Source of the DNA: Haloferax marinisediminis | Lineage (GTDB): Archaea > Halobacteriota > Halobacteria > Halobacteriales > Haloferacaceae | Direction of reading: 5' to 3' | NCBI RefSeq assembly: GCF_009674585.1 | Contig: NZ_WKJP01000001.1 | Coordinates: forward strand, 1 to 64,000 | Length of the DNA stretch: 64,000 bases | Shown: positions 1 to 64,000 of the stretch, piece after piece | Layout: each line of letters opens with the position of its first letter | Numbering within the stretch: the first letter of the stretch is position 1 | Notes under the pieces: model-generated | Seen by the model: only the letters and a program-made list of their open reading frames with translations | Told to the model about the DNA's origin: nothing | The model's database searches: none | Translations under genes and position numbers: made by a program

Positions 1-672
1 GTGCTCCGTCGCCGGCTCTCGCGACTCCCGTGGCTCTATCGCGCACTCCTCGTCGGAGGCGTCGTCGGTGCCGCGTGGAGTCTCTGGTCTCTTCCCGCCG
101 GCGACCTCACCTACCGCGCGGTCCACGACGCCCTCTTGTTTATCCTCATCCCGGGAGCGCTCGCGGTCTCACACGGGCGTAACCTCGGGTGGAGGGTTGA
201 CCGACGAGCGCTCAGGAACACCGTCCTCCTCGCGTTGTTCGTCCTTCCGTTCTACCTCGTTGGGTCGTCGCTCCCGACGATTCGGACGTACTATCCGATG
301 TGGCACACGTCGACGGCGCTCGCCGACTTCGTCCCACACGCAGCACAACAACTGCTGGTCGTCATCGCCGCCGAGACGTACTATCGCGGCTTGCTCTGCG
401 TCGGTGTCCGCGAAATCGGGCGTAAGAGTGCGCTCATCAGTCCGATTCTCTACGCGTTCCACCACGTCGGCAAACCACCGATAGAGCTCCTGTTGTCGGC
501 ACCGACCGATATCCTGTTCGGCCTCGTCGATTACGAGAGCGACTCGATCCTCCCGTCGATCGTCGCCCACGGGTTCGGTCTCATCCTCCTTGACTGGTTG
601 GTGCTCCATCCGCCGCTGTTCCCACCGGAAGACGTCGCTGCAGCGCTCCAGTGGCTTCCGATTCCGCTATGA
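1..672 (+). CDS. CPBP-family intramembrane protease-like protein
   Basis: This is a polytopic membrane protein of 223 residues with the layout of the CPBP (CAAX protease/bacteriocin-processing) family. Motif 1 lies at residues 124-130 (AETYYRG), motif 2 at 153-159 (FHHVGKP), and a late His motif at 190-193 (HGFG). The usual EExxxR is AExxxR here, so the first Glu is Ala124, which may reduce or alter peptidase activity. About six hydrophobic helices are visible. The reading begins with GTG at the first base of the window, so the true start may lie outside. Family assignment is good; substrate and function are unknown. Confidence 0.75.
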   Translation: MLRRRLSRLPWLYRALLVGGVVGAAWSLWSLPAGDLTYRAVHDALLFILIPGALAVSHGRNLGWRVDRRALRNTVLLALFVLPFYLVGSSLPTIRTYYPMWHTSTALADFVPHAAQQLLVVIAAETYYRGLLCVGVREIGRKSALISPILYAFHHVGKPPIELLLSAPTDILFGLVDYESDSILPSIVAHGFGLILLDWLVLHPPLFPPEDVAAALQWLPIPL

Positions 673-797
673 CTCACTCCGGCGACGACGACGAGTGCGC
701 GGCCTACACAGACGCAAAGTCGTCGTTCGTTCAGACGGTACTCGAAGAACGTCGGGACACGGCGTATCCCCGTCACAACTCGCTGACGGCGCGGTAG
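669..797 (+). CDS. possible 42-residue acidic small protein overlapping the CPBP gene
   Basis: An ATG overlaps the stop of the CPBP gene in the ATGA pattern used for translational coupling here. It opens a 42-codon frame that starts MTHSGDDDEC and ends SLTAR. Most codons end in G or C, like the real genes around it. It runs 25 bp into the 3' end of the convergent serine hydrolase gene. No family is recognised. It may be a real coupled small protein or a chance frame. Confidence 0.35.
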   Translation: MTHSGDDDECAAYTDAKSSFVQTVLEERRDTAYPRHNSLTAR

Positions 798-2272
798 AAT
801 CCCTCGGGCCACCGTTCTGGGTCGATTCCATACTCGCCCCCGTTTCGAACGATGATGAGCCGATTGGCTGGCGACACGTAGACGAACTGTCCGCGGTCAC
901 CCCACGCCGCGAAGTCCGGCGGTTCGTTCTCACGCGGAAAACCCCACCACATGAACGCGTAGTACTCGTCGTCCGAGAACGCGGGTGCTCGTCCGGCCGG
1001 GTTGCGACCCGTTGCGAGGGCAACCCAGTCGGGGTGGACAATCGACGCGCCGTTCCAGTCTCCATCGTGTAAAAAGAGCCGCCCGAACTTTGCGAAGTCG
1101 ATGGCGCGTGCATTGAGGCCGGCTTCCATCTTCTCGAACCCGCTGGTGGTCGAGTCGAGACACCACGCTCCGTCGAACTCCATCCCGAGGGGGTCCCACA
1201 CCCGTGTCTGTGTCCACTCGGTGACCGACATCCCCGTCGTCCGTTCGAGAATCAACCCAAGCAACTGCGGGTGGTACTTGTTGTACAGGAAGTACTCACC
1301 GGGCGGGTCGACGATGTGCGTGTTGTAGAGACTGATGTGTCGCTGGTCGGGGTAGTACGACGTGAGCGCGTCGTCGCTGTTGTACAGACCCCAGCGAATC
1401 TCCTGATAGTCGAGTCCTGAGGACATCGTGAGGAGATGCCGAATCGTGATGTTCGCGAACGCCGGGTCGCGGTCGAGTAACTCGGGGAGATACTGGGTAA
1501 TCGGGTCGTCGATGCCACCGATGAATCCCTCTTGGATGGCGATTCCCACGAGCGTCGAGGCGAACGACTTTGCGACGGAGTACGACGTGAGCATCGAGTC
1601 GCGTCGCCATCCGTTGAAGTACGATTCGTAGACGATACGGTCGTCCTGAACGACGACGAACGCTTGTGTGGCAGTCCCGGCGAGGAAGGCCTCGAAATCG
1701 TCGACGGAGAAGGCAGTCTCGAACGCTGCTGCGACCCGGCGTTCGTCGAGTGCGACATCGAACTGATACGGCGACGGAGAGGCCGAGAGGACTCGTTGCG
1801 GGAAGTGAGTGAGGAAGTCGCCAACGTCGGAGTCCCTCCACGCGAGGATACGCCAAACGTACTCTCTGGGATACCGTATCGCGGCAATAGCGGTCAAAGC
1901 CGCGAAGGACGACAACAGGACGACGGGTATCGCGACGAGGGTTCCAAGGAGACGGCGTCGAGAGAGCGGTCTTCCCAAGAACGAAAGGTGCAGTGCACCC
2001 CGACTCGTAGAACCGTCTGCAGACCATGTACCCTTGTTTGACCACACTCTGTCGTCACGATGCGACCGACCGCCTTTTGTAGGTGGCTTGGGGGCTGGGT
2101 CAGCACGTATTGACGCCCAGAGCACCACGATGCCAAGCGTCCCAATGAGTGCAACAAAGACGAACCGTGCAGGGGTCGCAGCGAGGACACTCCACGTCCA
2201 GACTGCGAGCACAATCAGCACTCCACCAATGGCCAGTTTTCCGAGGCCCCTCGCATCGCCAAGTGTCGTCAT
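773..2272 (-). CDS. membrane-anchored beta-lactamase-class serine hydrolase
   Basis: This 499-residue protein belongs to the class C beta-lactamase/penicillin-binding-like hydrolases (NylB-like). Two N-terminal transmembrane helices (about residues 12-32 and 35-55) and a third (about 108-132) anchor an outward catalytic domain. The SxxK motif is SVAK at 232-235, and a Tyr region (LYNKYH) lies near 329-334. A third motif resembling the usual HxG/KTG is WGDRGQF at 457-463. The ATG at 2272 is preferred to the upstream start at 2347 because the latter sits in promoter-like sequence and adds a non-acidic tail. The substrate cannot be read from sequence. The gene diverges from the DUF302 gene. Confidence 0.8.
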   Translation of the reverse strand: MTTLGDARGLGKLAIGGVLIVLAVWTWSVLAATPARFVFVALIGTLGIVVLWASIRADPAPKPPTKGGRSHRDDRVWSNKGTWSADGSTSRGALHLSFLGRPLSRRRLLGTLVAIPVVLLSSFAALTAIAAIRYPREYVWRILAWRDSDVGDFLTHFPQRVLSASPSPYQFDVALDERRVAAAFETAFSVDDFEAFLAGTATQAFVVVQDDRIVYESYFNGWRRDSMLTSYSVAKSFASTLVGIAIQEGFIGGIDDPITQYLPELLDRDPAFANITIRHLLTMSSGLDYQEIRWGLYNSDDALTSYYPDQRHISLYNTHIVDPPGEYFLYNKYHPQLLGLILERTTGMSVTEWTQTRVWDPLGMEFDGAWCLDSTTSGFEKMEAGLNARAIDFAKFGRLFLHDGDWNGASIVHPDWVALATGRNPAGRAPAFSDDEYYAFMWWGFPRENEPPDFAAWGDRGQFVYVSPANRLIIVRNGGEYGIDPERWPEGFYRAVSEL

Positions 2273-2397
2273 TTTCTCTCGCCCTCTCAACTGTACAGAT
2301 ACGCTCGGCACGCATCTAAATCGGATGTACAGATAGCTCATGTGCAAATTGGATACAATACCGTAGCTTTTCCACGGTGGAGGCCGAGAGTCATCTT

Positions 2398-2853
2398 ATG
2401 GCACTCCCAATCGACCCGACCGCCATCAAACCGGAAGACATCGGTGAGGAACGTGTGGTCCTCGACATGGAACACGAGGAGGCAATCGAACACGTCCGCG
2501 AGGCGTTCACGGATGCAGGGTTCGGTGTCGCAACCGAATTTTCGCCGTCGGAGATGCTCAACGAGAAAGTCGACGCCGGCCGTGACCCGTACTACGTCCT
2601 CGGTGCCTGCAACCCCGCGATGGCCGACCGCGCACTCACCGCCTCCGACAACCAGATTGGCGGCCTCTTCCCGTGTAACGTCGTCATCTGGGAGGAAGAA
2701 CCTGGGAAACAGGTCGTCTACCACCTGAGCATCATGCGCGTCGCCCGCCTCATTGGTATCGCCCCCGACAACGACGAGATGGCAGACATCATCGCCGACA
2801 CGGGCGAACTCGTCGAGAAAGCGCTCGCCAACCTCGACGCTGTCGACGCCTAA
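2398..2853 (+). CDS. DUF302 domain protein
   Basis: This small soluble acidic protein of 151 residues has the DUF302 fold. It shows the family's two conserved stretches, ACNPAMADRAL near residue 70 and LFPCNVVI near residue 90, each with a Cys. DUF302 proteins occur alone or beside redox and metal genes, but their biochemical role is not established. The ATG at 2398 follows a promoter-like AT-rich stretch shared with the divergent serine hydrolase gene; an in-frame start at 2377 is less likely. Confidence 0.8.
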   Translation: MALPIDPTAIKPEDIGEERVVLDMEHEEAIEHVREAFTDAGFGVATEFSPSEMLNEKVDAGRDPYYVLGACNPAMADRALTASDNQIGGLFPCNVVIWEEEPGKQVVYHLSIMRVARLIGIAPDNDEMADIIADTGELVEKALANLDAVDA

Positions 2854-2907
2854 GCAGTCTCGCTATCGGTCGGCCTCTCGTTTCGGCTCAGCCGACCCAT
2901 CCTCTTC

Positions 2908-3069
2908 TCACGCGTCGGAGTGACTGCCGTCGTCCTCACTCTCGTCCTTCTGGCGAACGAAGAACACGTACCCGACCCCCGCGAGCGCGACGACTGGGAG
3001 TAAGAGGAGTAGCAAGATGAGGGCGATGATGAGCAGTTCTGGACCTCCGGGTATCTGGAGTGGGACCAT
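2908..3069 (-). CDS. 53-residue TatA-like single-span membrane protein
   Basis: This short frame is a typical small membrane protein. It starts MVPLQIPGGPELLIIA, continues as one long Leu/Ile/Val helix (residues 11-37), and ends in a charged tail rich in Asp, Glu and Ser. The GGPELL entry into the helix matches the start of haloarchaeal TatA subunits of the twin-arginine translocase. The Phe-Gly hinge and amphipathic helix of functional TatA are absent. It could be a TatA relative used as a membrane anchor or an independent small protein. It is convergent with the DUF302 gene and lies downstream of nreA. Confidence 0.65.
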   Translation of the reverse strand: MVPLQIPGGPELLIIALILLLLLLPVVALAGVGYVFFVRQKDESEDDGSHSDA

Positions 3070-3105
3070 ACGAAAACATGTCTTTCAGTTGCCAAAATAG
3101 TTGGC

Positions 3106-4368
3106 TCAAGAGAAGTCGAAGATGTTCGTCTGCAGTCCGGCGGCCATCGTCGACTTCCGGCGGAGGTCACCCAGCGAGACGGGGAGATAGTTGGTCACGT
3201 CGCGGACGGCGCCACCGAACGTCTCTGCCCCCGCTTTCTCTCCTTCGAAAGCGTGTCGAATCGACTCGCGAATCTGCCAGACGCCGACGGGACCCCAGTA
3301 GTCGTCGGAGACGTGTCTGAGGACGAGCGCCTTCGCCTGCCGCCCTCGGTCGTGGAGGTGTTCGAGGACACCCAATCGGGAGGCGTGGTACGCTCCTGCC
3401 GTCTCGTTCACGTACGACGTCCGACCTTCGTAGCCCTCGCTGTCTGCAGCGAGGTACATCCCTGCCTCTGGGTCTGGGTTCCAGACACTCCCGGGAGCCT
3501 TCATCTCGACCAACTCGAACTCCCAGCGACCCGGCGCGAGGATGACCCAGAACGCGTTGCCGAGGAACTCGTTTCGGTAGATTTCGACGTTGTCGATGGA
3601 AGGTGCGTGTTTCACCGTTCCCCGGAGGTACTGGCCGAGTGTGTCGTCGACAGCGGTAATCGACCACCGCGTGGGCACGAGGCGTCGCTGTTCTGTCTGA
3701 CCAAGTGCGCCCGCCGACAGAATGGTGTTGATGTCGTACACGTCGAACCCGCGTCGGTAGAGGTACGTCATCGCTCCCTGTGCGTTCCAGTCGTCGTCTT
3801 CGAGCGTCTTTTTCACCGCTTTCGGGACGTGCGGGTTCTCCGCGAGGTCAGCAGACCGAGCGCGGGCGCGGGGGCCGACAGGTGTCGCAACGTCGTCCGA
3901 GTGGGCGTCGAGGTCTAACTCGGGTTTCCCGTCGAGACCGATTTCGACGGTCACGGGACGGTCGGCGATTGCGACTTCTCGTTGCGTCCCCAGAAACCCG
4001 TCCCACGAGTCGGCGACGTTCGTCACCTTCGTGCCGCGATTCGAATTGAGAAGCGAGGTTCGACGCTGGAACACGTCCGAGATACTCACGCCCTCGTCGT
4101 ACCACGCGGCGCTCGTCTCGAAGGTGTCGGCATCTTCGTCGTGGCCGACTGGCGAGAGAATGCCAGTCGAGACGCGCGGGTAGTTCGAACGCCCGACGAA
4201 GATGGACGGCGAGACGCCGCCGTAGAGTGAGTCACCTTGGACCGTCTCCTCGAATCGGTCTTGGAACGTCTCGAGGTGGTCGAGAATGCCGTAGGACTTC
4301 TCTTCGGCGAGACGCCGGCGCTCGGCACGTTCGTCTCGCTCGATGTCCATGAACTCGTCGAGCCGCAT
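3106..4368 (-). CDS. nreA: DNA repair protein NreA
   Basis: This 420-residue archaeal DNA repair protein has the Nre N- and C-terminal domains. Conserved blocks include RAERRRLAEEKSYGILDHLE near the start, PSIFVGRSNYP near residue 60, and the C-terminal QTNIFDFS. The last is a PCNA-interacting (PIP) box at the extreme C-terminus, as known for NreA of Haloferax and other archaea. NreA is linked to repair of crosslink-type DNA damage. The start is taken at MRLDEF (4368); an ATG one codon earlier (4371) is equally possible, while the frame upstream to 4470 is Arg-rich and unlike the family. It is followed by tfb upstream on the same strand. Confidence 0.92.
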   Translation of the reverse strand: MRLDEFMDIERDERAERRRLAEEKSYGILDHLETFQDRFEETVQGDSLYGGVSPSIFVGRSNYPRVSTGILSPVGHDEDADTFETSAAWYDEGVSISDVFQRRTSLLNSNRGTKVTNVADSWDGFLGTQREVAIADRPVTVEIGLDGKPELDLDAHSDDVATPVGPRARARSADLAENPHVPKAVKKTLEDDDWNAQGAMTYLYRRGFDVYDINTILSAGALGQTEQRRLVPTRWSITAVDDTLGQYLRGTVKHAPSIDNVEIYRNEFLGNAFWVILAPGRWEFELVEMKAPGSVWNPDPEAGMYLAADSEGYEGRTSYVNETAGAYHASRLGVLEHLHDRGRQAKALVLRHVSDDYWGPVGVWQIRESIRHAFEGEKAGAETFGGAVRDVTNYLPVSLGDLRRKSTMAAGLQTNIFDFS

Positions 4369-4473
4369 CATCGGATGTGGGTCGCCCGACGGTATGAACC
4401 TTCGGCGACGGAGTCGACGTGACGGACGTGAAAATGAACTCGCAGAGGTACCCGAGACGGGCACCGACACTGC

Positions 4474-5463
4474 TCAGGCGTGGATGCCCATCGCTTCGAT
4501 CTGTTCTTGGTAGCGGTTCCGGATGGTGACTTCGGTCACCTGCGCGACGTCGGCGACTTCACGCTGGGTCTTCTTCTCGTTACAGAGCAACGAAGCCGCG
4601 TAAATCGCCGCGGCAGCGAATCCCGTCGGCGACTTCCCGGAGAGCAAGCCCTGTTCGGCCGTCGTCTCGATAATCTCGTTCGCCTTCGACTGCACTTCCT
4701 TCGAGAGGTCGAGTTCAGACGAGAAACGAGGGACGTACTTCTTCGGGTCGACTGGGCGCATCTCGAGTCCGAGTTCCTGTGAGATGTACCGGTACGTGCG
4801 ACCGATCTCTTTCCGCTCGACGCGGGAGACTTCGGCAATCTCTTCGAGCGAGCGCGGAATCCCCTCTTTCCGACAGGCAGCGTAGAGCGTCGCGGTTGCG
4901 ACGCCCTCGATGGAGCGTCCGCGAATCAGGTCTTCGTTGAGCGCGCGGCGGTAGATGACGGACGCGACTTCGCGGACAGCACGCGGGACACCGAGTGCGG
5001 ACGCCATGCGGTCGATTTCGCTGAGTGCGAACTGCAAGTTCCGTTCGCCGGCGTCTTTGGTCCGAATTCGCTCTTGCCACTTCCGAAGACGGTGCATCTG
5101 TGACCGTTTTTCGGACGAGAGCGACCGGCCATAGGCGTCTTTGTCCTTCCAGTCGATGGTCGTCGTCAGTCCCTTGTCGTGCATCGTCTGGGTGGTCGGT
5201 GCACCGACGCGTGACTTCGACTGTCGTTCCGAGTGGTTGAACGCACGCCACTCCGGTCCGGGGTCGATACGCTCTTCTTCGATGATGATTCCAGTCTCTT
5301 CGTGAATTAGCTCACCATCCCCAGTTCGAATCACTTCGTCGGGGTCGAGATTGTCGAGGTCTATCTCGTCTTCCGCTGTCGGTTCGTCGTCCTCCGACTC
5401 CGACTCCGCTCCCCATCGAGGTCGGTCGTGCTCACGTTCCCGCTGGCGGGTAGGCCGTTTCAT
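4474..5463 (-). CDS. tfb: transcription initiation factor TFB without zinc-ribbon cysteines
   Basis: This is an archaeal TFIIB homologue of 329 residues, which bridges TBP-DNA and RNA polymerase. The B-linker/finger region is GPEWRAF at 69-75 and SRVGAP at 84-89. Two cyclin repeats follow (about 135-225 and 230-325), ending in the recognition helix [10 protein letters not shown]. The N-terminal segment that normally holds CxxC...CxxC aligns to residues 43-65 but has no Cys; the only Cys residues are C197 and C294. The first 40 residues are highly acidic. Haloarchaea carry several TFBs, so this may be a specialised paralogue. The start at 5463 follows an AT-rich stretch. Confidence 0.92.
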
Positions 5464-5584
5464 CGCATTTTTATATTGTCTATGTGTTGATACTTGAAAC
5501 TTTCCCCCGATTTGTACACCAGGACCGCGTGCCACGGCGACGGCGAACGGAGCGCCTATACCGAGGCCCCAGCGAGGTGGAGGT

Positions 5585-6178
5585 ATGCCGACGGTCGAGT
5601 GTGACCCCGACGATGCCCGACGACGACTCGAAGAGGCGGGTGTTGCCGTCCAATCCGGCAACACAGAGTACGAACACTGGCGCGCCGAGCGTGGCGACGC
5701 CAGCGCCGTCGCCTACGACGACAAAGTCGTCGTGCAAGGGGCCAATCCCGCGGATTTGCTGGCTATCTTGCAATCGAAGGGTGGCCGGGCACACGTCTAC
5801 TTCGACGGTGCGAGTCGCGGGAATCCCGGTCCGGCTGCAATTGGGTGGGCTATCGTCACGAGCAACGGCATCGTCGCCGAAGGGTCGAAGCGCATCGGAA
5901 AGACGACCAACAACCGTGCCGAGTACGAAGCGCTCATCCAGGCGCTGACGGTCGCCAAAGAGTACGGATACGACGAAGTCGACGTCCGCGGAGACTCCCA
6001 ACTCATCGTCAAGCAGGTTCGTGGCGAGTGGAAGACCAACGACCCTGGACTCCGTGAGCGCCGCGTGAAGGCGAACGAACTCCTCACGGCGTTCGACCGC
6101 TGGACCCTCGAACACGTACCGCGAGAGATAAACGACCGCGCAGACTCCCTAGCCAACGAGGCCCTCGACAATGCCTGA
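5585..6178 (+). CDS. rnhA: ribonuclease HI
   Basis: This enzyme cleaves RNA in RNA-DNA hybrids. The protein has 197 residues: an N-terminal extension of about 68 residues typical of haloarchaeal forms, then the RNase H domain. Catalytic acids are visible in order: D74 ([10 protein letters not shown]), E113 (NNRAEYEA), D137 (RGDSQLI) and D187 ([10 protein letters not shown]). The gene overlaps the next one by 8 bp, indicating co-translation. The ATG at 5585 follows a GA-rich stretch. Confidence 0.95.
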
Positions 6179-6731
6179 GTCAGAACTCCCCGACGAGGTA
6201 CAGGAAGAAGCAGAGCGGTTGACTCGCCTGGCCCGCGACGCGGTCGACCCCGACGAGCGCGCCGCGTACCTCTCGGCGCGCGACGACCTCGTCGAGCAGT
6301 ACGACTTCGTCGCTCGCCACCGCGAAGAAGACGACGTGCTCGTCCTCCACCCCGCCGAGTGGGTCGACGACGGAGGAACCGTCCGTCCCGCGCAAATCGA
6401 CGACATCGACCGCGGGATAGAACGACCGCTGTCTGGAACTGGCGAAGACCACGAGTGGAGCGCAGTCGAAGAACACAACGCCACTGTCGTCGAGACCATC
6501 GCTGACGAACACGGAGACGTCCACGCCGCGAACGCACGCGCGTTCGCAGACTTCCTCGGAAACCACTACGTCCGCAGAATCGAGACAGCGGGCACTCCCG
6601 AGGTGCGTGAGTTCGTCAAAGAATATTATCCACGCAATGCGTGGCCGACCGCGGAACAGCGGTCAGTTCTTTCGGAGTCGCTCGAACTGATTTTCGACGC
6701 CGCAGGCGCCGAATTGCCCGAGTTCAAGTGA
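6171..6731 (+). CDS. conserved haloarchaeal protein encoded with rnhA
   Basis: This acidic soluble protein of 186 residues is known in haloarchaea mainly as the protein encoded next to rnhA. No catalytic motif is visible. It has an N-terminal helix-rich stretch, then segments such as VLHPAEWVD and a C-terminal part with NHYVRRIE and EFVKEYYPRNAWPT. It overlaps rnhA by 8 bp, so the two are almost certainly made together and may act in the same RNA/DNA hybrid or replication-linked process. That functional link is inference from position only. Confidence 0.8.
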   Translation: MPESELPDEVQEEAERLTRLARDAVDPDERAAYLSARDDLVEQYDFVARHREEDDVLVLHPAEWVDDGGTVRPAQIDDIDRGIERPLSGTGEDHEWSAVEEHNATVVETIADEHGDVHAANARAFADFLGNHYVRRIETAGTPEVREFVKEYYPRNAWPTAEQRSVLSESLELIFDAAGAELPEFK

Positions 6732-6754
6732 GCGATACCGGGGTTTTCGTCTAC

Positions 6755-7114
6755 TTACAGCTTGGCTTCGATGAGCTCGGAGACCATCTCGGCGCGCTCG
6801 TCGTCCGTAACGAACTTCGAGAGCATCCAGTCGAAGCGGTCGAGGACGGCTTTGAGACCGTCGTCGGTCAGTTCGTACTGGTTGGTACGCTTGTCGAGTT
6901 CGCTCTTCTCGACGAGGCCCATCTCGACGAGGTCGTCGAGGTTGGGGTACAGACGCCCGTGGTTGACTTCGGTGTCGTAGTACTCTTCGAGGTGGCGCTT
7001 GATTGCAAGACCGTACATCGGTTCCTCGGCAAGGATGACGAGGATGTTCTGTTGGAACGCGGTGAGGTCCCGAGCCGCACCGGATTTGTTGCCAATAGTT
7101 TGTGCCTCTGACAT
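6755..7114 (-). CDS. PadR-family winged-helix transcription regulator
   Basis: This 119-residue protein has the PadR-type winged helix-turn-helix. Visible features are LTAFQQNILVILAEEPMYGL, a following helix IKRHLEEYYDTEVNHGRLYP, and the wing VEKSELDKRTNQYELT. A C-terminal dimerisation helix follows, ending at residue 119. Such small PadR proteins are common in haloarchaea and usually repress nearby or their own genes. It is divergent from the pyrophosphatase gene across 338 bp. A TATA-like element lies 23-31 bp before the start, so the transcript is nearly leaderless. Confidence 0.88.
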   Translation of the reverse strand: MSEAQTIGNKSGAARDLTAFQQNILVILAEEPMYGLAIKRHLEEYYDTEVNHGRLYPNLDDLVEMGLVEKSELDKRTNQYELTDDGLKAVLDRFDWMLSKFVTDDERAEMVSELIEAKL

Positions 7115-7452
7115 GGATATGGAAATGTCATCTACCTATTTAAACTTTGTCAACGCGCAGTCGGTTTGGGTCTTTTATATAGCCTTTCCAACAGTAGAAA
7201 TTGGGGAGTGAGGCACGCGTACATCGGTTTTAGAATAAGTTAACGCGAAACTGAGTATCTCCAATATTGACGGGACCAACAGCGGAGGCATATCCAGAGA
7301 ATACTACAAACTCAATCTAAGGCACCTCCAGAGAATCTCCAGAGAATATCTCAGAGATTTGGTGCATCATCGTACTGCATCGGCACGGATCGAGAGAAAC
7401 AGTTCGAGAGCATCCCGAAAGGACTTTTGCTCGTTTCGAGGATGGGTTCAAT
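7115..7452. promoter_or_regulatory. divergent intergenic region between the PadR gene and ppa
   Basis: This 338-bp non-coding stretch is richer in A/T than its surroundings. It contains a TATA-like element on the minus strand for the PadR gene (7137-7145). Three copies of TCCAGAGAAT on the plus strand start at 7293, 7327 and 7338, on the side closer to ppa. A repeated word in a regulator-divergent region suggests an operator, but no symmetry was seen in the word itself. No open frame looked coding. Confidence 0.5.
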
Positions 7453-7986
7453 ATGGCGAATCTCTGGGAAGACATGGAAACCGGCCCCGACGCGCCGGAC
7501 GTCATCTACGCAGTTGTCGAGTGCCTCAAAGGCGAGCGCAACAAGTACGAGTACGACAAGGACATCCCCGGCGTCGTCCTCGACCGCGTGCTCCACTCCA
7601 ACGTCCACTACCCCTCGGACTACGGGTTCATGCCGCAGACGTACTACGACGACGAAGACCCCTTCGACGTGCTCGTCCTCGTCGAAGACCAGACGTTCCC
7701 TGGCTGCGTCATCGAAGCGCGCCCCGTCGCTCTCATGAAGATGGACGACGACGGCGAGCAGGACGACAAGGTCATCGCCGTCCCCACCGAGGACCCCCGG
7801 TACGACCACATCGAAGACCTCGAAGACATCCCGCAGCAACTCCGTGCCGAGATTGACGAGTTCTTCGCGACGTACAAGAACCTCGAAGCGGGCAAGGAAG
7901 TCGAGACCCTCGGCTGGGAAGACAAGCAGGCCGCGAAGGACGCCATCGAACACGCGATGGACCTCTACGAAGAGAACTTCGCGTAA
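7453..7986 (+). CDS. ppa: inorganic pyrophosphatase (family I)
   Basis: This cytosolic enzyme splits pyrophosphate into two phosphates, pulling forward biosynthetic reactions. The protein has the usual archaeal length of 177 residues. The family signature is DEDPFDVLV at 67-75, giving metal-binding D67 and D72, with a further Asp pair at 104-105 (DDKVIAV). The conserved VHYPSDYGFMPQT lies at 51-63. The gene is monocistronic, with a T-tract soon after its stop. Confidence 0.96.
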   Translation: MANLWEDMETGPDAPDVIYAVVECLKGERNKYEYDKDIPGVVLDRVLHSNVHYPSDYGFMPQTYYDDEDPFDVLVLVEDQTFPGCVIEARPVALMKMDDDGEQDDKVIAVPTEDPRYDHIEDLEDIPQQLRAEIDEFFATYKNLEAGKEVETLGWEDKQAAKDAIEHAMDLYEENFA

Positions 7987-8002
7987 GCGACGACACCACC
8001 TC

Positions 8003-8011
8003 GTTTTTTGT
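8003..8011 (+). terminator. T-tract terminator after ppa
   Basis: A run of six T residues (8004-8009) lies 18 bp beyond the ppa stop codon. Archaeal RNA polymerase terminates at such T-runs without needing a hairpin. Assignment is by position and composition only. Confidence 0.5.
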
Positions 8012-8199
8012 GACGCTGCCACCCGTAGTGGCCTCGCTCTATGTCGAGACCGAGACCACGCGACCGCCGTCGAGTCGCATACGGCACGAATCGACAGACG
8101 TCGTCGGGGGACATACCCTGCAGTTATCCTCGCTGCACCAGGGATGAATTATGCGCATGAGTAATTATTTGACCATCGGCAGCGTAGAGACAACTGAGT

Positions 8200-8325
8200 A
8201 TGGCAGCCAAGCAACCACGTCTCGGGCTCGCGCACCCGACCGTCGTTCCGACGAACTTCACTCCCCCCGCCGAGGCAACCACAGACGACGAAGCGGTCGC
8301 CGAAGAGACCGACGACGAGGCCTGA
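8200..8325 (+). CDS. 41-residue acidic small protein
   Basis: A short frame starts MAAKQPRLGLAHPTVVP and ends in an acidic tail rich in Asp, Glu and Ala. Codon choice is like the surrounding genes. A TATA-like element (TAATTATTT, 8162-8170) sits about 30 bp before the ATG, the expected place for a leaderless haloarchaeal transcript. No family is recognised. A real small protein is more likely than chance, but this rests on composition and promoter spacing. Confidence 0.5.
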   Translation: MAAKQPRLGLAHPTVVPTNFTPPAEATTDDEAVAEETDDEA

Positions 8326-8512
8326 TTTCGGATTCTCTGCCGACGTTCCCTCGGAGAGTGGCATCTCCGGTCGTCGATGCCAGAGGGTGTCTTTTCAGAC
8401 TGATGCAGTAGGAGTGAGCGTACGATGTGCCCGTGAGCGGTGACTTTGTAAGTGGAGTCTGTCGGGTAGCCGTCGAGAAGGTGTGCGATTGGCACGCGCG
8501 CGAGGCAACCCC

Positions 8513-8520
8513 TTTTTATC
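8513..8520 (+). promoter_or_regulatory. TATA element for the rhomboid gene
   Basis: TTTTTATC lies 23-30 bp before the ATG at 8543, the normal spacing for a leaderless haloarchaeal promoter. Confidence 0.55.
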
Positions 8521-8542
8521 TCGTCGCTGCAACTCGTGAGTA

Positions 8543-9469
8543 ATGGCTACCTGCGACGTGTGCGGGCGGAACGAGAACCTGCCGTACCGTTGTTCCCGGT
8601 GTGGCGGCACGTTCTGTGCTGAACACCGACTTCCCGAGAATCACAACTGTTCGGGCCTCTCAGAGTGGAACGACCCCTCCGGCGTCTTCCAAAGTGACTT
8701 CAACGACTCCGTACAGACGGAGCGTCGTCCGGGCAGCGGTATCCTCGACTCCCTCACCAGCACGGGAGGGTTCCTCGGCTACTTCCGCGGGAACATGTCG
8801 TACCTGTTTCTGGCGATCATGTGGGTGATGTTCCTGTTGGAGTGGGTCGTCATCTTCGCGATGCGGGGTGGAATCCTCCCCTTCGGCACGTTCAGCGCAG
8901 TCTTCACGCTGAGTACGCAGAACCCACTGTACATCTGGACGTGGGTCACGTCGGTGTTCTCGCACAGTCCGGTTTCGTTCTACCACATCGTCGGGAACAG
9001 CATCGTGCTGTACTTCTTCGGCCCGCCGGTGGAACGCTACATCGGGTCGCGCAAGTTCGCCCTCCTGTTCGTCGGTGCTGGCGCACTCGCCGGACTCTCG
9101 CACATCGGGGCTGCGCTCATCTTGACTCCCGGGATTCCGACATCCGTGCTTGGCGCTTCGGGTGCTGTCTTCGCTGTCCTCGGCGTCCTCACGGTCCTCA
9201 ACCCGGGGCTGCGCATCTACCTGTACTTCCTCATCCCCATCCCGTTGTGGCTGTTCACCTTCGGGTTCGCGGCCCTCTCGGTCGTGTTCTTCCTCTCACC
9301 CGGGACTGCGGCGACAGCAGGACAGGGGAACGTCGCACACTTCGCCCACCTCGTCGGGCTCGTCATCGGCCTCGCGTACGGCCAGCGCGTGAAAGGCACA
9401 CGGAACGTCCCCAGTGAGATGTCGCTCGGTGGCGGCATGCGCCGCGGCCCCGGTGGCGGCCGCTTCTGA
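8543..9469 (+). CDS. rhomboid intramembrane serine protease with N-terminal AN1 zinc finger
   Basis: The protein has 308 residues. Residues 4-36 form a complete AN1-type zinc finger (C4, C7, C17, C20, C25, H28, H34, C36). Six transmembrane helices follow from about residue 85, carrying the rhomboid active site: Ser206 in GASG, His269 in HFAHLVG, and the oxyanion-side HIVGN (H148, N152). The C-terminus is Gly/Arg-rich. Rhomboids cleave transmembrane segments inside the membrane; the AN1 finger probably provides cytosolic protein or ubiquitin-like contact (inference). It is followed after 6 bp by the endonuclease V gene, so the two probably share a transcript. Confidence 0.95.
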   Translation: MATCDVCGRNENLPYRCSRCGGTFCAEHRLPENHNCSGLSEWNDPSGVFQSDFNDSVQTERRPGSGILDSLTSTGGFLGYFRGNMSYLFLAIMWVMFLLEWVVIFAMRGGILPFGTFSAVFTLSTQNPLYIWTWVTSVFSHSPVSFYHIVGNSIVLYFFGPPVERYIGSRKFALLFVGAGALAGLSHIGAALILTPGIPTSVLGASGAVFAVLGVLTVLNPGLRIYLYFLIPIPLWLFTFGFAALSVVFFLSPGTAATAGQGNVAHFAHLVGLVIGLAYGQRVKGTRNVPSEMSLGGGMRRGPGGGRF

Positions 9470-9475
9470 GTCGAG

Positions 9476-10270
9476 ATGCAACAGGTCCACCCAGAACTCG
9501 CACCCCGGCCCGGTCTCTCCCGAACCGAGATGGAGACACTCCAGCGCCGCGTCGCGGAGACAGCCGTCTTCGACGACGACCTCTCGTTCGCCCCGGAGCG
9601 CGTCTCACTGGGTGACCCCGAAAATACGACACTCGTCGGAGACGCAGCGCCCCCGCTCGTCGCCGGCATCGACCAGTCGTTCCTCGACGGCCGCGCCCTG
9701 AGCGCCGTCGTCGTCCTCCGTGGCGGCGAGGTAGTCGAGCGCGTCCACGCCGTCTCCGACCTCGACTTGCCGTACATTCCCGGCCTCCTCTCGTTCCGCG
9801 AAGGCGGCCCCATTCTCGACGCGCTCGCCGAACTCGAGACCGACCCGGACCTCTTCGTCTTCGACGGGTCTGGACGCATTCACTTTCGGCAGGCCGGCCT
9901 CGCCACCCACATCGGCGTCGTCTGCGACGTTCCGAGTATCGGCGTGGCCAAATCACTCCTCTGCGGAACGCCCGACGAAGACGTAGACGGTCGTCCCGAA
10001 GGGTGGCGCACACCGATTCGCGCGGACGATTCGGTCGACGCCGTCGGGGGGCACCCTGCGACACCCGAGACGACCATTGGCTACGCCTTCCAGTCGCGGC
10101 AGTACGACTCGCGTCCCATCATCAATCCGCTGTACGTCAGCCCCGGCCACCGCGTCTCGGCAGAGACCGCAGTCGACCTCGTCTCGCGTCTCTCCGGTGA
10201 CTACAAACTTCCCGAACCAACGCGTCTCGCCGACGCCTACGCCGACGAGGCAAAGGCACAGTACGAGTAG
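9476..10270 (+). CDS. nfi: endonuclease V
   Basis: This enzyme nicks DNA near deaminated bases, mainly inosine/hypoxanthine. Motifs of the family are present: AGIDQSF with D66, the DNA-wedge motif YIPG at 100-103, E109 in FREGGP, and VFDGSGRIHFRQAGLATH with D130. GVAKS follows (K159). HFR replaces the more common HPR. Length is 264 residues with an N-terminal extension typical of haloarchaea. It lies 6 bp after the rhomboid gene. Confidence 0.93.
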   Translation: MQQVHPELAPRPGLSRTEMETLQRRVAETAVFDDDLSFAPERVSLGDPENTTLVGDAAPPLVAGIDQSFLDGRALSAVVVLRGGEVVERVHAVSDLDLPYIPGLLSFREGGPILDALAELETDPDLFVFDGSGRIHFRQAGLATHIGVVCDVPSIGVAKSLLCGTPDEDVDGRPEGWRTPIRADDSVDAVGGHPATPETTIGYAFQSRQYDSRPIINPLYVSPGHRVSAETAVDLVSRLSGDYKLPEPTRLADAYADEAKAQYE

Positions 10271-10353
10271 GGTTCCGCGTTGCCGGGGTCACAGCAGTCG
10301 AATCGTCGTGCCGAACCGCCTACACTTAACAGCGCACGGTTCGACGTACCGAC

Positions 10354-11196
10354 GTGCATCAAAAGACGGTCCTCATCACCGGTTGTTCCTCGGGAATCGG
10401 GCGCGCCACGGCGCTCGGCTTCCTCGACGAGGAGTGGGAGGTCTACGCCACCGCCCGTAACCCGGCGGACATCGAGACGCTGGGCGACCGCGGTGCGAAC
10501 ATCGCGACGCTCGACGTGACCGACCAGAGTGACGTCGACCGCGTCGTCGACCGCATCCTCGACGAACAGGGTCGCATCGACTGTCTCGTCAACAACGCTG
10601 GCTACGGCCAGATGGGTCCCATCGAGGACGTGCCGACCGAGATGGTCCACGAGCAGTTCGACGTGAACGTCTACGGTCCACATCGACTCACTCGGGCCGT
10701 ACTCCCTCACATGCGGTCACAAGGCGAGGGAACCATCGTCAACGTCTCCAGCGTGGTCGGACGGGTCTCCTTCCCCGGCGGCGGTGTGTACGCGGGGTCG
10801 AAGTTCGCGCTCGAAGCGATGACCGACGCGCTCCGCGCCGAAGTCGAGGAGTACGATATCGACGCCGTCCTCGTCGAACCCGGCCCGGTCGAGACGCAGT
10901 TCGCGAACCGCGTCGAAGCGGAGGTCAACGGCGGCGACGAACACGATGGCCTCGAACGGTCGGGCGCCTACGAGAAGTTCTACAAACTCTTCGACGATAC
11001 GGAAGCGCTCGGCGGCACCGGTCCGGGAGCAATCCCGCCCGAGCGAGTCGCCGAAGACATCGTCAACGCTGCGAGTTCGACGAAACCACGCGCGCGCTAC
11101 CAACCGGGGACCGTCGCACGAATCGCCGTCCTCGGTCGGTTCCTCCCCGACGCGTGGCGTGACACGCTGTTCGGGTTCGTCCGAAAACTCCCCTGA
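10354..11196 (+). CDS. short-chain dehydrogenase/reductase
   Basis: This NAD(P)-dependent oxidoreductase of the classical SDR family has 280 residues. The nucleotide-binding TGCSSGIG lies at 9-16, NNAG at 80-83, the catalytic Ser at about 132, and YxxxK at Y146/K150. An extended C-terminal part resembles the retinol/steroid-dehydrogenase-like subgroup. The start is GTG at 10354; no ATG precedes the Rossmann strand closely enough. The substrate is unknown. Confidence 0.9.
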   Translation: MHQKTVLITGCSSGIGRATALGFLDEEWEVYATARNPADIETLGDRGANIATLDVTDQSDVDRVVDRILDEQGRIDCLVNNAGYGQMGPIEDVPTEMVHEQFDVNVYGPHRLTRAVLPHMRSQGEGTIVNVSSVVGRVSFPGGGVYAGSKFALEAMTDALRAEVEEYDIDAVLVEPGPVETQFANRVEAEVNGGDEHDGLERSGAYEKFYKLFDDTEALGGTGPGAIPPERVAEDIVNAASSTKPRARYQPGTVARIAVLGRFLPDAWRDTLFGFVRKLP

Positions 11197-11232
11197 ACGG
11201 GGTCGTCTCGTCTCTTCTCTCCGGAAGACCGT

Positions 11233-12447
11233 CTACTCCAGACAGGACGCGACGACGCGCAGCGCGTCTTCACCCTGTACCTGGTCTGCGAGGAGTGGCA
11301 CTCGTTTGACGTCACGGCCGCGGAACAGGTCGGTCGCCGACCGAAGTGCCTCTTGTTGCACTTTCCAGCGGCGCTGGCAGAAGCCACAGTTTTCCAGGTC
11401 GGGCGATTCGAACCACGACGAGTCCACGTCGGCGACGTCGTCGACGTTCTCCATCACGCGATTGACGACGAGCGTCTGGACCGGAATGCCGAACTCGTCG
11501 AGGCGGGCGACGAGGCGCTTCGACTCGACGACGCTCATCTCTTCGGGAATCATGACGACGCGGAAGTCAGTCTTCGACGGGTCTCGAAGGACGGCGCGGA
11601 GCCGCTCGATACGCTCTCTGAGTTCGTCGAGGTCGGCCATCCCCGCCTGCGGGTCGTCGGGACCGGCACCGAACATCCCTTTGACGCTGTCCATCATACC
11701 CGAAAACTTGTCGCGCATTCGGACGATGCGACCGAGCATCGAGTCCATCATCTCCGGCAGTTCGAGGAGTCGAAGCGTGTGACCAGTCGGTGCGGTGTCG
11801 ATGACGACGCGCTCGAAGCGAGGGTCGTCAAGATATTCGAGGAGTTGCTGCATCGCTGCCGCCTCGTCGGCACCGGGCATCGGGCCGCCCATCCCCATCG
11901 GACCGTCGCCGCCAAGGAGGTCTTCGAATCCACCCATCGCGTCGCCCATGCCGCCGAACGGTGAGTTCCCGCCGTCGTCGCCGACGAACGGGTTGTCGTC
12001 GTCGTACTCACTCGTGTCGTACTCCGTCTCGTCGCTGGCGGGGGCCGCGTCTCCGCCCGCGGCGAATGGCCCTTCCATCACTGAGTCGGGGTCGATTTCT
12101 GCGGCGTAGAGAGGGATGTCCTCACGAATCCGCGACGGTTCTGCAGGGAGTTGCGTCCCGAGCGTGTCCGACAGCGAGTGTGCGGGGTCGGTCGAGACGA
12201 CGAGTGTCGCCGTCCCGTCGGCCGCGCTGGCGAGTGCCGTCGCGGCCGCCATCGTAGTCTTCCCGACGCCGCCTTTGCCGCCGTAGAGGACGTAGTCGGG
12301 GGCGTCGATACCGCGTGGGAGGTCCGCGCGGTCCGTGGTCGTCGCCTCCTCACGGTCGGTGACTTCGACTTCTATCTCTGCTGGCCCCTCATCGCCAGCG
12401 TCGTCCGTCTCCTCGGGGCGTTCAGTCGGCTCGACGTCGATGTCCAT
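11233..12447 (-). CDS. ArsA/Get3-type ATPase
   Basis: This 404-residue protein is a deviant-Walker SIMIBI ATPase related to Get3 and ArsA. The P-loop GKGGVGKT is at 57-64, switch I STDPAHSLSD at 85-94, and DTAPTGHTLRLL at 217-228. A CxxC pair (C354, C357; NCGFCQRRW) matches the zinc-binding dimer motif of Get3. A Gly/Met/Asp-rich insertion (about 127-197) and an acidic N-terminal 48 residues are unusual. The client could be tail-anchored membrane proteins (Get3-like), since no arsenic genes are nearby; this is inference. Confidence 0.9.
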   Translation of the reverse strand: MDIDVEPTERPEETDDAGDEGPAEIEVEVTDREEATTTDRADLPRGIDAPDYVLYGGKGGVGKTTMAAATALASAADGTATLVVSTDPAHSLSDTLGTQLPAEPSRIREDIPLYAAEIDPDSVMEGPFAAGGDAAPASDETEYDTSEYDDDNPFVGDDGGNSPFGGMGDAMGGFEDLLGGDGPMGMGGPMPGADEAAAMQQLLEYLDDPRFERVVIDTAPTGHTLRLLELPEMMDSMLGRIVRMRDKFSGMMDSVKGMFGAGPDDPQAGMADLDELRERIERLRAVLRDPSKTDFRVVMIPEEMSVVESKRLVARLDEFGIPVQTLVVNRVMENVDDVADVDSSWFESPDLENCGFCQRRWKVQQEALRSATDLFRGRDVKRVPLLADQVQGEDALRVVASCLE

Positions 12448-12579
12448 GTCGGACCCGAAACGGCCAGGCTTTGTGTACTTCTCGGTCTCGGAACCTCGCG
12501 TGGGGTGTCGAGGGTGCGGGGTGACTGCGCTCTCTCGTCGCCGGACGGATTTTTGTCACGTCGGACCGTCGAGCGACGT

Positions 12580-13116
12580 ATGCGCGAGTTCGAATCCGGC
12601 CAACCGGAAGCAGAAGAACGCGTGGGAGACACCCTCCGCGACGCAGGCCACACTGTCGCTGTCGCCGAGTCCTGTACGGGTGGTCTCATCGGGTCGCTCC
12701 TCACCGACGTGCCGGGGTCGAGCGACTACTTCGACCGCTCGCTCGTCACCTACTCGTACGACGCCAAGCGCCACGAACTGGCCGTCTCGCGGGAGAGTCT
12801 CGACGAACACGGGGCAGTCTCCGAACCCGTCGCAGGTGAGATGGCAGCTGGCGTCCGCGACATCGCCGACACGACGTGGGGTCTCGCGACGACGGGCATC
12901 GCAGGTCCAGATGGCGGCCTTCCCGGAAAGCCAGTTGGGACTGTCTTCGTCGGCATCGCGTTCGCGGCCCCGTGGGGGTCGGGAGACTCCTACACGCGTG
13001 TCGAACGGTTCGAATACGACGGGTCGCGGACGCAGGTGAAAGAACAGATTGCGCGCGGGGCGCTGGAGTTACTTCGTGAAGAAGTCGAGTCGGTGAGCGA
13101 GAACGCAGGCGACTGA
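12580..13116 (+). CDS. CinA C-terminal-type nicotinamide-nucleotide amidohydrolase
   Basis: This 178-residue stand-alone amidohydrolase domain (PncC/CinA-C) hydrolyses nicotinamide mononucleotide to nicotinate mononucleotide in pyridine-nucleotide salvage. Visible motifs are AESCTGGLIGSLLTDVPGSS near 29-48, TYSYDAKRHELAVS, and TTGIAGPDGG. The N-terminal MoCF/COG1058 domain of long CinA proteins is absent. The ATG at 12580 is preferred; the frame continues upstream without conservation because it is antisense to the ATPase gene. Confidence 0.9.
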   Translation: MREFESGQPEAEERVGDTLRDAGHTVAVAESCTGGLIGSLLTDVPGSSDYFDRSLVTYSYDAKRHELAVSRESLDEHGAVSEPVAGEMAAGVRDIADTTWGLATTGIAGPDGGLPGKPVGTVFVGIAFAAPWGSGDSYTRVERFEYDGSRTQVKEQIARGALELLREEVESVSENAGD

Positions 13117-13203
13117 GACACGAGGGAATCGACCGTGTTTCGGTAACGCCGTCAGTCGATTTTTCTGGGAAAGCTTTGTATCCCGGCAGGCCAGTTTCAG
13201 CGC

Positions 13204-13731
13204 ATGAACAAGAAGGGGCACGTCCTCAATGCCATCCTCTTAGCACTCGGCCTCGGCGTCATCCTCACCATCGACCCGCGAACGTTCGAACCGAATCGCG
13301 CGGAGACGTACGTCCTCCTCGCGCAGAAAATCGGACAGTTGTCCCTTCCAATCATTCTCGGCGCGCTCTTTCCCGACGTGGACACTGCCTTCGGCAAACA
13401 CCGCAAGACGCTCCACAACCTGCCGGTGCTTATCGTGTTTCTCGCCTTCCCACTGGTGTTCGACAATCTGCACTTCGTCTGGATTGGCGTCGCCACGCAC
13501 TACGTCCTCGACATGGTCGGGTCGAAACGCGGTATCGCGCTGTTCTACCCGCTGTCACCGCAGGAGTACGACCTGCCGACTGGCGTGGCGACGAGTTCGA
13601 AGTACGCCGACATCGTCACGTACGTCGTGACTGCTGCCGAACTCGTCGTGCTGGCGGGTATCCACTACTACGTAATCTCACTCGACGTGTCGCTGGCGGA
13701 CACGGCGGCGGCGTTCACGGCAGTGCTGTGA
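13204..13731 (+). CDS. DUF457-type membrane-bound metal-dependent hydrolase
   Basis: This 175-residue integral membrane protein has four to five hydrophobic helices. It carries the metal-binding signature of the YdjM/DUF457 family, with FPDVDTAFGKHRKTLHN near 55-71 and ATHYVLDM near 97-104. Family members are called metal-dependent hydrolases on the basis of these His/Asp residues, but the substrate is not known. It is a single gene between cinA and the convergent PHP-like gene. Confidence 0.8.
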   Translation: MNKKGHVLNAILLALGLGVILTIDPRTFEPNRAETYVLLAQKIGQLSLPIILGALFPDVDTAFGKHRKTLHNLPVLIVFLAFPLVFDNLHFVWIGVATHYVLDMVGSKRGIALFYPLSPQEYDLPTGVATSSKYADIVTYVVTAAELVVLAGIHYYVISLDVSLADTAAAFTAVL

Positions 13732-13777
13732 ATTCAGAATAAGCGGTGTTTGTCGCGCGGGCACGGGTCAATCTCGT

Positions 13778-14512
13778 TCAGTAGACGCTCACGTCGTCGA
13801 ACTTGCCGTCGTACGCGATGTGGTTCGGATGAGTTGGTTCCATCCCCGACAGGAGTAAGCGGTCTAGCTTCCCCCACGAGTTCTCGTAGCCGAGGTGTGC
13901 AAATTCGACTGCGCCACGAATCGTATGCGAGAGACCGGAGCGGCGCATCACTCGGCGGTCGGTCCCGTCACGAAGGGCCTCGACGAGCGCTGCTTCCGAG
14001 TCGATGTCGCCGTCGAACTCGGTCCACGCTTCGCCGATGCTCCCGCGGAGGTGGGCGTACGACGACGCAAATCCGGGCAAGCCAGTCTCGCGAGCGATTT
14101 CACGCCCGCGACGATTGTGCCGTGAGAACGCTTTGGCGTTGTACGTCTCGACGGCGTCGATGTCGTCGCGGTACTGGGCGATGTCGTCGAGAGTCAGACT
14201 CACCGTCAGCAGTTCCGGGTGTGGGACGAGCGTCGCCGCACCCTGTCGCTCGAACTCGTCGAGCGCGCCGTCGAGCGTGATGAAGTCGGGGACGGGGTCG
14301 TCGAGGCCGACTGCGAGGAGGTGTTTGCGGTCTTTCCACGACCCGGTGAACACCTCTCGGGCGGGGACGACCAGTAGGTCGTCGTCAGAGAATCGTTCGG
14401 CGCGAGCACGAATGTCGGGGAGACGAACAAAGTGCGGAGCGTAGACGAGCACGTCGAGACCACGGGCTTTCGCACGCGAGACGACACTGTCGTCGAGAAT
14501 CTTCACGTGCAT
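13778..14512 (-). CDS. PHP-domain-like protein
   Basis: This resembles the haloarchaeal PHP-associated proteins related to polymerase/histidinol-phosphatase metallohydrolases. It starts MHVKILDDS, then ARGLDVLVYAPHF, VPAREVFTG, and HPE near residue 95. The usual N-terminal HxH metal motif is HVK, so one metal ligand is lost or replaced. A longer version beginning with GTG at 14542 adds ten residues. It is divergent from the zinc-finger gene. Function is unknown; a phosphoesterase role is only suggested by the family. Confidence 0.7.
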   Translation of the reverse strand: MHVKILDDSVVSRAKARGLDVLVYAPHFVRLPDIRARAERFSDDDLLVVPAREVFTGSWKDRKHLLAVGLDDPVPDFITLDGALDEFERQGAATLVPHPELLTVSLTLDDIAQYRDDIDAVETYNAKAFSRHNRRGREIARETGLPGFASSYAHLRGSIGEAWTEFDGDIDSEAALVEALRDGTDRRVMRRSGLSHTIRGAVEFAHLGYENSWGKLDRLLLSGMEPTHPNHIAYDGKFDDVSVY

Positions 14513-14640
14513 GTCTACCCGAGTCGTCGTGCTCGCGGTCACACGACCACGTGGGGGTAGGCGATAGTTAGTGGTTGCTATTTCTGAGACGACAAGAGAC
14601 CGAAGAAACGGTTTAGTCCCCCACGTCCGTCGGGTCGAAC

Positions 14641-14943
14641 ATGGCCAGGTGGAAGTGCGGTGTCGAAGGGTGCGGTGGTCGATTCGAAGACGTCGAAAGT
14701 GTCATCATCCACCAGACGACCGAACACGAGCGTCACGAGTGTAAGGTGTGTGGAACCATCGTTCCCGAGGGCTACTTCGCGATTCGTCACGCCTTCGACG
14801 AACACACTCGCGCGGAGTTCGTCCGTGCGTACGAAGCAGATTCGACAGCCGTCCGTATCCGCGAGGACATCAAGGACACTGTCGAAAGTGAAGCCGACCT
14901 CAATAGCGTCGTGCAGACGCTTCGCGAGAAAGGCGCGCTGTAA
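14641..14943 (+). CDS. double C2H2 zinc-finger small protein
   Basis: This 100-residue protein has two spaced zinc sites: C6, C11, H24, H29, then C34, C37, H50, H55. A helical acidic C-terminus (VRIREDIKDTVESE) follows. Haloarchaea encode many small zinc-finger proteins of this kind, usually with unknown roles in regulation or protein-protein contact. It is divergent from the PHP-like gene and convergent with spt5. Confidence 0.85.
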   Translation: MARWKCGVEGCGGRFEDVESVIIHQTTEHERHECKVCGTIVPEGYFAIRHAFDEHTRAEFVRAYEADSTAVRIREDIKDTVESEADLNSVVQTLREKGAL

Positions 14944-15045
14944 TCACGGGTCGGACTCCGGACGTACGTCCGCAGAGACTCATCACACTCGTCAGGTGAG
15001 GACGCGAAACACGAAGAGAGAAGAGAAAACTGTCCGAGCCGAAGG

Positions 15046-15498
15046 TTATCGCTCTTCGGAGTCGAGGACGCGAATCTGGTCGCCGCGAACGGTGACCGGA
15101 ATCGGAACCGTCGCTTCGTAGAGTTCGACGGTGACCTGGTCTTTCGTCTCGTCGATGCGCTGGACGCGTGCCTTCTCGCCTTTGAACGGTCCGGCGATGA
15201 GTTCGACGATGTCACCCTCGGCGATGCCTTCGACGTCCGGCGTTGGCGAGAGGAAGTGTTCGACTTCCGCCATGCTGGAGGTGCCGACCATCCCGCCACT
15301 CTCGACGAGCCCACGAGCGTGTGGAATCTCTTCGAGGACGCGAGTGACGATTGCAGAGTCGTCTGCTTCGACCATCACGTAACTCGTGAGCGAGTCGGGT
15401 GACAAGACGGCGTGGATTTCGGCGAACTCCTTCGTCGCAATCATGTCCGCGACCGTTCGCTCCTGGCGAGCGGTCGTCTTTACGGCGAAGATTGGCAT
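15046..15498 (-). CDS. spt5: transcription elongation factor Spt5
   Basis: This is the archaeal Spt5/NusG, which closes the RNA polymerase clamp with Spt4 to aid processivity. The NGN domain spans about residues 1-85 and a KOW domain about 92-145 ([18 protein letters not shown]). The protein has the normal archaeal length of 150. It lies 1 bp after secE on the same strand, the order conserved across archaea and bacteria (secE-nusG). Confidence 0.97.
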
Positions 15499-15499
15499 C

Positions 15500-15673
15500 T
15501 CAGACGCCCCCAGGGAGGAAGCTCATGACTGCGAAGATGATGAAGCCGAGCAGTCCGACCAGGAAGATGCCCGCGCCGGCAATCTTGGAGATCTGAGAGA
15601 ACTCCTGCCAGGAGGGCGTGCTCGCGAGTTTCAACACGCGAACGTAGCTGTTGAGGTCGTATTTGACGTCCAT
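15500..15673 (-). CDS. secE: protein translocase subunit SecE (Sec61 gamma)
   Basis: This 57-residue tail-anchored subunit clamps the SecY channel. It begins [20 protein letters not shown], an amphipathic helix with the conserved PSWQEF. A single transmembrane helix follows (about 30-52) and the protein ends SFLPGGV. It sits directly before spt5, with one base between them. A TATA-like element (15703-15710) lies about 30-37 bp before its start and probably drives both genes. Confidence 0.95.
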
Positions 15674-15702
15674 GTTGGTGGGGGCTAAGACGGCCGGCTT
15701 TT

Positions 15703-15710
15703 TCTATCTA
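15703..15710 (-). promoter_or_regulatory. TATA element for secE-spt5
   Basis: On the minus strand TAGATAGA, followed by a run of A residues, lies about 30-37 bp upstream of the secE start at 15673. This is the expected position for the operon promoter. Confidence 0.5.
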
Positions 15711-15816
15711 TTGATGCTCGTCGCGACGGACCCGTGGGTCAGCGCGCTACGCAACGTCAAAAAACGAATGTGGTCGTGCCCGACCGGCGCCTCGCGATCG
15801 AACCGCGACGAGTGGA

Positions 15817-16950
15817 TTACTCGACGTAGTCGATGTCTTCGAGGCGTTCTTGTGCGGCCTCTTGGACCTGCCCATTTCGGCCGTAAATCTGCGGTGATTC
15901 GACACCCGTGACGACAATCATCGTCCGCATCATGCCTTCGAGTTCGTCGTCGACGGAGGTTCCCCAGATAATCCGTGCGTCGGGGTCGATACGGTCGTAA
16001 ATCTCCTCGACGACACCTTCTGCCTCTTCGATGCTCATGTCCGAGCCACCGGTGACGTTGACGAGCGCAGAGTTCGCGCCGGAGATGTCGACGTCGAGAA
16101 GCGGCGAGCGGAGTGCAGACTTGACAGACTCCTGTGCCTTGGATTCCGAGTCGGACTCGCCGAGACCGATCATGGCGACGCCACCACGTTCCATGACCGT
16201 CTTCACGTCGGCGAAGTCGAGGTTGACCAGACCTGGCTTGGTGATGAGTTCGGTGATACCCTTGACAGAGCGCATCAGCACTTCGTCGGAGACCTTGAAC
16301 GCTTGCCGAACGGGGAGTTTCCCGACGGCGTCGAGGAGACGGTCGTTCGGGACGACGATGACCGTGTCAGAGACGTCGCGGAGGCGTTCCAGACCCGCTT
16401 CGGCGTTCGTTCGTCGGACCTCACCCTCGGCCGTGAACGGCGTCGTGACGATGGCGATGGTGAGCGCACCAGACTCGCGTGCTGCCTTGGCGACGACGGG
16501 CGCAGAACCAGTCCCGGTACCGCCACCGAGGCCTGCCGTCACGAACACCATGTCAGAGCCTTCGATGGCGTCGTAAATCTCCTCTTGGGACTCGAGTGCT
16601 GCTTCTTCGCCCACCTGTGGAAGCGAACCGGCACCGCGTCCCTGGGTCTTCTGCTCGCCCATGAGAATCTTCGTGTCTGCCCCGATTTCGACGAGGTGTT
16701 GCACGTCAGTGTTCGCGGCGACGAGTTTGGCACCCTTGATACCCTCGTCGTGCATTCGGTTGACGGTGTTGCCACCCGCACCACCGCACCCGACCACCGT
16801 AATGTTGGTCTGAAGGTCCTTGAGAACCGCCTTCAGTTCGTCATCAGTCATCGTTCCAGACCGGTTGATGTTTTCTGGGCCGCCGACTTCGGTCGCCCCA
16901 TCCCCCATGTCCTCGGCCTCATCGATTGCGTCGTCGACGATTGAGTCCAT
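15817..16950 (-). CDS. ftsZ1: cell division GTPase FtsZ1
   Basis: This tubulin-superfamily GTPase forms the division ring; haloarchaea have FtsZ1 and FtsZ2. Of 377 residues, the nucleotide loop [15 protein letters not shown] lies at 52-66, the tubulin signature GGGTGTG at 142-148, and the T7 synergy loop NLDFADV at 243-249 with both Asp residues. An N-terminal extension of about 35 acidic residues and a short C-terminal tail are typical of the FtsZ1 group, and the gene's place beside secE-spt5 also fits ftsZ1. A 20-bp perfect palindrome lies upstream of its TATA element. Confidence 0.95.
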
Positions 16951-16977
16951 ATTTGAGCAGATGGTTTACGAGGATGA

Positions 16978-16990
16978 CTAATTATCTTTC
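16978..16990 (-). promoter_or_regulatory. TATA element of ftsZ1
   Basis: On the minus strand GAAAGATAATTAG lies 28-40 bp before the ftsZ1 start and fits a haloarchaeal BRE/TATA pair. Confidence 0.55.
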
Positions 16991-16997
16991 CCCCTTG

Positions 16998-17017
16998 TGT
17001 CAGACGTGCGTCTGACA
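16998..17017. promoter_or_regulatory. 20-bp palindrome upstream of ftsZ1
   Basis: Arms TGTCAGACG and CGTCTGACA (9 bp each, perfect) flank a 2-bp centre. The site ends just before the TATA region of ftsZ1, 48-67 bp from the start codon, where an activator or repressor would bind. Related words (TGTCTGATGACA at 17045-17056, TCTGAGTCAGA at 17100-17110) occur in the same intergenic stretch. Confidence 0.55.
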
Positions 17018-17105
17018 ACGACGATATTTGGGGCGTTTAATTACTGTCTGATGACACGTACTTCGGGAAAATCGGACAGTCGCAGTTAATTGATAACTAT
17101 CTGAG

Positions 17106-18425
17106 TCAGACAACGAACTCGACAACTCTCTCGCGCGCGACGTCCGCGGGGTCGACAGTCTCTCCGTCGACCTCGACCGCCTGGCCTGACGAGAGTTTCC
17201 CGAACGCGGGTCCCTCTGGAACACCCCGTTCACGGGCCGCTTCGGGGTCGAAGGCGCTGACGGACGCTGTGACGCGGCCATCGTCGCGGACCACCGAGTC
17301 GTACTTCTGCCGAAGAATCTCACAGAGACGGTCGACGAGTTCGTCGTATCCATCTTCAGTGACCGCTGCACGGCCGACCGCGCGCGTCCCGCCTTCGGTC
17401 GTGTGGAAGGCGACAGTCGTCTCGGTGACTGCGTCGAGTGCGTCGTCGAGGTCGACGCCTTGTGCCTCGCCGAGGAGCCCATCCGGAAGCGAGACCGTGT
17501 CGTAGGTTTCGGCGTCGATATCCGCCCCGAACCGGAGTCCATCTTCGATTCGTGTGATGTCAGATTCGAGTTCACGAACGCGACCGAGTGGGACGCCTGC
17601 AGTCTCGCGGACCCACGTCTCGGAGACGACGCGGTAGCCCTCGTCGTCGAGGACTTCCGCGAGGTCGTCACGGTCACCGTCGACGAGTGCGACGTCTGCT
17701 GCCGACGCCTCGAACGCGCGACGGAGCACGTCCCGATTTTCGTCGGGAGAGCCCATCGACTTCAGTTGCCAATCGGCAGCGATGTGGCCGACACACCAGT
17801 CAGTGTCTTCGAGGACTCGAAGGAACCGCGGCGCGTAGTGGCCGCCACCAAAGCCCACGAGTTGTCGGTCGGTGTCTGGAGCGACGCCCTGAATGTCGAG
17901 GACAGCGGCAGCGACTGCGCGCGCGCCATCGGGGTCTTGCCACTCCGACTCGTCGCTTCCGAGTTCGACGAACATCGAGGGAACAGCGGTCTGGGTTGGA
18001 CCGTGGTGCGTCGCCTCGATGCCGACTTCGTAGCCGTCAGGGGCGTGGGTTCGGAGTGCCTCGACGACCGCGCGCTGGGCGTTTGGACAGGCGCGGGCGA
18101 AGTGCCCTGCTTCACCGCCGTAGTCAGCGGGGCCAAAGTTACCGGTGAAGTGTGCAGTCAGAAGCGGACCGGTCTCGCCAGAGTGCCGAGACACGAATGC
18201 GACGAGGTCGATGTCAGAAGCGAACGCTTCGGCGGGGTCGTCGAGATAGATGTGGAGGTCGTCGAACTCACGAAGTTCGAACCCCTCACGGCGATAGAAC
18301 GTCCCGCCGCCGTCGGCGTCCGGTCGGTCCTCGTCCACCTGTTCGTCCCAGTCGGCGAGAGAGCGAAGGTGCTCGCCGATGTGGACCGATGCGCTGTCAG
18401 CGCGACTGACGACGATTCCAATCAC
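17106..18425 (-). CDS. dtdA: D-aminoacyl-tRNA deacylase (archaeal DTD2 type)
   Basis: This enzyme removes D-amino acids wrongly attached to tRNA. Family motifs are IGIVVSRADSAS at the start, TAHFTGNFGPADYGG near 95-115, EATHHGPTQT near 135-145, and GFGGGHYAPRF. The C-terminal half extends beyond the core domain, as in other haloarchaea. The GTG at 18425 is chosen because the family begins at IGIVVS; the frame upstream to 18488 is less conserved and starts with another GTG. With this start the protein is 439 residues. Confidence 0.9.
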   Translation of the reverse strand: MIGIVVSRADSASVHIGEHLRSLADWDEQVDEDRPDADGGGTFYRREGFELREFDDLHIYLDDPAEAFASDIDLVAFVSRHSGETGPLLTAHFTGNFGPADYGGEAGHFARACPNAQRAVVEALRTHAPDGYEVGIEATHHGPTQTAVPSMFVELGSDESEWQDPDGARAVAAAVLDIQGVAPDTDRQLVGFGGGHYAPRFLRVLEDTDWCVGHIAADWQLKSMGSPDENRDVLRRAFEASAADVALVDGDRDDLAEVLDDEGYRVVSETWVRETAGVPLGRVRELESDITRIEDGLRFGADIDAETYDTVSLPDGLLGEAQGVDLDDALDAVTETTVAFHTTEGGTRAVGRAAVTEDGYDELVDRLCEILRQKYDSVVRDDGRVTASVSAFDPEAARERGVPEGPAFGKLSSGQAVEVDGETVDPADVARERVVEFVV

Positions 18426-18518
18426 GATTCGAGGGTCGCTGAGGGCGGCGAAAAGGCCGTCGGAACCGGCGAGGCGACGCGGCGTCACGGAGGCCGAGAG
18501 TCGGCCGAGAAGACGACG

Positions 18519-19880
18519 TCAGTCTTCAGCCGTCGCCATCGATTCGCCGGGTCCATCGTCGCTGAAGTCACCACGAACCCGACGGACCGACCGTTTGGCG
18601 ACCGAAAGAAGTTCCCGTCTGCGGAGGACGAACAGTCCGGTTCCGAGTACCAGATAGATGACCGAGAACGCGATGAGTGAGGTAGTCCCGTCGAACGTGA
18701 CGAGACCGAGGCCCGGAATGGGAAGCGTGACCGACGCCCCCGTGACGGCGTAGACGAACTGCGCGAAGAACAGGCCGAGAAGTGCCAGCGCCTCGCGGAC
18801 GCTGATTGCGAGCGTGATGAGGATGGCGATGGCGAAGTAGCTCTGTGCGGCGGTCAGCCAGATTTCGCCCATCTGGTGGGTGTCGAGCGGAAGTGGGGCG
18901 TAGTAGCCGAGCGAGAGACTGTAGACGAGGACGAGCGTCCCGATGAGGAGCGTCCACTGGTTGAGTTTCGACGAGATGAGGGCGTTGAATCCGGCGGTCG
19001 ACCGGGCCTTGTTGACGAGATAGGCGACGACGATGAGTTCGGGACTCTCACTCGCGAGCGGGGCGACCCACTGAATCATCAAGAACGGGGGGATGCCGAC
19101 GGCGGTGCCGAGTTCTTCGAGGCCGTGGGCGAAGGGTTCGACGGCGACGAGGATGACGAACCCCGAGAAGATGAACAACGCGAGCGTCGTGGCGATTCGC
19201 TTCGGTTTGACGTACGATTGGAGGTACGCGGGGATGCCAATCTGTTCTTCGTGGTCGTGGGGTGAGTTCAGCGCGACGAGGATGTACGCGACGTAGAGAC
19301 CGACGAGGACGAACATATCGAACGCCCCGATACCTCCGCCGAGTGGGACGAAGAACGCGAACACGGTCGCTGCGAAGAGGAACAGAATCTCCGTCGAGAT
19401 GCCCTTGTCCAGTCGAACCGCGTCGGCGAGGAAGCCCGGGCGGTTTTCGACTGCCGTGTCGCCTGTTTCACGCGCTCGGAAGACGGTGAAGAGTGCGATT
19501 GCAGACCATCCGATACCGATGAGGATGCGGTTCGCGCCGGTCATGTTGGCGACAGCGAGACTGGCCGCCTCGGCAGACTCGGGCGTGCCGGGGTTGATAC
19601 CGGCTTCCCACGCGTAGAGGGCGTCGACAGCGTACTCCGGGGCAACCGCGAGGACCGCGAGAATCGCCAGTGCGAACGCGCGCGGCACGTCCGCTTCTGC
19701 CGTCTCCGCACCCCACGCGAGGAGGAACGACGCACCGAGGACAGCGACACCGCTCAGTGCCACCGTGACACCAGTCTGAAGCTCGATACCGAAGAGCGTG
19801 TGGAGCCCCAGCCACGGTACGGTGAGGAGTGCTGCACCAAACACTGCGACAAGCGGGTGGCTCAGTCGTCGTCGTACCAT
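18519..19880 (-). CDS. sodium/calcium exchanger-family membrane transporter
   Basis: This 453-residue cation/Ca exchanger has about eleven hydrophobic helices. Its two alpha repeats are visible as LAVAPEYAVDALYAWEAG plus NMTGANRILIGIGW (about 75-125), and PLASESPELIVVAYLVNKAR plus LNQWTLLIGTL (about 270-315). A hydrophilic segment lies in the middle. It probably moves Ca2+ or another divalent cation against Na+ across the membrane. A second, shorter exchanger of the same superfamily follows upstream on the same strand. Confidence 0.9.
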   Translation of the reverse strand: MVRRRLSHPLVAVFGAALLTVPWLGLHTLFGIELQTGVTVALSGVAVLGASFLLAWGAETAEADVPRAFALAILAVLAVAPEYAVDALYAWEAGINPGTPESAEAASLAVANMTGANRILIGIGWSAIALFTVFRARETGDTAVENRPGFLADAVRLDKGISTEILFLFAATVFAFFVPLGGGIGAFDMFVLVGLYVAYILVALNSPHDHEEQIGIPAYLQSYVKPKRIATTLALFIFSGFVILVAVEPFAHGLEELGTAVGIPPFLMIQWVAPLASESPELIVVAYLVNKARSTAGFNALISSKLNQWTLLIGTLVLVYSLSLGYYAPLPLDTHQMGEIWLTAAQSYFAIAILITLAISVREALALLGLFFAQFVYAVTGASVTLPIPGLGLVTFDGTTSLIAFSVIYLVLGTGLFVLRRRELLSVAKRSVRRVRGDFSDDGPGESMATAED

Positions 19881-19967
19881 CGTGACTACACTACCGTCTG
19901 GGGGGCCGGTAGCTTTTGTGTTTCAATTTCGTGAGAAGAATGTCAGTCCGGGCAGGCAGTATCCCCG

Positions 19968-20939
19968 TTACGGGAGGATGAGCCAGAAGAAGACGAGGTA
20001 GCTCCCGACGAGAATTCCACCGTCGAGACGAGACACGTCGCGGTTGCGGAGCATCAGCGCGATGACGCCGAACGTGAAGACGAGGAGTGCTGGGAAGTCC
20101 AGTGAGATGGTACTCGCAGGGACCTTCACCGGAACCATGATGGCGAGGATTCCGAGGACGGCGACGACGTTGTAGATGTTCGACCCGACGACGTTCCCGA
20201 TACTAAACTCGGACTCACCGCGGACAGCGCTGATGACGGAGGCAGCCAGTTCGGGGAGCGACGTCCCGAACGCGAGGATGGTCAACCCGATAAATCGCGT
20301 GCTGAACCCGTACGCTGCGAGGAGACCCTGTCCACCTTGAATGAGCCAGTTCGACCCGACGAACAGGAGAACCAGGCCGACACCGAGGTAGAGGACGTCT
20401 TTGAACTGCGCGGAGACTTCGTCTTCGTCCTCGATGTCGATTTCGTCGGTCCCAATCGCGTCCGCCTTCGCAGACCGAGCACGGTAGACCAGAAACGCCG
20501 TGAACGCCACGAGGATGACGAGGAGGACCACGCCGTCGAGCGCACTCAGGTTTCCGTCCAGACCGAGCGCGACGAGCGTGACTGCCGCCGCGACCATGAA
20601 GGGGACGTGACGCCGAAGGGTCGCAGTCGAGACGCCCATCGGTTGGATGAGCGCAGAGATACCCAACACGAGACCGATGTTGGCGATGTTGGACCCGATG
20701 ATTGCGCCCAGTCCGAGGTCAGAACTGTAGCCAAGTCCACTCAACACGGCGACGAACAGTTCCGGCGTCGTCGTCGCGAACGCGACGATTGTCACGCCGA
20801 CGATTGCTGCCCGAAGACCGAGGCCAATAGCAAGACGTGAGGCACCCTCTACGAGCGCCTCGGCCCCGAGATAGAGTGCGACGATACCAGCCACGAGGAG
20901 GGCGGTATCGAAGGAAATCAGGGTTGCGAGTGCCGACAT
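19968..20939 (-). CDS. calcium/sodium antiporter (CaCA, YrbG-like)
   Basis: This 323-residue exchanger has ten transmembrane helices and two inverted alpha repeats: [19 protein letters not shown] with [15 protein letters not shown], and [16 protein letters not shown] with [16 protein letters not shown]. An acidic cytosolic loop (about 160-175) joins the halves. The conserved Glu in TPEL and LPEL binds the cation. It lies 87 bp upstream of the longer exchanger, so the two could be cotranscribed. Confidence 0.95.
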
Positions 20940-21084
20940 AAGCGGGAGTAGACCGACGGGAGAACAAAAGCACGCCGGTACACTATGCCGTCGGTACCGA
21001 TTGTCATACTATCCTCGCGTGACAGTCGCGGCGGAATCCGACGCAGACGGGCGAATTATATCGCCGGCGGGACTCCACCCGGCC

Positions 21085-21894
21085 ATGCAAGTGTACGGTC
21101 TCGTCGGGAACCCCGTCGGACACTCGTTGTCGCCGCCGATGCACGAGGCGGCCTACGAGGCGACTGGGGTCGATGCACGGTACGTCACCTTCGAACCCGA
21201 GCTTTCGGCCATCGAAGCTGCCATCACTGGCGCCGATGCGCTCGGAATCGCCGGGCTAAACGTCACGATTCCATTCAAGCAAGACGTTCTCGAACTGGTC
21301 GACCCCGACCCACTCGCCGAACGAATCGGGGCGGTCAACACCATCGACTTCGGCCCGGACGGGCCGGTTGGATACAACACGGATGCGGCGGGAGTCACGC
21401 GAGCACTCGAACGTCACGGCGTCGAACTCGATGGTTCGGCCGCTGTCGTCGTCGGTGCTGGCGGCGCAGGCCGCGCGGCCGCGTTCGCCCTCGCCGACGC
21501 CGGATCCTCGGTTCATATCGCAAACAGAACGCCAGCGAAAGCCGAGGAACTGGCCAGTGCCGTCCCCGGTGCGACGGGTGGCGGGTTAGACACACTCGAC
21601 CGGATTCACGACGCCGATATCCTCGTCAACGCGACGAGTGTCGGGATGGAAGCGCCCGACGAGACACCAGTCCCTGCATCGTACCTCCACGCCGACCTCG
21701 CCGTCCTCGACGCGGTGTACACGCCAATCGAAACGCGACTCCTCCGAGAAGCGGCCGACGCAGGTGCCGTCACCGTCGATGGCGCGTGGATGCTCCTCCT
21801 GCAAGGTGTCGAAGCGTTCGAGGTGTGGACTGGGCTCGATGCACCCGTCGAAGCGATGAACACCGCTCTCCGAAGCCACCTCTCCGACGACTGA
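21085..21894 (+). CDS. aroE: shikimate dehydrogenase
   Basis: This enzyme reduces 3-dehydroshikimate to shikimate with NADPH in aromatic amino acid synthesis. In 269 residues the shikimate-binding S14 and S16 (GHSLSP), catalytic K65 (NVTIPFKQ), and NADP loop GAGGAGRAA are visible, followed by [10 protein letters not shown] and a C-terminal [14 protein letters not shown]. The ATG at 21085 follows a TATA-like ATTATA at 21055-21060, which itself sits between inverted GGCGA/TCGCC arms. Confidence 0.95.
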
Positions 21895-21900
21895 GGCCGC

Positions 21901-21914
21901 CGGTTTTTAAATAA
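21901..21914 (+). promoter_or_regulatory. TATA element for the acidic HhH gene
   Basis: CGGTTTTTAAATAA lies 25-38 bp before the ATG at 21939, directly after the aroE stop. Confidence 0.55.
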
Positions 21915-21938
21915 CGGGGTTGCATATGACAAACTAAT

Positions 21939-22649
21939 ATGGGCTTGCTTGACAGTATTCTGTCCTTCTTGAAATCGCTCCGTGGTGGCGACTCCTCGTC
22001 CGCTTCGCACGGTGGACGTGACGAATCGGCAACCGTTACGGTCGAACGAGACACGCGCGCAGAGCGTGAGGAGGCGGATATCGAGACGGAAGCAGCAGTG
22101 AAAGAACCGGTCGAAGAGACGACAGAACCCGACACGGAAGCAGCAGTCGAGGAACCCGTAGAGGCCGACGTGGTCGAAGAAGCTGAAGAGGCTGAAGAGA
22201 CCATCGAAGAGGCAGAACCAGCGGGTGAAGAAGAACCTGAAGCCGATGAGGCTGAGGAAGTCGAGGAGGCTGAAGAGGCTGAGGAAGCGGCTGAGGCAGA
22301 GCCCGAAACTGTCGACGAGGCTGAAGACGTCGAAGAGACCGAGGAAGAACCCGAGGCTGAAGAAGCCGAAGACGTCGAAGAGGCTGAAGAAGTCGAAGAG
22401 AGTGAAGACTTCGACGAAGCGGAAGAGGCTGAGGAAGCTGAAGAAGAACCCGAAGCTGAAGCTGAAGCTGAATCACCCTCCGTCGATACGGTTCGCGGAA
22501 TCGGCCCGGCCTACGCAGAACGGCTCTCTGACATCGGTATCGAAACCGTCGCAGACCTCGCAGTCGCTGATGCAGAGGAAGTCGGCGAGGCCATCGACGT
22601 GTCGCCGAAGCGGGTTCAACGTTGGATCGACCGCGCGAGCGACGCGTAA
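21939..22649 (+). CDS. acidic repeat protein with C-terminal helix-hairpin-helix domain
   Basis: The protein has 236 residues. The first 20 residues form a short basic/hydrophobic segment (MGLLDSILSFLKSL). Residues 30-178 are a low-complexity region of Glu-Ala-Glu-Val units that is almost free of positive charge. Residues 180-236 form a SAM/HhH-like helix-hairpin-helix module (VRGIGPAYAERLSDIGIETV ... VSPKRVQRWIDRA), as found on DNA-binding proteins and helicase tails. It may couple a DNA- or RNA-contacting module to an acidic spacer. No enzyme domain is present. Confidence 0.8.
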   Translation: MGLLDSILSFLKSLRGGDSSSASHGGRDESATVTVERDTRAEREEADIETEAAVKEPVEETTEPDTEAAVEEPVEADVVEEAEEAEETIEEAEPAGEEEPEADEAEEVEEAEEAEEAAEAEPETVDEAEDVEETEEEPEAEEAEDVEEAEEVEESEDFDEAEEAEEAEEEPEAEAEAESPSVDTVRGIGPAYAERLSDIGIETVADLAVADAEEVGEAIDVSPKRVQRWIDRASDA

Positions 22650-22706
22650 GCAGAACGGCTGACACGTCGCGAAACCGTTTACCCGACGCGCCGTTTGGTG
22701 CGAGTA

Positions 22707-24203
22707 ATGACCGCACCGACCGTCGTCACCGACCGCGACGACTTTTGTGCGACCGCTGGGGATGCACCAGCAGGCGCGCGCGTCCCTGTCGAAGTCCAGG
22801 TCCGAGTTTCGGACCCCTTCGACGCCTATCGGCGTAGCCGACGGGACTCTGGTGGCTTCTTCTACGAGACGACCGGTGGCCAACCCGGATGGGGCGCGTT
22901 CGGCGTCGAACCCGTCGAACGCCTCACTGTTGGCGCATCCGCCGTCTCACGAGACGATACCGCACCGACGCTCGCAGCCCTCGAAGGACTCGTCGACTCG
23001 GAGACGCTCGTCCGCGGCGAGTGCGACGTTCCGTATCCCTGTGGCCTGTTCGGATGGCTCTCCTACGACGTCGCACGTGAACTCGAAAGACTCCCCGAGT
23101 CCACGACCGACGACCGACGCCTCCCACATCTGCAACTCGGCCTGTACGACCTCGTCGCCTCGTGGGAAGAACCGCGCACCGACGGCGACACACGACTGCG
23201 AATCACGTGCTGTCCTCGAATCGAATCGGATTCGGACCTCGACGACGTGTACGACGAGGCACGCGACCGAGCAGTGGCACTCGCTCGTGACGCAGTCGAC
23301 GGCACCCCCGAACCGGTCGCAGCACCCGTCGCATCCCACGAAGCGCAGTTCGAGAGCGAGTGTGGACGTGCGGCCTTCGCCGAGCGGGTTCGGGCGGCAA
23401 AACAGTACATCCGCGACGGCGACACGTTCCAGGCGAACCTCTCACAACGACTCGTCGCACCCGCAGCAGTCCACCCCGTCGACGCCTACGCGGCACTGCG
23501 AGCGGTCAACCCCGCGCCGTACTCCGGACTTCTCGAACTCCCCGGACTCGACCTCGTGAGTGCGAGTCCGGAACTCTTGCTCCGCATCGATGGCGACCGA
23601 CTCGTCACCGAGCCAATCGCTGGAACCCGACCGCGAGGGGCGACGCCGGCCGAAGACGAAGCGCTGGAAGCTGACTTGACGACAGACGAAAAAGAGCGGG
23701 CCGAACACGCCATGCTCGTCGACCTCGAACGAAACGACCTCGGGAAAGTCTCCGAGTACGGGTCGGTCAGCGTGACCGAGTACCGTCGCGTCGACCGCTA
23801 CTCGGAAGTGATGCACCTCGTGTCACTGGTCGAAGGGCGGCGGCGTGCGGGAACGACCCTTGCAGATGCCATCGCGGCGGTGTTCCCCGGTGGCACCATC
23901 ACTGGAGCGCCAAAGCCACGAACGATGGAGATTATCGAGGAACTCGAATCGACCCGCCGTGGACCCTACACCGGCAGTATGTTCGCCATCGGATTCGACG
24001 ACGCCGCGGTGTTGAACATCGTCATTCGCACGCTCGTGCGCTACCGCGACGAGTATCACCTCCGCGTCGGCGCGGGTATCGTCCACGACTCCGACCCGGA
24101 CAGCGAGTACGACGAGACGTTGGCGAAAGCCCGTGCCCTCGTCACCGCCATCGACGAAGCGCTCGGTGAGCGCGCGAAGATGACCGTGGGGGCCGACCGA
24201 TGA
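22707..24203 (+). CDS. pabB: aminodeoxychorismate synthase component I
   Basis: This chorismate-binding enzyme of 498 residues makes 4-amino-4-deoxychorismate for folate (p-aminobenzoate) synthesis. The conserved C-terminal blocks are visible: [61 protein letters not shown], and [20 protein letters not shown]. The Gly-rich GTITGAPK stretch is diagnostic. It heads an operon with pabA and pabC, overlapping pabA by 4 bp. The presence of pabC favours the folate rather than the tryptophan assignment. Confidence 0.9.
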
Positions 24204-24868
24204 CCCACATCCTCGTCGTCGACAACTACGACTCGTTCGCCTACAACCTCGTCCAGTACGTCGGTGAGTTCGCAACCAAGGTAGATGTCTACCGAAACGA
24301 CGACCTGACGACCGACGACATCCGCGACATCGACCCCGACGGGATCGTCATCTCGCCGGGCCCCGGAACCCCAGCAGAGGCGGGCATCTCTGTCCCCACG
24401 TTCCGTGACCTCGACTATCCAACGCTCGGTGTCTGTCTCGGTCACCAGTCGCTGTGTGCCGCGCTCGGCGCGCACGTCGGCCACGCACCCGAAGTCGTTC
24501 ACGGCAAACCATCGCTCGTCGAACACGACGGCAAGGGTGTCTTCACCGGTCTCCCCGACCGAATCGAAGTTGGCCGCTACCACTCGCTCGCGGTCGAACT
24601 CGACGACATCCCAGACGAATTGGTCGTCACCGCGTACACGGTCGACGACGACGCCCGAGAGACTGACACCGGACCAGATGCCGGAACCGACGACACACAG
24701 GTCGTGATGGGCGTTCGCCACCGCGAGAAACCACACGTCGGCGTGCAGTTCCACCCTGAGAGCATCCTGACCGAGTCGGGCAAAGACATCGTCCGAAACT
24801 TCGTCGCGCTGGCCGCTGGAGAGTCACCAGTCGCCGACACGTGGGCGTCGTGGAGGCCCACCCAATGA
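24200..24868 (+). CDS. pabA: aminodeoxychorismate synthase glutamine amidotransferase
   Basis: This class I glutamine amidotransferase subunit of 222 residues supplies ammonia to component I. The triad is C79 (GVCLGHQSL), H185 and E187 (FHPES). [10 protein letters not shown] near the start and [11 protein letters not shown] at 52-62 complete the family pattern. It overlaps pabB and pabC by 4 bp each (ATGA), so the three products are translationally coupled. Confidence 0.93.
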
Positions 24869-25782
24869 GCGACGATGACGCCACGCGACGCTACCACGTC
24901 GATGGTGACCTCGTTCCGGCGGACGAGGCGTCGATTCCGGTTACTGACCGTGGGTTCCTCTACGGCGACGCCGCCTTCGAGACGCTCCGTACCTACGGCG
25001 GCGACGTGTTCCACTGGGACGCTCACGCAGACCGGCTCGCCGAGACGTGTGACGTACTCGGGATGGACCACGGCCTCTCGGACGCCGACCTCCGCGCTCG
25101 AATCGACGAGACGCTGGCCGCGAACAATCTGTCGGATGCCTACGTTCGACTCTCGATTACGCGTGGGAGTCAACCCGGCCGCCTCACTCCTGCCGAGGAC
25201 GTCGACCCGCGAGTCGTCGTCATCGTCGAACCACTGCCGCGTGGTGGGCGCGGGTCGGACCCTGTCTGGGACGGCCCAGCGACGGTCCAGACGGTCAGAA
25301 CGCGCCGAATTCCGGACCGCGCGATTCCCGCACGGGCGAAGACCCACAACTATCTCAACGGCATCCTCGCACGCCTCGAACTCCGCGTCACCGGCGCGGA
25401 CGAGGCACTCATGCTCGATTCAGACGGCTACGTCACCGAAGGTGCGACGAGCAACCTGTTTTTCATCGACGACAACGCGCTCTGCACGCCGAGTCTCGAC
25501 GGGCCGGTCTTGCCGGGCATCACCCGACGAGTCGTCTTAGACCTCGCCCGACAGGAGGGCATCCCGATTCGGGAGCGACGCTTCACCCCGGACGACGTGC
25601 GCGGCGCGAACGAGGCGTTCCTCACCAACTCGACGTGGGAACTCCGTCCCATCGAGACGGTCGATGGTATCACCGTCGGCGACGGACCGGTGACGAAACT
25701 CCTCTCACGTCTGTACGACGACTACGTCGAACGACGACACTACGAAAACGAGTCACTCGACGACGACACTGTACCCGAATAA
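24865..25782 (+). CDS. pabC: aminodeoxychorismate lyase (class IV aminotransferase fold)
   Basis: This PLP enzyme of 305 residues converts aminodeoxychorismate to p-aminobenzoate and pyruvate. The PLP lysine is K159 (ARAKTHNYLNG), and E192 in VTEGATSNLFF contacts the cofactor. DRGFLYGDAAFETLR is at 28-42. Class IV also includes branched-chain and D-amino acid aminotransferases, but the operon with pabB and pabA makes the lyase assignment likely. Confidence 0.88.
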   Translation: MSDDDATRRYHVDGDLVPADEASIPVTDRGFLYGDAAFETLRTYGGDVFHWDAHADRLAETCDVLGMDHGLSDADLRARIDETLAANNLSDAYVRLSITRGSQPGRLTPAEDVDPRVVVIVEPLPRGGRGSDPVWDGPATVQTVRTRRIPDRAIPARAKTHNYLNGILARLELRVTGADEALMLDSDGYVTEGATSNLFFIDDNALCTPSLDGPVLPGITRRVVLDLARQEGIPIRERRFTPDDVRGANEAFLTNSTWELRPIETVDGITVGDGPVTKLLSRLYDDYVERRHYENESLDDDTVPE

Positions 25783-25794
25783 CCGCGAGGGCGC

Positions 25795-26214
25795 TCAGAA
25801 CTCGACGTTCGACTTCGAACTCCGGTCGGCGGGGTCCGTCTCGATTGCGCCGGGTCCCTCGAAGGAGAAGTCGTCGTCGGAGAGGAACACGTGGTCGCCG
25901 TCGATGGTGATGTCGAGGCCATCGAGGACGGCACCCTCACACGGGCCGTAGTTGCAGTAGCCGGAATCGGCCTCGAAGTACGCGCCGTGATTCTCGCAGA
26001 TTATCTCGCCGTTTCGCATCTCCGCACCCGACCCCTTGTCGAGTTTGATGTTCGTCAGGTGCATGCAGTAGTTCAACCAGCCCTTGATGTCGCCGTCGTC
26101 TCGCACGAGGATTGCCTCGCGTACCTCTTCGTCGTCGTCGTCGGTGATGCGAAAGAGGAACGTCGTGTCTGCGGGCACGTCGTCGACAGAACAGATTCGT
26201 TCGAGGTCGCTCAT
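25795..26214 (-). CDS. Rieske [2Fe-2S] protein
   Basis: This 139-residue soluble ferredoxin-like protein has the Rieske ligands C50 and H52 (CMH) and C73 and H76 (CENH). Two further Cys, C87 and C92, could form the disulfide of stabilised Rieske proteins. Without a membrane anchor or oxygenase domain, it probably acts as a small electron carrier. It is convergent with the pab operon. Confidence 0.88.
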   Translation of the reverse strand: MSDLERICSVDDVPADTTFLFRITDDDDEEVREAILVRDDGDIKGWLNYCMHLTNIKLDKGSGAEMRNGEIICENHGAYFEADSGYCNYGPCEGAVLDGLDITIDGDHVFLSDDDFSFEGPGAIETDPADRSSKSNVEF

Positions 26215-26445
26215 TGGGCTTTCGTTGGAGTGCGGTGGAAAATCTCCTTCGGAAGTGGTCGGTGAGGAGAGACGGTACGTGCATGACGTTACGGAGTATC
26301 GTGGTAGGCAGTTTTGTCGAACCCCTCAGAACATGACAGGAATGGCGTGCTAAATATAGAGGCTGTATCTCCCACCGTCTTTCACCTGTCATACTACTCT
26401 CTGACGGCGTTCAGATCAAAACGCGCCTCCGAGAGTCGAATGACG

Positions 26446-28692
26446 TCAGTCCGCGGGGTGAGAGCGCCCCAACACAGACACACTCGGAAGCGATGGGAGT
26501 TCCAGATCAACCTGCCGGAGGAACTGTGCGTTGATCGCCACGATCACTGTCGAGAGTGACATCAACAGCGCACCCACCGCTGGTGAGAGCAAGATTCCAG
26601 CCGGTGCCAGGACGCCAGCCGCGAGTGGAATCGCGAAGACATTGTACCCGGCTGCCCAGACGAGGTTCTCCTGCATCTTCCGATAGCTCGCCTTGCTGAG
26701 TTTCACGAGGCGAACCACGTCCGTCGGGTTGTTCTGCACGAGGATGATGTCTGCCGACTGCACCGCGACGTCCGTCCCGGAGCCGATGGCGATGCCGATA
26801 TCGGCTCGCGTGAGCGCCGGGGCGTCGTTCACGCCGTCACCGACCATCGCCACGAGGTTTCCTTGCTCTTGGAGCTCCTGAACCTTCTCGTCCTTGTCTT
26901 CGGGGAGGACCTCGGCGAACACCGTGTCGATACCGAGTTCGTCGGCAACCGCGTTGGCGACGTCCGCAGAGTCACCGGTGAGCATCGCCACCTCGATGCC
27001 GAGTTCGTGGAGCGCGTCGACGACCTGGTAGCTCTCCTCTCGGATCACGTCCGCCAGAGCGAACGCCGCGACGGGCTCGCCGTCGCGGAGGAGGTACACC
27101 ACCGTGCGTGCGTTCTCGCCGGACCGCTCGGCGAACGCCCGGAGCACGTCGGGAACCTCCCCCTCCATGGTCGAGAGGAGGTTCGGCCCGCCGACGTGGA
27201 TGAGTTCGTCATCGACCCGTGCCCGAACGCCCTGCCCTTTGATCGCCTCGAAGCCGGTCGCACGGGGACTGTCGACATTTCGCTCGGTGGCCGCCTGACG
27301 GATGGCTTCGGCGATCATGTGCTCGGAGTCGGCCTCGACGGCCGCCGCCAACCCGAGCGCTTCCTCGTCCGTGATACCCTCGACGGTCTCGATGTCCACG
27401 ACGCCCTGCTCGCCTTCCGTGAGGGTCCCCGTCTTGTCGAAGACTATCACGTCGAGCTCTCGAGCCTGTTCCATCGCGATCCGGTCTCGGACGAGCATGC
27501 CGTTCTGCGCGGCGAGGGACGTGTTGATGGCAACGACCAGGGGAACCGCGAGTCCAAGCGCGTGCGGGCAGGCGATGACCAGCACCGTGACCACGCGTTC
27601 GATCACCGTCACGTCGAACGTGGTGGCGACAGTCCAGGCAACCCCCGTCACCACGGCGGCCGCGAGCGCCACGTAGAACAGCCAGCCAGCGGCGCGGTCG
27701 GCGAGCATCTGTGTCTTCGATTTGCTCTGTTGGGCGTCCTCGACAAGTCGCATGATTCCGGCCAGCGTCGTCTCGTCGCCCGTCGCGGCGATCCGCACGC
27801 GGAGGCTCCCGTCGCCATTGACCGTCCCGCCGATTACCGCCGCACCCGGTTCCTTGGTGACTGGCTTCGACTCGCCGGTGATCATCGCCTCGTTGACGTC
27901 CGAGTCACCCTCCTCGACGACGCCGTCGGCGGGGACGCTCGCACCCGGCCGAACGAGGACGAGGTCGCCCTCGCCGAGGTCACTCACCGAGACCGCCTCA
28001 GTCTCACCCGTCTCGGTGATGCGCTCGGCCGTGTCGGGAATCAGCTTCGCGAGTTCGTCCAGTGCACTCGAAGCCAGTCGGACCGACCGCATCTCGATCC
28101 AGTGGCCCAGCAGCATGATGTCGATGAGCGTCACCAGTTCCCAGAAGAACGCCGCCGTCGTGGGGAAGACCACGCTCGCGAGGCTGTAGACGAAGGCGAC
28201 GGAGATCGCCATCGAAATGAGCGTCATCATGCCGGGTGCACGGTCACGTAGTTCGGGGACGGCCATCTTCAGGAACGGAATTCCACCGTAGGCGAAGACG
28301 ATTACCGCGAATACGGGGTTGACCCACTCACTGCCGGGGAACACCGGGACGGAGAAGCGCAGCCACTCCTGCAGTGTCGGGCTGTAGAGGAGGACGGGAA
28401 TCGAAAGCAGCGTCGAGACAAAGAACCGCCGTCGGAACAGCTGTTCGTGCCCCTCGTGCATGCCGTTGTGGCCGCCGTCCTCACCATGGCCCTCACCGCT
28501 GCCGTGGTCGTGCTGAGCGTCGTAGGCGTTCACCGCTTCACCATCGGTGGCGACCCCATGGCTGTCGTGAAGGTGTCCGCTCTCGGTATGTTCGGGTCGC
28601 GCGTGTTCGTTATGTCGGTCGCTTCCCTGACCTGTGGGCGTCTTGGTCCTGCTTCGGTTCTCGTCTCGGCCGTGTCTATCGTCGTGCGTCAT
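26446..28692 (-). CDS. CPH-type copper-transporting P1B ATPase with His-rich N-terminus
   Basis: This metal-exporting P-type ATPase has 748 residues. Fourteen His lie in the first 82 residues, a probable metal-binding tail. Transmembrane helices follow, then TGES at 272-275, the intramembrane CPH at 375-377, and the phosphorylation loop DKTGT at 419-423. Hinge motifs [10 protein letters not shown] and a last pair of helices complete the enzyme. CPH with a His-rich tail is characteristic of the CopB/P1B-3 group, associated with copper. The divergent Lrp/TRASH gene is its likely metal sensor. Confidence 0.93.
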
Positions 28693-28873
28693 GAGTTATC
28701 ACCATACACTGGTATCGGTTCTGTGTCGGTCCATCGAGGGGTTGAGTTCTGTACTCACGTACCTATACGGTCCCCCTATCTATGCGGATTTTGCCTAGCA
28801 AAGCTAGGTAGAAAGCGCTCTAAAGTTTCCAAATTAAGGAAAGAGATATTCTGATAGGCAGTCTACCCTGCGT
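28693..28873. promoter_or_regulatory. divergent promoter region of the copper ATPase and its likely regulator
   Basis: These 181 bp lie between the two divergent starts. They contain a perfect inverted repeat, CCTAGC-AAA-GCTAGG (28794-28808). A second symmetrical element has arms TTTCC (28826-28830) and GGAAA (28838-28842) around an AT-rich core. Both are placed closer to the regulator gene and could be the metal-responsive operator. Confidence 0.5.
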
Positions 28874-29473
28874 ATGCGCACACTCGACGAGACGGACTTC
28901 GAGATCCTTCGACTCTTGACCGAAGACGCACGCCGGTCCTACCGCGAGATCGCCGAGGTCGTCGACCTCAGTTCCCCGTCGGTATCCGACCGTGTGAGTC
29001 GCCTCCAGGAGATGGGTATTATTCGCAGGTTCACGCTCGACCTCGACCGCTCGAAACTCCGTGGGGGTGTTCCCGTCCTCGTGGAACTGTCGGTTCGACC
29101 CGACGCCGTCGAGGAGATCAGTGATACACTCGCGCTCGCGGACGGTGTCGAGCACGTGTTCATGGGCTCGGACCCCCGGGTCTTTTTCCAGTCACGGCTC
29201 CAGAAGGCGGACGTGCGAACGTTCCTGACGAAGACGTTCGACTCAGAGGAGTGGGGGGCGATCACTGACTACGAGGTGGCCGTGCTCACGAGCGCCGACT
29301 GGACGCCACAGATCAGTGGAACAGACCTCGCAGTCACCTGTGCCCAGTGTGGCAATGATGTGAATGACGAGGGTGAAACGCTCCGACTCGACGGCCGTCT
29401 GTACTACCTCTGTTGTCCCTCCTGTCTGGAGCAGTTCGAATCCCGCTACGACCAGTTCAGTGCGAACGCCTGA
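28874..29473 (+). CDS. Lrp/AsnC-type regulator with C-terminal TRASH metal domain
   Basis: This 199-residue protein has an N-terminal Lrp/AsnC helix-turn-helix (about residues 5-60, DETDFEILRLL), a RAM-like central domain, and a C-terminal TRASH domain. The Cys ligands are C156, C159, C180, C181 and C184. TRASH domains bind copper and other heavy metals. The gene stands opposite the CopB-type ATPase, so it is very probably a copper-responsive regulator (CopR-like); the target promoter is the shared intergenic region. Confidence 0.9.
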   Translation: MRTLDETDFEILRLLTEDARRSYREIAEVVDLSSPSVSDRVSRLQEMGIIRRFTLDLDRSKLRGGVPVLVELSVRPDAVEEISDTLALADGVEHVFMGSDPRVFFQSRLQKADVRTFLTKTFDSEEWGAITDYEVAVLTSADWTPQISGTDLAVTCAQCGNDVNDEGETLRLDGRLYYLCCPSCLEQFESRYDQFSANA

Positions 29474-29653
29474 CTGCGTCGGATACGTGGACCGTCTCGT
29501 CCGGCCAGTCGCCGACAGGCACTCGCCACTGGCTATTCCTCAGCCGGTTCGTAGACCCTTTAGCATGAACGGTGACGACGCAATGATTCCTAGAAACCGA
29601 AGGCGAATACGGAGGCACGTCTCCAAAATAAGCGACCGGAAACACGGCATACG

Positions 29654-30172
29654 CTATGCACCGAACGAAGCGACTGCGGCGAGGTAAAGCGCGAACGAAG
29701 CCACTGCTGCGGTCGTTCTGACGTGGTTCCATCGTGTCCACCTTGCTCGAACAGCGGCCCAGTCTTCTGGTGGCGACACCGGAGACCAGGTGGCGATGTG
29801 TTCGTTCATCGGGATGTGGATCCGCGCCGTGACGAAGAACGCTCCGGCGAGGTAGATGACGGTTCCTGCGAGGTACAGTTGTCCGTAAAACGTCTGCCAG
29901 TCCCCGTGAAGAACCAAGACCGCCGCACCACCGAGCGGTACGACGGCGGCACTGAAGAACACGACTCCGAACAGGGCGTTCAGCACCTTCTCGTTGATCT
30001 CCTGCATCACGTTCGTGTACTCCGATGACGAGAGCGTCTCCAGTGCCAGCACCACACTCACCGAGTACGCGAAGAAGAACCCGGCCATGAGTCCACCGAG
30101 AACGGCCGAAACCGCCAGCACAAACACGACCGGCACGTCGAGGAGGGTGCTGACCTGGAGTATTGGAACCAC
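29654..30172 (-). CDS. DUF1772 (anthrone oxygenase-like) membrane protein
   Basis: This 172-residue four-helix membrane protein matches DUF1772: the first helix has GGLMAGFFFAYSVSVV, then NEKVLNALFG, HIPMNEHIATW near residue 118, and RARWTRWNHVRTTAA. Family members are grouped with anthrone oxygenases but mostly uncharacterised. The start is GTG at 30172, 4 bp after the stop of the NmrA-like gene, so the pair is an operon. Confidence 0.8.
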   Translation of the reverse strand: MVPILQVSTLLDVPVVFVLAVSAVLGGLMAGFFFAYSVSVVLALETLSSSEYTNVMQEINEKVLNALFGVVFFSAAVVPLGGAAVLVLHGDWQTFYGQLYLAGTVIYLAGAFFVTARIHIPMNEHIATWSPVSPPEDWAAVRARWTRWNHVRTTAAVASFALYLAAVASFGA

Positions 30173-30176
30173 TACT

Positions 30177-30917
30177 CTATGCCTCCGAGGACGTTTCGAC
30201 AGGACTGTTCTGCTGGGCCCAACTGCTATCGACGAGAGCAGGTGAGGCGACGGCCTTCGCGTCGGTTCGAGCGACTACCTCGAACGTCCGGTTAACGACG
30301 TCTGGGGCGAACAGAGACGCGACCATGAGTCGAGCGACGTCCGCTCTGGGAATCGATCCAGTCATGGTTTTCGAGCCTTCCGCGACGAGAACGTCTCCCG
30401 TCGCCGGGTCGTCGTTCATCCAGCCGGGACGGATGATCACGTAATCGAGGCCTGATTCGAGGAGCGCCTGCTCAGCCTTATCTTTCTCTCGGACGGCCCA
30501 GCGAAGGACGATTAAGCGGGCCCAGAACGGCATTCCCTGACGGGAGTCACCGACACCGATGGAACTCTGGAGGACGAAGGTTCGGACCCCTTCGTCGACG
30601 GCCGCTTCGATGAGGTTCAAGACGCCGTCTCCGTCGACGACACGGCTTGGGCGGGTCAGCCCTGTCGTCAGACTCGAACCCGCAGCGAACAGGACTGCGT
30701 CGCAGCCTTCGATAGCGCGCCGTGCGTCTTCGGGGTTCAACAGGTCACCGACGACCACCTCGTCAGCACCGTGTGCCACGAGCGACTCGCGATTGTCGGC
30801 CGACCGGGTCATCGCGCGAACGGAAACCGACCGTTCGTTGAGCTCGCGGAGGATCTCACGCCCGGTTCTGCCACTGGCTCCGGCGACGAGTACTTTTGAG
30901 GGATATTCTTGTCTCAT
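30177..30917 (-). CDS. NmrA-like NAD(P)-binding protein
   Basis: This 246-residue atypical short-chain dehydrogenase has the Rossmann loop VLVAGASGRTGREIL, GDLLNPEDARRAI, and DAVLFAAGS. It lacks a clear YxxxK catalytic pair, as in NmrA/NADB proteins that act as redox sensors or weak reductases. The ATG at 30917 is preferred to the start at 30950. It is divergent from an HxlR-family gene and is followed by DUF1772. The trio resembles electrophile- or quinone-stress modules (inference). Confidence 0.82.
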   Translation of the reverse strand: MRQEYPSKVLVAGASGRTGREILRELNERSVSVRAMTRSADNRESLVAHGADEVVVGDLLNPEDARRAIEGCDAVLFAAGSSLTTGLTRPSRVVDGDGVLNLIEAAVDEGVRTFVLQSSIGVGDSRQGMPFWARLIVLRWAVREKDKAEQALLESGLDYVIIRPGWMNDDPATGDVLVAEGSKTMTGSIPRADVARLMVASLFAPDVVNRTFEVVARTDAKAVASPALVDSSWAQQNSPVETSSEA

Positions 30918-31069
30918 AGTTCTTGGACGTCGTACGGGGGTTGATACCAAAAAGTGTCCAGTTTCTTAAATGAAAGTAACTATCTCGACGGAAAGCGGCG
31001 GTTCGAGTGTCAGAACGGTCATATGATGGGTATAGTATCTATATCTCATCGTCAGTTGTAGCAACCGTG

Positions 31070-31534
31070 ATGAAGCCAATCGACGGGGAGAAGGTTCCCT
31101 CCTCAGAGTCGGAGCACGCGGTAGCATCGGCACGACTAGACCCGGAAGCGGTGGTGACGGAGTACTTCTACCTACTCGAAGGAGTGCCGCCGATCGACGA
31201 GACGCCCAGAGAGCTGAACGAGACCGTCCGTACGCTTCTCGAGTTACTCACCGGCGCACATGCGATGGCGCTATTCTACGCGCTCTTCTGCGAGCAGCGC
31301 CCGCTTCGGTTCACGGAACTCGAAGCGGCGACGGGTGCATCGCCGAAGGTGCTCTCACGACGACTGAAAGAGTTCGTCGAGGCGGGGCTCGTCACGCGCC
31401 GTTCTTACGACCAGAGCCCTCCACACGTCGAGTACGAACCGACGACGATGGCAAAGGAACTCGACCCCGCGTTTCAGTTCCTCTTCGCGTGGGCCGCACG
31501 CCACGACCAACTCACAGGTGGTCTTCCTGAATAG
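31070..31534 (+). CDS. HxlR-type winged-helix regulator
   Basis: This 154-residue regulator has the HxlR/MarR-like winged helix: LLTGAHAMALFYALFCEQR, FTELEAATGASPKVLSRRLKE, and LVTRRSYDQSPPHVEYEPT. A conserved acidic N-terminal stretch precedes it. The ATG at 31070 follows a TATA-like TATCTATATC (31035-31045). It probably controls the divergent NmrA-like/DUF1772 pair. HxlR proteins respond to aldehydes, quinones or redox stress, but the signal is not visible here. Confidence 0.85.
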   Translation: MKPIDGEKVPSSESEHAVASARLDPEAVVTEYFYLLEGVPPIDETPRELNETVRTLLELLTGAHAMALFYALFCEQRPLRFTELEAATGASPKVLSRRLKEFVEAGLVTRRSYDQSPPHVEYEPTTMAKELDPAFQFLFAWAARHDQLTGGLPE

Positions 31535-31668
31535 GGCCTATCTACGACTGAGCGCGACCCGGGTATCGCCTCACACCGACCCATACACAAATGCCGCACT
31601 TGGGGTCACCTCGGTCGGGGTCGAGAGTCTGCAGCTAGTATTTGACTGATGTCGGCGTTATCAGATGC

Positions 31669-32238
31669 ATGGCCACTATTCTCACCGTGTTTGGAACTGG
31701 CGAGGGACAGACCACAAAGATAGCTGACAGCATCACGGAGGAATTCAGAGGTCGCGGCCACGAGGCAACAACGGTGAACGTTGCGGAAATCGATCCCGAA
31801 CTCGGTCTCGACGAGTTCGACGCTGTCTTGATCGGCGCGTCGGTTCACTATGGGAGACAACAGAAGTCGGTTAAGAAGTGGGTCAAAACGAACCGCGACG
31901 TACTGGTGAGAAAGCCGAACGGGTTCTTCCAAGTCTCCGGTGCGTCCGGGGCGAAGAATAACGAGGGGCACGCGGAGGCGACGGGGTATGTCGACAAGTT
32001 TATCGACGCCACGAACTGGCGGCCCGACAGAGTTGCCCTCTTCGGCGGCGCACTACGGTTCTCAGAGTACGGTTTTCTCAAGCGAGCGCTGCTGAAATTC
32101 ATCGTGAGGAATCAGGAATTCGAGACGGATGAGTCAGGAGACGCCGAGCTCACCGACTGGGAATCGGTCGTGTCGTTTGCCGGTGAGTTCGCCGTGTTCG
32201 TTGAGGAGCGGCTGAGCGAGGCGGTCGAAGCAGACTGA
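31669..32238 (+). CDS. flavodoxin-domain protein (HemG-like)
   Basis: This 189-residue flavodoxin-fold protein has the FMN phosphate loop TVFGTGEGQTTKIAD near 7-21, then GASVHYGRQQKSVKKWVK and FFQVSGASGAKNN. The layout resembles menaquinone-dependent protoporphyrinogen oxidase HemG, but the protein could be a general quinone- or electron-carrying flavodoxin. The ATG at 31669 starts immediately at the first beta strand. No heme genes are adjacent. Confidence 0.82.
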   Translation: MATILTVFGTGEGQTTKIADSITEEFRGRGHEATTVNVAEIDPELGLDEFDAVLIGASVHYGRQQKSVKKWVKTNRDVLVRKPNGFFQVSGASGAKNNEGHAEATGYVDKFIDATNWRPDRVALFGGALRFSEYGFLKRALLKFIVRNQEFETDESGDAELTDWESVVSFAGEFAVFVEERLSEAVEAD

Positions 32239-32693
32239 GGACCGACCGACAGCAGACGACCGGTTGGCCTTCACGAACTGACACTAGACGGTCACTAATT
32301 CGGCCGAGAACAGATGAACGGGGCGGGCAATAGAAGCGCGACAGGTCTCGGGCCGACGAACCCGGCATCCGCTCGACGGATGAGCCAGAGCGACAGTGAC
32401 CGACTCGCGCCCTCTATTCAGCATGACCGCAGGAACCTCACCAATCGCTGTCAGAAGCGGCGTGCAACACTCAGAGAGTAAGTTCAGCACAAGTTGTTGT
32501 GTGCCACTCGTTCTCATTTCTGGTTGAACTTCTCGACGAATTTAGCACAAGAGATCACTAGCCCAAGACGTGTTCGGAGCGGTCAGTAGAAGCGACGGTG
32601 TTTCCGAAACATGATTCCATATCCAACCCTGAGACGCCCCACAGGCGCTCACGTTCGGAGTATGATTATAGACGCGCGAGGCCTTCTTGAATC
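32239..32693. other. non-coding gap holding copy A of a dispersed repeat
   Basis: No convincing gene is present in these 455 bp. The first part (32284-32425) is copy A of a repeat whose second, diverged copy lies beyond the YdeI gene. The rest, towards 32693, is AT-richer and contains the likely promoter of the YdeI-family gene. Confidence 0.6.
32284..32425 (-). repeat. dispersed repeat copy A
   Basis: The right end (32396-32425) is identical to 33440-33469 except for one base over 30 bp. Homology continues, more diverged, for about 100 bp leftwards; the reverse strand of both can be read as a peptide starting MLNR-RESVT and later sharing RA-ARPV. From memory this peptide is a frequent false gene in Haloferax genomes, which supports a dispersed repeat. 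Confidence 0.55.
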
Positions 32694-33278
32694 ATGGACC
32701 CGATATTCTTCGACTCTCGCAACGAGTTCCGTACCTGGCTGGAAGAGCACCACGACAGGGCCGAGGTGCTGTGGGTTGGCTACTACAAGGTCAGCGCCGA
32801 CCGATCCGGTATCGGCTACGGCGAGTCGGTCGAGGAAGCGCTCTGCTTCGGGTGGATCGACGGCCTGGTTAGGGGCATCGACGACGAGACGTACACCCGT
32901 CGGTTCACGCCCAGGCGCCACGACAGCAAGTGGTCGAAAGCGAACAAGGAGCGGGTCGAAGCGATGGTCGAAACGGGGAAGATGAACCCGGCAGGAATGG
33001 AACTCGTCGAAGCGGCGAAGGAATCGGGCGAGTGGGCGGCTGCCTATCGGCTGGCCGACGACCACGAAATCCCGGCCGAACTTGAGGCGGCGCTGCGTGA
33101 GAACGAAACTGCTTGGGAGAACTTCCAGAACTTCTCGAACACTGACCAGCACGCTTTTATCGTGGCCGTTGAGGAGGCTAAGACGGACGAAACCAAGCAA
33201 AAGCGCATCGCACGAACGGTCGAACTTGCGGCGCAGGACCTCCGAGCATACGACGAGAACAACAAGCGGCGGCTGTGA
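32694..33278 (+). CDS. YdeI/OmpD-associated family protein
   Basis: This 194-residue soluble protein has family blocks FFDSRNEFRTWLEEHHD near the start, ALCFGWIDGLVRGIDDETY near 50, and FTPRRHDSKWSKANKERVE near 72-90. The C-terminal helix EAKTDETKQKRIARTVE resembles the YdeI/DUF1905-type tail. Some members protect cells against peptide antibiotics, but no activity is established for archaea. Two copies of the same repeat flank the gene, suggesting it may be a mobile or variable cassette. Confidence 0.85.
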   Translation: MDPIFFDSRNEFRTWLEEHHDRAEVLWVGYYKVSADRSGIGYGESVEEALCFGWIDGLVRGIDDETYTRRFTPRRHDSKWSKANKERVEAMVETGKMNPAGMELVEAAKESGEWAAAYRLADDHEIPAELEAALRENETAWENFQNFSNTDQHAFIVAVEEAKTDETKQKRIARTVELAAQDLRAYDENNKRRL

Positions 33279-33299
33279 TGAGGCCTTTTCGGAGGGAAC

Positions 33300-33469
33300 C
33301 GTCTTTCAAGAAATTTCTTTTTCTCGTGTTCCATCTCGTCACCATTGCGAACGAAGTTATGGCTATGCTCACCGGGACTGGTCGTGCAGTAGGCGCCCTG
33401 TATCGACCGGGCCGATCGGCTCGAAAGCGACAATCGCTGGTGACCGACTCGCGCCTTCTATTCAGCATG
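33300..33469 (-). repeat. dispersed repeat copy B
   Basis: The end 33440-33469 matches copy A (32396-32425) with one mismatch in 30 bp, in the same orientation, 1,044 bp apart. A 7-bp insertion separates the match from a further shared AGCGACA. The left limit is approximate. Confidence 0.55.
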
Positions 33470-33616
33470 GCTTCGACAAACTATCAAAATTAGTTCATTT
33501 CAACAGGTCCTGAGAGATGGATGTGAACCTCGTGGGACAGCGCGTCACGTACCTATCGGTTCACTTCGCTTGCGGGTACCTCACTCGCAACGCTTCGCGC
33601 TGCTCCCCGGTTCAAA

Positions 33617-33635
33617 CCTACTGAGCTAGGAGGCC
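33617..33635 (-). other. tRNA-like D-arm remnant
   Basis: On the minus strand this segment reads like an acceptor strand followed by U8-A9, a GCTC D-stem and AGTAGG D-loop. It runs straight into a GGTTTGAACC word resembling a T-arm, with no anticodon arm between. It looks like a truncated or rearranged tRNA piece within the repeat block, not a working tRNA. Confidence 0.4.
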
Positions 33636-33689
33636 GACCTCAGTGGGTCACGCCGAGACGAGACTCGGCGTTCAGGAGTTGAGGTCGGC
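33633..33689 (-). other. nested stem-loop 3' of tRNA-Met
   Basis: The outer arms GCCGACCTCA (33633-33642) and TGAGGTCGGC (33680-33689) pair perfectly over 10 bp. Inside, CGCCGAG (33651-33657) and CTCGGCG (33664-33670) pair over 7 bp with a 6-base loop. On the tRNA strand the structure starts after a run of five T residues (33690-33694). It may be a terminator or processing element, or a small structured RNA. Confidence 0.5.
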
Positions 33690-33696
33690 AAAAACA

Positions 33697-33771
33697 TAGC
33701 GGGAGGTAGATTTGAACTACCGATCTCCGGGTTATGAGCCCGGCGGAATCTCCTGGCTATCCCATCCCGCT
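33697..33771 (-). tRNA. initiator tRNA-Met (CAT)
   Basis: The acceptor arms AGCGGGA and TCCCGCT pair with A1-U72, the mark of an archaeal initiator. The anticodon loop is CTCATAA within GGGCTCATAACCC, and the three G-C pairs of the anticodon stem are present. The T-arm is GGTAGTTCAAATCTACC. The gene is 75 bases including the discriminator A; CCA is not encoded. No intron is present. Confidence 0.95.
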
Positions 33772-33831
33772 GAATCAACAAATGCGACGTTCACTGTTAA
33801 GGCTTCTGTTTCGCTAGCTGTGTGGCAATTT

Positions 33832-34299
33832 TCACCGTGAGTCACGGTGACTCGAACCTCCCCCAATCCGCCACGTGAACAGGCTCTCAGCGACGTAGTT
33901 CAAGAACATCGACGCGCCGATTGCGATGGGGAGCGGGATGAGTTGCCAGAGGTCCACACCAGCGACGGGAATCGTCAGTGGAACCTCTCTGAGGAGTCGG
34001 ACGACGACCACCTGCACGACGAGGCCACCGCTCCTGACGAAGTTCGACTTCACGAATCGCCGAACCTTCGCAGTGAGGTGGTCAGACCCCGCGTCCGCGA
34101 ACGTCCAGCGGTCGTTGATGATGAACATCACGACGATTGCGACTTCGGCGCCAACGAGTTTGGCCACCTCGCCGACGACGCCGAAAAAGAGGATGAGCAA
34201 ACTGCTCACGGTGAGGTCGAACACCGCGCCGACGGCACCCACCGACGCGAACTTGCCGAACCGGGCGCCAGACAGGAGGGCAGAGAGACGGTCAGTCAT
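33832..34299 (-). CDS. GtrA-family membrane protein
   Basis: This 155-residue protein has four transmembrane helices and the GtrA/DPMS signature: FGKFASVGAVGAVFDLTV near 14-31, FIINDRWTFAD near 60-70, and a last helix with MFLNYVAESLFTW. GtrA proteins help move polyprenyl-phosphate-linked sugars across the membrane. It overlaps the upstream glycosyltransferase gene by 8 bp, so the two act together. Confidence 0.92.
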   Translation of the reverse strand: MTDRLSALLSGARFGKFASVGAVGAVFDLTVSSLLILFFGVVGEVAKLVGAEVAIVVMFIINDRWTFADAGSDHLTAKVRRFVKSNFVRSGGLVVQVVVVRLLREVPLTIPVAGVDLWQLIPLPIAIGASMFLNYVAESLFTWRIGGGSSHRDSR

Positions 34300-35077
34300 C
34301 CGTGACCTCTACCGAGGACTCCTCGACGAGGGTTCGCTGGTCGTTTCGGGCGGCGATGAACTCGTGGATTCTGTCCTCTCGAATCGTCCGCGCACGGTGA
34401 CGCGAGCGAGCGAGGCCACGAGCCATCTTGAGACTCGTGTCTATCGGCGAGACGGTCGAATTCGGTTGGTCCTCCCAGACCACCGGGACTTCCGCGATAC
34501 GATGGTTGAACGCGCCCGAGACGGCGATGAGTTCGATATCCCACGCGAAGCCCGGTTCGTACAGGTGTGTTCGCACGTCCGCCCACGCGGACGCGGTGAG
34601 AGCCTTCGCACCGCACTGATAGTCGTACAACGGAACGTCGGTGAGGTGGCGCGCCAACCACGCGAATCCGTCACCGAGGTAGCGACGCGCGACGGTCTGG
34701 TGGGACGCAACCGTCGCCTTCGGGTGTCGTCGTGACCCGACTGCGAGGTCAGCACCTTCGAGGACTGCGTCGACGACCCTCGCCATCGACTCGGCCGGGG
34801 TGCTCCCATCGGCGTCTGCGAACGCGAGGATATCGGTGTCGAGTGCTTCGAACCCCGCGGTGATGGCCGCGCCCTTCCCGCGGCGCGCATCGACGGGGTT
34901 CACGACAGCGACCGCTGGGAGCACATCGAGTGCGTCGAGGGTCTCTGAATCCGGTGCGTCGAGTTCGACACGGACCACCTCGGGGTCGATCTCCTCGACG
35001 AGGGCGTGAACGTACGGAATCAGACGATCGGGGTTCGGCCGATAGGCAGGAACTACGACCCCGATAGACTGCGACAT
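34292..35077 (-). CDS. family 2 glycosyltransferase (dolichyl-phosphate sugar synthase-like)
   Basis: This 261-residue GT2 enzyme has a start VVVPAYRPNPDRL, the nucleotide-sugar DADG motif at 88-91, GSRRHPKA near 114-121, and an acceptor-site region DYQCGAKALTASAW. It probably transfers a sugar to a polyprenyl phosphate. Overlap with GtrA gives a synthase/flippase pair, likely for protein or lipid glycosylation at the cell surface. The frame extends upstream to 35557, but that part is antisense to the DUF2298 gene; the ATG at 35077 fits the family. Confidence 0.9.
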   Translation of the reverse strand: MSQSIGVVVPAYRPNPDRLIPYVHALVEEIDPEVVRVELDAPDSETLDALDVLPAVAVVNPVDARRGKGAAITAGFEALDTDILAFADADGSTPAESMARVVDAVLEGADLAVGSRRHPKATVASHQTVARRYLGDGFAWLARHLTDVPLYDYQCGAKALTASAWADVRTHLYEPGFAWDIELIAVSGAFNHRIAEVPVVWEDQPNSTVSPIDTSLKMARGLARSRHRARTIREDRIHEFIAARNDQRTLVEESSVEVTDD

Positions 35078-35173
35078 GCACGTCCATTCTTCGAACGGGG
35101 TAAAAAGCAAACCGCTCTCGCACGCACCAGCCATCACAACACGTATTGTGTCGGCCGAACCTTCCTCCGACAG

Positions 35174-37519
35174 ATGGAGTACGCCCTCGTTGTCCGTTGG
35201 CTGGTGATGTTCGCGGCCCTCTGGGCAGTCGGTCTCCCGCTCTCGGCCCGACTGTTCCGCCGCCTCCCCGGCCACGGCGCTGGTTTCACACTCCCCGTAT
35301 CGCTCGTCGTCGTGACCCTGCCGGTCTACTACCTCGGGCACGTCTCGTTCGGTCCCGCGACGCTCCTCGTCGGTCTCGGCGTCTTCGTCGTCGCCTCGGC
35401 ACTGAGTGGCCTCGACAGGACTGCACTTCGTCGCGGTGAAGTCCGCCTCGCGTCCGACCTCGACATCGACACACGGGCAGTCGCCGAAGCCGCCGCAGTG
35501 TTCGCCCTCGCGTTCTTCTTCGCCGTGGGAATCCGCGCCCTCGACCCGGCAGTCCACGCTGGTGGGGGCGAGAAGTTCCTCGACTTCGGTCTCCTCCAGT
35601 CACTCGCTCGCGCCTCGGTCCTGCCGCCCGAAGACATGTGGTTCGCGGGCGAGTCGGTCCGCTACTACTACGGTGGCCACCTCGTGTCGATACTGCTTGC
35701 GTGGCTCACGGGAACCGAACCGGAGTTCGCCTACAACCTCGCACTCGCAGGGTTCTTCGGATTCCTCGTCACGGCAGCGTTCGAACTCGGGCGTGGCATC
35801 TCGGTCGTCACCGGTTCCAACGGACGCCTCGGTGGCATCCTCTCTGCGTTCTTCGTCGGCTTCGCCAGTAACCTCGTCACGGCGGGTCGCTTCCTGCTTC
35901 GCGAGCTCCCCGAGGACATCCAGCGACAACTCGCACAGTTCGTCGCCGAACGCTCACGGTACACCGTCGCCCAGCTCCTCGCGAGGCCGAGTGAGTTCTC
36001 GTACTGGGACGCGAGTCGCATCATTCCCGGGACGATAAACGAGTTCCCGCTGTTCGCGTGGCTCAACGGTGACTTGCACGCACACATGATGGGGACGCCG
36101 TTCTTGCTCCTCGCCGCTGGCCTCGCGTTCGCGTACTTCCAGACGCCCGAAGACGCAGTCCGTGAACGACGATTGCTCGTCGGCGTCACCGCCGTCGTCG
36201 GCGCACTGCAAGTCGTCGTCGACACGTGGAGTTTCCCGTCGATATTCGGCGTCCTCTTCCTCGGGATGGTCTTCGCACCGGCGCGTCCGTGGACGCTCCT
36301 CCCCGGCCGTGAGCGACTTCGAGCACTCACCCAACAGAGTCCAGTTGCCGAAGAGAGTGCCCGGCTCGTCGGAACTGCGGCCGTCGTCGGCGTCGCAGGC
36401 GTCGTCGCCGTCGTCCTCGCGAGTCCGTTCCTCCTCAGTAGCGTCGCGGGCGGTGGAAGCACCCGAACGATCGAGATTCTCGGGCCAGTCGACCGGAGTG
36501 GCTTCGGCCCCCTCCTCCTCGTTCACGGCGCGTTCATCGGTGCGTTCGCGCTCCACTATGTGCAACGACTGGGTTCGAAGCAAGTTCTTCCAGTCGCTCT
36601 CGGCCTCGTGGTGCTGACTGCTGTCGCGGTCGTCCACTCTTTCGCGGCCCTCGCACTCGTCGTTCCGTTCGTCGTCGTCGGATGGGTCGTACTCAGACTC
36701 GCCGACACCCCACGGTTCGATACGGTCCTCATCGTTGCGGGCGCGGGCCTCGTGGCACTCGTCGAACTCGTCTTCGTGAACGAACAGGCCGGGCCGGGGC
36801 GGATGAACACGGTGTTCAAGACGTACATGCAGGTGTGGGTCCTCTGGGGGAGCGCGATGGGCCCCGTTCTCGCAGGATTCGTCCGCGACGCGGCCGACGC
36901 GAGCGACCTGTCGCTCCCGAACGTCGACTTCCACGTCCGTTCGGGCGCGATTCGAGTCGTCGGCGTCGCCGTCGTCGTCCTGCTCGTCGCCTCCACGTCC
37001 GTCTACGCCGGCCTCGCCGTCGCAGACCACGCGCAAGGTTCACCTCCCGAAGTGACGCTCGACGCGACGGCGTTCGCCGAGTGGTACCACCCGGACGAGG
37101 CGACGGCGATAACGTGGCTCGACGAGAATGTCGAAGGCACCCCGACCATCCTCACCGCACCCGGAACGTCGTGGTCCGCGACAGTCGACGACAAACGAGA
37201 GCACGTCATGTACGCGTGGCGCGGGAATCCCGAGTCGAGTCTCACGGGCGTCCCAACCGTGGCGGGGTGGGCACACGAAGTCGGCTACCGCGGACCCGAC
37301 GCGTACTACGACCGGGTTCGAGACGTCGACGCCATGTACGTCGGCGACGAATCGACGCGGGCCCATCTCATCGAATCGTACGACGTGCAGTACGTCTGGG
37401 TCGGGCCGGGCGAGCGCGCACGCTACGGAGAGATAGACACCGACGTCCCGTGGTTGACGCCGGTGCACCGCTCTGGGTCGGTTGTGGTCTACGAAGTAGA
37501 AGAAGCGAGGCTACCTTAG
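35174..37519 (+). CDS. DUF2298 (YYY-type) polytopic membrane protein
   Basis: This 781-residue protein has about fifteen or more transmembrane helices and matches the archaeal DUF2298 family. Conserved pieces are RYYYGGHLVSILLAWLTGTE near 160, FSYWDASRIIPGTINEFPLF near 275, and a soluble C-terminal part (about 640-781). Members resemble GT-C glycosyltransferases in topology and often lie beside glycosyltransferases, as here. A sugar-transfer role is inference. The ATG at 35174 starts the first helix; the upstream in-frame start at 35006 lies in the divergent promoter. Confidence 0.85.
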   Translation: MEYALVVRWLVMFAALWAVGLPLSARLFRRLPGHGAGFTLPVSLVVVTLPVYYLGHVSFGPATLLVGLGVFVVASALSGLDRTALRRGEVRLASDLDIDTRAVAEAAAVFALAFFFAVGIRALDPAVHAGGGEKFLDFGLLQSLARASVLPPEDMWFAGESVRYYYGGHLVSILLAWLTGTEPEFAYNLALAGFFGFLVTAAFELGRGISVVTGSNGRLGGILSAFFVGFASNLVTAGRFLLRELPEDIQRQLAQFVAERSRYTVAQLLARPSEFSYWDASRIIPGTINEFPLFAWLNGDLHAHMMGTPFLLLAAGLAFAYFQTPEDAVRERRLLVGVTAVVGALQVVVDTWSFPSIFGVLFLGMVFAPARPWTLLPGRERLRALTQQSPVAEESARLVGTAAVVGVAGVVAVVLASPFLLSSVAGGGSTRTIEILGPVDRSGFGPLLLVHGAFIGAFALHYVQRLGSKQVLPVALGLVVLTAVAVVHSFAALALVVPFVVVGWVVLRLADTPRFDTVLIVAGAGLVALVELVFVNEQAGPGRMNTVFKTYMQVWVLWGSAMGPVLAGFVRDAADASDLSLPNVDFHVRSGAIRVVGVAVVVLLVASTSVYAGLAVADHAQGSPPEVTLDATAFAEWYHPDEATAITWLDENVEGTPTILTAPGTSWSATVDDKREHVMYAWRGNPESSLTGVPTVAGWAHEVGYRGPDAYYDRVRDVDAMYVGDESTRAHLIESYDVQYVWVGPGERARYGEIDTDVPWLTPVHRSGSVVVYEVEEARLP

Positions 37520-37779
37520 GCGGCCTGGCCGCTCTTTCGAACGACCTCGATAGCCTCGGCGTCGACGCCCTCGGTGTCGAGCCAGTGAGGGACGAACTCG
37601 CGCTTCTCGAACGCTTCGCGCTCGTCTTCGGTCCCGATGGTGCACCACAGTTGGACGCGGTCCGGACCGTGCCAGTCGCCCTGGCGGTCGATCGCGAAGC
37701 AGATGTACTCTTCGCCGTCGTAGTTGATGACGGCGTCGCGCCGAATACCGGGGTCGCCGTGGATGATGAGCTTCTTCAT
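37516..37779 (-). CDS. HAH_0734-type small conserved protein
   Basis: This 87-residue protein begins MKKLIIHGDPGIRRDAVINY and has the compact beta-rich look of a haloarchaeal family named after HAH_0734 of Haloarcula. Features include YICFAIDRQGDWHGPDRVQL and EFVPHWLD. Its role is unknown. It overlaps the stop of the DUF2298 gene by 4 bp on the opposite strand. Confidence 0.8.
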   Translation of the reverse strand: MKKLIIHGDPGIRRDAVINYDGEEYICFAIDRQGDWHGPDRVQLWCTIGTEDEREAFEKREFVPHWLDTEGVDAEAIEVVRKSGQAA

Positions 37780-37978
37780 GTGCCGGGATTGGCACAGTCA
37801 CTGCTTAATCGCTTCGGCTTCCGGCGTGCACGCGAGCGCCGGGCAAACCGTGTTCTCCACTGCGCGCACTCGCGCGTTGAGAGGACGACCCGAGCTCGCT
37901 CGTGGAGTGTCCACACGTGCCACAACCGGTGCATGGGGCTTCGAGAGCGAGTCTCGCCGTCGCGGCGAACCAAACGGG

Positions 37979-37985
37979 TTTTAAC
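37979..37985 (+). promoter_or_regulatory. TATA element for the rpl44e cluster
   Basis: TTTTAAC lies 36-42 bp upstream of the rpl44e ATG at 38021, preceded by a purine/pyrimidine BRE-like AAACGGG. Confidence 0.5.
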
Positions 37986-38020
37986 GGGCGACACCAAATC
38001 CCTCCACAAGGTCGATATCT

Positions 38021-38302
38021 ATGCAGATGCCACGCCGTTTCAACACGTATTGCCCCAACTGTAAGGGTCACCACGAGCACGAAGTCGAGAAAGTCCGGAA
38101 GGGTCGTCCGACCGGAATGAAGTGGAACGCCCGCCAGACCCGACGCGGAAAGGCGACCATCGGTAACGCCGGTAAGTTCTCCAAGGTTCCCGGTGGAGAC
38201 AAGCCGACGAAGAAGACCCACCTGAAGTACATCTGCTCGGACTGCGGGAAGGCCCACATGCGCAAGGGCTGGCGAGCAGGCCGTCTCGAATTCCAGGAGT
38301 AA
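38021..38302 (+). CDS. rpl44e: 50S ribosomal protein L44e
   Basis: This 93-residue ribosomal protein has four zinc ligands, C11 and C14 (CPNC) and C72 and C75 (CSDC). The N-terminal [10 protein letters not shown] and the C-terminal [12 protein letters not shown] are those of archaeal L44e near the ribosomal E site. It heads the cluster rpl44e-rps27e-eif2a-nop10, which is conserved in Archaea. Confidence 0.97.
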
Positions 38303-38306
38303 ACAC

Positions 38307-38501
38307 ATGGCAGGAAATTTCTACAAAGTCGCTTGCAGTGACTGTGAGAACGAACAGATCGTCTTCGGAAAGGCCTCCTCGGTCGTCAACTGTGCCGTCT
38401 GTGGCACGACCCTCGCGACCCCGACCGGTGGCAACGCCGAGTTCCACGGCGAGGTCGTCGAGACGGTCGAGCGTCGCGACAGCGACGAACTTGAGGCGTA
38501 A
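38307..38501 (+). CDS. rps27e: 30S ribosomal protein S27e
   Basis: This 64-residue zinc-ribbon ribosomal protein has ligands C10, C13, C29 and C32. It begins MAGNFYKVACSDC and has an acidic tail typical of halophiles. It lies 4 bp after rpl44e and is cotranscribed with it. Confidence 0.97.
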   Translation: MAGNFYKVACSDCENEQIVFGKASSVVNCAVCGTTLATPTGGNAEFHGEVVETVERRDSDELEA

Positions 38502-38519
38502 CGTCCCGGAGGACTCCTC

Positions 38520-39320
38520 ATGAAGTACAGCGGATGGCCTGACTCCGGCGAACTCGTCGTCGGAAAGGTAGACGAAATTACGGACTTCGGTGTCTTCGTC
38601 GACCTCGAAGAGTACGAAGACAAGCGTGGGCTTTGCCACATCAGCGAAGTCGCCAGCGGATGGATCAAGAACGTCCGCGACCACGTCCGCGAGGGACAGA
38701 CCGTCGTCGCCAAGGTGCTCGACGTCAACGAGAGTTCGCAGCAGATCGACCTCTCTATCAAGGACGTCAACGAGCACCAGCGCAAAGAGAAGATTCAGGA
38801 GTGGAAGAACGAGCAGAAGGCTGACAAGTGGATGGCCCTCGCATTCGGCGAGGACATCTCCGACGAGCAGTACGGCGCAGTTGCGAACGCGCTGCTCGCC
38901 GAGTTCGAGACACTCTACGACAGCTTCGAGCAGGCCGCGATCCACGGCACCGAAGCACTCGAAGACGTCGACCTCGACGACGACGAAATCGAAGTCATCG
39001 TCGACACCGCACGACAGAACGTCTCGGTGCCGTACGTCAACGTCACCGGCTACGTCGACCTCCGCTCGCCAGCAGGCACCGGCGTCGACGACGTCAAGGA
39101 GGCCCTGAAGGCCGCCGAAGGCGACGGTGAAGTCAGCGACGAAATCGAACTGACGGTCACGTACGTCGGTGCGCCCGAATACCGCATCAAGGTGAAGGCA
39201 CCCGACTACAAGACCGCCGAATCGGAACTCGACGCGAGTGTCGCCCGTGCCCGCGAAGCCATCGAAGCGGCCGGAGGCACTGCATCGTACCACCGCGAAC
39301 GAAGCGGCGACGACGAGTAA
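38520..39320 (+). CDS. eif2a: translation initiation factor aIF2 subunit alpha
   Basis: This subunit of the heterotrimeric aIF2 carries initiator tRNA to the ribosome. In 266 residues it has an S1 RNA-binding domain (about 8-85; [20 protein letters not shown]), a helical central domain, and a C-terminal alpha/beta domain that binds aIF2 gamma. It overlaps nop10 by one base (TAATG). Confidence 0.96.
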
Positions 39321-39505
39321 TGAAATCTGACATCCGGGTGTGTAGCGCGTGGCACGACCGCCACAACCGCCCGGTGTACACACTTTCTTCTACGTGTCCA
39401 GAGTGTGGCGCACCCACAGAGAACAGCGCGCCCGCACCGTACAACCCCGACGACACGTACGGCGACTACCGCCGTGCGCGCAAGCGTCGGCGTGCCGAGG
39501 AGTAG
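39320..39505 (+). CDS. nop10: H/ACA ribonucleoprotein Nop10
   Basis: This 61-residue protein supports pseudouridylation with Cbf5, Gar1 and L7Ae. Cys residues C8, C26 and C29 form the incomplete zinc ribbon seen in halophile Nop10. TLSSTCPECGAPTENSAPAP and a basic tail (KRRRAEE) are present. It shares one base with the aIF2alpha gene. Confidence 0.95.
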   Translation: MKSDIRVCSAWHDRHNRPVYTLSSTCPECGAPTENSAPAPYNPDDTYGDYRRARKRRRAEE

Positions 39506-39532
39506 CTGAGAGCGTTCGGCTACCGACGCCCT

Positions 39533-39538
39533 CTTAAC
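39533..39538 (+). promoter_or_regulatory. TATA-like element before the PAC2-family gene
   Basis: CTTAAC lies 23-28 bp before the ATG at 39561, so the gene may have its own start in addition to readthrough from the ribosomal cluster. Confidence 0.4.
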
Positions 39539-39560
39539 CGGCGCGTTCGGCACTACGTGC

Positions 39561-40328
39561 ATGGACGACATCGAAATCGAGGCTGTCGCAGAGGTTGACC
39601 TCTCCGACCCCGTCCTCATCGAGGGGCTTCCGGGTGTCGGAAACGTCGGGAAGCTCGCCGTCGAGCACCTGCTCGAAGAGTTCGAAGAGGCCACGCTGGT
39701 CCGTCGAATCTACGCCGACGTGTTCCCGCCACAGGTGACGCTCGAATCGGGCGTCGCCGAGTTGACGCACGCAGAAGTGCACGCCGTCGAGACGCCGGGC
39801 GAGGGTCCAGACTTGCTCTTGCTCACCGGCGACCACCAGGCGCAGTCGAACGAGGGTCACTACCACCTCACAGACACCTTCCTCGACATCGCCGAGGAGT
39901 TCGGTGCAGACCGACTGTTCGCACTGGGCGGCGTCCCCACCGGCGAACTCGTCGACGAACCGTCGGTCCTCGGTGCCGTCACCAATGAGTCACAGGTGGA
40001 AGAACTCGAAGACGTCGGCGTCGAGTTCCGCGACGGCGAACCCGCTGGCGGCATCGTCGGCGTCTCCGGCCTCCTCCTCGGACTCGGCGGCCGGCGTGGG
40101 TTCACTGCAGCGTGTCTGATGGGCGAGACGAGTGGCTATCTCGTCGACCCACAGAGCGCACAGGTCGTCATCGAAGTCCTCCAAGAGCTCCTCGACTTCA
40201 GCGTCGACTTCGAAGCCCTCGAAGACCGGGCAGAAGAGATGAAAGAAGTCGCCGCGAAGATTCAGGAGATGCAACAGCAACAACAACAGAGCATTCCGAG
40301 CGACGACGACCTGCGGTACATCGGCTAA
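39561..40328 (+). CDS. PAC2-family protein (proteasome assembly chaperone-like)
   Basis: This 255-residue protein has the PAC2 pattern GLPGVGNVGKLAVEHLLEEF near 19-38, LTGDHQAQSNEGHYHLTD near 86, and GRRGFTAACLMGETSGYLVD near 180. It ends in a coiled-coil with a Gln run. PAC2 relatives in eukaryotes assemble the proteasome; archaeal homologues occur next to nop10 and aIF2alpha and may act in protein quality control, but this is not settled. Confidence 0.9.
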   Translation: MDDIEIEAVAEVDLSDPVLIEGLPGVGNVGKLAVEHLLEEFEEATLVRRIYADVFPPQVTLESGVAELTHAEVHAVETPGEGPDLLLLTGDHQAQSNEGHYHLTDTFLDIAEEFGADRLFALGGVPTGELVDEPSVLGAVTNESQVEELEDVGVEFRDGEPAGGIVGVSGLLLGLGGRRGFTAACLMGETSGYLVDPQSAQVVIEVLQELLDFSVDFEALEDRAEEMKEVAAKIQEMQQQQQQSIPSDDDLRYIG

Positions 40329-40398
40329 GTCGTCGGAGACTGGTCGAGGCGTCGGGCATCGGGAGAACGAGTATCGCGGCCCGCACCGAGTGAGGGTG

Positions 40399-41298
40399 TC
40401 AGGCCTCGATGATGTCGTCCGCTTCGAATTCGGGGACGGCGAGTTCACCATCGAGCGACTGCACCGCCCGGCCACCGACCTGAATCCGCTCGTCGACGGT
40501 GACGCGGACGAGACTCGGTCGGTCGACGAAGTGGCCCTGTTCGAACCGAAGTTCGTCAGGAACCGAATCGAACGCACCCATCTGTCGGAGGTACGCACCG
40601 CACGCACCACTCGCAGTGCCAGTGGCGGGGTCTTCGGGGATGCCGACACCCGGTGCGAAACAGCGGGCGTGGAGCGTCGAGTCACCGTCGATGGTATCGA
40701 ACGTGAACGCGTAGATGCCCGCGGCGTCGTATTCTGCGGCGAACTCGTCGATGGCATCGAAGTCGGGAGTCGCGGCAGAGAGGTGTTCGAGGAAGTTCAC
40801 CGGAACAACCACGAACGGAAGCCCCGTCGATGCGAGGGCGATGGGTAAGTCGGCGCCCACGTCACGGAGTGCAGCGACGTCGACACCGAGCATTTCCGCG
40901 ATTCGGTCGTAGTCGACGTCGAGCTGTTGTATCGTCGGTGCGTCCTGTGTCATCCAGACCTCACCGAGTTCTCCGATCTCGATATCGAGTGTCCCCACGT
41001 TCGTTTCGAGCGTGTGAGTTCCCGGTTCGATGGCGCGCTCGGCGGCGAGATGGGCGTGCGCTGCAATCGTCGCGTGACCACAGAGGTCAATCTCCTGAGT
41101 CGGCGTGAAGTAGCGGATTCGGCGGTCTGCACTGCCCGACGAGCAGACGAACGCCGTCTCGCTCGCACCGAGTTCGGCTGCGACTGCGCGCATCTGTTCC
41201 GCGTCCAGTCCGTCGGCGTCGGGGACGACACCGGCGACGTTACCGGACAGTGGTTCGGTCGTAAACGCGTCGACGAGGAGGGCGCGGCGTCGGTCCAT
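40399..41298 (-). CDS. PhzF-family isomerase
   Basis: This 299-residue enzyme of the PhzF/diaminopimelate-epimerase fold has SGN at 18-20 and the catalytic Glu E47 in GASETAFV. It has RYFTPTQEIDLCGHATIAAH near 68-87 and the mirrored half with ARCFAPGVGIPEDPATGTAS. Such enzymes isomerise small metabolites; the natural substrate in haloarchaea is unknown. The ATG at 41298 is chosen over an upstream in-frame start at 41328. Confidence 0.92.
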   Translation of the reverse strand: MDRRRALLVDAFTTEPLSGNVAGVVPDADGLDAEQMRAVAAELGASETAFVCSSGSADRRIRYFTPTQEIDLCGHATIAAHAHLAAERAIEPGTHTLETNVGTLDIEIGELGEVWMTQDAPTIQQLDVDYDRIAEMLGVDVAALRDVGADLPIALASTGLPFVVVPVNFLEHLSAATPDFDAIDEFAAEYDAAGIYAFTFDTIDGDSTLHARCFAPGVGIPEDPATGTASGACGAYLRQMGAFDSVPDELRFEQGHFVDRPSLVRVTVDERIQVGGRAVQSLDGELAVPEFEADDIIEA

Positions 41299-41400
41299 GG
41301 AAGTGCGCACTGCACGACACTGTATCAAACCCGTGGGTCAGCGGGCGAAAATGGAGGACAAAGAGAGCTGTTCGGGGACCGGATAGTTGGACGTCTTGGG

Positions 41401-41571
41401 TTACGCGCGAGTCCAACGGACACGGCTCGACTGCGCGGCCGCACCGTTCCCCTGCATCACCTCTCGCATGTTCATACAGGATGGACAACCGACGACTTCG
41501 TCCATATCGTTGCCGAAGACGCGAACGAAGTCACGGGACACGAACTCACCACAGTTACCACACGTGTGCAT
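41401..41571 (-). CDS. small zinc-ribbon protein
   Basis: This 56-residue protein has two CxxC pairs: C4/C7 (CGNC) and C29/C32 (CPSC). It reads EFVSRDFVRVFGN between them and has a basic tail. It resembles the many haloarchaeal two-CxxC miniproteins that affect motility, biofilms or stress, although most are uncharacterised. The ATG at 41571 gives the family-like length; the frame upstream is not conserved in style. Confidence 0.8.
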   Translation of the reverse strand: MHTCGNCGEFVSRDFVRVFGNDMDEVVGCPSCMNMREVMQGNGAAAQSSRVRWTRA

Positions 41572-41782
41572 GTTTAGCTCACCTACGAAATCGGGTACAC
41601 CTTCACCCGACATAACTATGTGCATTGTTAGCATGTGTTAGTGTATGCCTGAAATCACGAATCCGGGGTTAATGGTCTCTTAATTGGGCTTTTCCGCACA
41701 TTGTGACTGTCACCCACGGTCGGAACGAGACGTACAGATTAAAGGGCGTTAGGCACTGCAATATGGACGGTGAACAGAAGAT

Positions 41783-42496
41783 ATGGGCGATCTCCCCGAC
41801 GAATTTAAGTGCACCATCACAAACTGGGAGTACATCTACGGACTCTGTCGTGACGTCTCGGACGAAGTCAAGTCGTCCGAGTTCGAACCCGAAGTCATCG
41901 TCGCGCTGGCACGCGGCGGTTGGTTTGCGGGGCGCTGTATCTGCGACTTCGTTGGGCTCGACGACCTGACGAGTCTCAAGATGGAACACTACGTCGGTAC
42001 TGCCCAGAAGTCGAACGAACCAGAAGTACGCTACCCAATGCCAGAGGGAAGCGTCGAAGGCAAAGACGTACTCATCATCGACGACATCGCCGACACCGGC
42101 GGGTCTATCAAACACGCCTACGAGTACGTGACCGACCGAAACGCGGGCGAAGTCCGTACCGCGACGCTCCAACTGCTCCAGACGAGTGAGTTCGAACCCG
42201 ACTACGTCGGCGAGCGTCTCGAAGAGTGGGCGTGGGTCGTCTACCCGTGGAACTTCATCGAGGACATGATCGACCTCATCTCTGGTGTCATGTCGAAAGC
42301 CGACGAAGAGACGTTCGAGTTGGACGACATTCGTCACTACCTCGCAGAGTTCCACGACGTCGACCGTATCGAGATGGAGATTGCCCAACCCGACCGGATG
42401 CAGGAAGTCATCGCGGAGATGGAGCGACGCAACGTCGTCGAATCTGCTGGCGACGGTGCGTGGCGTCTCCTCGAAAACGACGGCGTCGGCGCCTAA
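41783..42496 (+). CDS. phosphoribosyltransferase with C-terminal extension
   Basis: The protein has 237 residues. Residues 1-170 form a type I phosphoribosyltransferase with the PRPP loop VLIIDDIADTGGS at 96-108 and substrate-side ARGGWFAGR at 43-51. Residues 170-237 add a helical segment that ends with winged-helix-like EVIAEMERRNVVES and AWRLLEN. Haloarchaeal homologues are called purine (hypoxanthine/xanthine) phosphoribosyltransferases, but this one could be a regulator in the style of PurR-type fusions. Confidence 0.88.
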   Translation: MGDLPDEFKCTITNWEYIYGLCRDVSDEVKSSEFEPEVIVALARGGWFAGRCICDFVGLDDLTSLKMEHYVGTAQKSNEPEVRYPMPEGSVEGKDVLIIDDIADTGGSIKHAYEYVTDRNAGEVRTATLQLLQTSEFEPDYVGERLEEWAWVVYPWNFIEDMIDLISGVMSKADEETFELDDIRHYLAEFHDVDRIEMEIAQPDRMQEVIAEMERRNVVESAGDGAWRLLENDGVGA

Positions 42497-42601
42497 TCGA
42501 CGCCAACGCCCCCGCGCCAGCGAGGCGCAGGGAGCTGTGGTCTCCGTTCTTTTCGCGGCAGAAGCGAAACGTTGGTGAGCGTTACATCCGTCGGCACGCG
42601 C

Positions 42602-43573
42602 ATGTCGCTTCTGTCTATCTTTGTCACAGCCCTGTTGCCAATCCTCGCTATCGGTGCGGTGGGGTTCGTCTTGGGGCGGACCCGCGACATCGACCCGGAC
42701 CCACTCAACACCGTGACGGTGTACGTTCTCGCGCCTGCGCTCGTGTTCTATAGCCTCGCGACGACCGAACTCGCCGGCGCGACGTTGGCGACGCTCACGG
42801 CCGGTGTCGTCGTCTACCACGTGGTGATGATTCTCGTCGCTGGGGGCCTCGCTCGACTCGCCGGCCTCTCAGAACCGCTCCTCGGTGCGCTCGTTCTCGT
42901 CTCTGCCTTCCCGAACTCCGGGAACTACGGCATCCCCGTCTCCTCGTTCGCCTTCGGCGACACGGGTCGGTCGACCGCCGTCGTCTACCTCGCAGTGCAG
43001 GGCGTGCTCATCTACACGCTCGGCGTCTATATCGCTAGTCGGGGGTCGTCCGGCGGTAGCGACGACACACCGAGTTGGCGCGTCGGACTCGGGCGGGTGC
43101 TCCGTATCCCGCTCGTGTACGCCGTCGTCGCTGCACTCGTCGTCCGGTGGCTCGGTGTCGTTCCGCCGACTGACATCGCCGCGATGCAGACGCTCAAACT
43201 CGTCGGCGACTCGTCGATTCCAATCATGCTCCTCATCCTCGGCATTCAACTCGCAGGTGCAGACCTCGGGTCCACGCTCAGAGAGGTCGGACTCGTCGCG
43301 GGCCTGAAGATGGTCGTCGCCCCTGCAATCGCCGTTGGAATCGTCCTCGTCGCTGGGTTCGGTGACCCCGTCGTCGCGCGGACGTTCGTCCTCGAATCTG
43401 CGATGCCCGCTGCGGTGACGCCGCTCATCCTCGTCGGCGAGTTCGGAGACACGAGCGGGTCGACAGTCAATCTCGGTGAGTTCGTCTCCGCCGCCGTCTT
43501 CGCGACGACGCTCCTGAGCGTCCCGATACTCTCAGTTCTCATCTTCCTCCTGGACGCCGGCCTCGTCGTGTAA
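42602..43573 (+). CDS. AEC-family (auxin efflux carrier-like) transporter
   Basis: This 323-residue permease has ten helices. The helix with NSGNYGIPV near residue 110 and a mirrored motif AMPAAVTPLILVGEFG near 275 are diagnostic of the AEC family. Members export or import organic acids and auxin-like compounds; the substrate is unknown. The ATG at 42602 begins the first helix directly. Confidence 0.9.
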   Translation: MSLLSIFVTALLPILAIGAVGFVLGRTRDIDPDPLNTVTVYVLAPALVFYSLATTELAGATLATLTAGVVVYHVVMILVAGGLARLAGLSEPLLGALVLVSAFPNSGNYGIPVSSFAFGDTGRSTAVVYLAVQGVLIYTLGVYIASRGSSGGSDDTPSWRVGLGRVLRIPLVYAVVAALVVRWLGVVPPTDIAAMQTLKLVGDSSIPIMLLILGIQLAGADLGSTLREVGLVAGLKMVVAPAIAVGIVLVAGFGDPVVARTFVLESAMPAAVTPLILVGEFGDTSGSTVNLGEFVSAAVFATTLLSVPILSVLIFLLDAGLVV

Positions 43574-43664
43574 CCACAGACTCGGGACAGAACCCCGTCT
43601 CGTCTCTCGCGAGTGGTCGAGTGGGCTGCGAGTGCGGACGGAGAAACGTGTGCGAAAAGAGGTG

Positions 43665-45269
43665 TTAGTCGTCGCTGCTCACGTTTCTCGTGGATGCGTT
43701 CGACGAAGTCGGTTTCGCCGAGAGGTTCTTCCGCCGAGCGTCCAGTTCGGAGAACCCGTAGACCAGGCCGACGAGCGTGAGAATCCCGACTGGAAGCAAC
43801 ACGAGCGGACTGAGGTTCGTTGCACCGTACAGGAAGTACACCACGATGGTGGCGAGGAGGACGGTGAACGCGTAGTACATCTGTGTCCGGACGTGGTCGA
43901 TGTGGTCCGACCCCGCGAACGTCGACGCGAGGACGGTGGTGTCCGAGATTGGCGAACAGTTGTCGCCGAAGATTGCTCCACTAAACATCGCACCGATGGC
44001 GACAGCGATGAAGCTCGGGTCGTTCCCACCAATCGCCCACGCCAATGGGATGACGATCGGCGTCATGATGGACATCGTCCCCCACGACGTCCCGATAGCG
44101 AACGAGATGAACGCCGAGGTGACGAAGACGACGACGGGAACCATCATGGGCGAGACGACGCCCTCCGCATACTGCGTGACGTACGCCCCGGTTCCCAACG
44201 CACTCGCAACGGCACCGATAGACCACGCCAGCACGAGGATACTGACTGCTGGGAGCATCGTCCCGAACCCGTCGAGAATCGTCTCCATCGACTGACCGAG
44301 CGACATAATGTCCTCGCTCAATCCGACGACGACGGCCATCGTAACCATGGCAAACGACCCCCAGACGAGCGCCGTCGCAACGTCGGTGTTACTGACCATC
44401 TCGACGGGCGTTCGGCCGGGTGCGTAGCCCATCATCGCCGCGCCGCCGATGACGACGGAAACGAGCGCGATGACTGGCAGGAAGAACACTCGCAGTGGAG
44501 CATTATCAGAGAGCGGTTCACCAAGTTCGTCCTTGATGTTCTGGAGCGGTTGTGCGTCCTCTCGGATGACGTCACCCGTCCGCTGTGCACGGGACTCGGC
44601 GTCGAGCATCTCTCCGAAGTCACGTTGCGTGATGACGATGATACCGACCATCGCGATCGCGAGAATCGCGTACACGTTGAACGGGATACTCTGGATGAAC
44701 GTCGCAGCAGCAGAGGGCGTCTCCGCCTGGATACCGAGTTCTTCGTACTGGTTGGCGATGAGGCCGATTTCGAAGGCAACCCAACTCGAAATACCGATGG
44801 TCGCCACCGGTGCAGCAGTCGAGTCGAGCAGATACGCCAACTTCTCGCGCGACATCTTCAGCTCGTCGGCGAGGTTCTTCATCGAACTGCCGACGATCGC
44901 GTTGTTCGCGTAGTCGTCGAAGTTCCACAGAATGCCGAGCAACCACGTCGCGATACCGATCTTCCGGTGTGAGTCGATCCGTTTCGTCGCGAAGTTGGTG
45001 ATAGCGATTGCACCTCCTAACCGCCAGATGAGTGCAATTCCGGCCCCAATTTGGAGCGTGAAGACCAGAATCTTCGCGTTGAACGTACTTCCACCGATGG
45101 ACGAGACGATCCAATCGTACAACTGTGCAACACCGGTACCACCTGTGTAGATGATTCCACCGACCCAGATGCCGATGAAGAGCGACAGCATCGCCCTGCG
45201 GGTCGCAACTGCCAGCACGATTGCCAACAGTGGCGGTACGAGTGACAATACGCCGAATTCTGACGCCAT
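43665..45269 (-). CDS. NhaC-family Na+/H+ antiporter
   Basis: This 534-residue antiporter has about twelve helices and the NhaC blocks: GIWVGGIIYTGG near 33, GILWNFDDYANNAIVGSSM near 115, SFAIGTSWGTMSIMTPIVIPL near 385, and IFGDNCSPISDTTVLASTF near 430. The Asp/Asn residues in DDYANN and GDNCSPISDT are used in ion binding. Na+ export is essential for a halophile. A strong TATA element (45294-45302) lies 25-33 bp before its start. Confidence 0.93.
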   Translation of the reverse strand: MASEFGVLSLVPPLLAIVLAVATRRAMLSLFIGIWVGGIIYTGGTGVAQLYDWIVSSIGGSTFNAKILVFTLQIGAGIALIWRLGGAIAITNFATKRIDSHRKIGIATWLLGILWNFDDYANNAIVGSSMKNLADELKMSREKLAYLLDSTAAPVATIGISSWVAFEIGLIANQYEELGIQAETPSAAATFIQSIPFNVYAILAIAMVGIIVITQRDFGEMLDAESRAQRTGDVIREDAQPLQNIKDELGEPLSDNAPLRVFFLPVIALVSVVIGGAAMMGYAPGRTPVEMVSNTDVATALVWGSFAMVTMAVVVGLSEDIMSLGQSMETILDGFGTMLPAVSILVLAWSIGAVASALGTGAYVTQYAEGVVSPMMVPVVVFVTSAFISFAIGTSWGTMSIMTPIVIPLAWAIGGNDPSFIAVAIGAMFSGAIFGDNCSPISDTTVLASTFAGSDHIDHVRTQMYYAFTVLLATIVVYFLYGATNLSPLVLLPVGILTLVGLVYGFSELDARRKNLSAKPTSSNASTRNVSSDD

Positions 45270-45293
45270 GATAATTGGTTACATAGGACATTC

Positions 45294-45302
45294 ATTATAT
45301 AT
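45294..45302 (-). promoter_or_regulatory. TATA element for the NhaC gene
   Basis: The alternating A/T word ATTATATAT, read on either strand, lies 25-33 bp upstream of the start at 45269. It is the most A/T-rich point of the divergent region. Confidence 0.55.
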
Positions 45303-45446
45303 CTTATTGATTTATTCCTGTCATAATTCGAAGGCGTTAACCGGGCAACACTGCTGATGCCGGCGGTACACCCGATTACGTATCGACGCCATCTTTGCGG
45401 CGACGAATCTCAGCGTCGCGAGGTTCTCGGTTCTCATCACTCTCGC

Positions 45447-45490
45447 CGACGCAAGCAGTACCGGCCTCATCGACGCAAGCGGTACCGGCC
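45447..45490 (+). repeat. 24-bp tandem repeat (two copies) before mtnP
   Basis: Two copies of CGACGCAAGC-GTACCGGCC start at 45447 and 45471 with one mismatch in 20 bp, separated by TCAT. They end 67 bp before the mtnP ATG, so they could be part of its control region or a slipped duplication. Confidence 0.5.
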
Positions 45491-45556
45491 AGCCACAGAT
45501 TCCCCGATGAGACGGTGTTTCGCCACGATTTTGTGCATCCTCCCCGACCTACGAGT

Positions 45557-46417
45557 ATGAAAATCGGATTTATCGGCGGCAGCGGAATCTACGAGGCGCT
45601 GCCCCTCGAAAACACCCGCGAAGAACCGGTCGAGACACCCTTCGGCGAACCCTCGACGACGCCCATCGTCGGCGAGTTCGGCGACACCGGCCGAGAAGTC
45701 GTCTTCCTGCCACGACACGGCCCAGACCACCAGCACTCGCCGACGACGCTCCCCTACCGTGCGAACATCTTCGCACTGAAGAAACTCGGCGTCACGCACA
45801 TCCTCGCCAGCAACGCCGTCGGGAGTCTGAAAGAAGACCTCCCGCCGCAGACACTCGTCGTTCCGGACCAGATTTACGACCGCACGAAACACCGCCCCCT
45901 GACGTTCTTCGACGAGGGCATGGTCGTTCACCAACCGTTCGCGATGCCGTACGACGAGGAGCTCGTCTCCATCCTCGCCGAAGCGGCCGAGGAAGCGACC
46001 GACGCGAAGGTACAGGAGGGCGGCACCTACGTCTGCATCGAAGGTCCGTCGTACTCCACGAAGGCCGAGAGCGAACACTACCGCGCACAGGGATGGGACA
46101 TCGTCGGCATGACCACGATTCCGGAAGCAAAACTCGCACGCGAGGCCGAGATCGCCTACGCGACCATCACCGGCGTCACCGACTACGACGTCTGGAAAGA
46201 AGACAGCGAAGTCACGCTCGAAGAGGTGCTGAAGAACGCCGCCGCCAACGAGGAGGCCATCAAAGAGACCGTCGAAGCCGCGATTCGCAAGATTCCCGAC
46301 GGCCACGAGACGGACAGTCACTCCGCGCTCGAAGGGACCATCAACACGCCCGACGAGGCAATCCCCGCCGAGACGAAGGAGAAACTCGCGCCACTCATCG
46401 AGAAGTACGTCGAGTAA
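45557..46417 (+). CDS. mtnP: S-methyl-5'-thioadenosine phosphorylase
   Basis: This enzyme cleaves methylthioadenosine with phosphate in methionine salvage. In 286 residues it has the phosphate loop IGGSGIYEA at 6-14, LPRHGPDHQHSP near 51, ASNAVGSLKEDL near 84, EGPSYSTKAES near 165, and GMTTIPEAKLA near 186. The sequence also fits archaeal 6-oxopurine-specific homologues. An in-frame start upstream at 45395 falls in the promoter and repeat region; the ATG at 45557 is preferred. Confidence 0.93.
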   Translation: MKIGFIGGSGIYEALPLENTREEPVETPFGEPSTTPIVGEFGDTGREVVFLPRHGPDHQHSPTTLPYRANIFALKKLGVTHILASNAVGSLKEDLPPQTLVVPDQIYDRTKHRPLTFFDEGMVVHQPFAMPYDEELVSILAEAAEEATDAKVQEGGTYVCIEGPSYSTKAESEHYRAQGWDIVGMTTIPEAKLAREAEIAYATITGVTDYDVWKEDSEVTLEEVLKNAAANEEAIKETVEAAIRKIPDGHETDSHSALEGTINTPDEAIPAETKEKLAPLIEKYVE

Positions 46418-46475
46418 GCTGTCGACGTGCTCGGTGTCGTCTCTGGGAGACGACCCACTCTGTCACTGCGTACAC

Positions 46476-46485
46476 TTTCATAACC
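46476..46485 (+). promoter_or_regulatory. TATA-like element for the CBS gene
   Basis: TTTCATAACC lies 23-32 bp upstream of the ATG at 46508, fitting a leaderless transcript. Confidence 0.45.
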
Positions 46486-46507
46486 CCCCGTACAGTTCTA
46501 TACTCCC

Positions 46508-46882
46508 ATGAGTTCTACAGACAGAGTGAAAGTCAAAGACGTAATGTCCTCACCACTCGAGACGATTTCGAAGGACGCGACGGTGATGGAGGCCGCACAG
46601 CAGATGCGTGACAAGGAAATCAGTGCCTTGGTCGTCCGGACCACACCGCGCGCCATCATCAGCAGTACCGACGTGCTCGACGCCGTCGCCGACGGGCGAG
46701 ACGTCTCGAATCTGAAAGTGACCGACGTGATGACGACCGACGTCGAGACTGCCACCCCCGACCTCTACATGGAAGAAGTCGCCGCGATGATGACCAACTA
46801 CGGTATCAAACATCTCCCGGTCGTCGACGACGACTACGTTGGCATGATTTCGTCGACTGACGTCACTGCTCACCTCTCGTAA
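46508..46882 (+). CDS. paired CBS-domain protein
   Basis: This 124-residue protein consists of two CBS motifs, each beginning with VKDVMSSPLETIS or VTDVMTTDVETAT and ending with ISSTDV. CBS pairs bind AMP, ATP or S-adenosylmethionine and act as sensors. No effector domain is fused, so it may regulate another protein. It is convergent with scpA. Confidence 0.9.
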   Translation: MSSTDRVKVKDVMSSPLETISKDATVMEAAQQMRDKEISALVVRTTPRAIISSTDVLDAVADGRDVSNLKVTDVMTTDVETATPDLYMEEVAAMMTNYGIKHLPVVDDDYVGMISSTDVTAHLS

Positions 46883-46908
46883 CGCCGACCGCAGAAAGTA
46901 GGTTGGCT

Positions 46909-47946
46909 TCAGTCGTCGGCGATAGCTTCGACTTCTGATTCGGTGTCTCTGTCGTCCGCACCGGACTGGTCGTCCGTCTCGGTTCCGTCGAACACCTCGG
47001 GGTTCCGTATCCAGAGGTCACCGAACAGTTCGTCCTGTTTCAGATAGACGGTACTTCGGTGCGCGAGGAACAACAGCGCGAGATACGTCGTCATTACAGT
47101 GTCTGCCACGTGTCGAATCTCGGCGAACAGCACCTCGTCTCGACCCTTCTCGTAGTGTTCCGAGAGGACGGCACCGACTTCCTCGACGATTGCTTCGATG
47201 TCTTCGTTGTGTGCCGTGCCAGTCACGTCGTCTTCGGTCGGTTCACCAGCACCGCGCATCTCGCCGGGCGTGTGGTAGTCGAGTGTCTGTGTCCCGCGCG
47301 AAAATCCACGTGGTGACTGTGAGGTGTCGTACTCCCGGCGGCGCTTCCACCACGACCCGCGCTCTGCTTCACGGAGTTCGTGGACGAGTTCGTCCAGTGT
47401 CTCGGGCGACCCGCGCGCGTGTTTGCGTTCGAGGCGGCGGTCCATCTCCGCTTCGAGCGACGCGATGGGGTCGAATCCGGGTGCACCGTCGTCGCTAGGG
47501 TGGCCGTCGCCTGCGCCACCCTGCATGGCGAGTTCCCACGGTTCGAGTTCTTCTTCCTCGGGTTCGTCCGGTGCGAGGAGTTCGTCGGACTTCATCCGAA
47601 GCAACACGCTCGCGTAGAACAACGCGCGCCCGGTGGTCCGGAGGTCCATCGCGTCGAGGCGGTTGAGGAACGCGTCCGTCACTTCGACGATGTCGATGTC
47701 CCACGGGTCGATTTTTCCCTCCTTCGCGAGTTGGACGAGGAGTTCGACGGGCTCGACTTCGTCGTCGTCTGACTCTGATACGTCGTCCGGGAGAACGTCG
47801 TCGACGGACCCATCTTGGGAGGTGTCGTGGTCGTCGTCACCGTCGAGAGCAGCCTCACCAGAGAACTGGAACGGGTCGCTGTCGTCGGCGTCGCCGCGCT
47901 CGCCGCGCTCGCGGGTCAGGTTGAGTTTCGGAATGTCGTCAGTCAT
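46909..47946 (-). CDS. scpA: segregation and condensation protein ScpA
   Basis: This kleisin partner of SMC has 345 residues. A long acidic N-terminal region (about 1-65) precedes the core: LLVQLAKEGKIDPWDIDIVEVTD, then ALFYASVLLRMKSDELL. A C-terminal winged-helix-like part has VLFAEIRHVADTVMTTYLALLFLAHRSTVYLKQ. It overlaps smc by 8 bp, giving a condensin operon. No scpB was seen in the window. Confidence 0.93.
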   Translation of the reverse strand: MTDDIPKLNLTRERGERGDADDSDPFQFSGEAALDGDDDHDTSQDGSVDDVLPDDVSESDDDEVEPVELLVQLAKEGKIDPWDIDIVEVTDAFLNRLDAMDLRTTGRALFYASVLLRMKSDELLAPDEPEEEELEPWELAMQGGAGDGHPSDDGAPGFDPIASLEAEMDRRLERKHARGSPETLDELVHELREAERGSWWKRRREYDTSQSPRGFSRGTQTLDYHTPGEMRGAGEPTEDDVTGTAHNEDIEAIVEEVGAVLSEHYEKGRDEVLFAEIRHVADTVMTTYLALLFLAHRSTVYLKQDELFGDLWIRNPEVFDGTETDDQSGADDRDTESEVEAIADD

Positions 47947-50900
47947 CCGCCGGGACCTCCGGTTCCGTCACCGTCTCGTCGCCGCTGTCACCACCGTGGT
48001 CGCCGTCGTCGCCGTCGTCGGTGTCGTCGCTTCCGTCGCCACCGTGGCCGTCAGTACCGTCGCTTCCGTCGCCACCGGTCTCGTCCGAACCGGGTCCGCT
48101 GTCACCGCCACCGAACTGGATGCCGGTGACGGCGCTCACGTTGTCGCCTTGCATCGTCACGCCGATTGCTCGCTCGGCGCGTTCGAGGAGTGCAGAGCGG
48201 TGGGAGACGACGACGAACTGAGCGTCGCCAGCCAGGTCGTCGACCATCTGTCCGACGCGCTCGGCGTTCGCGGCGTCGAGGAAGGCGTCGACCTCGTCGA
48301 GCGCGTAGAACGGCGCGGGGTTGTGCCGCTGAATGGCGAAGATGAACGCGAGTGCCGTCAGCGACTTCTCGCCACCGGACATCGCGTCGAGACGCTGAAT
48401 CGGCTTGTCGCCGGGTTGTGCCTTCATCGTCAGGCCTTCCTCGAACGGGTCTTCGGGGTTCTCCAGATGGAGTCGTCCCGTCCCGTTGGAGAGTCGCTCG
48501 AAGATGTCGGTGAAGTTCTCGGCAATCGCGTCGAACGACTCCATGAACGTCTGTTTCTTCTGTGACTCGTACTGCTCGATGCGCTCTTGGATGGCGTCGC
48601 GCTCTTCGACCAGCACGTCACGCCGCTGTTGGAGGTCTTCGAGGTCGGCCTTCACGTCGTCGTACTCCTCGATCGCGAGCATGTTGACCGGTTCGAGTGC
48701 CTCCATCTCTTCGGTCAGTCGCTCGATTTCGGATTCGACCGTGCTGTGGTCGGGAATCTCGTCGGGGTCGTAGTCGCCAACCTGTGCTTCGAGTTCCTCA
48801 ATCTCCCATTCGAGGCGTTCGGCGGCCGACTGCATGCTCTCCAGTTTGGACTCCACCGCGTGCACCCGGTCTTTCTTCTCGTCGCGGGCAGTGCGGGCTT
48901 CGCGAAGGTCCTCCTGCAGTTCGCGTCGGTCTTCCTTGAGGTCGACCAATTCTTCTTCGAGTTCGGCGACGGCCGCTCGTTTCTCGTCGAGGTCGTCTTC
49001 GCGGTCTTCTATCTTCGACTCGGCGTCGGAGATTGTCTGTCGTGCCTCTGCCTTGCGGTTCTGGGCGGTCTCGACCGTGTCGTGGAGGTCGTCGACCGCG
49101 TCTTCGGCGTACTGTTTCTCCAGTTGGACCTCGTTGAGTCGGCCGTCGAGGGTTCCCATTCGGTCTTCGAGGTCGTCGATATCCGCGCGAATCTCGTCTG
49201 CCCGAGCGGTAAGTTCCGGAATCTCCGAGTCGGCGAGTTCTCGCTCGATTTCCTCGATGTCCGCGTTGACTGCCGCTATCTTCTCGTCGTACTCGGCAAT
49301 CTCGTCGTCGAGGTCGGACATCTGCTCGTCGACCGACTCGCGTTCAGACTGCAGTTCGTCGAGTCGGTCGTTCAGCCGCTCGATTTCGTCTTCGGCGGCG
49401 TCGATGTCTTCTTTGGCGTCTTCGATTTCGCGCTCGATGACACGCACCCGGTCGGCCGCGTCGGAGGCCCGACCACGGGCGTCTTCTAAGTCGTCGTCGA
49501 TGTCACGGAGTTCGCTGTTGAGCGACCGACGACGGTCTTCGAGTTTGGTAATCTCCTTGGCGATGCGTTCGAGACGGCCTTCGCCCGACTTCGAGAAGGA
49601 GTAGCGAGAGCCACCGCCGGACCCACCGGTCATCGCTCCGGAGCGTTCGACCAGGTCGCCGTCGAGCGTGACCATGCGGTAGTCGCCCATCAGGTCGCGG
49701 GCAGTTTGCATGTCTTCGACGACGAGCGTCGACCCGAGAACGTACGAGAAGATGGACTCGTACTGCGCGTCGTAGTCGACGAGGTTCCGCGCAAAGTCCA
49801 CGACGCCGGGATGAGACGGCTTTCGCGGGAGGCCGCGGTTGTCCATCTTCGTGATGGGCAAGAACGTCGCGCGACCCGCGTTTCGGGACTTCAGGTGGTT
49901 GATACAGGACGACCCGACACCGTCGTCGTCGACGACGACGTTCGCGAGGCGGCCACCAGCGGCCGTCTCACACGCTTTGGCGTACTCGCCGTCGACCGAA
50001 CCGAGTTGGCCGACTGCACCGTGAACACCGGAGAGTCCAGCGTTGAGAATCGTCGTGACCGCGCGTGGCCACGAGTTGTCGCCGTCCGACCCGGCCCGCG
50101 CTTCGAGGCGGGCGTACTCGGACTGTTTGGTCTGGAGGTCGTCGTTGACCTCCGAGAGGTCGTCTTTCAACTCGGCTTTCTCGGCTTGCAGTCCCTCGAT
50201 GACCTCGTCTATCTTCGATTTGTTCTTCTCGGCGGTGTCGAGTTCGCTGTGCAGGTCCGACAGCGTCGCCTTCAGTTCGGGGATGCGCTCGTGTGCGGCC
50301 TCGATTTCGGCCTGTGTCTCCGAAATCTCGTTCGAACGACGACGCGCGTCGTCGAGGAGGCGGTCTTTCGCCCGCTGTCGGTCGTTCTTCTCGTCTTTGT
50401 ACTCGTCGACGGTCTCCTTCTTCTCTGCGAGTTCGGACTTCAGTTCGTCGAACTCGGTGTCGACAGAGTCGATTTCGGCCTGCACTTCGGAGAGTTCGAC
50501 CTGCTTGGACTGGATGTCGCTCTTGACCGACGCTTTCTCGACTTTTATCTCACGGATGTCGCCCGACAGGTCGTCGATCTTCTCTTGTTTGCGGTCGATG
50601 TCGACGAACGCCTTCCGCCGTTCGGCCTCGGCGTCGTCACGCTTCTCTTCGGCCGCTTCGATGGAGTTCTCGAGGCGCGCGATGTCGCCTTTTATCTCCT
50701 CCATCTCGGATTTGATGCGGAGTTGCTCGTCTTCGCCTTTCCGCTCGATTTCGTGCGTGAGGTCTTCGAGGTCCTCTTCGAGACGGGTGACCTTCCCCTG
50801 TCGTTCGTCGAGTTCTGCCTGCAGCGATTCGAGGTCGGACTCGGTCGACTCGATACGCGACTCGGTGCGCGAGAGGTCGTCGCGTTTGTCTTCGAGTTCT

Positions 50901-51661
50901 GCTGCCTTCAGGTAGCCTTCGTACTCTTCTTTCTCGTCGCGGAGGCCTTTGTACTGAAGCGCTGTCTCACGCTCGTCGGCGAGCTGGTCGAGGCGCGTCT
51001 CCTTTTCTTCGATACGGAGGTCCGCCTCTTCGACGCGGTCTTCGACCGCTTCGAGTTCGCCGTAGGCGGCGTCTTTCTTCGCGTCGAACTCGGCGACGCC
51101 CGCGATCTCGTCGATGATGCCACGACGCTGGTAAGGCGTCATGTTGATAATCTCGGTTACGTCGCCCTGCATGACGACGTTGTAGCCCTCGGGCGTGATG
51201 CCGGCCTGCGCGAGCAGGTCCTTGATGTCCGAGAGGTTGACCGAGCGCTCGTTGAGGTAGTAGTACGAGTAGTAGTTGTCCGGCGTCTCCTTGACGCGGC
51301 GCTTGATGGTTATCTCGTCGACGTCGCCGACCTTGTCGGTGCCGGCGGCGTTGACGACCTGTGACCGGTCGAGTGTCCCCTCGGAGTTGTCGAGGACGAC
51401 AGTGACACTGGCCTCTTTCGGCTGTTTCGCCGCCTCGTCACTCCCGTCAGCGTGGCCGGGGTTGTAGATGAGGTCGGTTAGCTTCTCGGCGCGAATCCCG
51501 CGGGTACGGGCGAGGCCGAGGGCGAACAGGACGCCATCGATGATGTTCGACTTCCCGGAACCGTTCGGGCCCGTAACGACCGTGAAATCCTCGTAAAACG
51601 GGATGCGGGTCGGCCGCCCGAAGCTCTTGAAACCGTCAAGGACGAGCTCTTTGATGTGCAT
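47939..51661 (-). CDS. smc: chromosome segregation ATPase SMC
   Basis: This condensin ATPase has 1,240 residues. The Walker A GPNGSGKS is at 31-38; long coiled coils flank a hinge (about 515-660, with GLSGVHGAVGQLGSV). The C-terminal head has the signature MSGGEKSLTALAF and Walker B FYALDEVDAFLD. A 57-residue tail (1184-1240) is a Gly/Asp/Ser/Thr repeat, unusual among SMCs. The DNA of the region is dominated by coiled-coil codons, so antisense frames are long but not real. Confidence 0.97.
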   Translation of the reverse strand: MHIKELVLDGFKSFGRPTRIPFYEDFTVVTGPNGSGKSNIIDGVLFALGLARTRGIRAEKLTDLIYNPGHADGSDEAAKQPKEASVTVVLDNSEGTLDRSQVVNAAGTDKVGDVDEITIKRRVKETPDNYYSYYYLNERSVNLSDIKDLLAQAGITPEGYNVVMQGDVTEIINMTPYQRRGIIDEIAGVAEFDAKKDAAYGELEAVEDRVEEADLRIEEKETRLDQLADERETALQYKGLRDEKEEYEGYLKAAELEDKRDDLSRTESRIESTESDLESLQAELDERQGKVTRLEEDLEDLTHEIERKGEDEQLRIKSEMEEIKGDIARLENSIEAAEEKRDDAEAERRKAFVDIDRKQEKIDDLSGDIREIKVEKASVKSDIQSKQVELSEVQAEIDSVDTEFDELKSELAEKKETVDEYKDEKNDRQRAKDRLLDDARRRSNEISETQAEIEAAHERIPELKATLSDLHSELDTAEKNKSKIDEVIEGLQAEKAELKDDLSEVNDDLQTKQSEYARLEARAGSDGDNSWPRAVTTILNAGLSGVHGAVGQLGSVDGEYAKACETAAGGRLANVVVDDDGVGSSCINHLKSRNAGRATFLPITKMDNRGLPRKPSHPGVVDFARNLVDYDAQYESIFSYVLGSTLVVEDMQTARDLMGDYRMVTLDGDLVERSGAMTGGSGGGSRYSFSKSGEGRLERIAKEITKLEDRRRSLNSELRDIDDDLEDARGRASDAADRVRVIEREIEDAKEDIDAAEDEIERLNDRLDELQSERESVDEQMSDLDDEIAEYDEKIAAVNADIEEIERELADSEIPELTARADEIRADIDDLEDRMGTLDGRLNEVQLEKQYAEDAVDDLHDTVETAQNRKAEARQTISDAESKIEDREDDLDEKRAAVAELEEELVDLKEDRRELQEDLREARTARDEKKDRVHAVESKLESMQSAAERLEWEIEELEAQVGDYDPDEIPDHSTVESEIERLTEEMEALEPVNMLAIEEYDDVKADLEDLQQRRDVLVEERDAIQERIEQYESQKKQTFMESFDAIAENFTDIFERLSNGTGRLHLENPEDPFEEGLTMKAQPGDKPIQRLDAMSGGEKSLTALAFIFAIQRHNPAPFYALDEVDAFLDAANAERVGQMVDDLAGDAQFVVVSHRSALLERAERAIGVTMQGDNVSAVTGIQFGGGDSGPGSDETGGDGSDGTDGHGGDGSDDTDDGDDGDHGGDSGDETVTEPEVPADD

Positions 51662-51745
51662 GTGTTGGTGTTCGCGCGGGCGACGCCCGCAAGGGTGACA
51701 CGCCGTATGGACACAGGGCGTGCCTACGTGGGCCAGCGCGCCCGA

Positions 51746-52048
51746 TTAGGCGACGATGATGTCGTCGTCGGGTGCCTGACTTTCTTCTTCGTCAGACTCG
51801 TCGGCCTCATCCGTTTTAGTCTCATCGCCGTCGACCGACTCTGCCGCGTCGGCTTGCTCGGGCGCGGACTCCTCGGCAGGCGTCCAGTCGCCACGGCGAC
51901 GAGCGGCGCGCGAAGGCACCTCGACGTCGTTCGCGTCTTCGAGTTGTCGAAGTCGCTCTTTTGTCTCGACGAGTTCTTCGGTGAGTCCGTTCACCGCTGC
52001 TCGCAGTTCTGTAACCTGTGATTCGAGTTCCTCCACCCGATTACTCAT
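51746..52048 (-). CDS. short coiled-coil acidic protein upstream of smc
   Basis: This 100-residue protein starts MSNRVEELESQVTELRAAVN, a heptad-like coiled coil (residues 3-40), then a basic patch (RAARRRGDW) and a long acidic tail ending DDDIIVA. It lies 84 bp upstream of smc on the same strand, so it may be cotranscribed and act with the condensin complex, but no family function is known. The ATG at 52048 is preferred to a TTG at 52093. Confidence 0.8.
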   Translation of the reverse strand: MSNRVEELESQVTELRAAVNGLTEELVETKERLRQLEDANDVEVPSRAARRRGDWTPAEESAPEQADAAESVDGDETKTDEADESDEEESQAPDDDIIVA

Positions 52049-52156
52049 GGGTAGAATAGCCCCACGCGTGAGACATAAATGTGCGTCAGACAATCACCGA
52101 AAATGTGATACGTGCGCGAGCGGTCGCACCGCTTCACTCGCAACGAGGGTCTCTAT

Positions 52157-53506
52157 TCAGCTATCGTCCGACCCGTCGTCAGCGTCCTCACGGTACGACT
52201 CGGTCGTCGTTCCTCTGAAGGTTCGAACCGCGTCGAGGTACGACTCACGGGACCGCTTTTCAGCTTTGGCGGCACGGAGTTCGTCCATCGCCTCGGAGTC
52301 GGTGAGAACGTCGACGAGCATGCAGGCTGTGAGTTTGGCCGGGATGACGTACGCCATCTCTTCGTCGACGACGCGGAAGTCACGGGCGTGGACCGCTCCC
52401 TCGAACCCGCCGGTCCACGGATGAATGCCGGGGACGAGTTGTGTGACGTCGCCCATGTCGGTCGACCCCGAGAGGTGTTGGTCTCCCTCTGTGATGGCAT
52501 CCGGTCCGACGATATCACGGGCGTTCTCGTCGTAGAACGACGCGAGCGTCTCGTTCGTCTGCAACGGCATGTAGCCGGGATAGTCTTCGATTTCGACGTC
52601 GCCACCGACGCCCATCGCCCCGGACGCGAGCGCTCGATTGACCGACTGGTTCACCTCCGAAACGGCTTCGATGGAGGCCGCACGGACGTACGATTCCATG
52701 GTTACCTCGGCAGGAACGACGTTCACGCCGTCGCCACCGCGTGTGATAATTGGGTGGACGCGAACGTGGTCCTCGTCGCGGAACGTCTCTCGCTGGGCGT
52801 TGACCGCGTTCATCCCGAGCATCGCGGCGTTGAGCGCGTTGATACCCTCTTCGGGGGCCGCGCCTGCATGGGCTTCTTTCCCTCTGTAGGTGACGAACTT
52901 CCCGACGAATCCGTTGGTCGAGAAACTACTCGTGATGGTTCGGTCCGGTGTGTTGCTGCCGGCGTGCATCATCGCCGCGGCGTCCCAGTCGTCGACGTAG
53001 CCGCGGCGGATGAGTTCCTGCTTGCCGCCGAAGAACTCGATATCGCCCGCGTCGAGGAGTTGCCGCCGATAGTCGAGGTCGAGATACTCTTCAGCGGGGA
53101 CGGCCACGAACTCGACTGCACCGTCGAGTTCATCCACGACGCCACTCCCGACGAGTCCGATAGCGGACCCGACGAGGTGAGCGAGTTGCGCGTTGTGTCC
53201 GCAGGCGTGAACTGCACCGGTTTCTGGGTCAGCAAGCGGGTGGTCAGGGTTGACGAGTGCGTCGAGTTCGCCGAGGACGGCCGCAACAAAGTCGCCTGAC
53301 CCGGCGCGAGCGCGAGCACCGGTGATAGCGAGTTCTGTCTCGACATCGAGGTCGAGGTCTTCGAACATCGAGACGACTTTCTTCGTCGTTTCAACCTCTT
53401 TGTACCCGAGTTCGGGTTCGGATTGCACGTCTTTCGCGAAGGCGATGATATCGTCTGCACGGGCGTCGATGGCGTCGCAGACGCGGGTTTTGAGTTCCTC
53501 GGTCAT
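52157..53506 (-). CDS. M20-family amidohydrolase/aminoacylase
   Basis: This metallohydrolase of 449 residues resembles AbgA/AbgB-type amidohydrolases: VHACGHNAQLAH near 122, VAVPAEEYLD near 160, and NAQRETFRDEDHVRVHPII. It ends with GSTDMGDVTQLVPGIHPWTG. The metal-binding His and Glu residues are in place. Members hydrolyse N-acyl amino acids or p-aminobenzoyl-glutamate; with a pab operon elsewhere in the window, a folate-catabolite role is possible but unproven. The ATG at 53506 is used; the frame upstream is antisense to gatB's promoter. Confidence 0.88.
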   Translation of the reverse strand: MTEELKTRVCDAIDARADDIIAFAKDVQSEPELGYKEVETTKKVVSMFEDLDLDVETELAITGARARAGSGDFVAAVLGELDALVNPDHPLADPETGAVHACGHNAQLAHLVGSAIGLVGSGVVDELDGAVEFVAVPAEEYLDLDYRRQLLDAGDIEFFGGKQELIRRGYVDDWDAAAMMHAGSNTPDRTITSSFSTNGFVGKFVTYRGKEAHAGAAPEEGINALNAAMLGMNAVNAQRETFRDEDHVRVHPIITRGGDGVNVVPAEVTMESYVRAASIEAVSEVNQSVNRALASGAMGVGGDVEIEDYPGYMPLQTNETLASFYDENARDIVGPDAITEGDQHLSGSTDMGDVTQLVPGIHPWTGGFEGAVHARDFRVVDEEMAYVIPAKLTACMLVDVLTDSEAMDELRAAKAEKRSRESYLDAVRTFRGTTTESYREDADDGSDDS

Positions 53507-53640
53507 CTGGAGTACGTGTCGAGAGGGAGTGTGACGTGATAAGTGGCCCCGCCAGCAGGCCGCGAGTGAGCCCCCGTCGAAGAAAGAGCCTGAATCTGAG
53601 CGACCACCAGTAGACTGCCCGCTCGCGCCCGTCCCGTTAG

Positions 53641-53648
53641 TCTTTAGC
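53641..53648 (+). promoter_or_regulatory. TATA element for gatB
   Basis: TCTTTAGC lies 24-31 bp before the gatB ATG. Confidence 0.5.
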
Positions 53649-53671
53649 CCACCGCCGTCGAAGCGCGCCCA

Positions 53672-55162
53672 ATGACTGCGCAAGCGCTCGAACAGCGCGA
53701 ACTCGCGGTCGTCATCGGGTTGGAAGTCCACGTTCAACTCGAGACGTCCACGAAGATTTTCTGTGGCTGTTCGACCGAGCCTGCCGAGGACGAAGCGCCG
53801 AACACCCGCGTGTGCCCGGTCTGTCTCGGGCTACCCGGTGCGCTCCCGGTACTCAACGAGAACGCTGTCGAATCGGCCGTCAAAATCGGCAAGGCACTCA
53901 ACGCCACCATCGCCGAAGACACCCGGTTCCACCGGAAGAACTACTACTACCCCGACCTGCCCAAGAACTTCCAGATTACCCAGTACGACGCACCCATCTG
54001 CGCCGACGGTACGCTGGAGGTCTCTGTCGAAGGCAAGCGCCGCAAAATCGGCATCACGCGCGCCCACCTCGAAGAGGACCCCGGAAGCCTCCAGCACAAG
54101 GGCGGGAGCATCGACACTGCCGACTACACGCTCGTCAACTACAACCGCGCCGGCACGCCGCTGATGGAAATCGTCTCGGAACCGGACTTCCGGAGCCCCC
54201 AAGAGACCCGCGCGTTCCTCGCGAAACTCGAAGAGGTGCTGGAGTACCTCGGCGTCTTCGATGCGACCCGCGACGGGTCGCTCCGTATCGACGCGAACAT
54301 CTCGCTCGTCCCCGCCGACGAAGTCGCGGAAGACGGCTCTATCTCCGACGAGGCGCTCGAAGCAGCGAACCGCACCGAGGTCAAGAACATCTCCAGCCAC
54401 AAGGGTGCGGAGAAGGCACTCGCCTACGAAGTCACCCGCCAGAAGAACGCCGTCAAACGTGGCCGCGCCATCGAACAGGAGACCCGTCACTGGGACGAGT
54501 CTCGCGGCATCACCGTCTCGATGCGCTCGAAAGAAGAAGAGAAAGACTACCGCTACTTCCAGGAGGCCGACCTCCCACCGCTCCAGGTCGCCCACTGGAA
54601 AGAAGAGATTCCGATTCCGGAACTCCCCGACGCGCGCCGCGAGCGCTTCCAGAGTGAGTACGGACTGGACGAAGAGTCTGCGTCGAAACTCACCTCCACG
54701 AAGGAAGTCGCCGACTTCTTCGAAGACGTCGCCGCCGAGTTCGACGCCGACCTCGCAGCGACGTGGGTCGCCGACAATCTGCTGGGTGAACTCAACTACC
54801 GCGACATGCTCATCACCGACGTCTCGGACCGTCTGGACGAGTTCACCCGTCTCGTCGAACTCGTCGACGCCGACGAGGTGACGACGAAGAACGCCGAAGA
54901 AATCGTCCTCCGCAAGATGCTCGACGAGGGCACCGACCCCGACACCATCGTCGACGAAGAAGGACTCGGCAAGGCCGATGACGACGAGATCGGTGGGTTC
55001 GTTCAGGACGCAATCGACGAGAACCCCGACGCCGTCGCCGACTACCACGAAGGAGAGGGTGGCGCACTGAACTTCCTCGTTGGACAGGTCATGCAGAAGT
55101 CCAAGGGGAGCGCCGACCCCGGCACGGTGAACCAACTGCTCCGCGAGAAACTCGACGAATAA
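53672..55162 (+). CDS. gatB: Asp-tRNA(Asn)/Glu-tRNA(Gln) amidotransferase subunit B
   Basis: This subunit of the GatCAB amidotransferase activates mischarged Asp-tRNA(Asn) or Glu-tRNA(Gln) with ATP. In 496 residues it has GLEVHVQLETSTKIFC, a CxC and CxxC zinc site (CGCST, CPVC), RAHLEEDPGSLQHKGG-like contacts, NYNRAGTPLMEIVSEPD, and the C-terminal YqeY domain. It stands apart from gatA and gatC, as usual in haloarchaea. It works with the non-discriminating AspS also in this window. Confidence 0.97.
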   Translation: MTAQALEQRELAVVIGLEVHVQLETSTKIFCGCSTEPAEDEAPNTRVCPVCLGLPGALPVLNENAVESAVKIGKALNATIAEDTRFHRKNYYYPDLPKNFQITQYDAPICADGTLEVSVEGKRRKIGITRAHLEEDPGSLQHKGGSIDTADYTLVNYNRAGTPLMEIVSEPDFRSPQETRAFLAKLEEVLEYLGVFDATRDGSLRIDANISLVPADEVAEDGSISDEALEAANRTEVKNISSHKGAEKALAYEVTRQKNAVKRGRAIEQETRHWDESRGITVSMRSKEEEKDYRYFQEADLPPLQVAHWKEEIPIPELPDARRERFQSEYGLDEESASKLTSTKEVADFFEDVAAEFDADLAATWVADNLLGELNYRDMLITDVSDRLDEFTRLVELVDADEVTTKNAEEIVLRKMLDEGTDPDTIVDEEGLGKADDDEIGGFVQDAIDENPDAVADYHEGEGGALNFLVGQVMQKSKGSADPGTVNQLLREKLDE

Positions 55163-55228
55163 GTACGCGTCGCGCGCGGGCTGTCCGCGCCACCGATTGT
55201 TCGCTGTTTACTGTTCCGGAGAAGCCAG

Positions 55229-55408
55229 TTACGCCGTCTTGTGGCGGACGTACTGTTCGAACGTGACGAAGTCCGTAGAGCCGCAGGCCGCGCACTCGTC
55301 GGGGGCGCTGTAGTGGTACGTGTCGTCCTCGTGTCTCACTGTTCCGGCGTACACTATGTGGCAGTTAGTACAGACGTATCGCTCTGGGAGTTCTGGGGTG
55401 TGCGACAT
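55229..55408 (-). CDS. small zinc-ribbon protein
   Basis: This 59-residue protein has two CxxC pairs, C13/C16 (CTNC) and C39/C42 (CAAC), around a short beta segment. It looks like a rubredoxin/zinc-ribbon domain. The ATG at 55408 gives a short N-terminus before the first Cys pair. Function unknown; it is convergent with gatB. Confidence 0.8.
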   Translation of the reverse strand: MSHTPELPERYVCTNCHIVYAGTVRHEDDTYHYSAPDECAACGSTDFVTFEQYVRHKTA

Positions 55409-55489
55409 GGATATACAATGTACCTCAAAGTACATGATACTATGCTGTAAGGATGCTCCCGTTCGTGCCACAGTTCACCTCAGTTCGTC

Positions 55490-56182
55490 TCAGTTCGGAT
55501 TCGAGTCGCGACCGAACAACATCGCCGCGCCGAAGACGACTGCGAACCACGTCAGTAGCTCCTCGAACTGGGCATTGTCATTCAGTGACTCGTGGACGCC
55601 CGACTGGTAGACGAGGTAGAACTCTCCATCGAGTTCGACGACACGTGCCCCGTCCTCACTCGGCCACAGTTCCTCGTCTGTGGTCACGGTACCTTCACGA
55701 ACCGCTGTTACGGCCGCATCGGGGAACGAACTCGCTGGGTCTGCGACCGTTTCGAGCGCCGCTGCCGCAGACACTCGTTCGGTCCAGAGAACGTAGTGAC
55801 CATCTTCCCACGTTGAGTTGTACGCGAACACTCGGCCGTCGTAGTAGGTGAGGTAGTTGTCCGCAGTGGAGAGGTGACCTGAACTGCTGTACTGGACGTT
55901 TGGATTGTCGACTTCGACGCGTCCGTTCAGTGTCGTCGCTTCGAGCGTGCAGTATCGAGATGGTCCGAGGTCGTAGAAACAAGCGAATCCAGCCACACCA
56001 GTGAACAGGTCGCGTCTGTCGTCCTCGTCCGGAATCACGAGGCGATTGTCTTCGACCACGATTTCTGTCGACTCGTAGGTGTAGTCGGGACCGGTCAGGT
56101 CCAGTGCTGGACCCCACAGCGGCGTCAAGACGAGGAAGACACCGAAGAGGATACGGCGCGTCTGGGGGGAGGGCAGTCGCAT
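55490..56182 (-). CDS. haloarchaeal membrane-anchored protein of unknown function
   Basis: This 230-residue protein has an N-terminal hydrophobic helix (about residues 10-28), a mostly extracellular acidic domain with two Cys (ACFYDLGPSRYC near 67-78), and a C-terminal helix (about 205-222). Segments such as GRVEVDNPNVQYSSSGHLST suggest a beta-rich exterior. No family is recognised. It is upstream of the zinc-ribbon gene on the same strand. Confidence 0.7.
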   Translation of the reverse strand: MRLPSPQTRRILFGVFLVLTPLWGPALDLTGPDYTYESTEIVVEDNRLVIPDEDDRRDLFTGVAGFACFYDLGPSRYCTLEATTLNGRVEVDNPNVQYSSSGHLSTADNYLTYYDGRVFAYNSTWEDGHYVLWTERVSAAAALETVADPASSFPDAAVTAVREGTVTTDEELWPSEDGARVVELDGEFYLVYQSGVHESLNDNAQFEELLTWFAVVFGAAMLFGRDSNPN

Positions 56183-56243
56183 ACTGTTGGACCACACTCG
56201 ATTCGAAAAGTCGTTTCGGCTGTCAGTTCGAGGAAGGTGGTCG

Positions 56244-57647
56244 TCAGTCGTCACCCGCCGCTGGCGTCGGTTCGTGGTCCAACACACCTTCACGCCACGT
56301 CCCGGCACGGAACCACGCGACTGCGACGACGAACGACGCGACTGCACCGACGACGTACGCCCACCAGAGGCCCTCGACGCCCCACCCGAGACTCGAGACG
56401 GGGCCGACGAGTGGAAGCGTCACCGTCCACGAGAACGCGACGACGATGGCGACAGGGACGCGGAATATCCACCGTGAGAGGAACGAGAGTGCCATCGCGG
56501 CTTTCGTGATGCCAGCACCGCGGAACGCACCCTGAATAATCATCACGCCGCCGAAGAACGCCCACGACGGGGCGATGATTCGCAGGAACGTGACTCCTTC
56601 CTCGACGACGGCCTGTTCGCCGATGAACAGGCGCATGGCTTCGCCGGGGAACGCCACGACGAGACCGGCGGCGGTGAAGAGAATCCCCATCGTCGCAACC
56701 ATCGCAGTCCACGTGACTGTCGCGGCACGGTCGGGCGTTCTGGCGCCAAGGTTCTGGCCAACACCTGTCGATGTGGCCTGTCCAACGGCGCCCGAGACAG
56801 TCCACGAGACGGACATCAGCCGAACACCGATTCCGTAGGCGGCAGTGGGTATCGGCCCGAATCGGGCGACGAACCCAGCCATCACGACTGCCGAGAAACT
56901 GCGGGCCCACCCGTCGAGTGTCGCCGGCGACCCGATATCGACGAGTTTCTTCAGTCGCACCGGGTCGGGGCGGAGGTCTTCGAGGTGGAGTTTGACCCCC
57001 CAGTCGCCGCGGAGCAGAATGTAGACCCCAACGGCTGTCGCAAACAGGCGGGCGATGAACGTCGCGATAGCCGCTCCGCGTGTTCCCATGCCGGTGATGG
57101 GACCCCATCCGAGGATGAGAATCGGGTCGAGGACGACGTTCAACCCCGCGGAGACGACCATGAGCCACATCGCAGTCTTGGTGTCGCCTGCACCCTGCAA
57201 CGCCGCGCGGAACGCGAAGAAGAGGAACGTGAGTGGGAGCGAGAGGAAGATGACTTCGATGTACGCGAGCGCTTCCGTGTAGACCGCCCCCTGCGCACCG
57301 ATGAGTTCCAGTAACGGCTGTCGAAAGAGGAATCCGAGCGTCGCGAGGGCGACGGAGACGGCGATCGTCAAGAGAATCGTCTGGCCGACGACGTGGTCGG
57401 CTTCTCTGTCCTCACCGGCACCGACGTGCTGCGAGACGAGTGCAATCGTCGCTGCGGTGATTCCCATGGCAGTCGAGACGAACATCCAACTCATGGGGAA
57501 CATGAGCGAGACGGCGGCGACCGCGTCTGCGCCAACCCGCCCGACCCAGAACACGTCAGCGAGGTTGTACAGCGTCTGGAGGAGGTTGCCAGCGACGAGC
57601 GGCCACGAGAGGGCGAACAGTTTGGGGGCAATCGCCCCGTCTGTCAT
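56244..57647 (-). CDS. MATE-family efflux transporter
   Basis: This multidrug/toxin extrusion exporter has 467 residues and twelve helices in two bundles. Family pieces are FALSWPLVAGNLLQTLYNLAD near the start, VGRVGADAVAAVSLMFPM, GITAATIALVSQHVGAGEDR, and the mirrored GQATSTGVGQNLGARTPDRA. It probably exports cationic compounds using Na+ or H+. The ATG at 57647 (MTDGAI) is preferred to the GTG at 57671. Confidence 0.92.
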   Translation of the reverse strand: MTDGAIAPKLFALSWPLVAGNLLQTLYNLADVFWVGRVGADAVAAVSLMFPMSWMFVSTAMGITAATIALVSQHVGAGEDREADHVVGQTILLTIAVSVALATLGFLFRQPLLELIGAQGAVYTEALAYIEVIFLSLPLTFLFFAFRAALQGAGDTKTAMWLMVVSAGLNVVLDPILILGWGPITGMGTRGAAIATFIARLFATAVGVYILLRGDWGVKLHLEDLRPDPVRLKKLVDIGSPATLDGWARSFSAVVMAGFVARFGPIPTAAYGIGVRLMSVSWTVSGAVGQATSTGVGQNLGARTPDRAATVTWTAMVATMGILFTAAGLVVAFPGEAMRLFIGEQAVVEEGVTFLRIIAPSWAFFGGVMIIQGAFRGAGITKAAMALSFLSRWIFRVPVAIVVAFSWTVTLPLVGPVSSLGWGVEGLWWAYVVGAVASFVVAVAWFRAGTWREGVLDHEPTPAAGDD

Positions 57648-57860
57648 ATCTATTCGCGATTCACTCGACACGTTCGGGAGTTGGAGTGAGTCGCGTTAAG
57701 AATGTGGGTCGCGGAACTGGAGGGAGACGTAGAACCGTGCAGTCGACTCCCTGCGTGGCGTGAGCGAGCGTATCAGTTACCTCTCGCGCGCGTAGCGCGC
57801 CCTCGCCCACACACCCGCACACGTGCGTTCTGAGGCTTCTACCCCTCGAATCCGCCCACG

Positions 57861-57870
57861 AAAGGTTTAG
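57861..57870 (+). promoter_or_regulatory. TATA element for topA
   Basis: AAAGGTTTAG lies 27-36 bp before the topA ATG at 57897 and fits the haloarchaeal promoter pattern. Confidence 0.45.
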
Positions 57871-57896
57871 GACAGCGCCCGACATATCGCCGGGCA

Positions 57897-60419
57897 ATGA
57901 GTCGTGGCCCCGACCTCATCATCACAGAGAAGGACAACGCCGCGAGACGTATCGCCGACATCTTGAGCGGCGAGACGGCCTCCGCAGAGCGAATGAACGG
58001 CGTGAACGTCTACAAGTGGGGCGGCAAGCGCTGTATCGGCCTGTCAGGTCACGTCGTCGGCGTTGACTTCCCACCGGAGTACAACGACTGGCGTGACGTC
58101 GAACCGGTCGAACTCATCAGCGCTCCCGTCGAGAAACACCCCACCCAAGAGAACATCGTCGCCGCCCTCCGCCGACTCGCCCGCCGTGCCGGGAGCGTCA
58201 CCATCGCGACAGACTACGACCGCGAAGGTGAACTCATCGGCAAGGAGGCGTACGAACTCGTCCGCGAGGTGAACGAAGACGTCCCCGTCGACCGGGTTCG
58301 ATTCTCCTCCATCACGAAACGCGAAGTGACGGAGGCGTTCGATAATCCCGACGACCTCGACTTCAACCTCGCCGCCGCCGGTGAAGCCCGCCAGATTATC
58401 GACCTCGTGTGGGGTGCCGCACTGACGCGGTTCCTCTCACTCTCTGCTCGCCAACTCGGAAACGACTTCATCTCGGTCGGCCGCGTGCAGGGGCCGACAC
58501 TGAAGCTCATCGTCGACCGCGAGCGCGAAATCGAGGCGTTCGACCCCGAAGACTACTGGGAACTGTTCTCCAACCTGACGAAGGACGCCGATGGGGCCGC
58601 CGAATCCTTCGAAGCCCAGTACTTCTACATCGACGAGGACGGTACCGAAGCCGAGCGCATCTGGGACGGAGACGCCGCCGAATCCGCCTACGAGACACTG
58701 CTCGGCGTCGACACTGCCGAGGTCACGTCGGTCAAACGGCGCACGCGAACGGACACGCCCCCAGCGCCGTTCAACACCACGCAGTTCATCCGTGCCGCCG
58801 GGTCGATTGGCTACTCCGCCCAACGGGCGATGAGTATCGCAGAAGACCTCTACACCGCCGGTTACATCACCTATCCACGGACCGACAACACGGTCTACCC
58901 GGACGATTTGGACCCGCGCGAACTCCTCGGCGCGTTCGAAGGTGACCGCCGCTTCAAGGACGATGCGGAGTCTCTCCTCGAACAGGAAGAAATCGAACCG
59001 ACCGAAGGCGACAACGAGACGACTGACCACCCGCCAATTCACCCGACTGGAGAACTGCCCTCCGCGTCGGACATCTCCGAAGACGAGTGGGACGTGTACG
59101 AACTCGTCGTCCGGCGCTTCTTCGCCACCGTCGCCGAAGACGCCGTGTGGGAACACCTCCGTGTCGTCGCCGAGGCCGCCGGCCTCTCGATGAAGGCGAA
59201 CGGCAAGCGCCTCCTCGAACCCGGGTACCACGAGGTCTATCCGTACTTCAACTCCAGCGAGTCGTTCGTCCCCGACGTCGAAGAGGGCGAATCGCTCGCA
59301 GTTGCCGACACGCACCTCGACGCGAAGCAGACCCAACCGCCACGTCGCTACGGCCAGTCGCGCCTCATCGAGACGATGGAACAGATGGGTATCGGGACGA
59401 AGGCGACTCGGCACGACGTGATTCAGAAACTCTACGACCGTGGCTACATCGAGAGCGACCCGCCGCGCCCGACCCGTCTCGCGCGGGCCGTCGTGGAAGC
59501 CTCCGAAGACTTCGCGAAACTCATCGTGAGCGAGGAGATGACCTCGCAACTCGAATCCGACATGATGGCAATCGCCCGCGGCGAGGCCACCTTGGCGGAC
59601 GTGACCGAAGAGTCCAAAGAGATTCTCCAGGACGTGTTCGAGGGGCTGATGGAGTCCCGCGAGGAACTCGGCAAGCAACTGCAGGACTCGTTGAAAGCCG
59701 ACAAGACAGTCGGACCGTGTCCCGACTGCGGTGGCGACCTCGTCGTCAGAAAGAGTCGCCGCGGGTCGTACTTCATCGGGTGTGACTCGTACCCCGACTG
59801 TACATACACGCTCCCACTGCCATCGACGGGCAAACCGCTCATCATGGAAGAGACGTGTGACGAACACGACTTACACCACATCAAGATGCTCGCCGGGCGC
59901 AAGACGTTCGTCCACGGCTGTCCGCTCTGTAAGGCCGAAGAGGCCGACGAGGAAGAGGACATGGTCATCGGCACCTGTCCCGAGTGTGGCGAAGAACACG
60001 GCGGTGAGTTGGCTATCAAGCGCCTGCGCTCTGGCTCTCGTCTCGTTGGCTGTACCCGCTACCCGGACTGCGACTACTCGCTTCCGCTCCCGCGTCGCGG
60101 CGACATCGAGGTGACGGAGGACTCGTGTGACGAACACGACCTACCCGAACTTCGCATCACCTACGACGGTGACCGCGAACCGTGGGAGCTTGGCTGTCCC
60201 ATCTGCAACTTCCGTGAGTATCAGGCCCAGCAGAACAGCGAGGGCGGGTCTGAGTTAGAGAGCATCAAAGGCATCGGCGCGAAGACCGCCGAGAAACTGA
60301 AAGAAGCAGGCTTCGAGGACGTGAAGACGCTAAAGTCGGCCGAACCCGACGACGTGGCCGAGAAGGTCGAAGGTGTGGGTGCTGACACGGTCCGGAAGTG
60401 GCAGTCTGCAGCGGACTGA
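57897..60419 (+). CDS. topA: DNA topoisomerase I (type IA)
   Basis: This enzyme relaxes negative supercoils through a 5'-phosphotyrosine. In 840 residues the TOPRIM domain is at about 1-135 (IITEKDNAARRIADIL, TDYDREGELIG). The catalytic Tyr is Y326 in GYITYPRTDN, and four Cys-rich ribbon segments follow (about 600-780). A C-terminal helix-hairpin-helix (about 785-840, IKGIGAKTAEKLKEAGFEDV) ends the protein. The HhH resembles that of the acidic repeat protein near 22000. Confidence 0.96.
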   Translation: MSRGPDLIITEKDNAARRIADILSGETASAERMNGVNVYKWGGKRCIGLSGHVVGVDFPPEYNDWRDVEPVELISAPVEKHPTQENIVAALRRLARRAGSVTIATDYDREGELIGKEAYELVREVNEDVPVDRVRFSSITKREVTEAFDNPDDLDFNLAAAGEARQIIDLVWGAALTRFLSLSARQLGNDFISVGRVQGPTLKLIVDREREIEAFDPEDYWELFSNLTKDADGAAESFEAQYFYIDEDGTEAERIWDGDAAESAYETLLGVDTAEVTSVKRRTRTDTPPAPFNTTQFIRAAGSIGYSAQRAMSIAEDLYTAGYITYPRTDNTVYPDDLDPRELLGAFEGDRRFKDDAESLLEQEEIEPTEGDNETTDHPPIHPTGELPSASDISEDEWDVYELVVRRFFATVAEDAVWEHLRVVAEAAGLSMKANGKRLLEPGYHEVYPYFNSSESFVPDVEEGESLAVADTHLDAKQTQPPRRYGQSRLIETMEQMGIGTKATRHDVIQKLYDRGYIESDPPRPTRLARAVVEASEDFAKLIVSEEMTSQLESDMMAIARGEATLADVTEESKEILQDVFEGLMESREELGKQLQDSLKADKTVGPCPDCGGDLVVRKSRRGSYFIGCDSYPDCTYTLPLPSTGKPLIMEETCDEHDLHHIKMLAGRKTFVHGCPLCKAEEADEEEDMVIGTCPECGEEHGGELAIKRLRSGSRLVGCTRYPDCDYSLPLPRRGDIEVTEDSCDEHDLPELRITYDGDREPWELGCPICNFREYQAQQNSEGGSELESIKGIGAKTAEKLKEAGFEDVKTLKSAEPDDVAEKVEGVGADTVRKWQSAAD

Positions 60420-60494
60420 TTCCGGTTCCGACACCGCTGACCACCACAAAGATACGTGTCATCGCTGACACTGCCCTCCCAATTCATCCGCACG

Positions 60495-60503
60495 CTTTTT
60501 AGG
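60495..60503 (+). promoter_or_regulatory. TATA element for the GGGP synthase gene
   Basis: CTTTTTAGG lies 24-32 bp before the ATG at 60527. Confidence 0.5.
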
Positions 60504-60526
60504 CCCCCTCCGGCATAGAGCGACCA

Positions 60527-61252
60527 ATGAGCTATCCGTGGGAAGACTGGGACCATATCACCAAAATCGACCCAGACAAAGACCTGGTGGACGGAGAGAC
60601 GTTCGAAGACGTGTGTGAGACGGGCACCGACGCCCTCGAAATCGGTGGCACACTCGACATCACCGAAGAGAAGATGGAGCGCGTCATCGAAGCGACCGCG
60701 AAGTACGACGTGCCCATCTATCAGGAACCGTCGAACCCCGGCGTCGTCATCGACGACCCGGGCCTCGATGGCTATCTCATCCCAACGGTGTTCAACGCCA
60801 GTGACTCCTTCTGGATTACCGGCGCACACAAAGAGTGGGTCCGCATCGAAGACGGCCTCGACTGGGACCGCACCCACACCGAGGCGTACATCGTGATGAA
60901 CCCCGATTCGTCCGTGGCCGAGTACACCGACGCCGACACCGACCAGACGGCCGAAGACGTCGCGTCCTTCGCCCGCGTCGCCGAGAAGATGTTCGGCCAG
61001 AAAATCGTCTACATCGAGTACTCCGGGACGTACGGTGACCCCGAGAAGGTCGGCGCCGCCCACGACGCCCTCGACGAGGCGACGCTGTTCTACGGCGGCG
61101 GCATCCACGACTACGACTCGGCGTACGAGATGGGCAAACACGCCGACGTCATCGTCGTCGGGAACCTCCTGCACGACGAAGGCGTCGATGCGGTCCGCGA
61201 AACCGTCGAAGGCGCGAAAGACGCGTCTGCGGAACTCGTCGGCGCAGAGTAA
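60527..61252 (+). CDS. geranylgeranylglyceryl phosphate synthase
   Basis: This enzyme couples sn-glycerol-1-phosphate to geranylgeranyl diphosphate, the first step of archaeal ether lipids. The 241-residue TIM-barrel protein has [21 protein letters not shown] near 14-34, [19 protein letters not shown] near 36-54, [16 protein letters not shown] near 89-104, YIEYSGTYG near 163-171, and [15 protein letters not shown] near 187-201. It is the short group I type common in Halobacteria. It is an essential membrane-lipid gene. Confidence 0.95.
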
Positions 61253-61375
61253 CGCCACGACGAGACGACCACTCTCTGAGTCTCTCTTCTCGATTACGCC
61301 GCTTCGAAATCTGAACTGTCCATGTCTGCGGCGGAGTTGTCCCGTTTTCGTATATAAACATCACCTCGATTCGAG

Positions 61376-61924
61376 CTACTCCTCGTCAGTCGGTTCACCG
61401 TCCCAATAGCCGACTGCAGCGTCTCGCGGGAAGTACTCGTGGAGGGTCCGGTCGCTGGACTTGCCGCCGGGTGCAGACCCGCAAAAGACACCGACTTTGT
61501 CCGAATCGGGATAGACGCTCACGTCAGGATGGTTCATCGTCGAGAGCGCGAGATACCGAAGTGGTGCGTCGCCGTCGTTTTCGACCTGCCGAACGTAGTC
61601 GGCACCGGCTGGTAGTGCGACGTAGGTGTCGGGCCGCAATTCGAGATTGTCTGCGCCGTCACGTGTGTGGAGCGTGCCGCTTCCAGAGAGAACGTAGAGC
61701 GCCTCTTCGTTTCCCTCGTGGTAGTGCGTCGGCCACGGGCGCTTTCCAGGTGGGACTTCGTAGAGTGAACAGCCGAGTTCTCTGCCACCGGCGGCGGAAC
61801 CGAGTTGCTTTCGACGAAAGGCAAACCGAGACCCGCGTTCAGCGTCGGCCCAGTCGAGGTCTGGTTCGTAGGCGGCGCGGGGGACGGCGGGCTCGTCGTC
61901 TGCTTGTGTCGGGTCGGATTCCAT
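61376..61924 (-). CDS. cupin-domain protein
   Basis: This 182-residue protein has the cupin fold with the metal motif THYHEGNEEALYVLSGSG near 66-83 and a second motif near LRYLALSTMNHPDV. ELGCSLYEVPPGKRPWP precedes the metal site. Cupins of this kind are often mannose-6-phosphate isomerase- or dioxygenase-like, but the substrate is unknown. The ATG at 61924 (MESDPT) removes a hydrophobic run-in that overlaps the divergent aspS promoter. Confidence 0.85.
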   Translation of the reverse strand: MESDPTQADDEPAVPRAAYEPDLDWADAERGSRFAFRRKQLGSAAGGRELGCSLYEVPPGKRPWPTHYHEGNEEALYVLSGSGTLHTRDGADNLELRPDTYVALPAGADYVRQVENDGDAPLRYLALSTMNHPDVSVYPDSDKVGVFCGSAPGGKSSDRTLHEYFPRDAAVGYWDGEPTDEE

Positions 61925-61990
61925 AGCGGACACAGACACCGCCAGACAAAGTAACATGGTACACAGTGACGCTCGAAGTCGAAACGACCG

Positions 61991-61998
61991 TATTTATC
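61991..61998 (+). promoter_or_regulatory. TATA element for aspS
   Basis: TATTTATC lies 25-32 bp before the aspS ATG at 62023, within the divergent region shared with the cupin gene. Confidence 0.5.
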
Positions 61999-62022
61999 AG
62001 GAACGGTCGGCAAACACGTCGT

Positions 62023-63327
62023 ATGCGAAACCGAACGTACACGGCCGACGCCGAACCCGGCGACACGGTCACCGTCGCCGGCTGGGTTCACGAGATTCGT
62101 GACCTCGGCGGTATCGCGTTCCTGATTCTCCGCGATACGACGGGCAAGATTCAGGTCAAATTCGAGAAAGACGAGATGGACGACGAACTCGTCGAGACGG
62201 GTCTGGGCGTCCACCGCGAGAGCGTCATCACCGTCACCGGTGAGGTCGCAGAAGAACCACGCGCACCCACGGGCGTCGAAGTCACGCCCGAGAGCCTCGA
62301 AGTCATCGCGGAAGCCGAAGCGCAACTCCCACTCGACCCGTCGGGTAAGGTCGACGCCGAGCTTTCGACGCGCCTCGACAACCGCACGCTCGACCTCCGC
62401 AAGGACGAAGTGAAGGCGATCTTCGAGATTCGCGCAGAAGTCCAGCGCGCCGTCCGCGACAAGTTCCGTGACCTCCGCGCTACCGAGATCAACACGCCGA
62501 AAATCGTCGCCACGGGGACCGAGGGCGGCACCGAGCTGTTCCCCATCACGTACTTCGGCAAAGAGGCGTTCATGAACCAGTCGCCGCAGCTGTTCAAGCA
62601 GCTGATGGTTGGCTCCGGTCTCGAACGCGTCTTCGAAGTCGGCCCAATCTTCCGTGCAGAAGAGCACAACACGCCGCGCCACCTGAACGAGGCGACCTCC
62701 ATCGACTTCGAGTCGTCCTTCATCGACCACACCGAAGCGATGGACGTCTGTGAGGCCGTCGTCAAGGCCGCCTACGAGGCAGTCGAAGAGAACTGCCAGG
62801 ACGAACTCGAAGCACTCGGCCTCGCCGAGGAGTTCGAAGCGCCGTCCGGCGAGTTCCCACGTCTCACCTACGAGGAAGCCATCCAGCGCATCAACGCGAC
62901 GGGCGCACTCGACGAACAGCTCGTCTGGGGCGACGACCTGCCCACGGAAGGCGAGAAGGCACTCGGCGAGGACGTCGGCGAGCACTACTTCATCACCGAC
63001 TGGCCGAGCGAAATCAAGCCGTTCTACATCAAGGACCACGACGACGACGAGACGCTCTCGACGGGCTTCGACATGATGCACCCGAACATGGAGCTCGTCT
63101 CCGGTGGCCAGCGTGAACACCGCTACGACCAGCTCGTCGCTGGCTTCGAACAGCAGGGCCTCGACCCCGACGCGTTCGAATACTACACGAAGATGTTCAA
63201 GTACGGTATGCCCCCGCACGCAGGCTTCGGCCTCGGCGGCGAGCGTCTCATCATGACGATGCTCGGACTGGGGAACATCCGCGAGGCAGTTCTGTTCCCA
63301 CGCGACCGGCAGCGTCTGAGTCCTTAG
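62023..63327 (+). CDS. aspS: aspartyl-tRNA synthetase (non-discriminating type)
   Basis: This class II synthetase of 434 residues charges tRNA(Asp) and, in organisms using GatCAB, also tRNA(Asn). The N-terminal OB-fold has [21 protein letters not shown]. Class II motifs follow: [20 protein letters not shown] near 145, [22 protein letters not shown] near 210, and the C-terminal [21 protein letters not shown]. With gatB in the window and no AsnRS seen here, transamidation to Asn-tRNA is the likely route. Confidence 0.95.
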
Positions 63328-63418
63328 ACGAAGACCTGACGGACCAACGAGAGGAGCGTCAGCGACTCTCGTCAGGCCGGCAGCGTCTGTCGCCATAGGC
63401 GACGGAATTCAGACTCGA

Positions 63419-63943
63419 CTATTCTTTCGAAGCCTCGTCGATGAGCCGATAGGCTGTCTCTCGAAGTTCGCCAGTCATGTGCAGTCCGTGTGAGTCGATT
63501 CGTCGAATGAGGTCTTTGGCTTCGTCTGGGTCCAGTCCTTCGTGGACGGCGCGGACGACGACTCCGACAGTTCCGGTGACGGTCGCACCAAGTCCTTCAG
63601 CGACGGTTCGGACACGCCGGTCGTCGGAGACGATGGCAATCTCTGTATCGATATCACGCTTCCACAGTACCGTCTCGATGAGCACAACGTCGCCACTTGG
63701 CGATTCTTCACCCAGTATCTGCTGCGCCTTTTGCCGATACTTCGGAATCCGGTCACGAACACCAGAGAGGCGAGCATCCTCAGGTTCCAACAGCGAATCG
63801 ACGTTCGCCCGTGCTGGCTCCGTAGTTACCTCTTCGCGCACCGCTGTTGGAACGACGACATTACCGTCGAAATTCAACAACAACTCCAACTCCCCAACCG
63901 TCCCCAACGCTATCAGCGTCGAAGCGCCGACGTAGATATCCAT
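63419..63943 (-). CDS. PIN-like protein related to DUF3368, likely toxin
   Basis: This 174-residue protein has the layout of haloarchaeal DUF3368-type PIN proteins: ASTLIALGTVGELELLLNF, VVPTAVREEVTTEPA, SGDVVLIETVLWKRD, and IVSDDRRVRTVAEGLGATV. The usual first metal-binding Asp (VDAS) is Gly here (VGAS), so the nuclease may be weakened or the Asp at residue 2 may serve. It starts at the stop of an upstream small gene, typical of toxin after antitoxin. Confidence 0.8.
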   Translation of the reverse strand: MDIYVGASTLIALGTVGELELLLNFDGNVVVPTAVREEVTTEPARANVDSLLEPEDARLSGVRDRIPKYRQKAQQILGEESPSGDVVLIETVLWKRDIDTEIAIVSDDRRVRTVAEGLGATVTGTVGVVVRAVHEGLDPDEAKDLIRRIDSHGLHMTGELRETAYRLIDEASKE

Positions 63944-64000
63944 CTACAAATCGAGCGCCGCGTCTGCTTCGCGTTCTACTTCCTCGGGCGACAACTGCGA
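63944..64000 (-). CDS. C-terminal end of a likely antitoxin gene (partial)
   Basis: Only the last 18 codons and stop are inside the window. They read SQLSPEEVEREADAALDL, an acidic helix. The stop abuts the PIN gene start, so the two are translationally coupled. Position suggests a VapB/UPF0175-like antitoxin; the family cannot be assigned from this tail. Confidence 0.5.
   Translation of the reverse strand, partial: SQLSPEEVEREADAALDL

Follow-up and report, generated by a model that had tools for sequence, protein, structure and literature searches.

In the genome of Haloferax marinisediminis, the gap upstream of the division gene ftsZ1 holds a perfect palindrome, which raises the question of what, if anything, reads it. 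A sequence-only reading of the window (the whole 64,000-nucleotide stretch analysed) had described the palindrome, placed it 48–67 bp before FtsZ1 and immediately 5′ of a TATA-like element, and guessed at a regulated division promoter involving CdrS. The palindrome is read directly in the sequence as TGTCAGACG-TG-CGTCTGACA (whole 20-mer TGTCAGACGTGCGTCTGACA), with 9-bp arms that match without a mismatch around the 2-bp centre, and its distance to the FtsZ1 ATG (16950, minus strand) is as described, with the BRE/TATA GGGGGAAAGATAATTAG next to it on the ATG side (Table 1). The gene behind the gap (16951–17105) is dtdA (PF04414, 17106–18488, minus strand), which points the same way as ftsZ1; the gap therefore serves ftsZ1 only.

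The palindrome is not a word of random frequency. Pattern searches find the exact 20-mer as a single copy in the 3.49-Mb genome and, with up to three mismatches allowed, one match in the window against 0.08 expected, and eight places genome-wide against one for the reversed control. The related words that had been pointed out at 17045–17056 and 17100–17110 are present, but as parts of the operator they fail, as they are not kept in the four closest relatives aligned; TGTCTGATGACA and TCTGAGTCAGA were accordingly rejected as additional operators.

Table 1. Features of the ftsZ1 promoter region in the window
Feature	Position	Strand	Basis
20-bp perfect palindrome, predicted CdrS operator of ftsZ1	16998..17017	.	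sequence, class-wide conservation, counterpart of the H. volcanii −50 ChIP-seq site
Promoter-distal half-site GTCAGAC (pattern GTCnGAC)	17010..17016	minus	sequence and comparison of promoters
4-bp spacer	17006..17009	.	length fixed at 4 in ftsZ1 promoters; half-site centres 11 bp apart
Promoter-proximal half-site GTCTGAC (pattern GTCnGAC)	16999..17005	minus	sequence and comparison of promoters
BRE/TATA region of the ftsZ1 promoter (GGGGAAAGATAATTAG)	about 16980..16995	minus	sequence; a G-rich and then an A/T-rich block, both conserved, directly follow the operator
Inferred ftsZ1 transcription start	16957..16958	minus	published −50 distance (H. volcanii) applied to the operator
ftsZ1, 377 aa	15817..16950	minus	Tubulin PF00091 and FtsZ_C PF12327

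To define the site at the level of single bases, ftsZ1 upstream regions were collected from named genomes and 145 genomes of the class Halobacteria, yielding 150 distinct promoters. The conserved core is GTCnGAC-N4-GTCnGAC, composed of two self-palindromic 7-mers 11 bp apart. Specifically, each 7-mer is palindromic around its free base, so that the site can be read as an inverted repeat and equally as a tandem one stepping by 11 bp. The core is perfect in 97 of the 150 promoters and within one mismatch in 131, counts that include many related species and do not represent 150 independent events. All 97 perfect matches have a spacer of 4 bp, while spacers of 0–3 and 5–11 bp give none in the same 150 promoters, and four control words likewise give no perfect match there. 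The consensus over 141 sites is CGTCnGACGnnCGTCnGACG, with weighted information of 1.2–2.0 bits at the GTC and GAC positions. Over the 44 bp further upstream, every position stays under about 0.25 bit, and there is no other conserved block upstream of the BRE/TATA. From what is known of the ribbon-helix-helix (RHH) family, the two-half geometry would fit two RHH dimers on one DNA face.

The site is present in close as well as distant relatives. By genus, the core is found with at most one mismatch in 34 of the 46 genera examined, and it is perfect in 23. For 40 ftsZ1 genes belonging to the phylum's other families, with start codons assigned crudely and one entry lacking upstream sequence, the best upstream matches follow the shuffled distribution, and an origin of the operator before the class was rejected on that ground. 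Judged from the sequences sampled, the operator would appear to be a trait of the Halobacteria that the other archaea sampled lack, although reports of CdrS extend far beyond this class (PMC7439475). Natronorubrum bangense carries two ftsZ1 copies, one on the chromosome and one on an 828-kb plasmid (L120 and L122), with identical upstream sequence including the operator.

The published binding data for Haloferax volcanii come to the same place. ChIP-seq of CdrS gave 18 sites with a symmetric motif (Liao et al. 2021, PMC8406309), and one site lies upstream of the ftsZ1 promoter with motif nucleotide 10 at −50 from the transcription start. CRISPRi depletion of cdrS-ftsZ2 gave a log2 change of −1.3 for ftsZ1, a modest effect measured with CdrS and FtsZ2 depleted together, and cdrS overexpression raised FtsZ1 about 1.7-fold (PMC8406309). 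Our comparison with H. volcanii was made by the published distances, and the sequences compared are those of the nearest named relatives. Position 17007 of the window is nucleotide 10 of the 18-bp core and lies 57 nt from the ATG; together with the −50 distance, this would place the transcription start at about 16957 and the TATA at about −24 to −31, as is expected for an archaeal promoter. With the resulting 7-nt leader, the core falls at the published −50 location, and the perfect 9-bp arms of the palindrome provide the symmetric motif. Identity with the published CdrS motif is suggested by position and shared pattern. Furthermore, cdrS is present in the window's genome upstream of ftsZ2 (G000:C1:155978–156160; RHH_1, PF01402; 61 residues) and in 144 of the 145 class genomes at the threshold used. 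Sequence matches of CdrS in the PDB are weak only, to CopG/Arc/MetJ-family antitoxins.

The same pattern recurs at other CdrS targets. The genes dacZ, panA and psmB were located in Haloferax genomes by family search, and matches were sought in a region of at least 200 bp. Upstream of all three there is a related pattern in which one half is strong (CGTCWGAC) and the other weaker. In the window's genome, nucleotide 10 lies 50, 96 and 75 nt from the ATG of dacZ, panA and psmB, respectively, counted for dacZ and psmB to an internal ATG that fits the conserved N-terminus. The corresponding ChIP distances to the transcription start in H. volcanii are −47, −92 and −72 (PMC8406309), and the two sets would be reconciled by leaders of 3–4 nt, which we assume. 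Support from panA is weaker in about half of the Haloferax genomes, where the best match found by our script lies elsewhere, and at dacZ and psmB one half of the site is weak. Pattern matches in the window's genome also lie beside hisB (PF00475) and 5′ of a PRC-domain gene (PF05239), both of which are kinds of gene named in the CdrS ChIP list (PMC8406309). The pattern is therefore shared at the targets examined among the 18, namely the dacZ, panA, psmB, hisB and PRC neighbourhoods. The pattern GACNNNCGTCWGAC is listed 14 times genome-wide, including ftsZ1 (both strands), hisB, psmB and panA, against three times for its reversed control. The idea that every one-mismatch match of the GTCnGAC-type core in the genome is a site was rejected, many of these matches being inside genes. 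Apart from ftsZ1, the genome has one exact GTCnGAC-N4-GTCnGAC (G000:C1:303034–303051, L040), flanked by divergent DUF7093 and DUF6432 genes; it is a candidate further CdrS target.

One genus departs from the consensus. Most members of genus g21 (family f2), which holds Halobacterium salinarum, carry a degenerate distal half, GTGCGAC. We take one genome of this genus (G032) to be Hbt. salinarum itself, its bacteriorhodopsin being 100% identical to the sequence from that species. Deletion of cdrS in Hbt. salinarum leaves ftsZ1 expression unchanged (PMC7439475, Darnell et al. 2020), which agrees with a weakened site as read from sequence, without proving a link. Halobacterium thus offers a natural experiment, with a damaged half-site and an ftsZ1 gene reported not to depend on CdrS.

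Taken together, the palindrome is very probably the CdrS operator of ftsZ1, with two dimers 11 bp apart, moderate activation and coupling to the CdrS-FtsZ2 operon. In this model, the RHH protein CdrS would place one dimer on GTCAGAC and another on GTCTGAC, both on the same face of the DNA, right upstream of the BRE/TATA; bound CdrS would moderately raise ftsZ1 transcription, and the dose of FtsZ1 would thereby be linked to the CdrS-FtsZ2 operon. We infer the assignment of one dimer to each 7-mer, the directness of the activation and the same behaviour in this species. Our own analysis contributes the sequence, the position, the class-wide conservation, the fixed spacer, the pattern and spacing at other targets and the presence of cdrS, while the work on H. 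volcanii supplies the occupancy of ftsZ1 by CdrS and the drop in ftsZ1 expression upon depletion (PMC8406309). The operator interpretation and the guess at CdrS regulation made from the letters are supported, with a CdrS ChIP-seq site at the equivalent place in H. volcanii (PMC8406309). Neither of the two outcomes named beforehand as refuting, lack of conservation among close relatives and random frequency across the genome, was seen, and the palindrome is almost certainly, as far as comparison of sequences can tell, a docking site for CdrS.

The palindrome might instead serve a different regulator, be it CdrL or some other RHH protein, or a dimeric factor unrelated to them, the CdrS ChIP signal then arising from a neighbouring or weaker element. 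CdrL is a second RHH protein whose gene adjoins cdrS, the cdrS leader holds the related word GTAAGAC-N4-GTCTTAC, and the CdrS-independent ftsZ1 of Hbt. salinarum (PMC7439475) would suit this explanation as well. It is nevertheless improbable: the only site that ChIP-seq of CdrL reproducibly found in Halobacterium is at cdrS-ftsZ2 and not at ftsZ1 (PMC7439475), whereas the distance published for CdrS leads to the palindrome itself, and further CdrS ChIP targets carry the pattern too (PMC8406309). Moreover, the region upstream of the BRE/TATA holds no other conserved block to which the CdrS signal could be assigned.

Palindromes can also extrude or aid termination, and this one lies in the dtdA-ftsZ1 gap, where it could be a repressor site, an insulator or a DNA-structural element, for example one that keeps dtdA read-through out of ftsZ1, instead of a site for an activator. 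Reading by a protein fits the strictness of the 4-bp spacer and the self-symmetry of the halves, whereas a hairpin would tolerate changes in loop length, and no T-run follows the palindrome on the gene strand. A place immediately 5′ of the BRE/TATA suits an activator site, and ftsZ1 expression falls on CdrS depletion (PMC8406309), all of which makes a repressing, insulating or structural role very improbable compared with that of a CdrS operator.

A related word is found at cdrS itself, outside the window. The 5′ leader of cdrS-ftsZ2 (G000:C1:155857–155977, L301) contains two predicted hairpins with the common stem GUAAGAC/GUCUUAC, an arrangement found in about 90 genomes across the class. The first hairpin, at the presumed transcription start, has nearly invariant arms and a loop of 2–6 nt; across the class, 87 of 90 leaders keep the arms of GTAAGAC-n-GTCTTAC exactly, with a spacer of 2 to 6. 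The second pair, GTRAGAC...GTCTTAC, often encloses a variable inner helix and ends just 5′ of the Shine-Dalgarno, its 3′ arm standing just before GGGG. Folding of the inner helix is somewhat more stable than that of mononucleotide shuffles (mean z −1.2, 56 leaders), and Rfam has no match covering the element in the four loci searched. Within Haloferax, GTAAGACGGTTGTCTTAC is invariant upstream of cdrS in 15/15 loci examined, and it is unique in the window's genome. A CdrS-type site before cdrS, which would indicate autoregulation, was rejected, the best match having two mismatches and being the distinct GTAAGAC word. RNA structure is favoured because the loop length is variable and G-U variants occur, a DNA site because a CdrL ChIP peak lies at cdrS-ftsZ2 in Halobacterium (PMC7439475), and both may hold. 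The two-hairpin leader may be more novel than the ftsZ1 site. We tentatively raise the possibility, which we think doubtful, that Halobacteria control division at two levels through one related DNA/RNA word, as the two-dimer CdrS operator at ftsZ1 and as GTAAGAC...GTCTTAC at the start of the cdrS-ftsZ2 leader and beside its Shine-Dalgarno, acting as hairpins and/or a CdrL site; such a word would, if real, set the FtsZ1:FtsZ2 ratio.

The finding is sound: a CdrS site already published for H. volcanii (PMC8406309) has its counterpart here in a further genome of the genus, so that the kind of site is known and the species is new. The CdrS (HVO_0582) site of H. volcanii and the present one share the gene, the place relative to promoter and start, the symmetric motif and the presence of cdrS, and they differ in that ours is in another genome of the genus and is predicted from sequence. 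What we add is the two-half definition at base level, in which a spacer fixed at 4 bp sets two near-identical halves one turn of the helix apart, and the class-wide conservation, neither of which we found stated for the H. volcanii site in the available part of its description (PMC8406309). The CdrS/CdrL-FtsZ2 network of Hbt. salinarum (PMC7439475) involves the same regulator family and division genes, but there ftsZ1 does not respond to cdrS deletion and its site has one broken half. One ChIP-seq peak in one species thereby becomes a testable operator definition for an archaeal cell-division regulator, covering most of the sampled genera of the class Halobacteria. The operators of bacterial RHH repressors (MetJ, Arc and CopG) are made up of short boxes, in tandem or inverted, on which RHH dimers sit side by side. 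The ftsZ1 site resembles these operators in its predicted adjacent-dimer boxes, but differs from them in lying upstream of the BRE/TATA and in being apparently activating.
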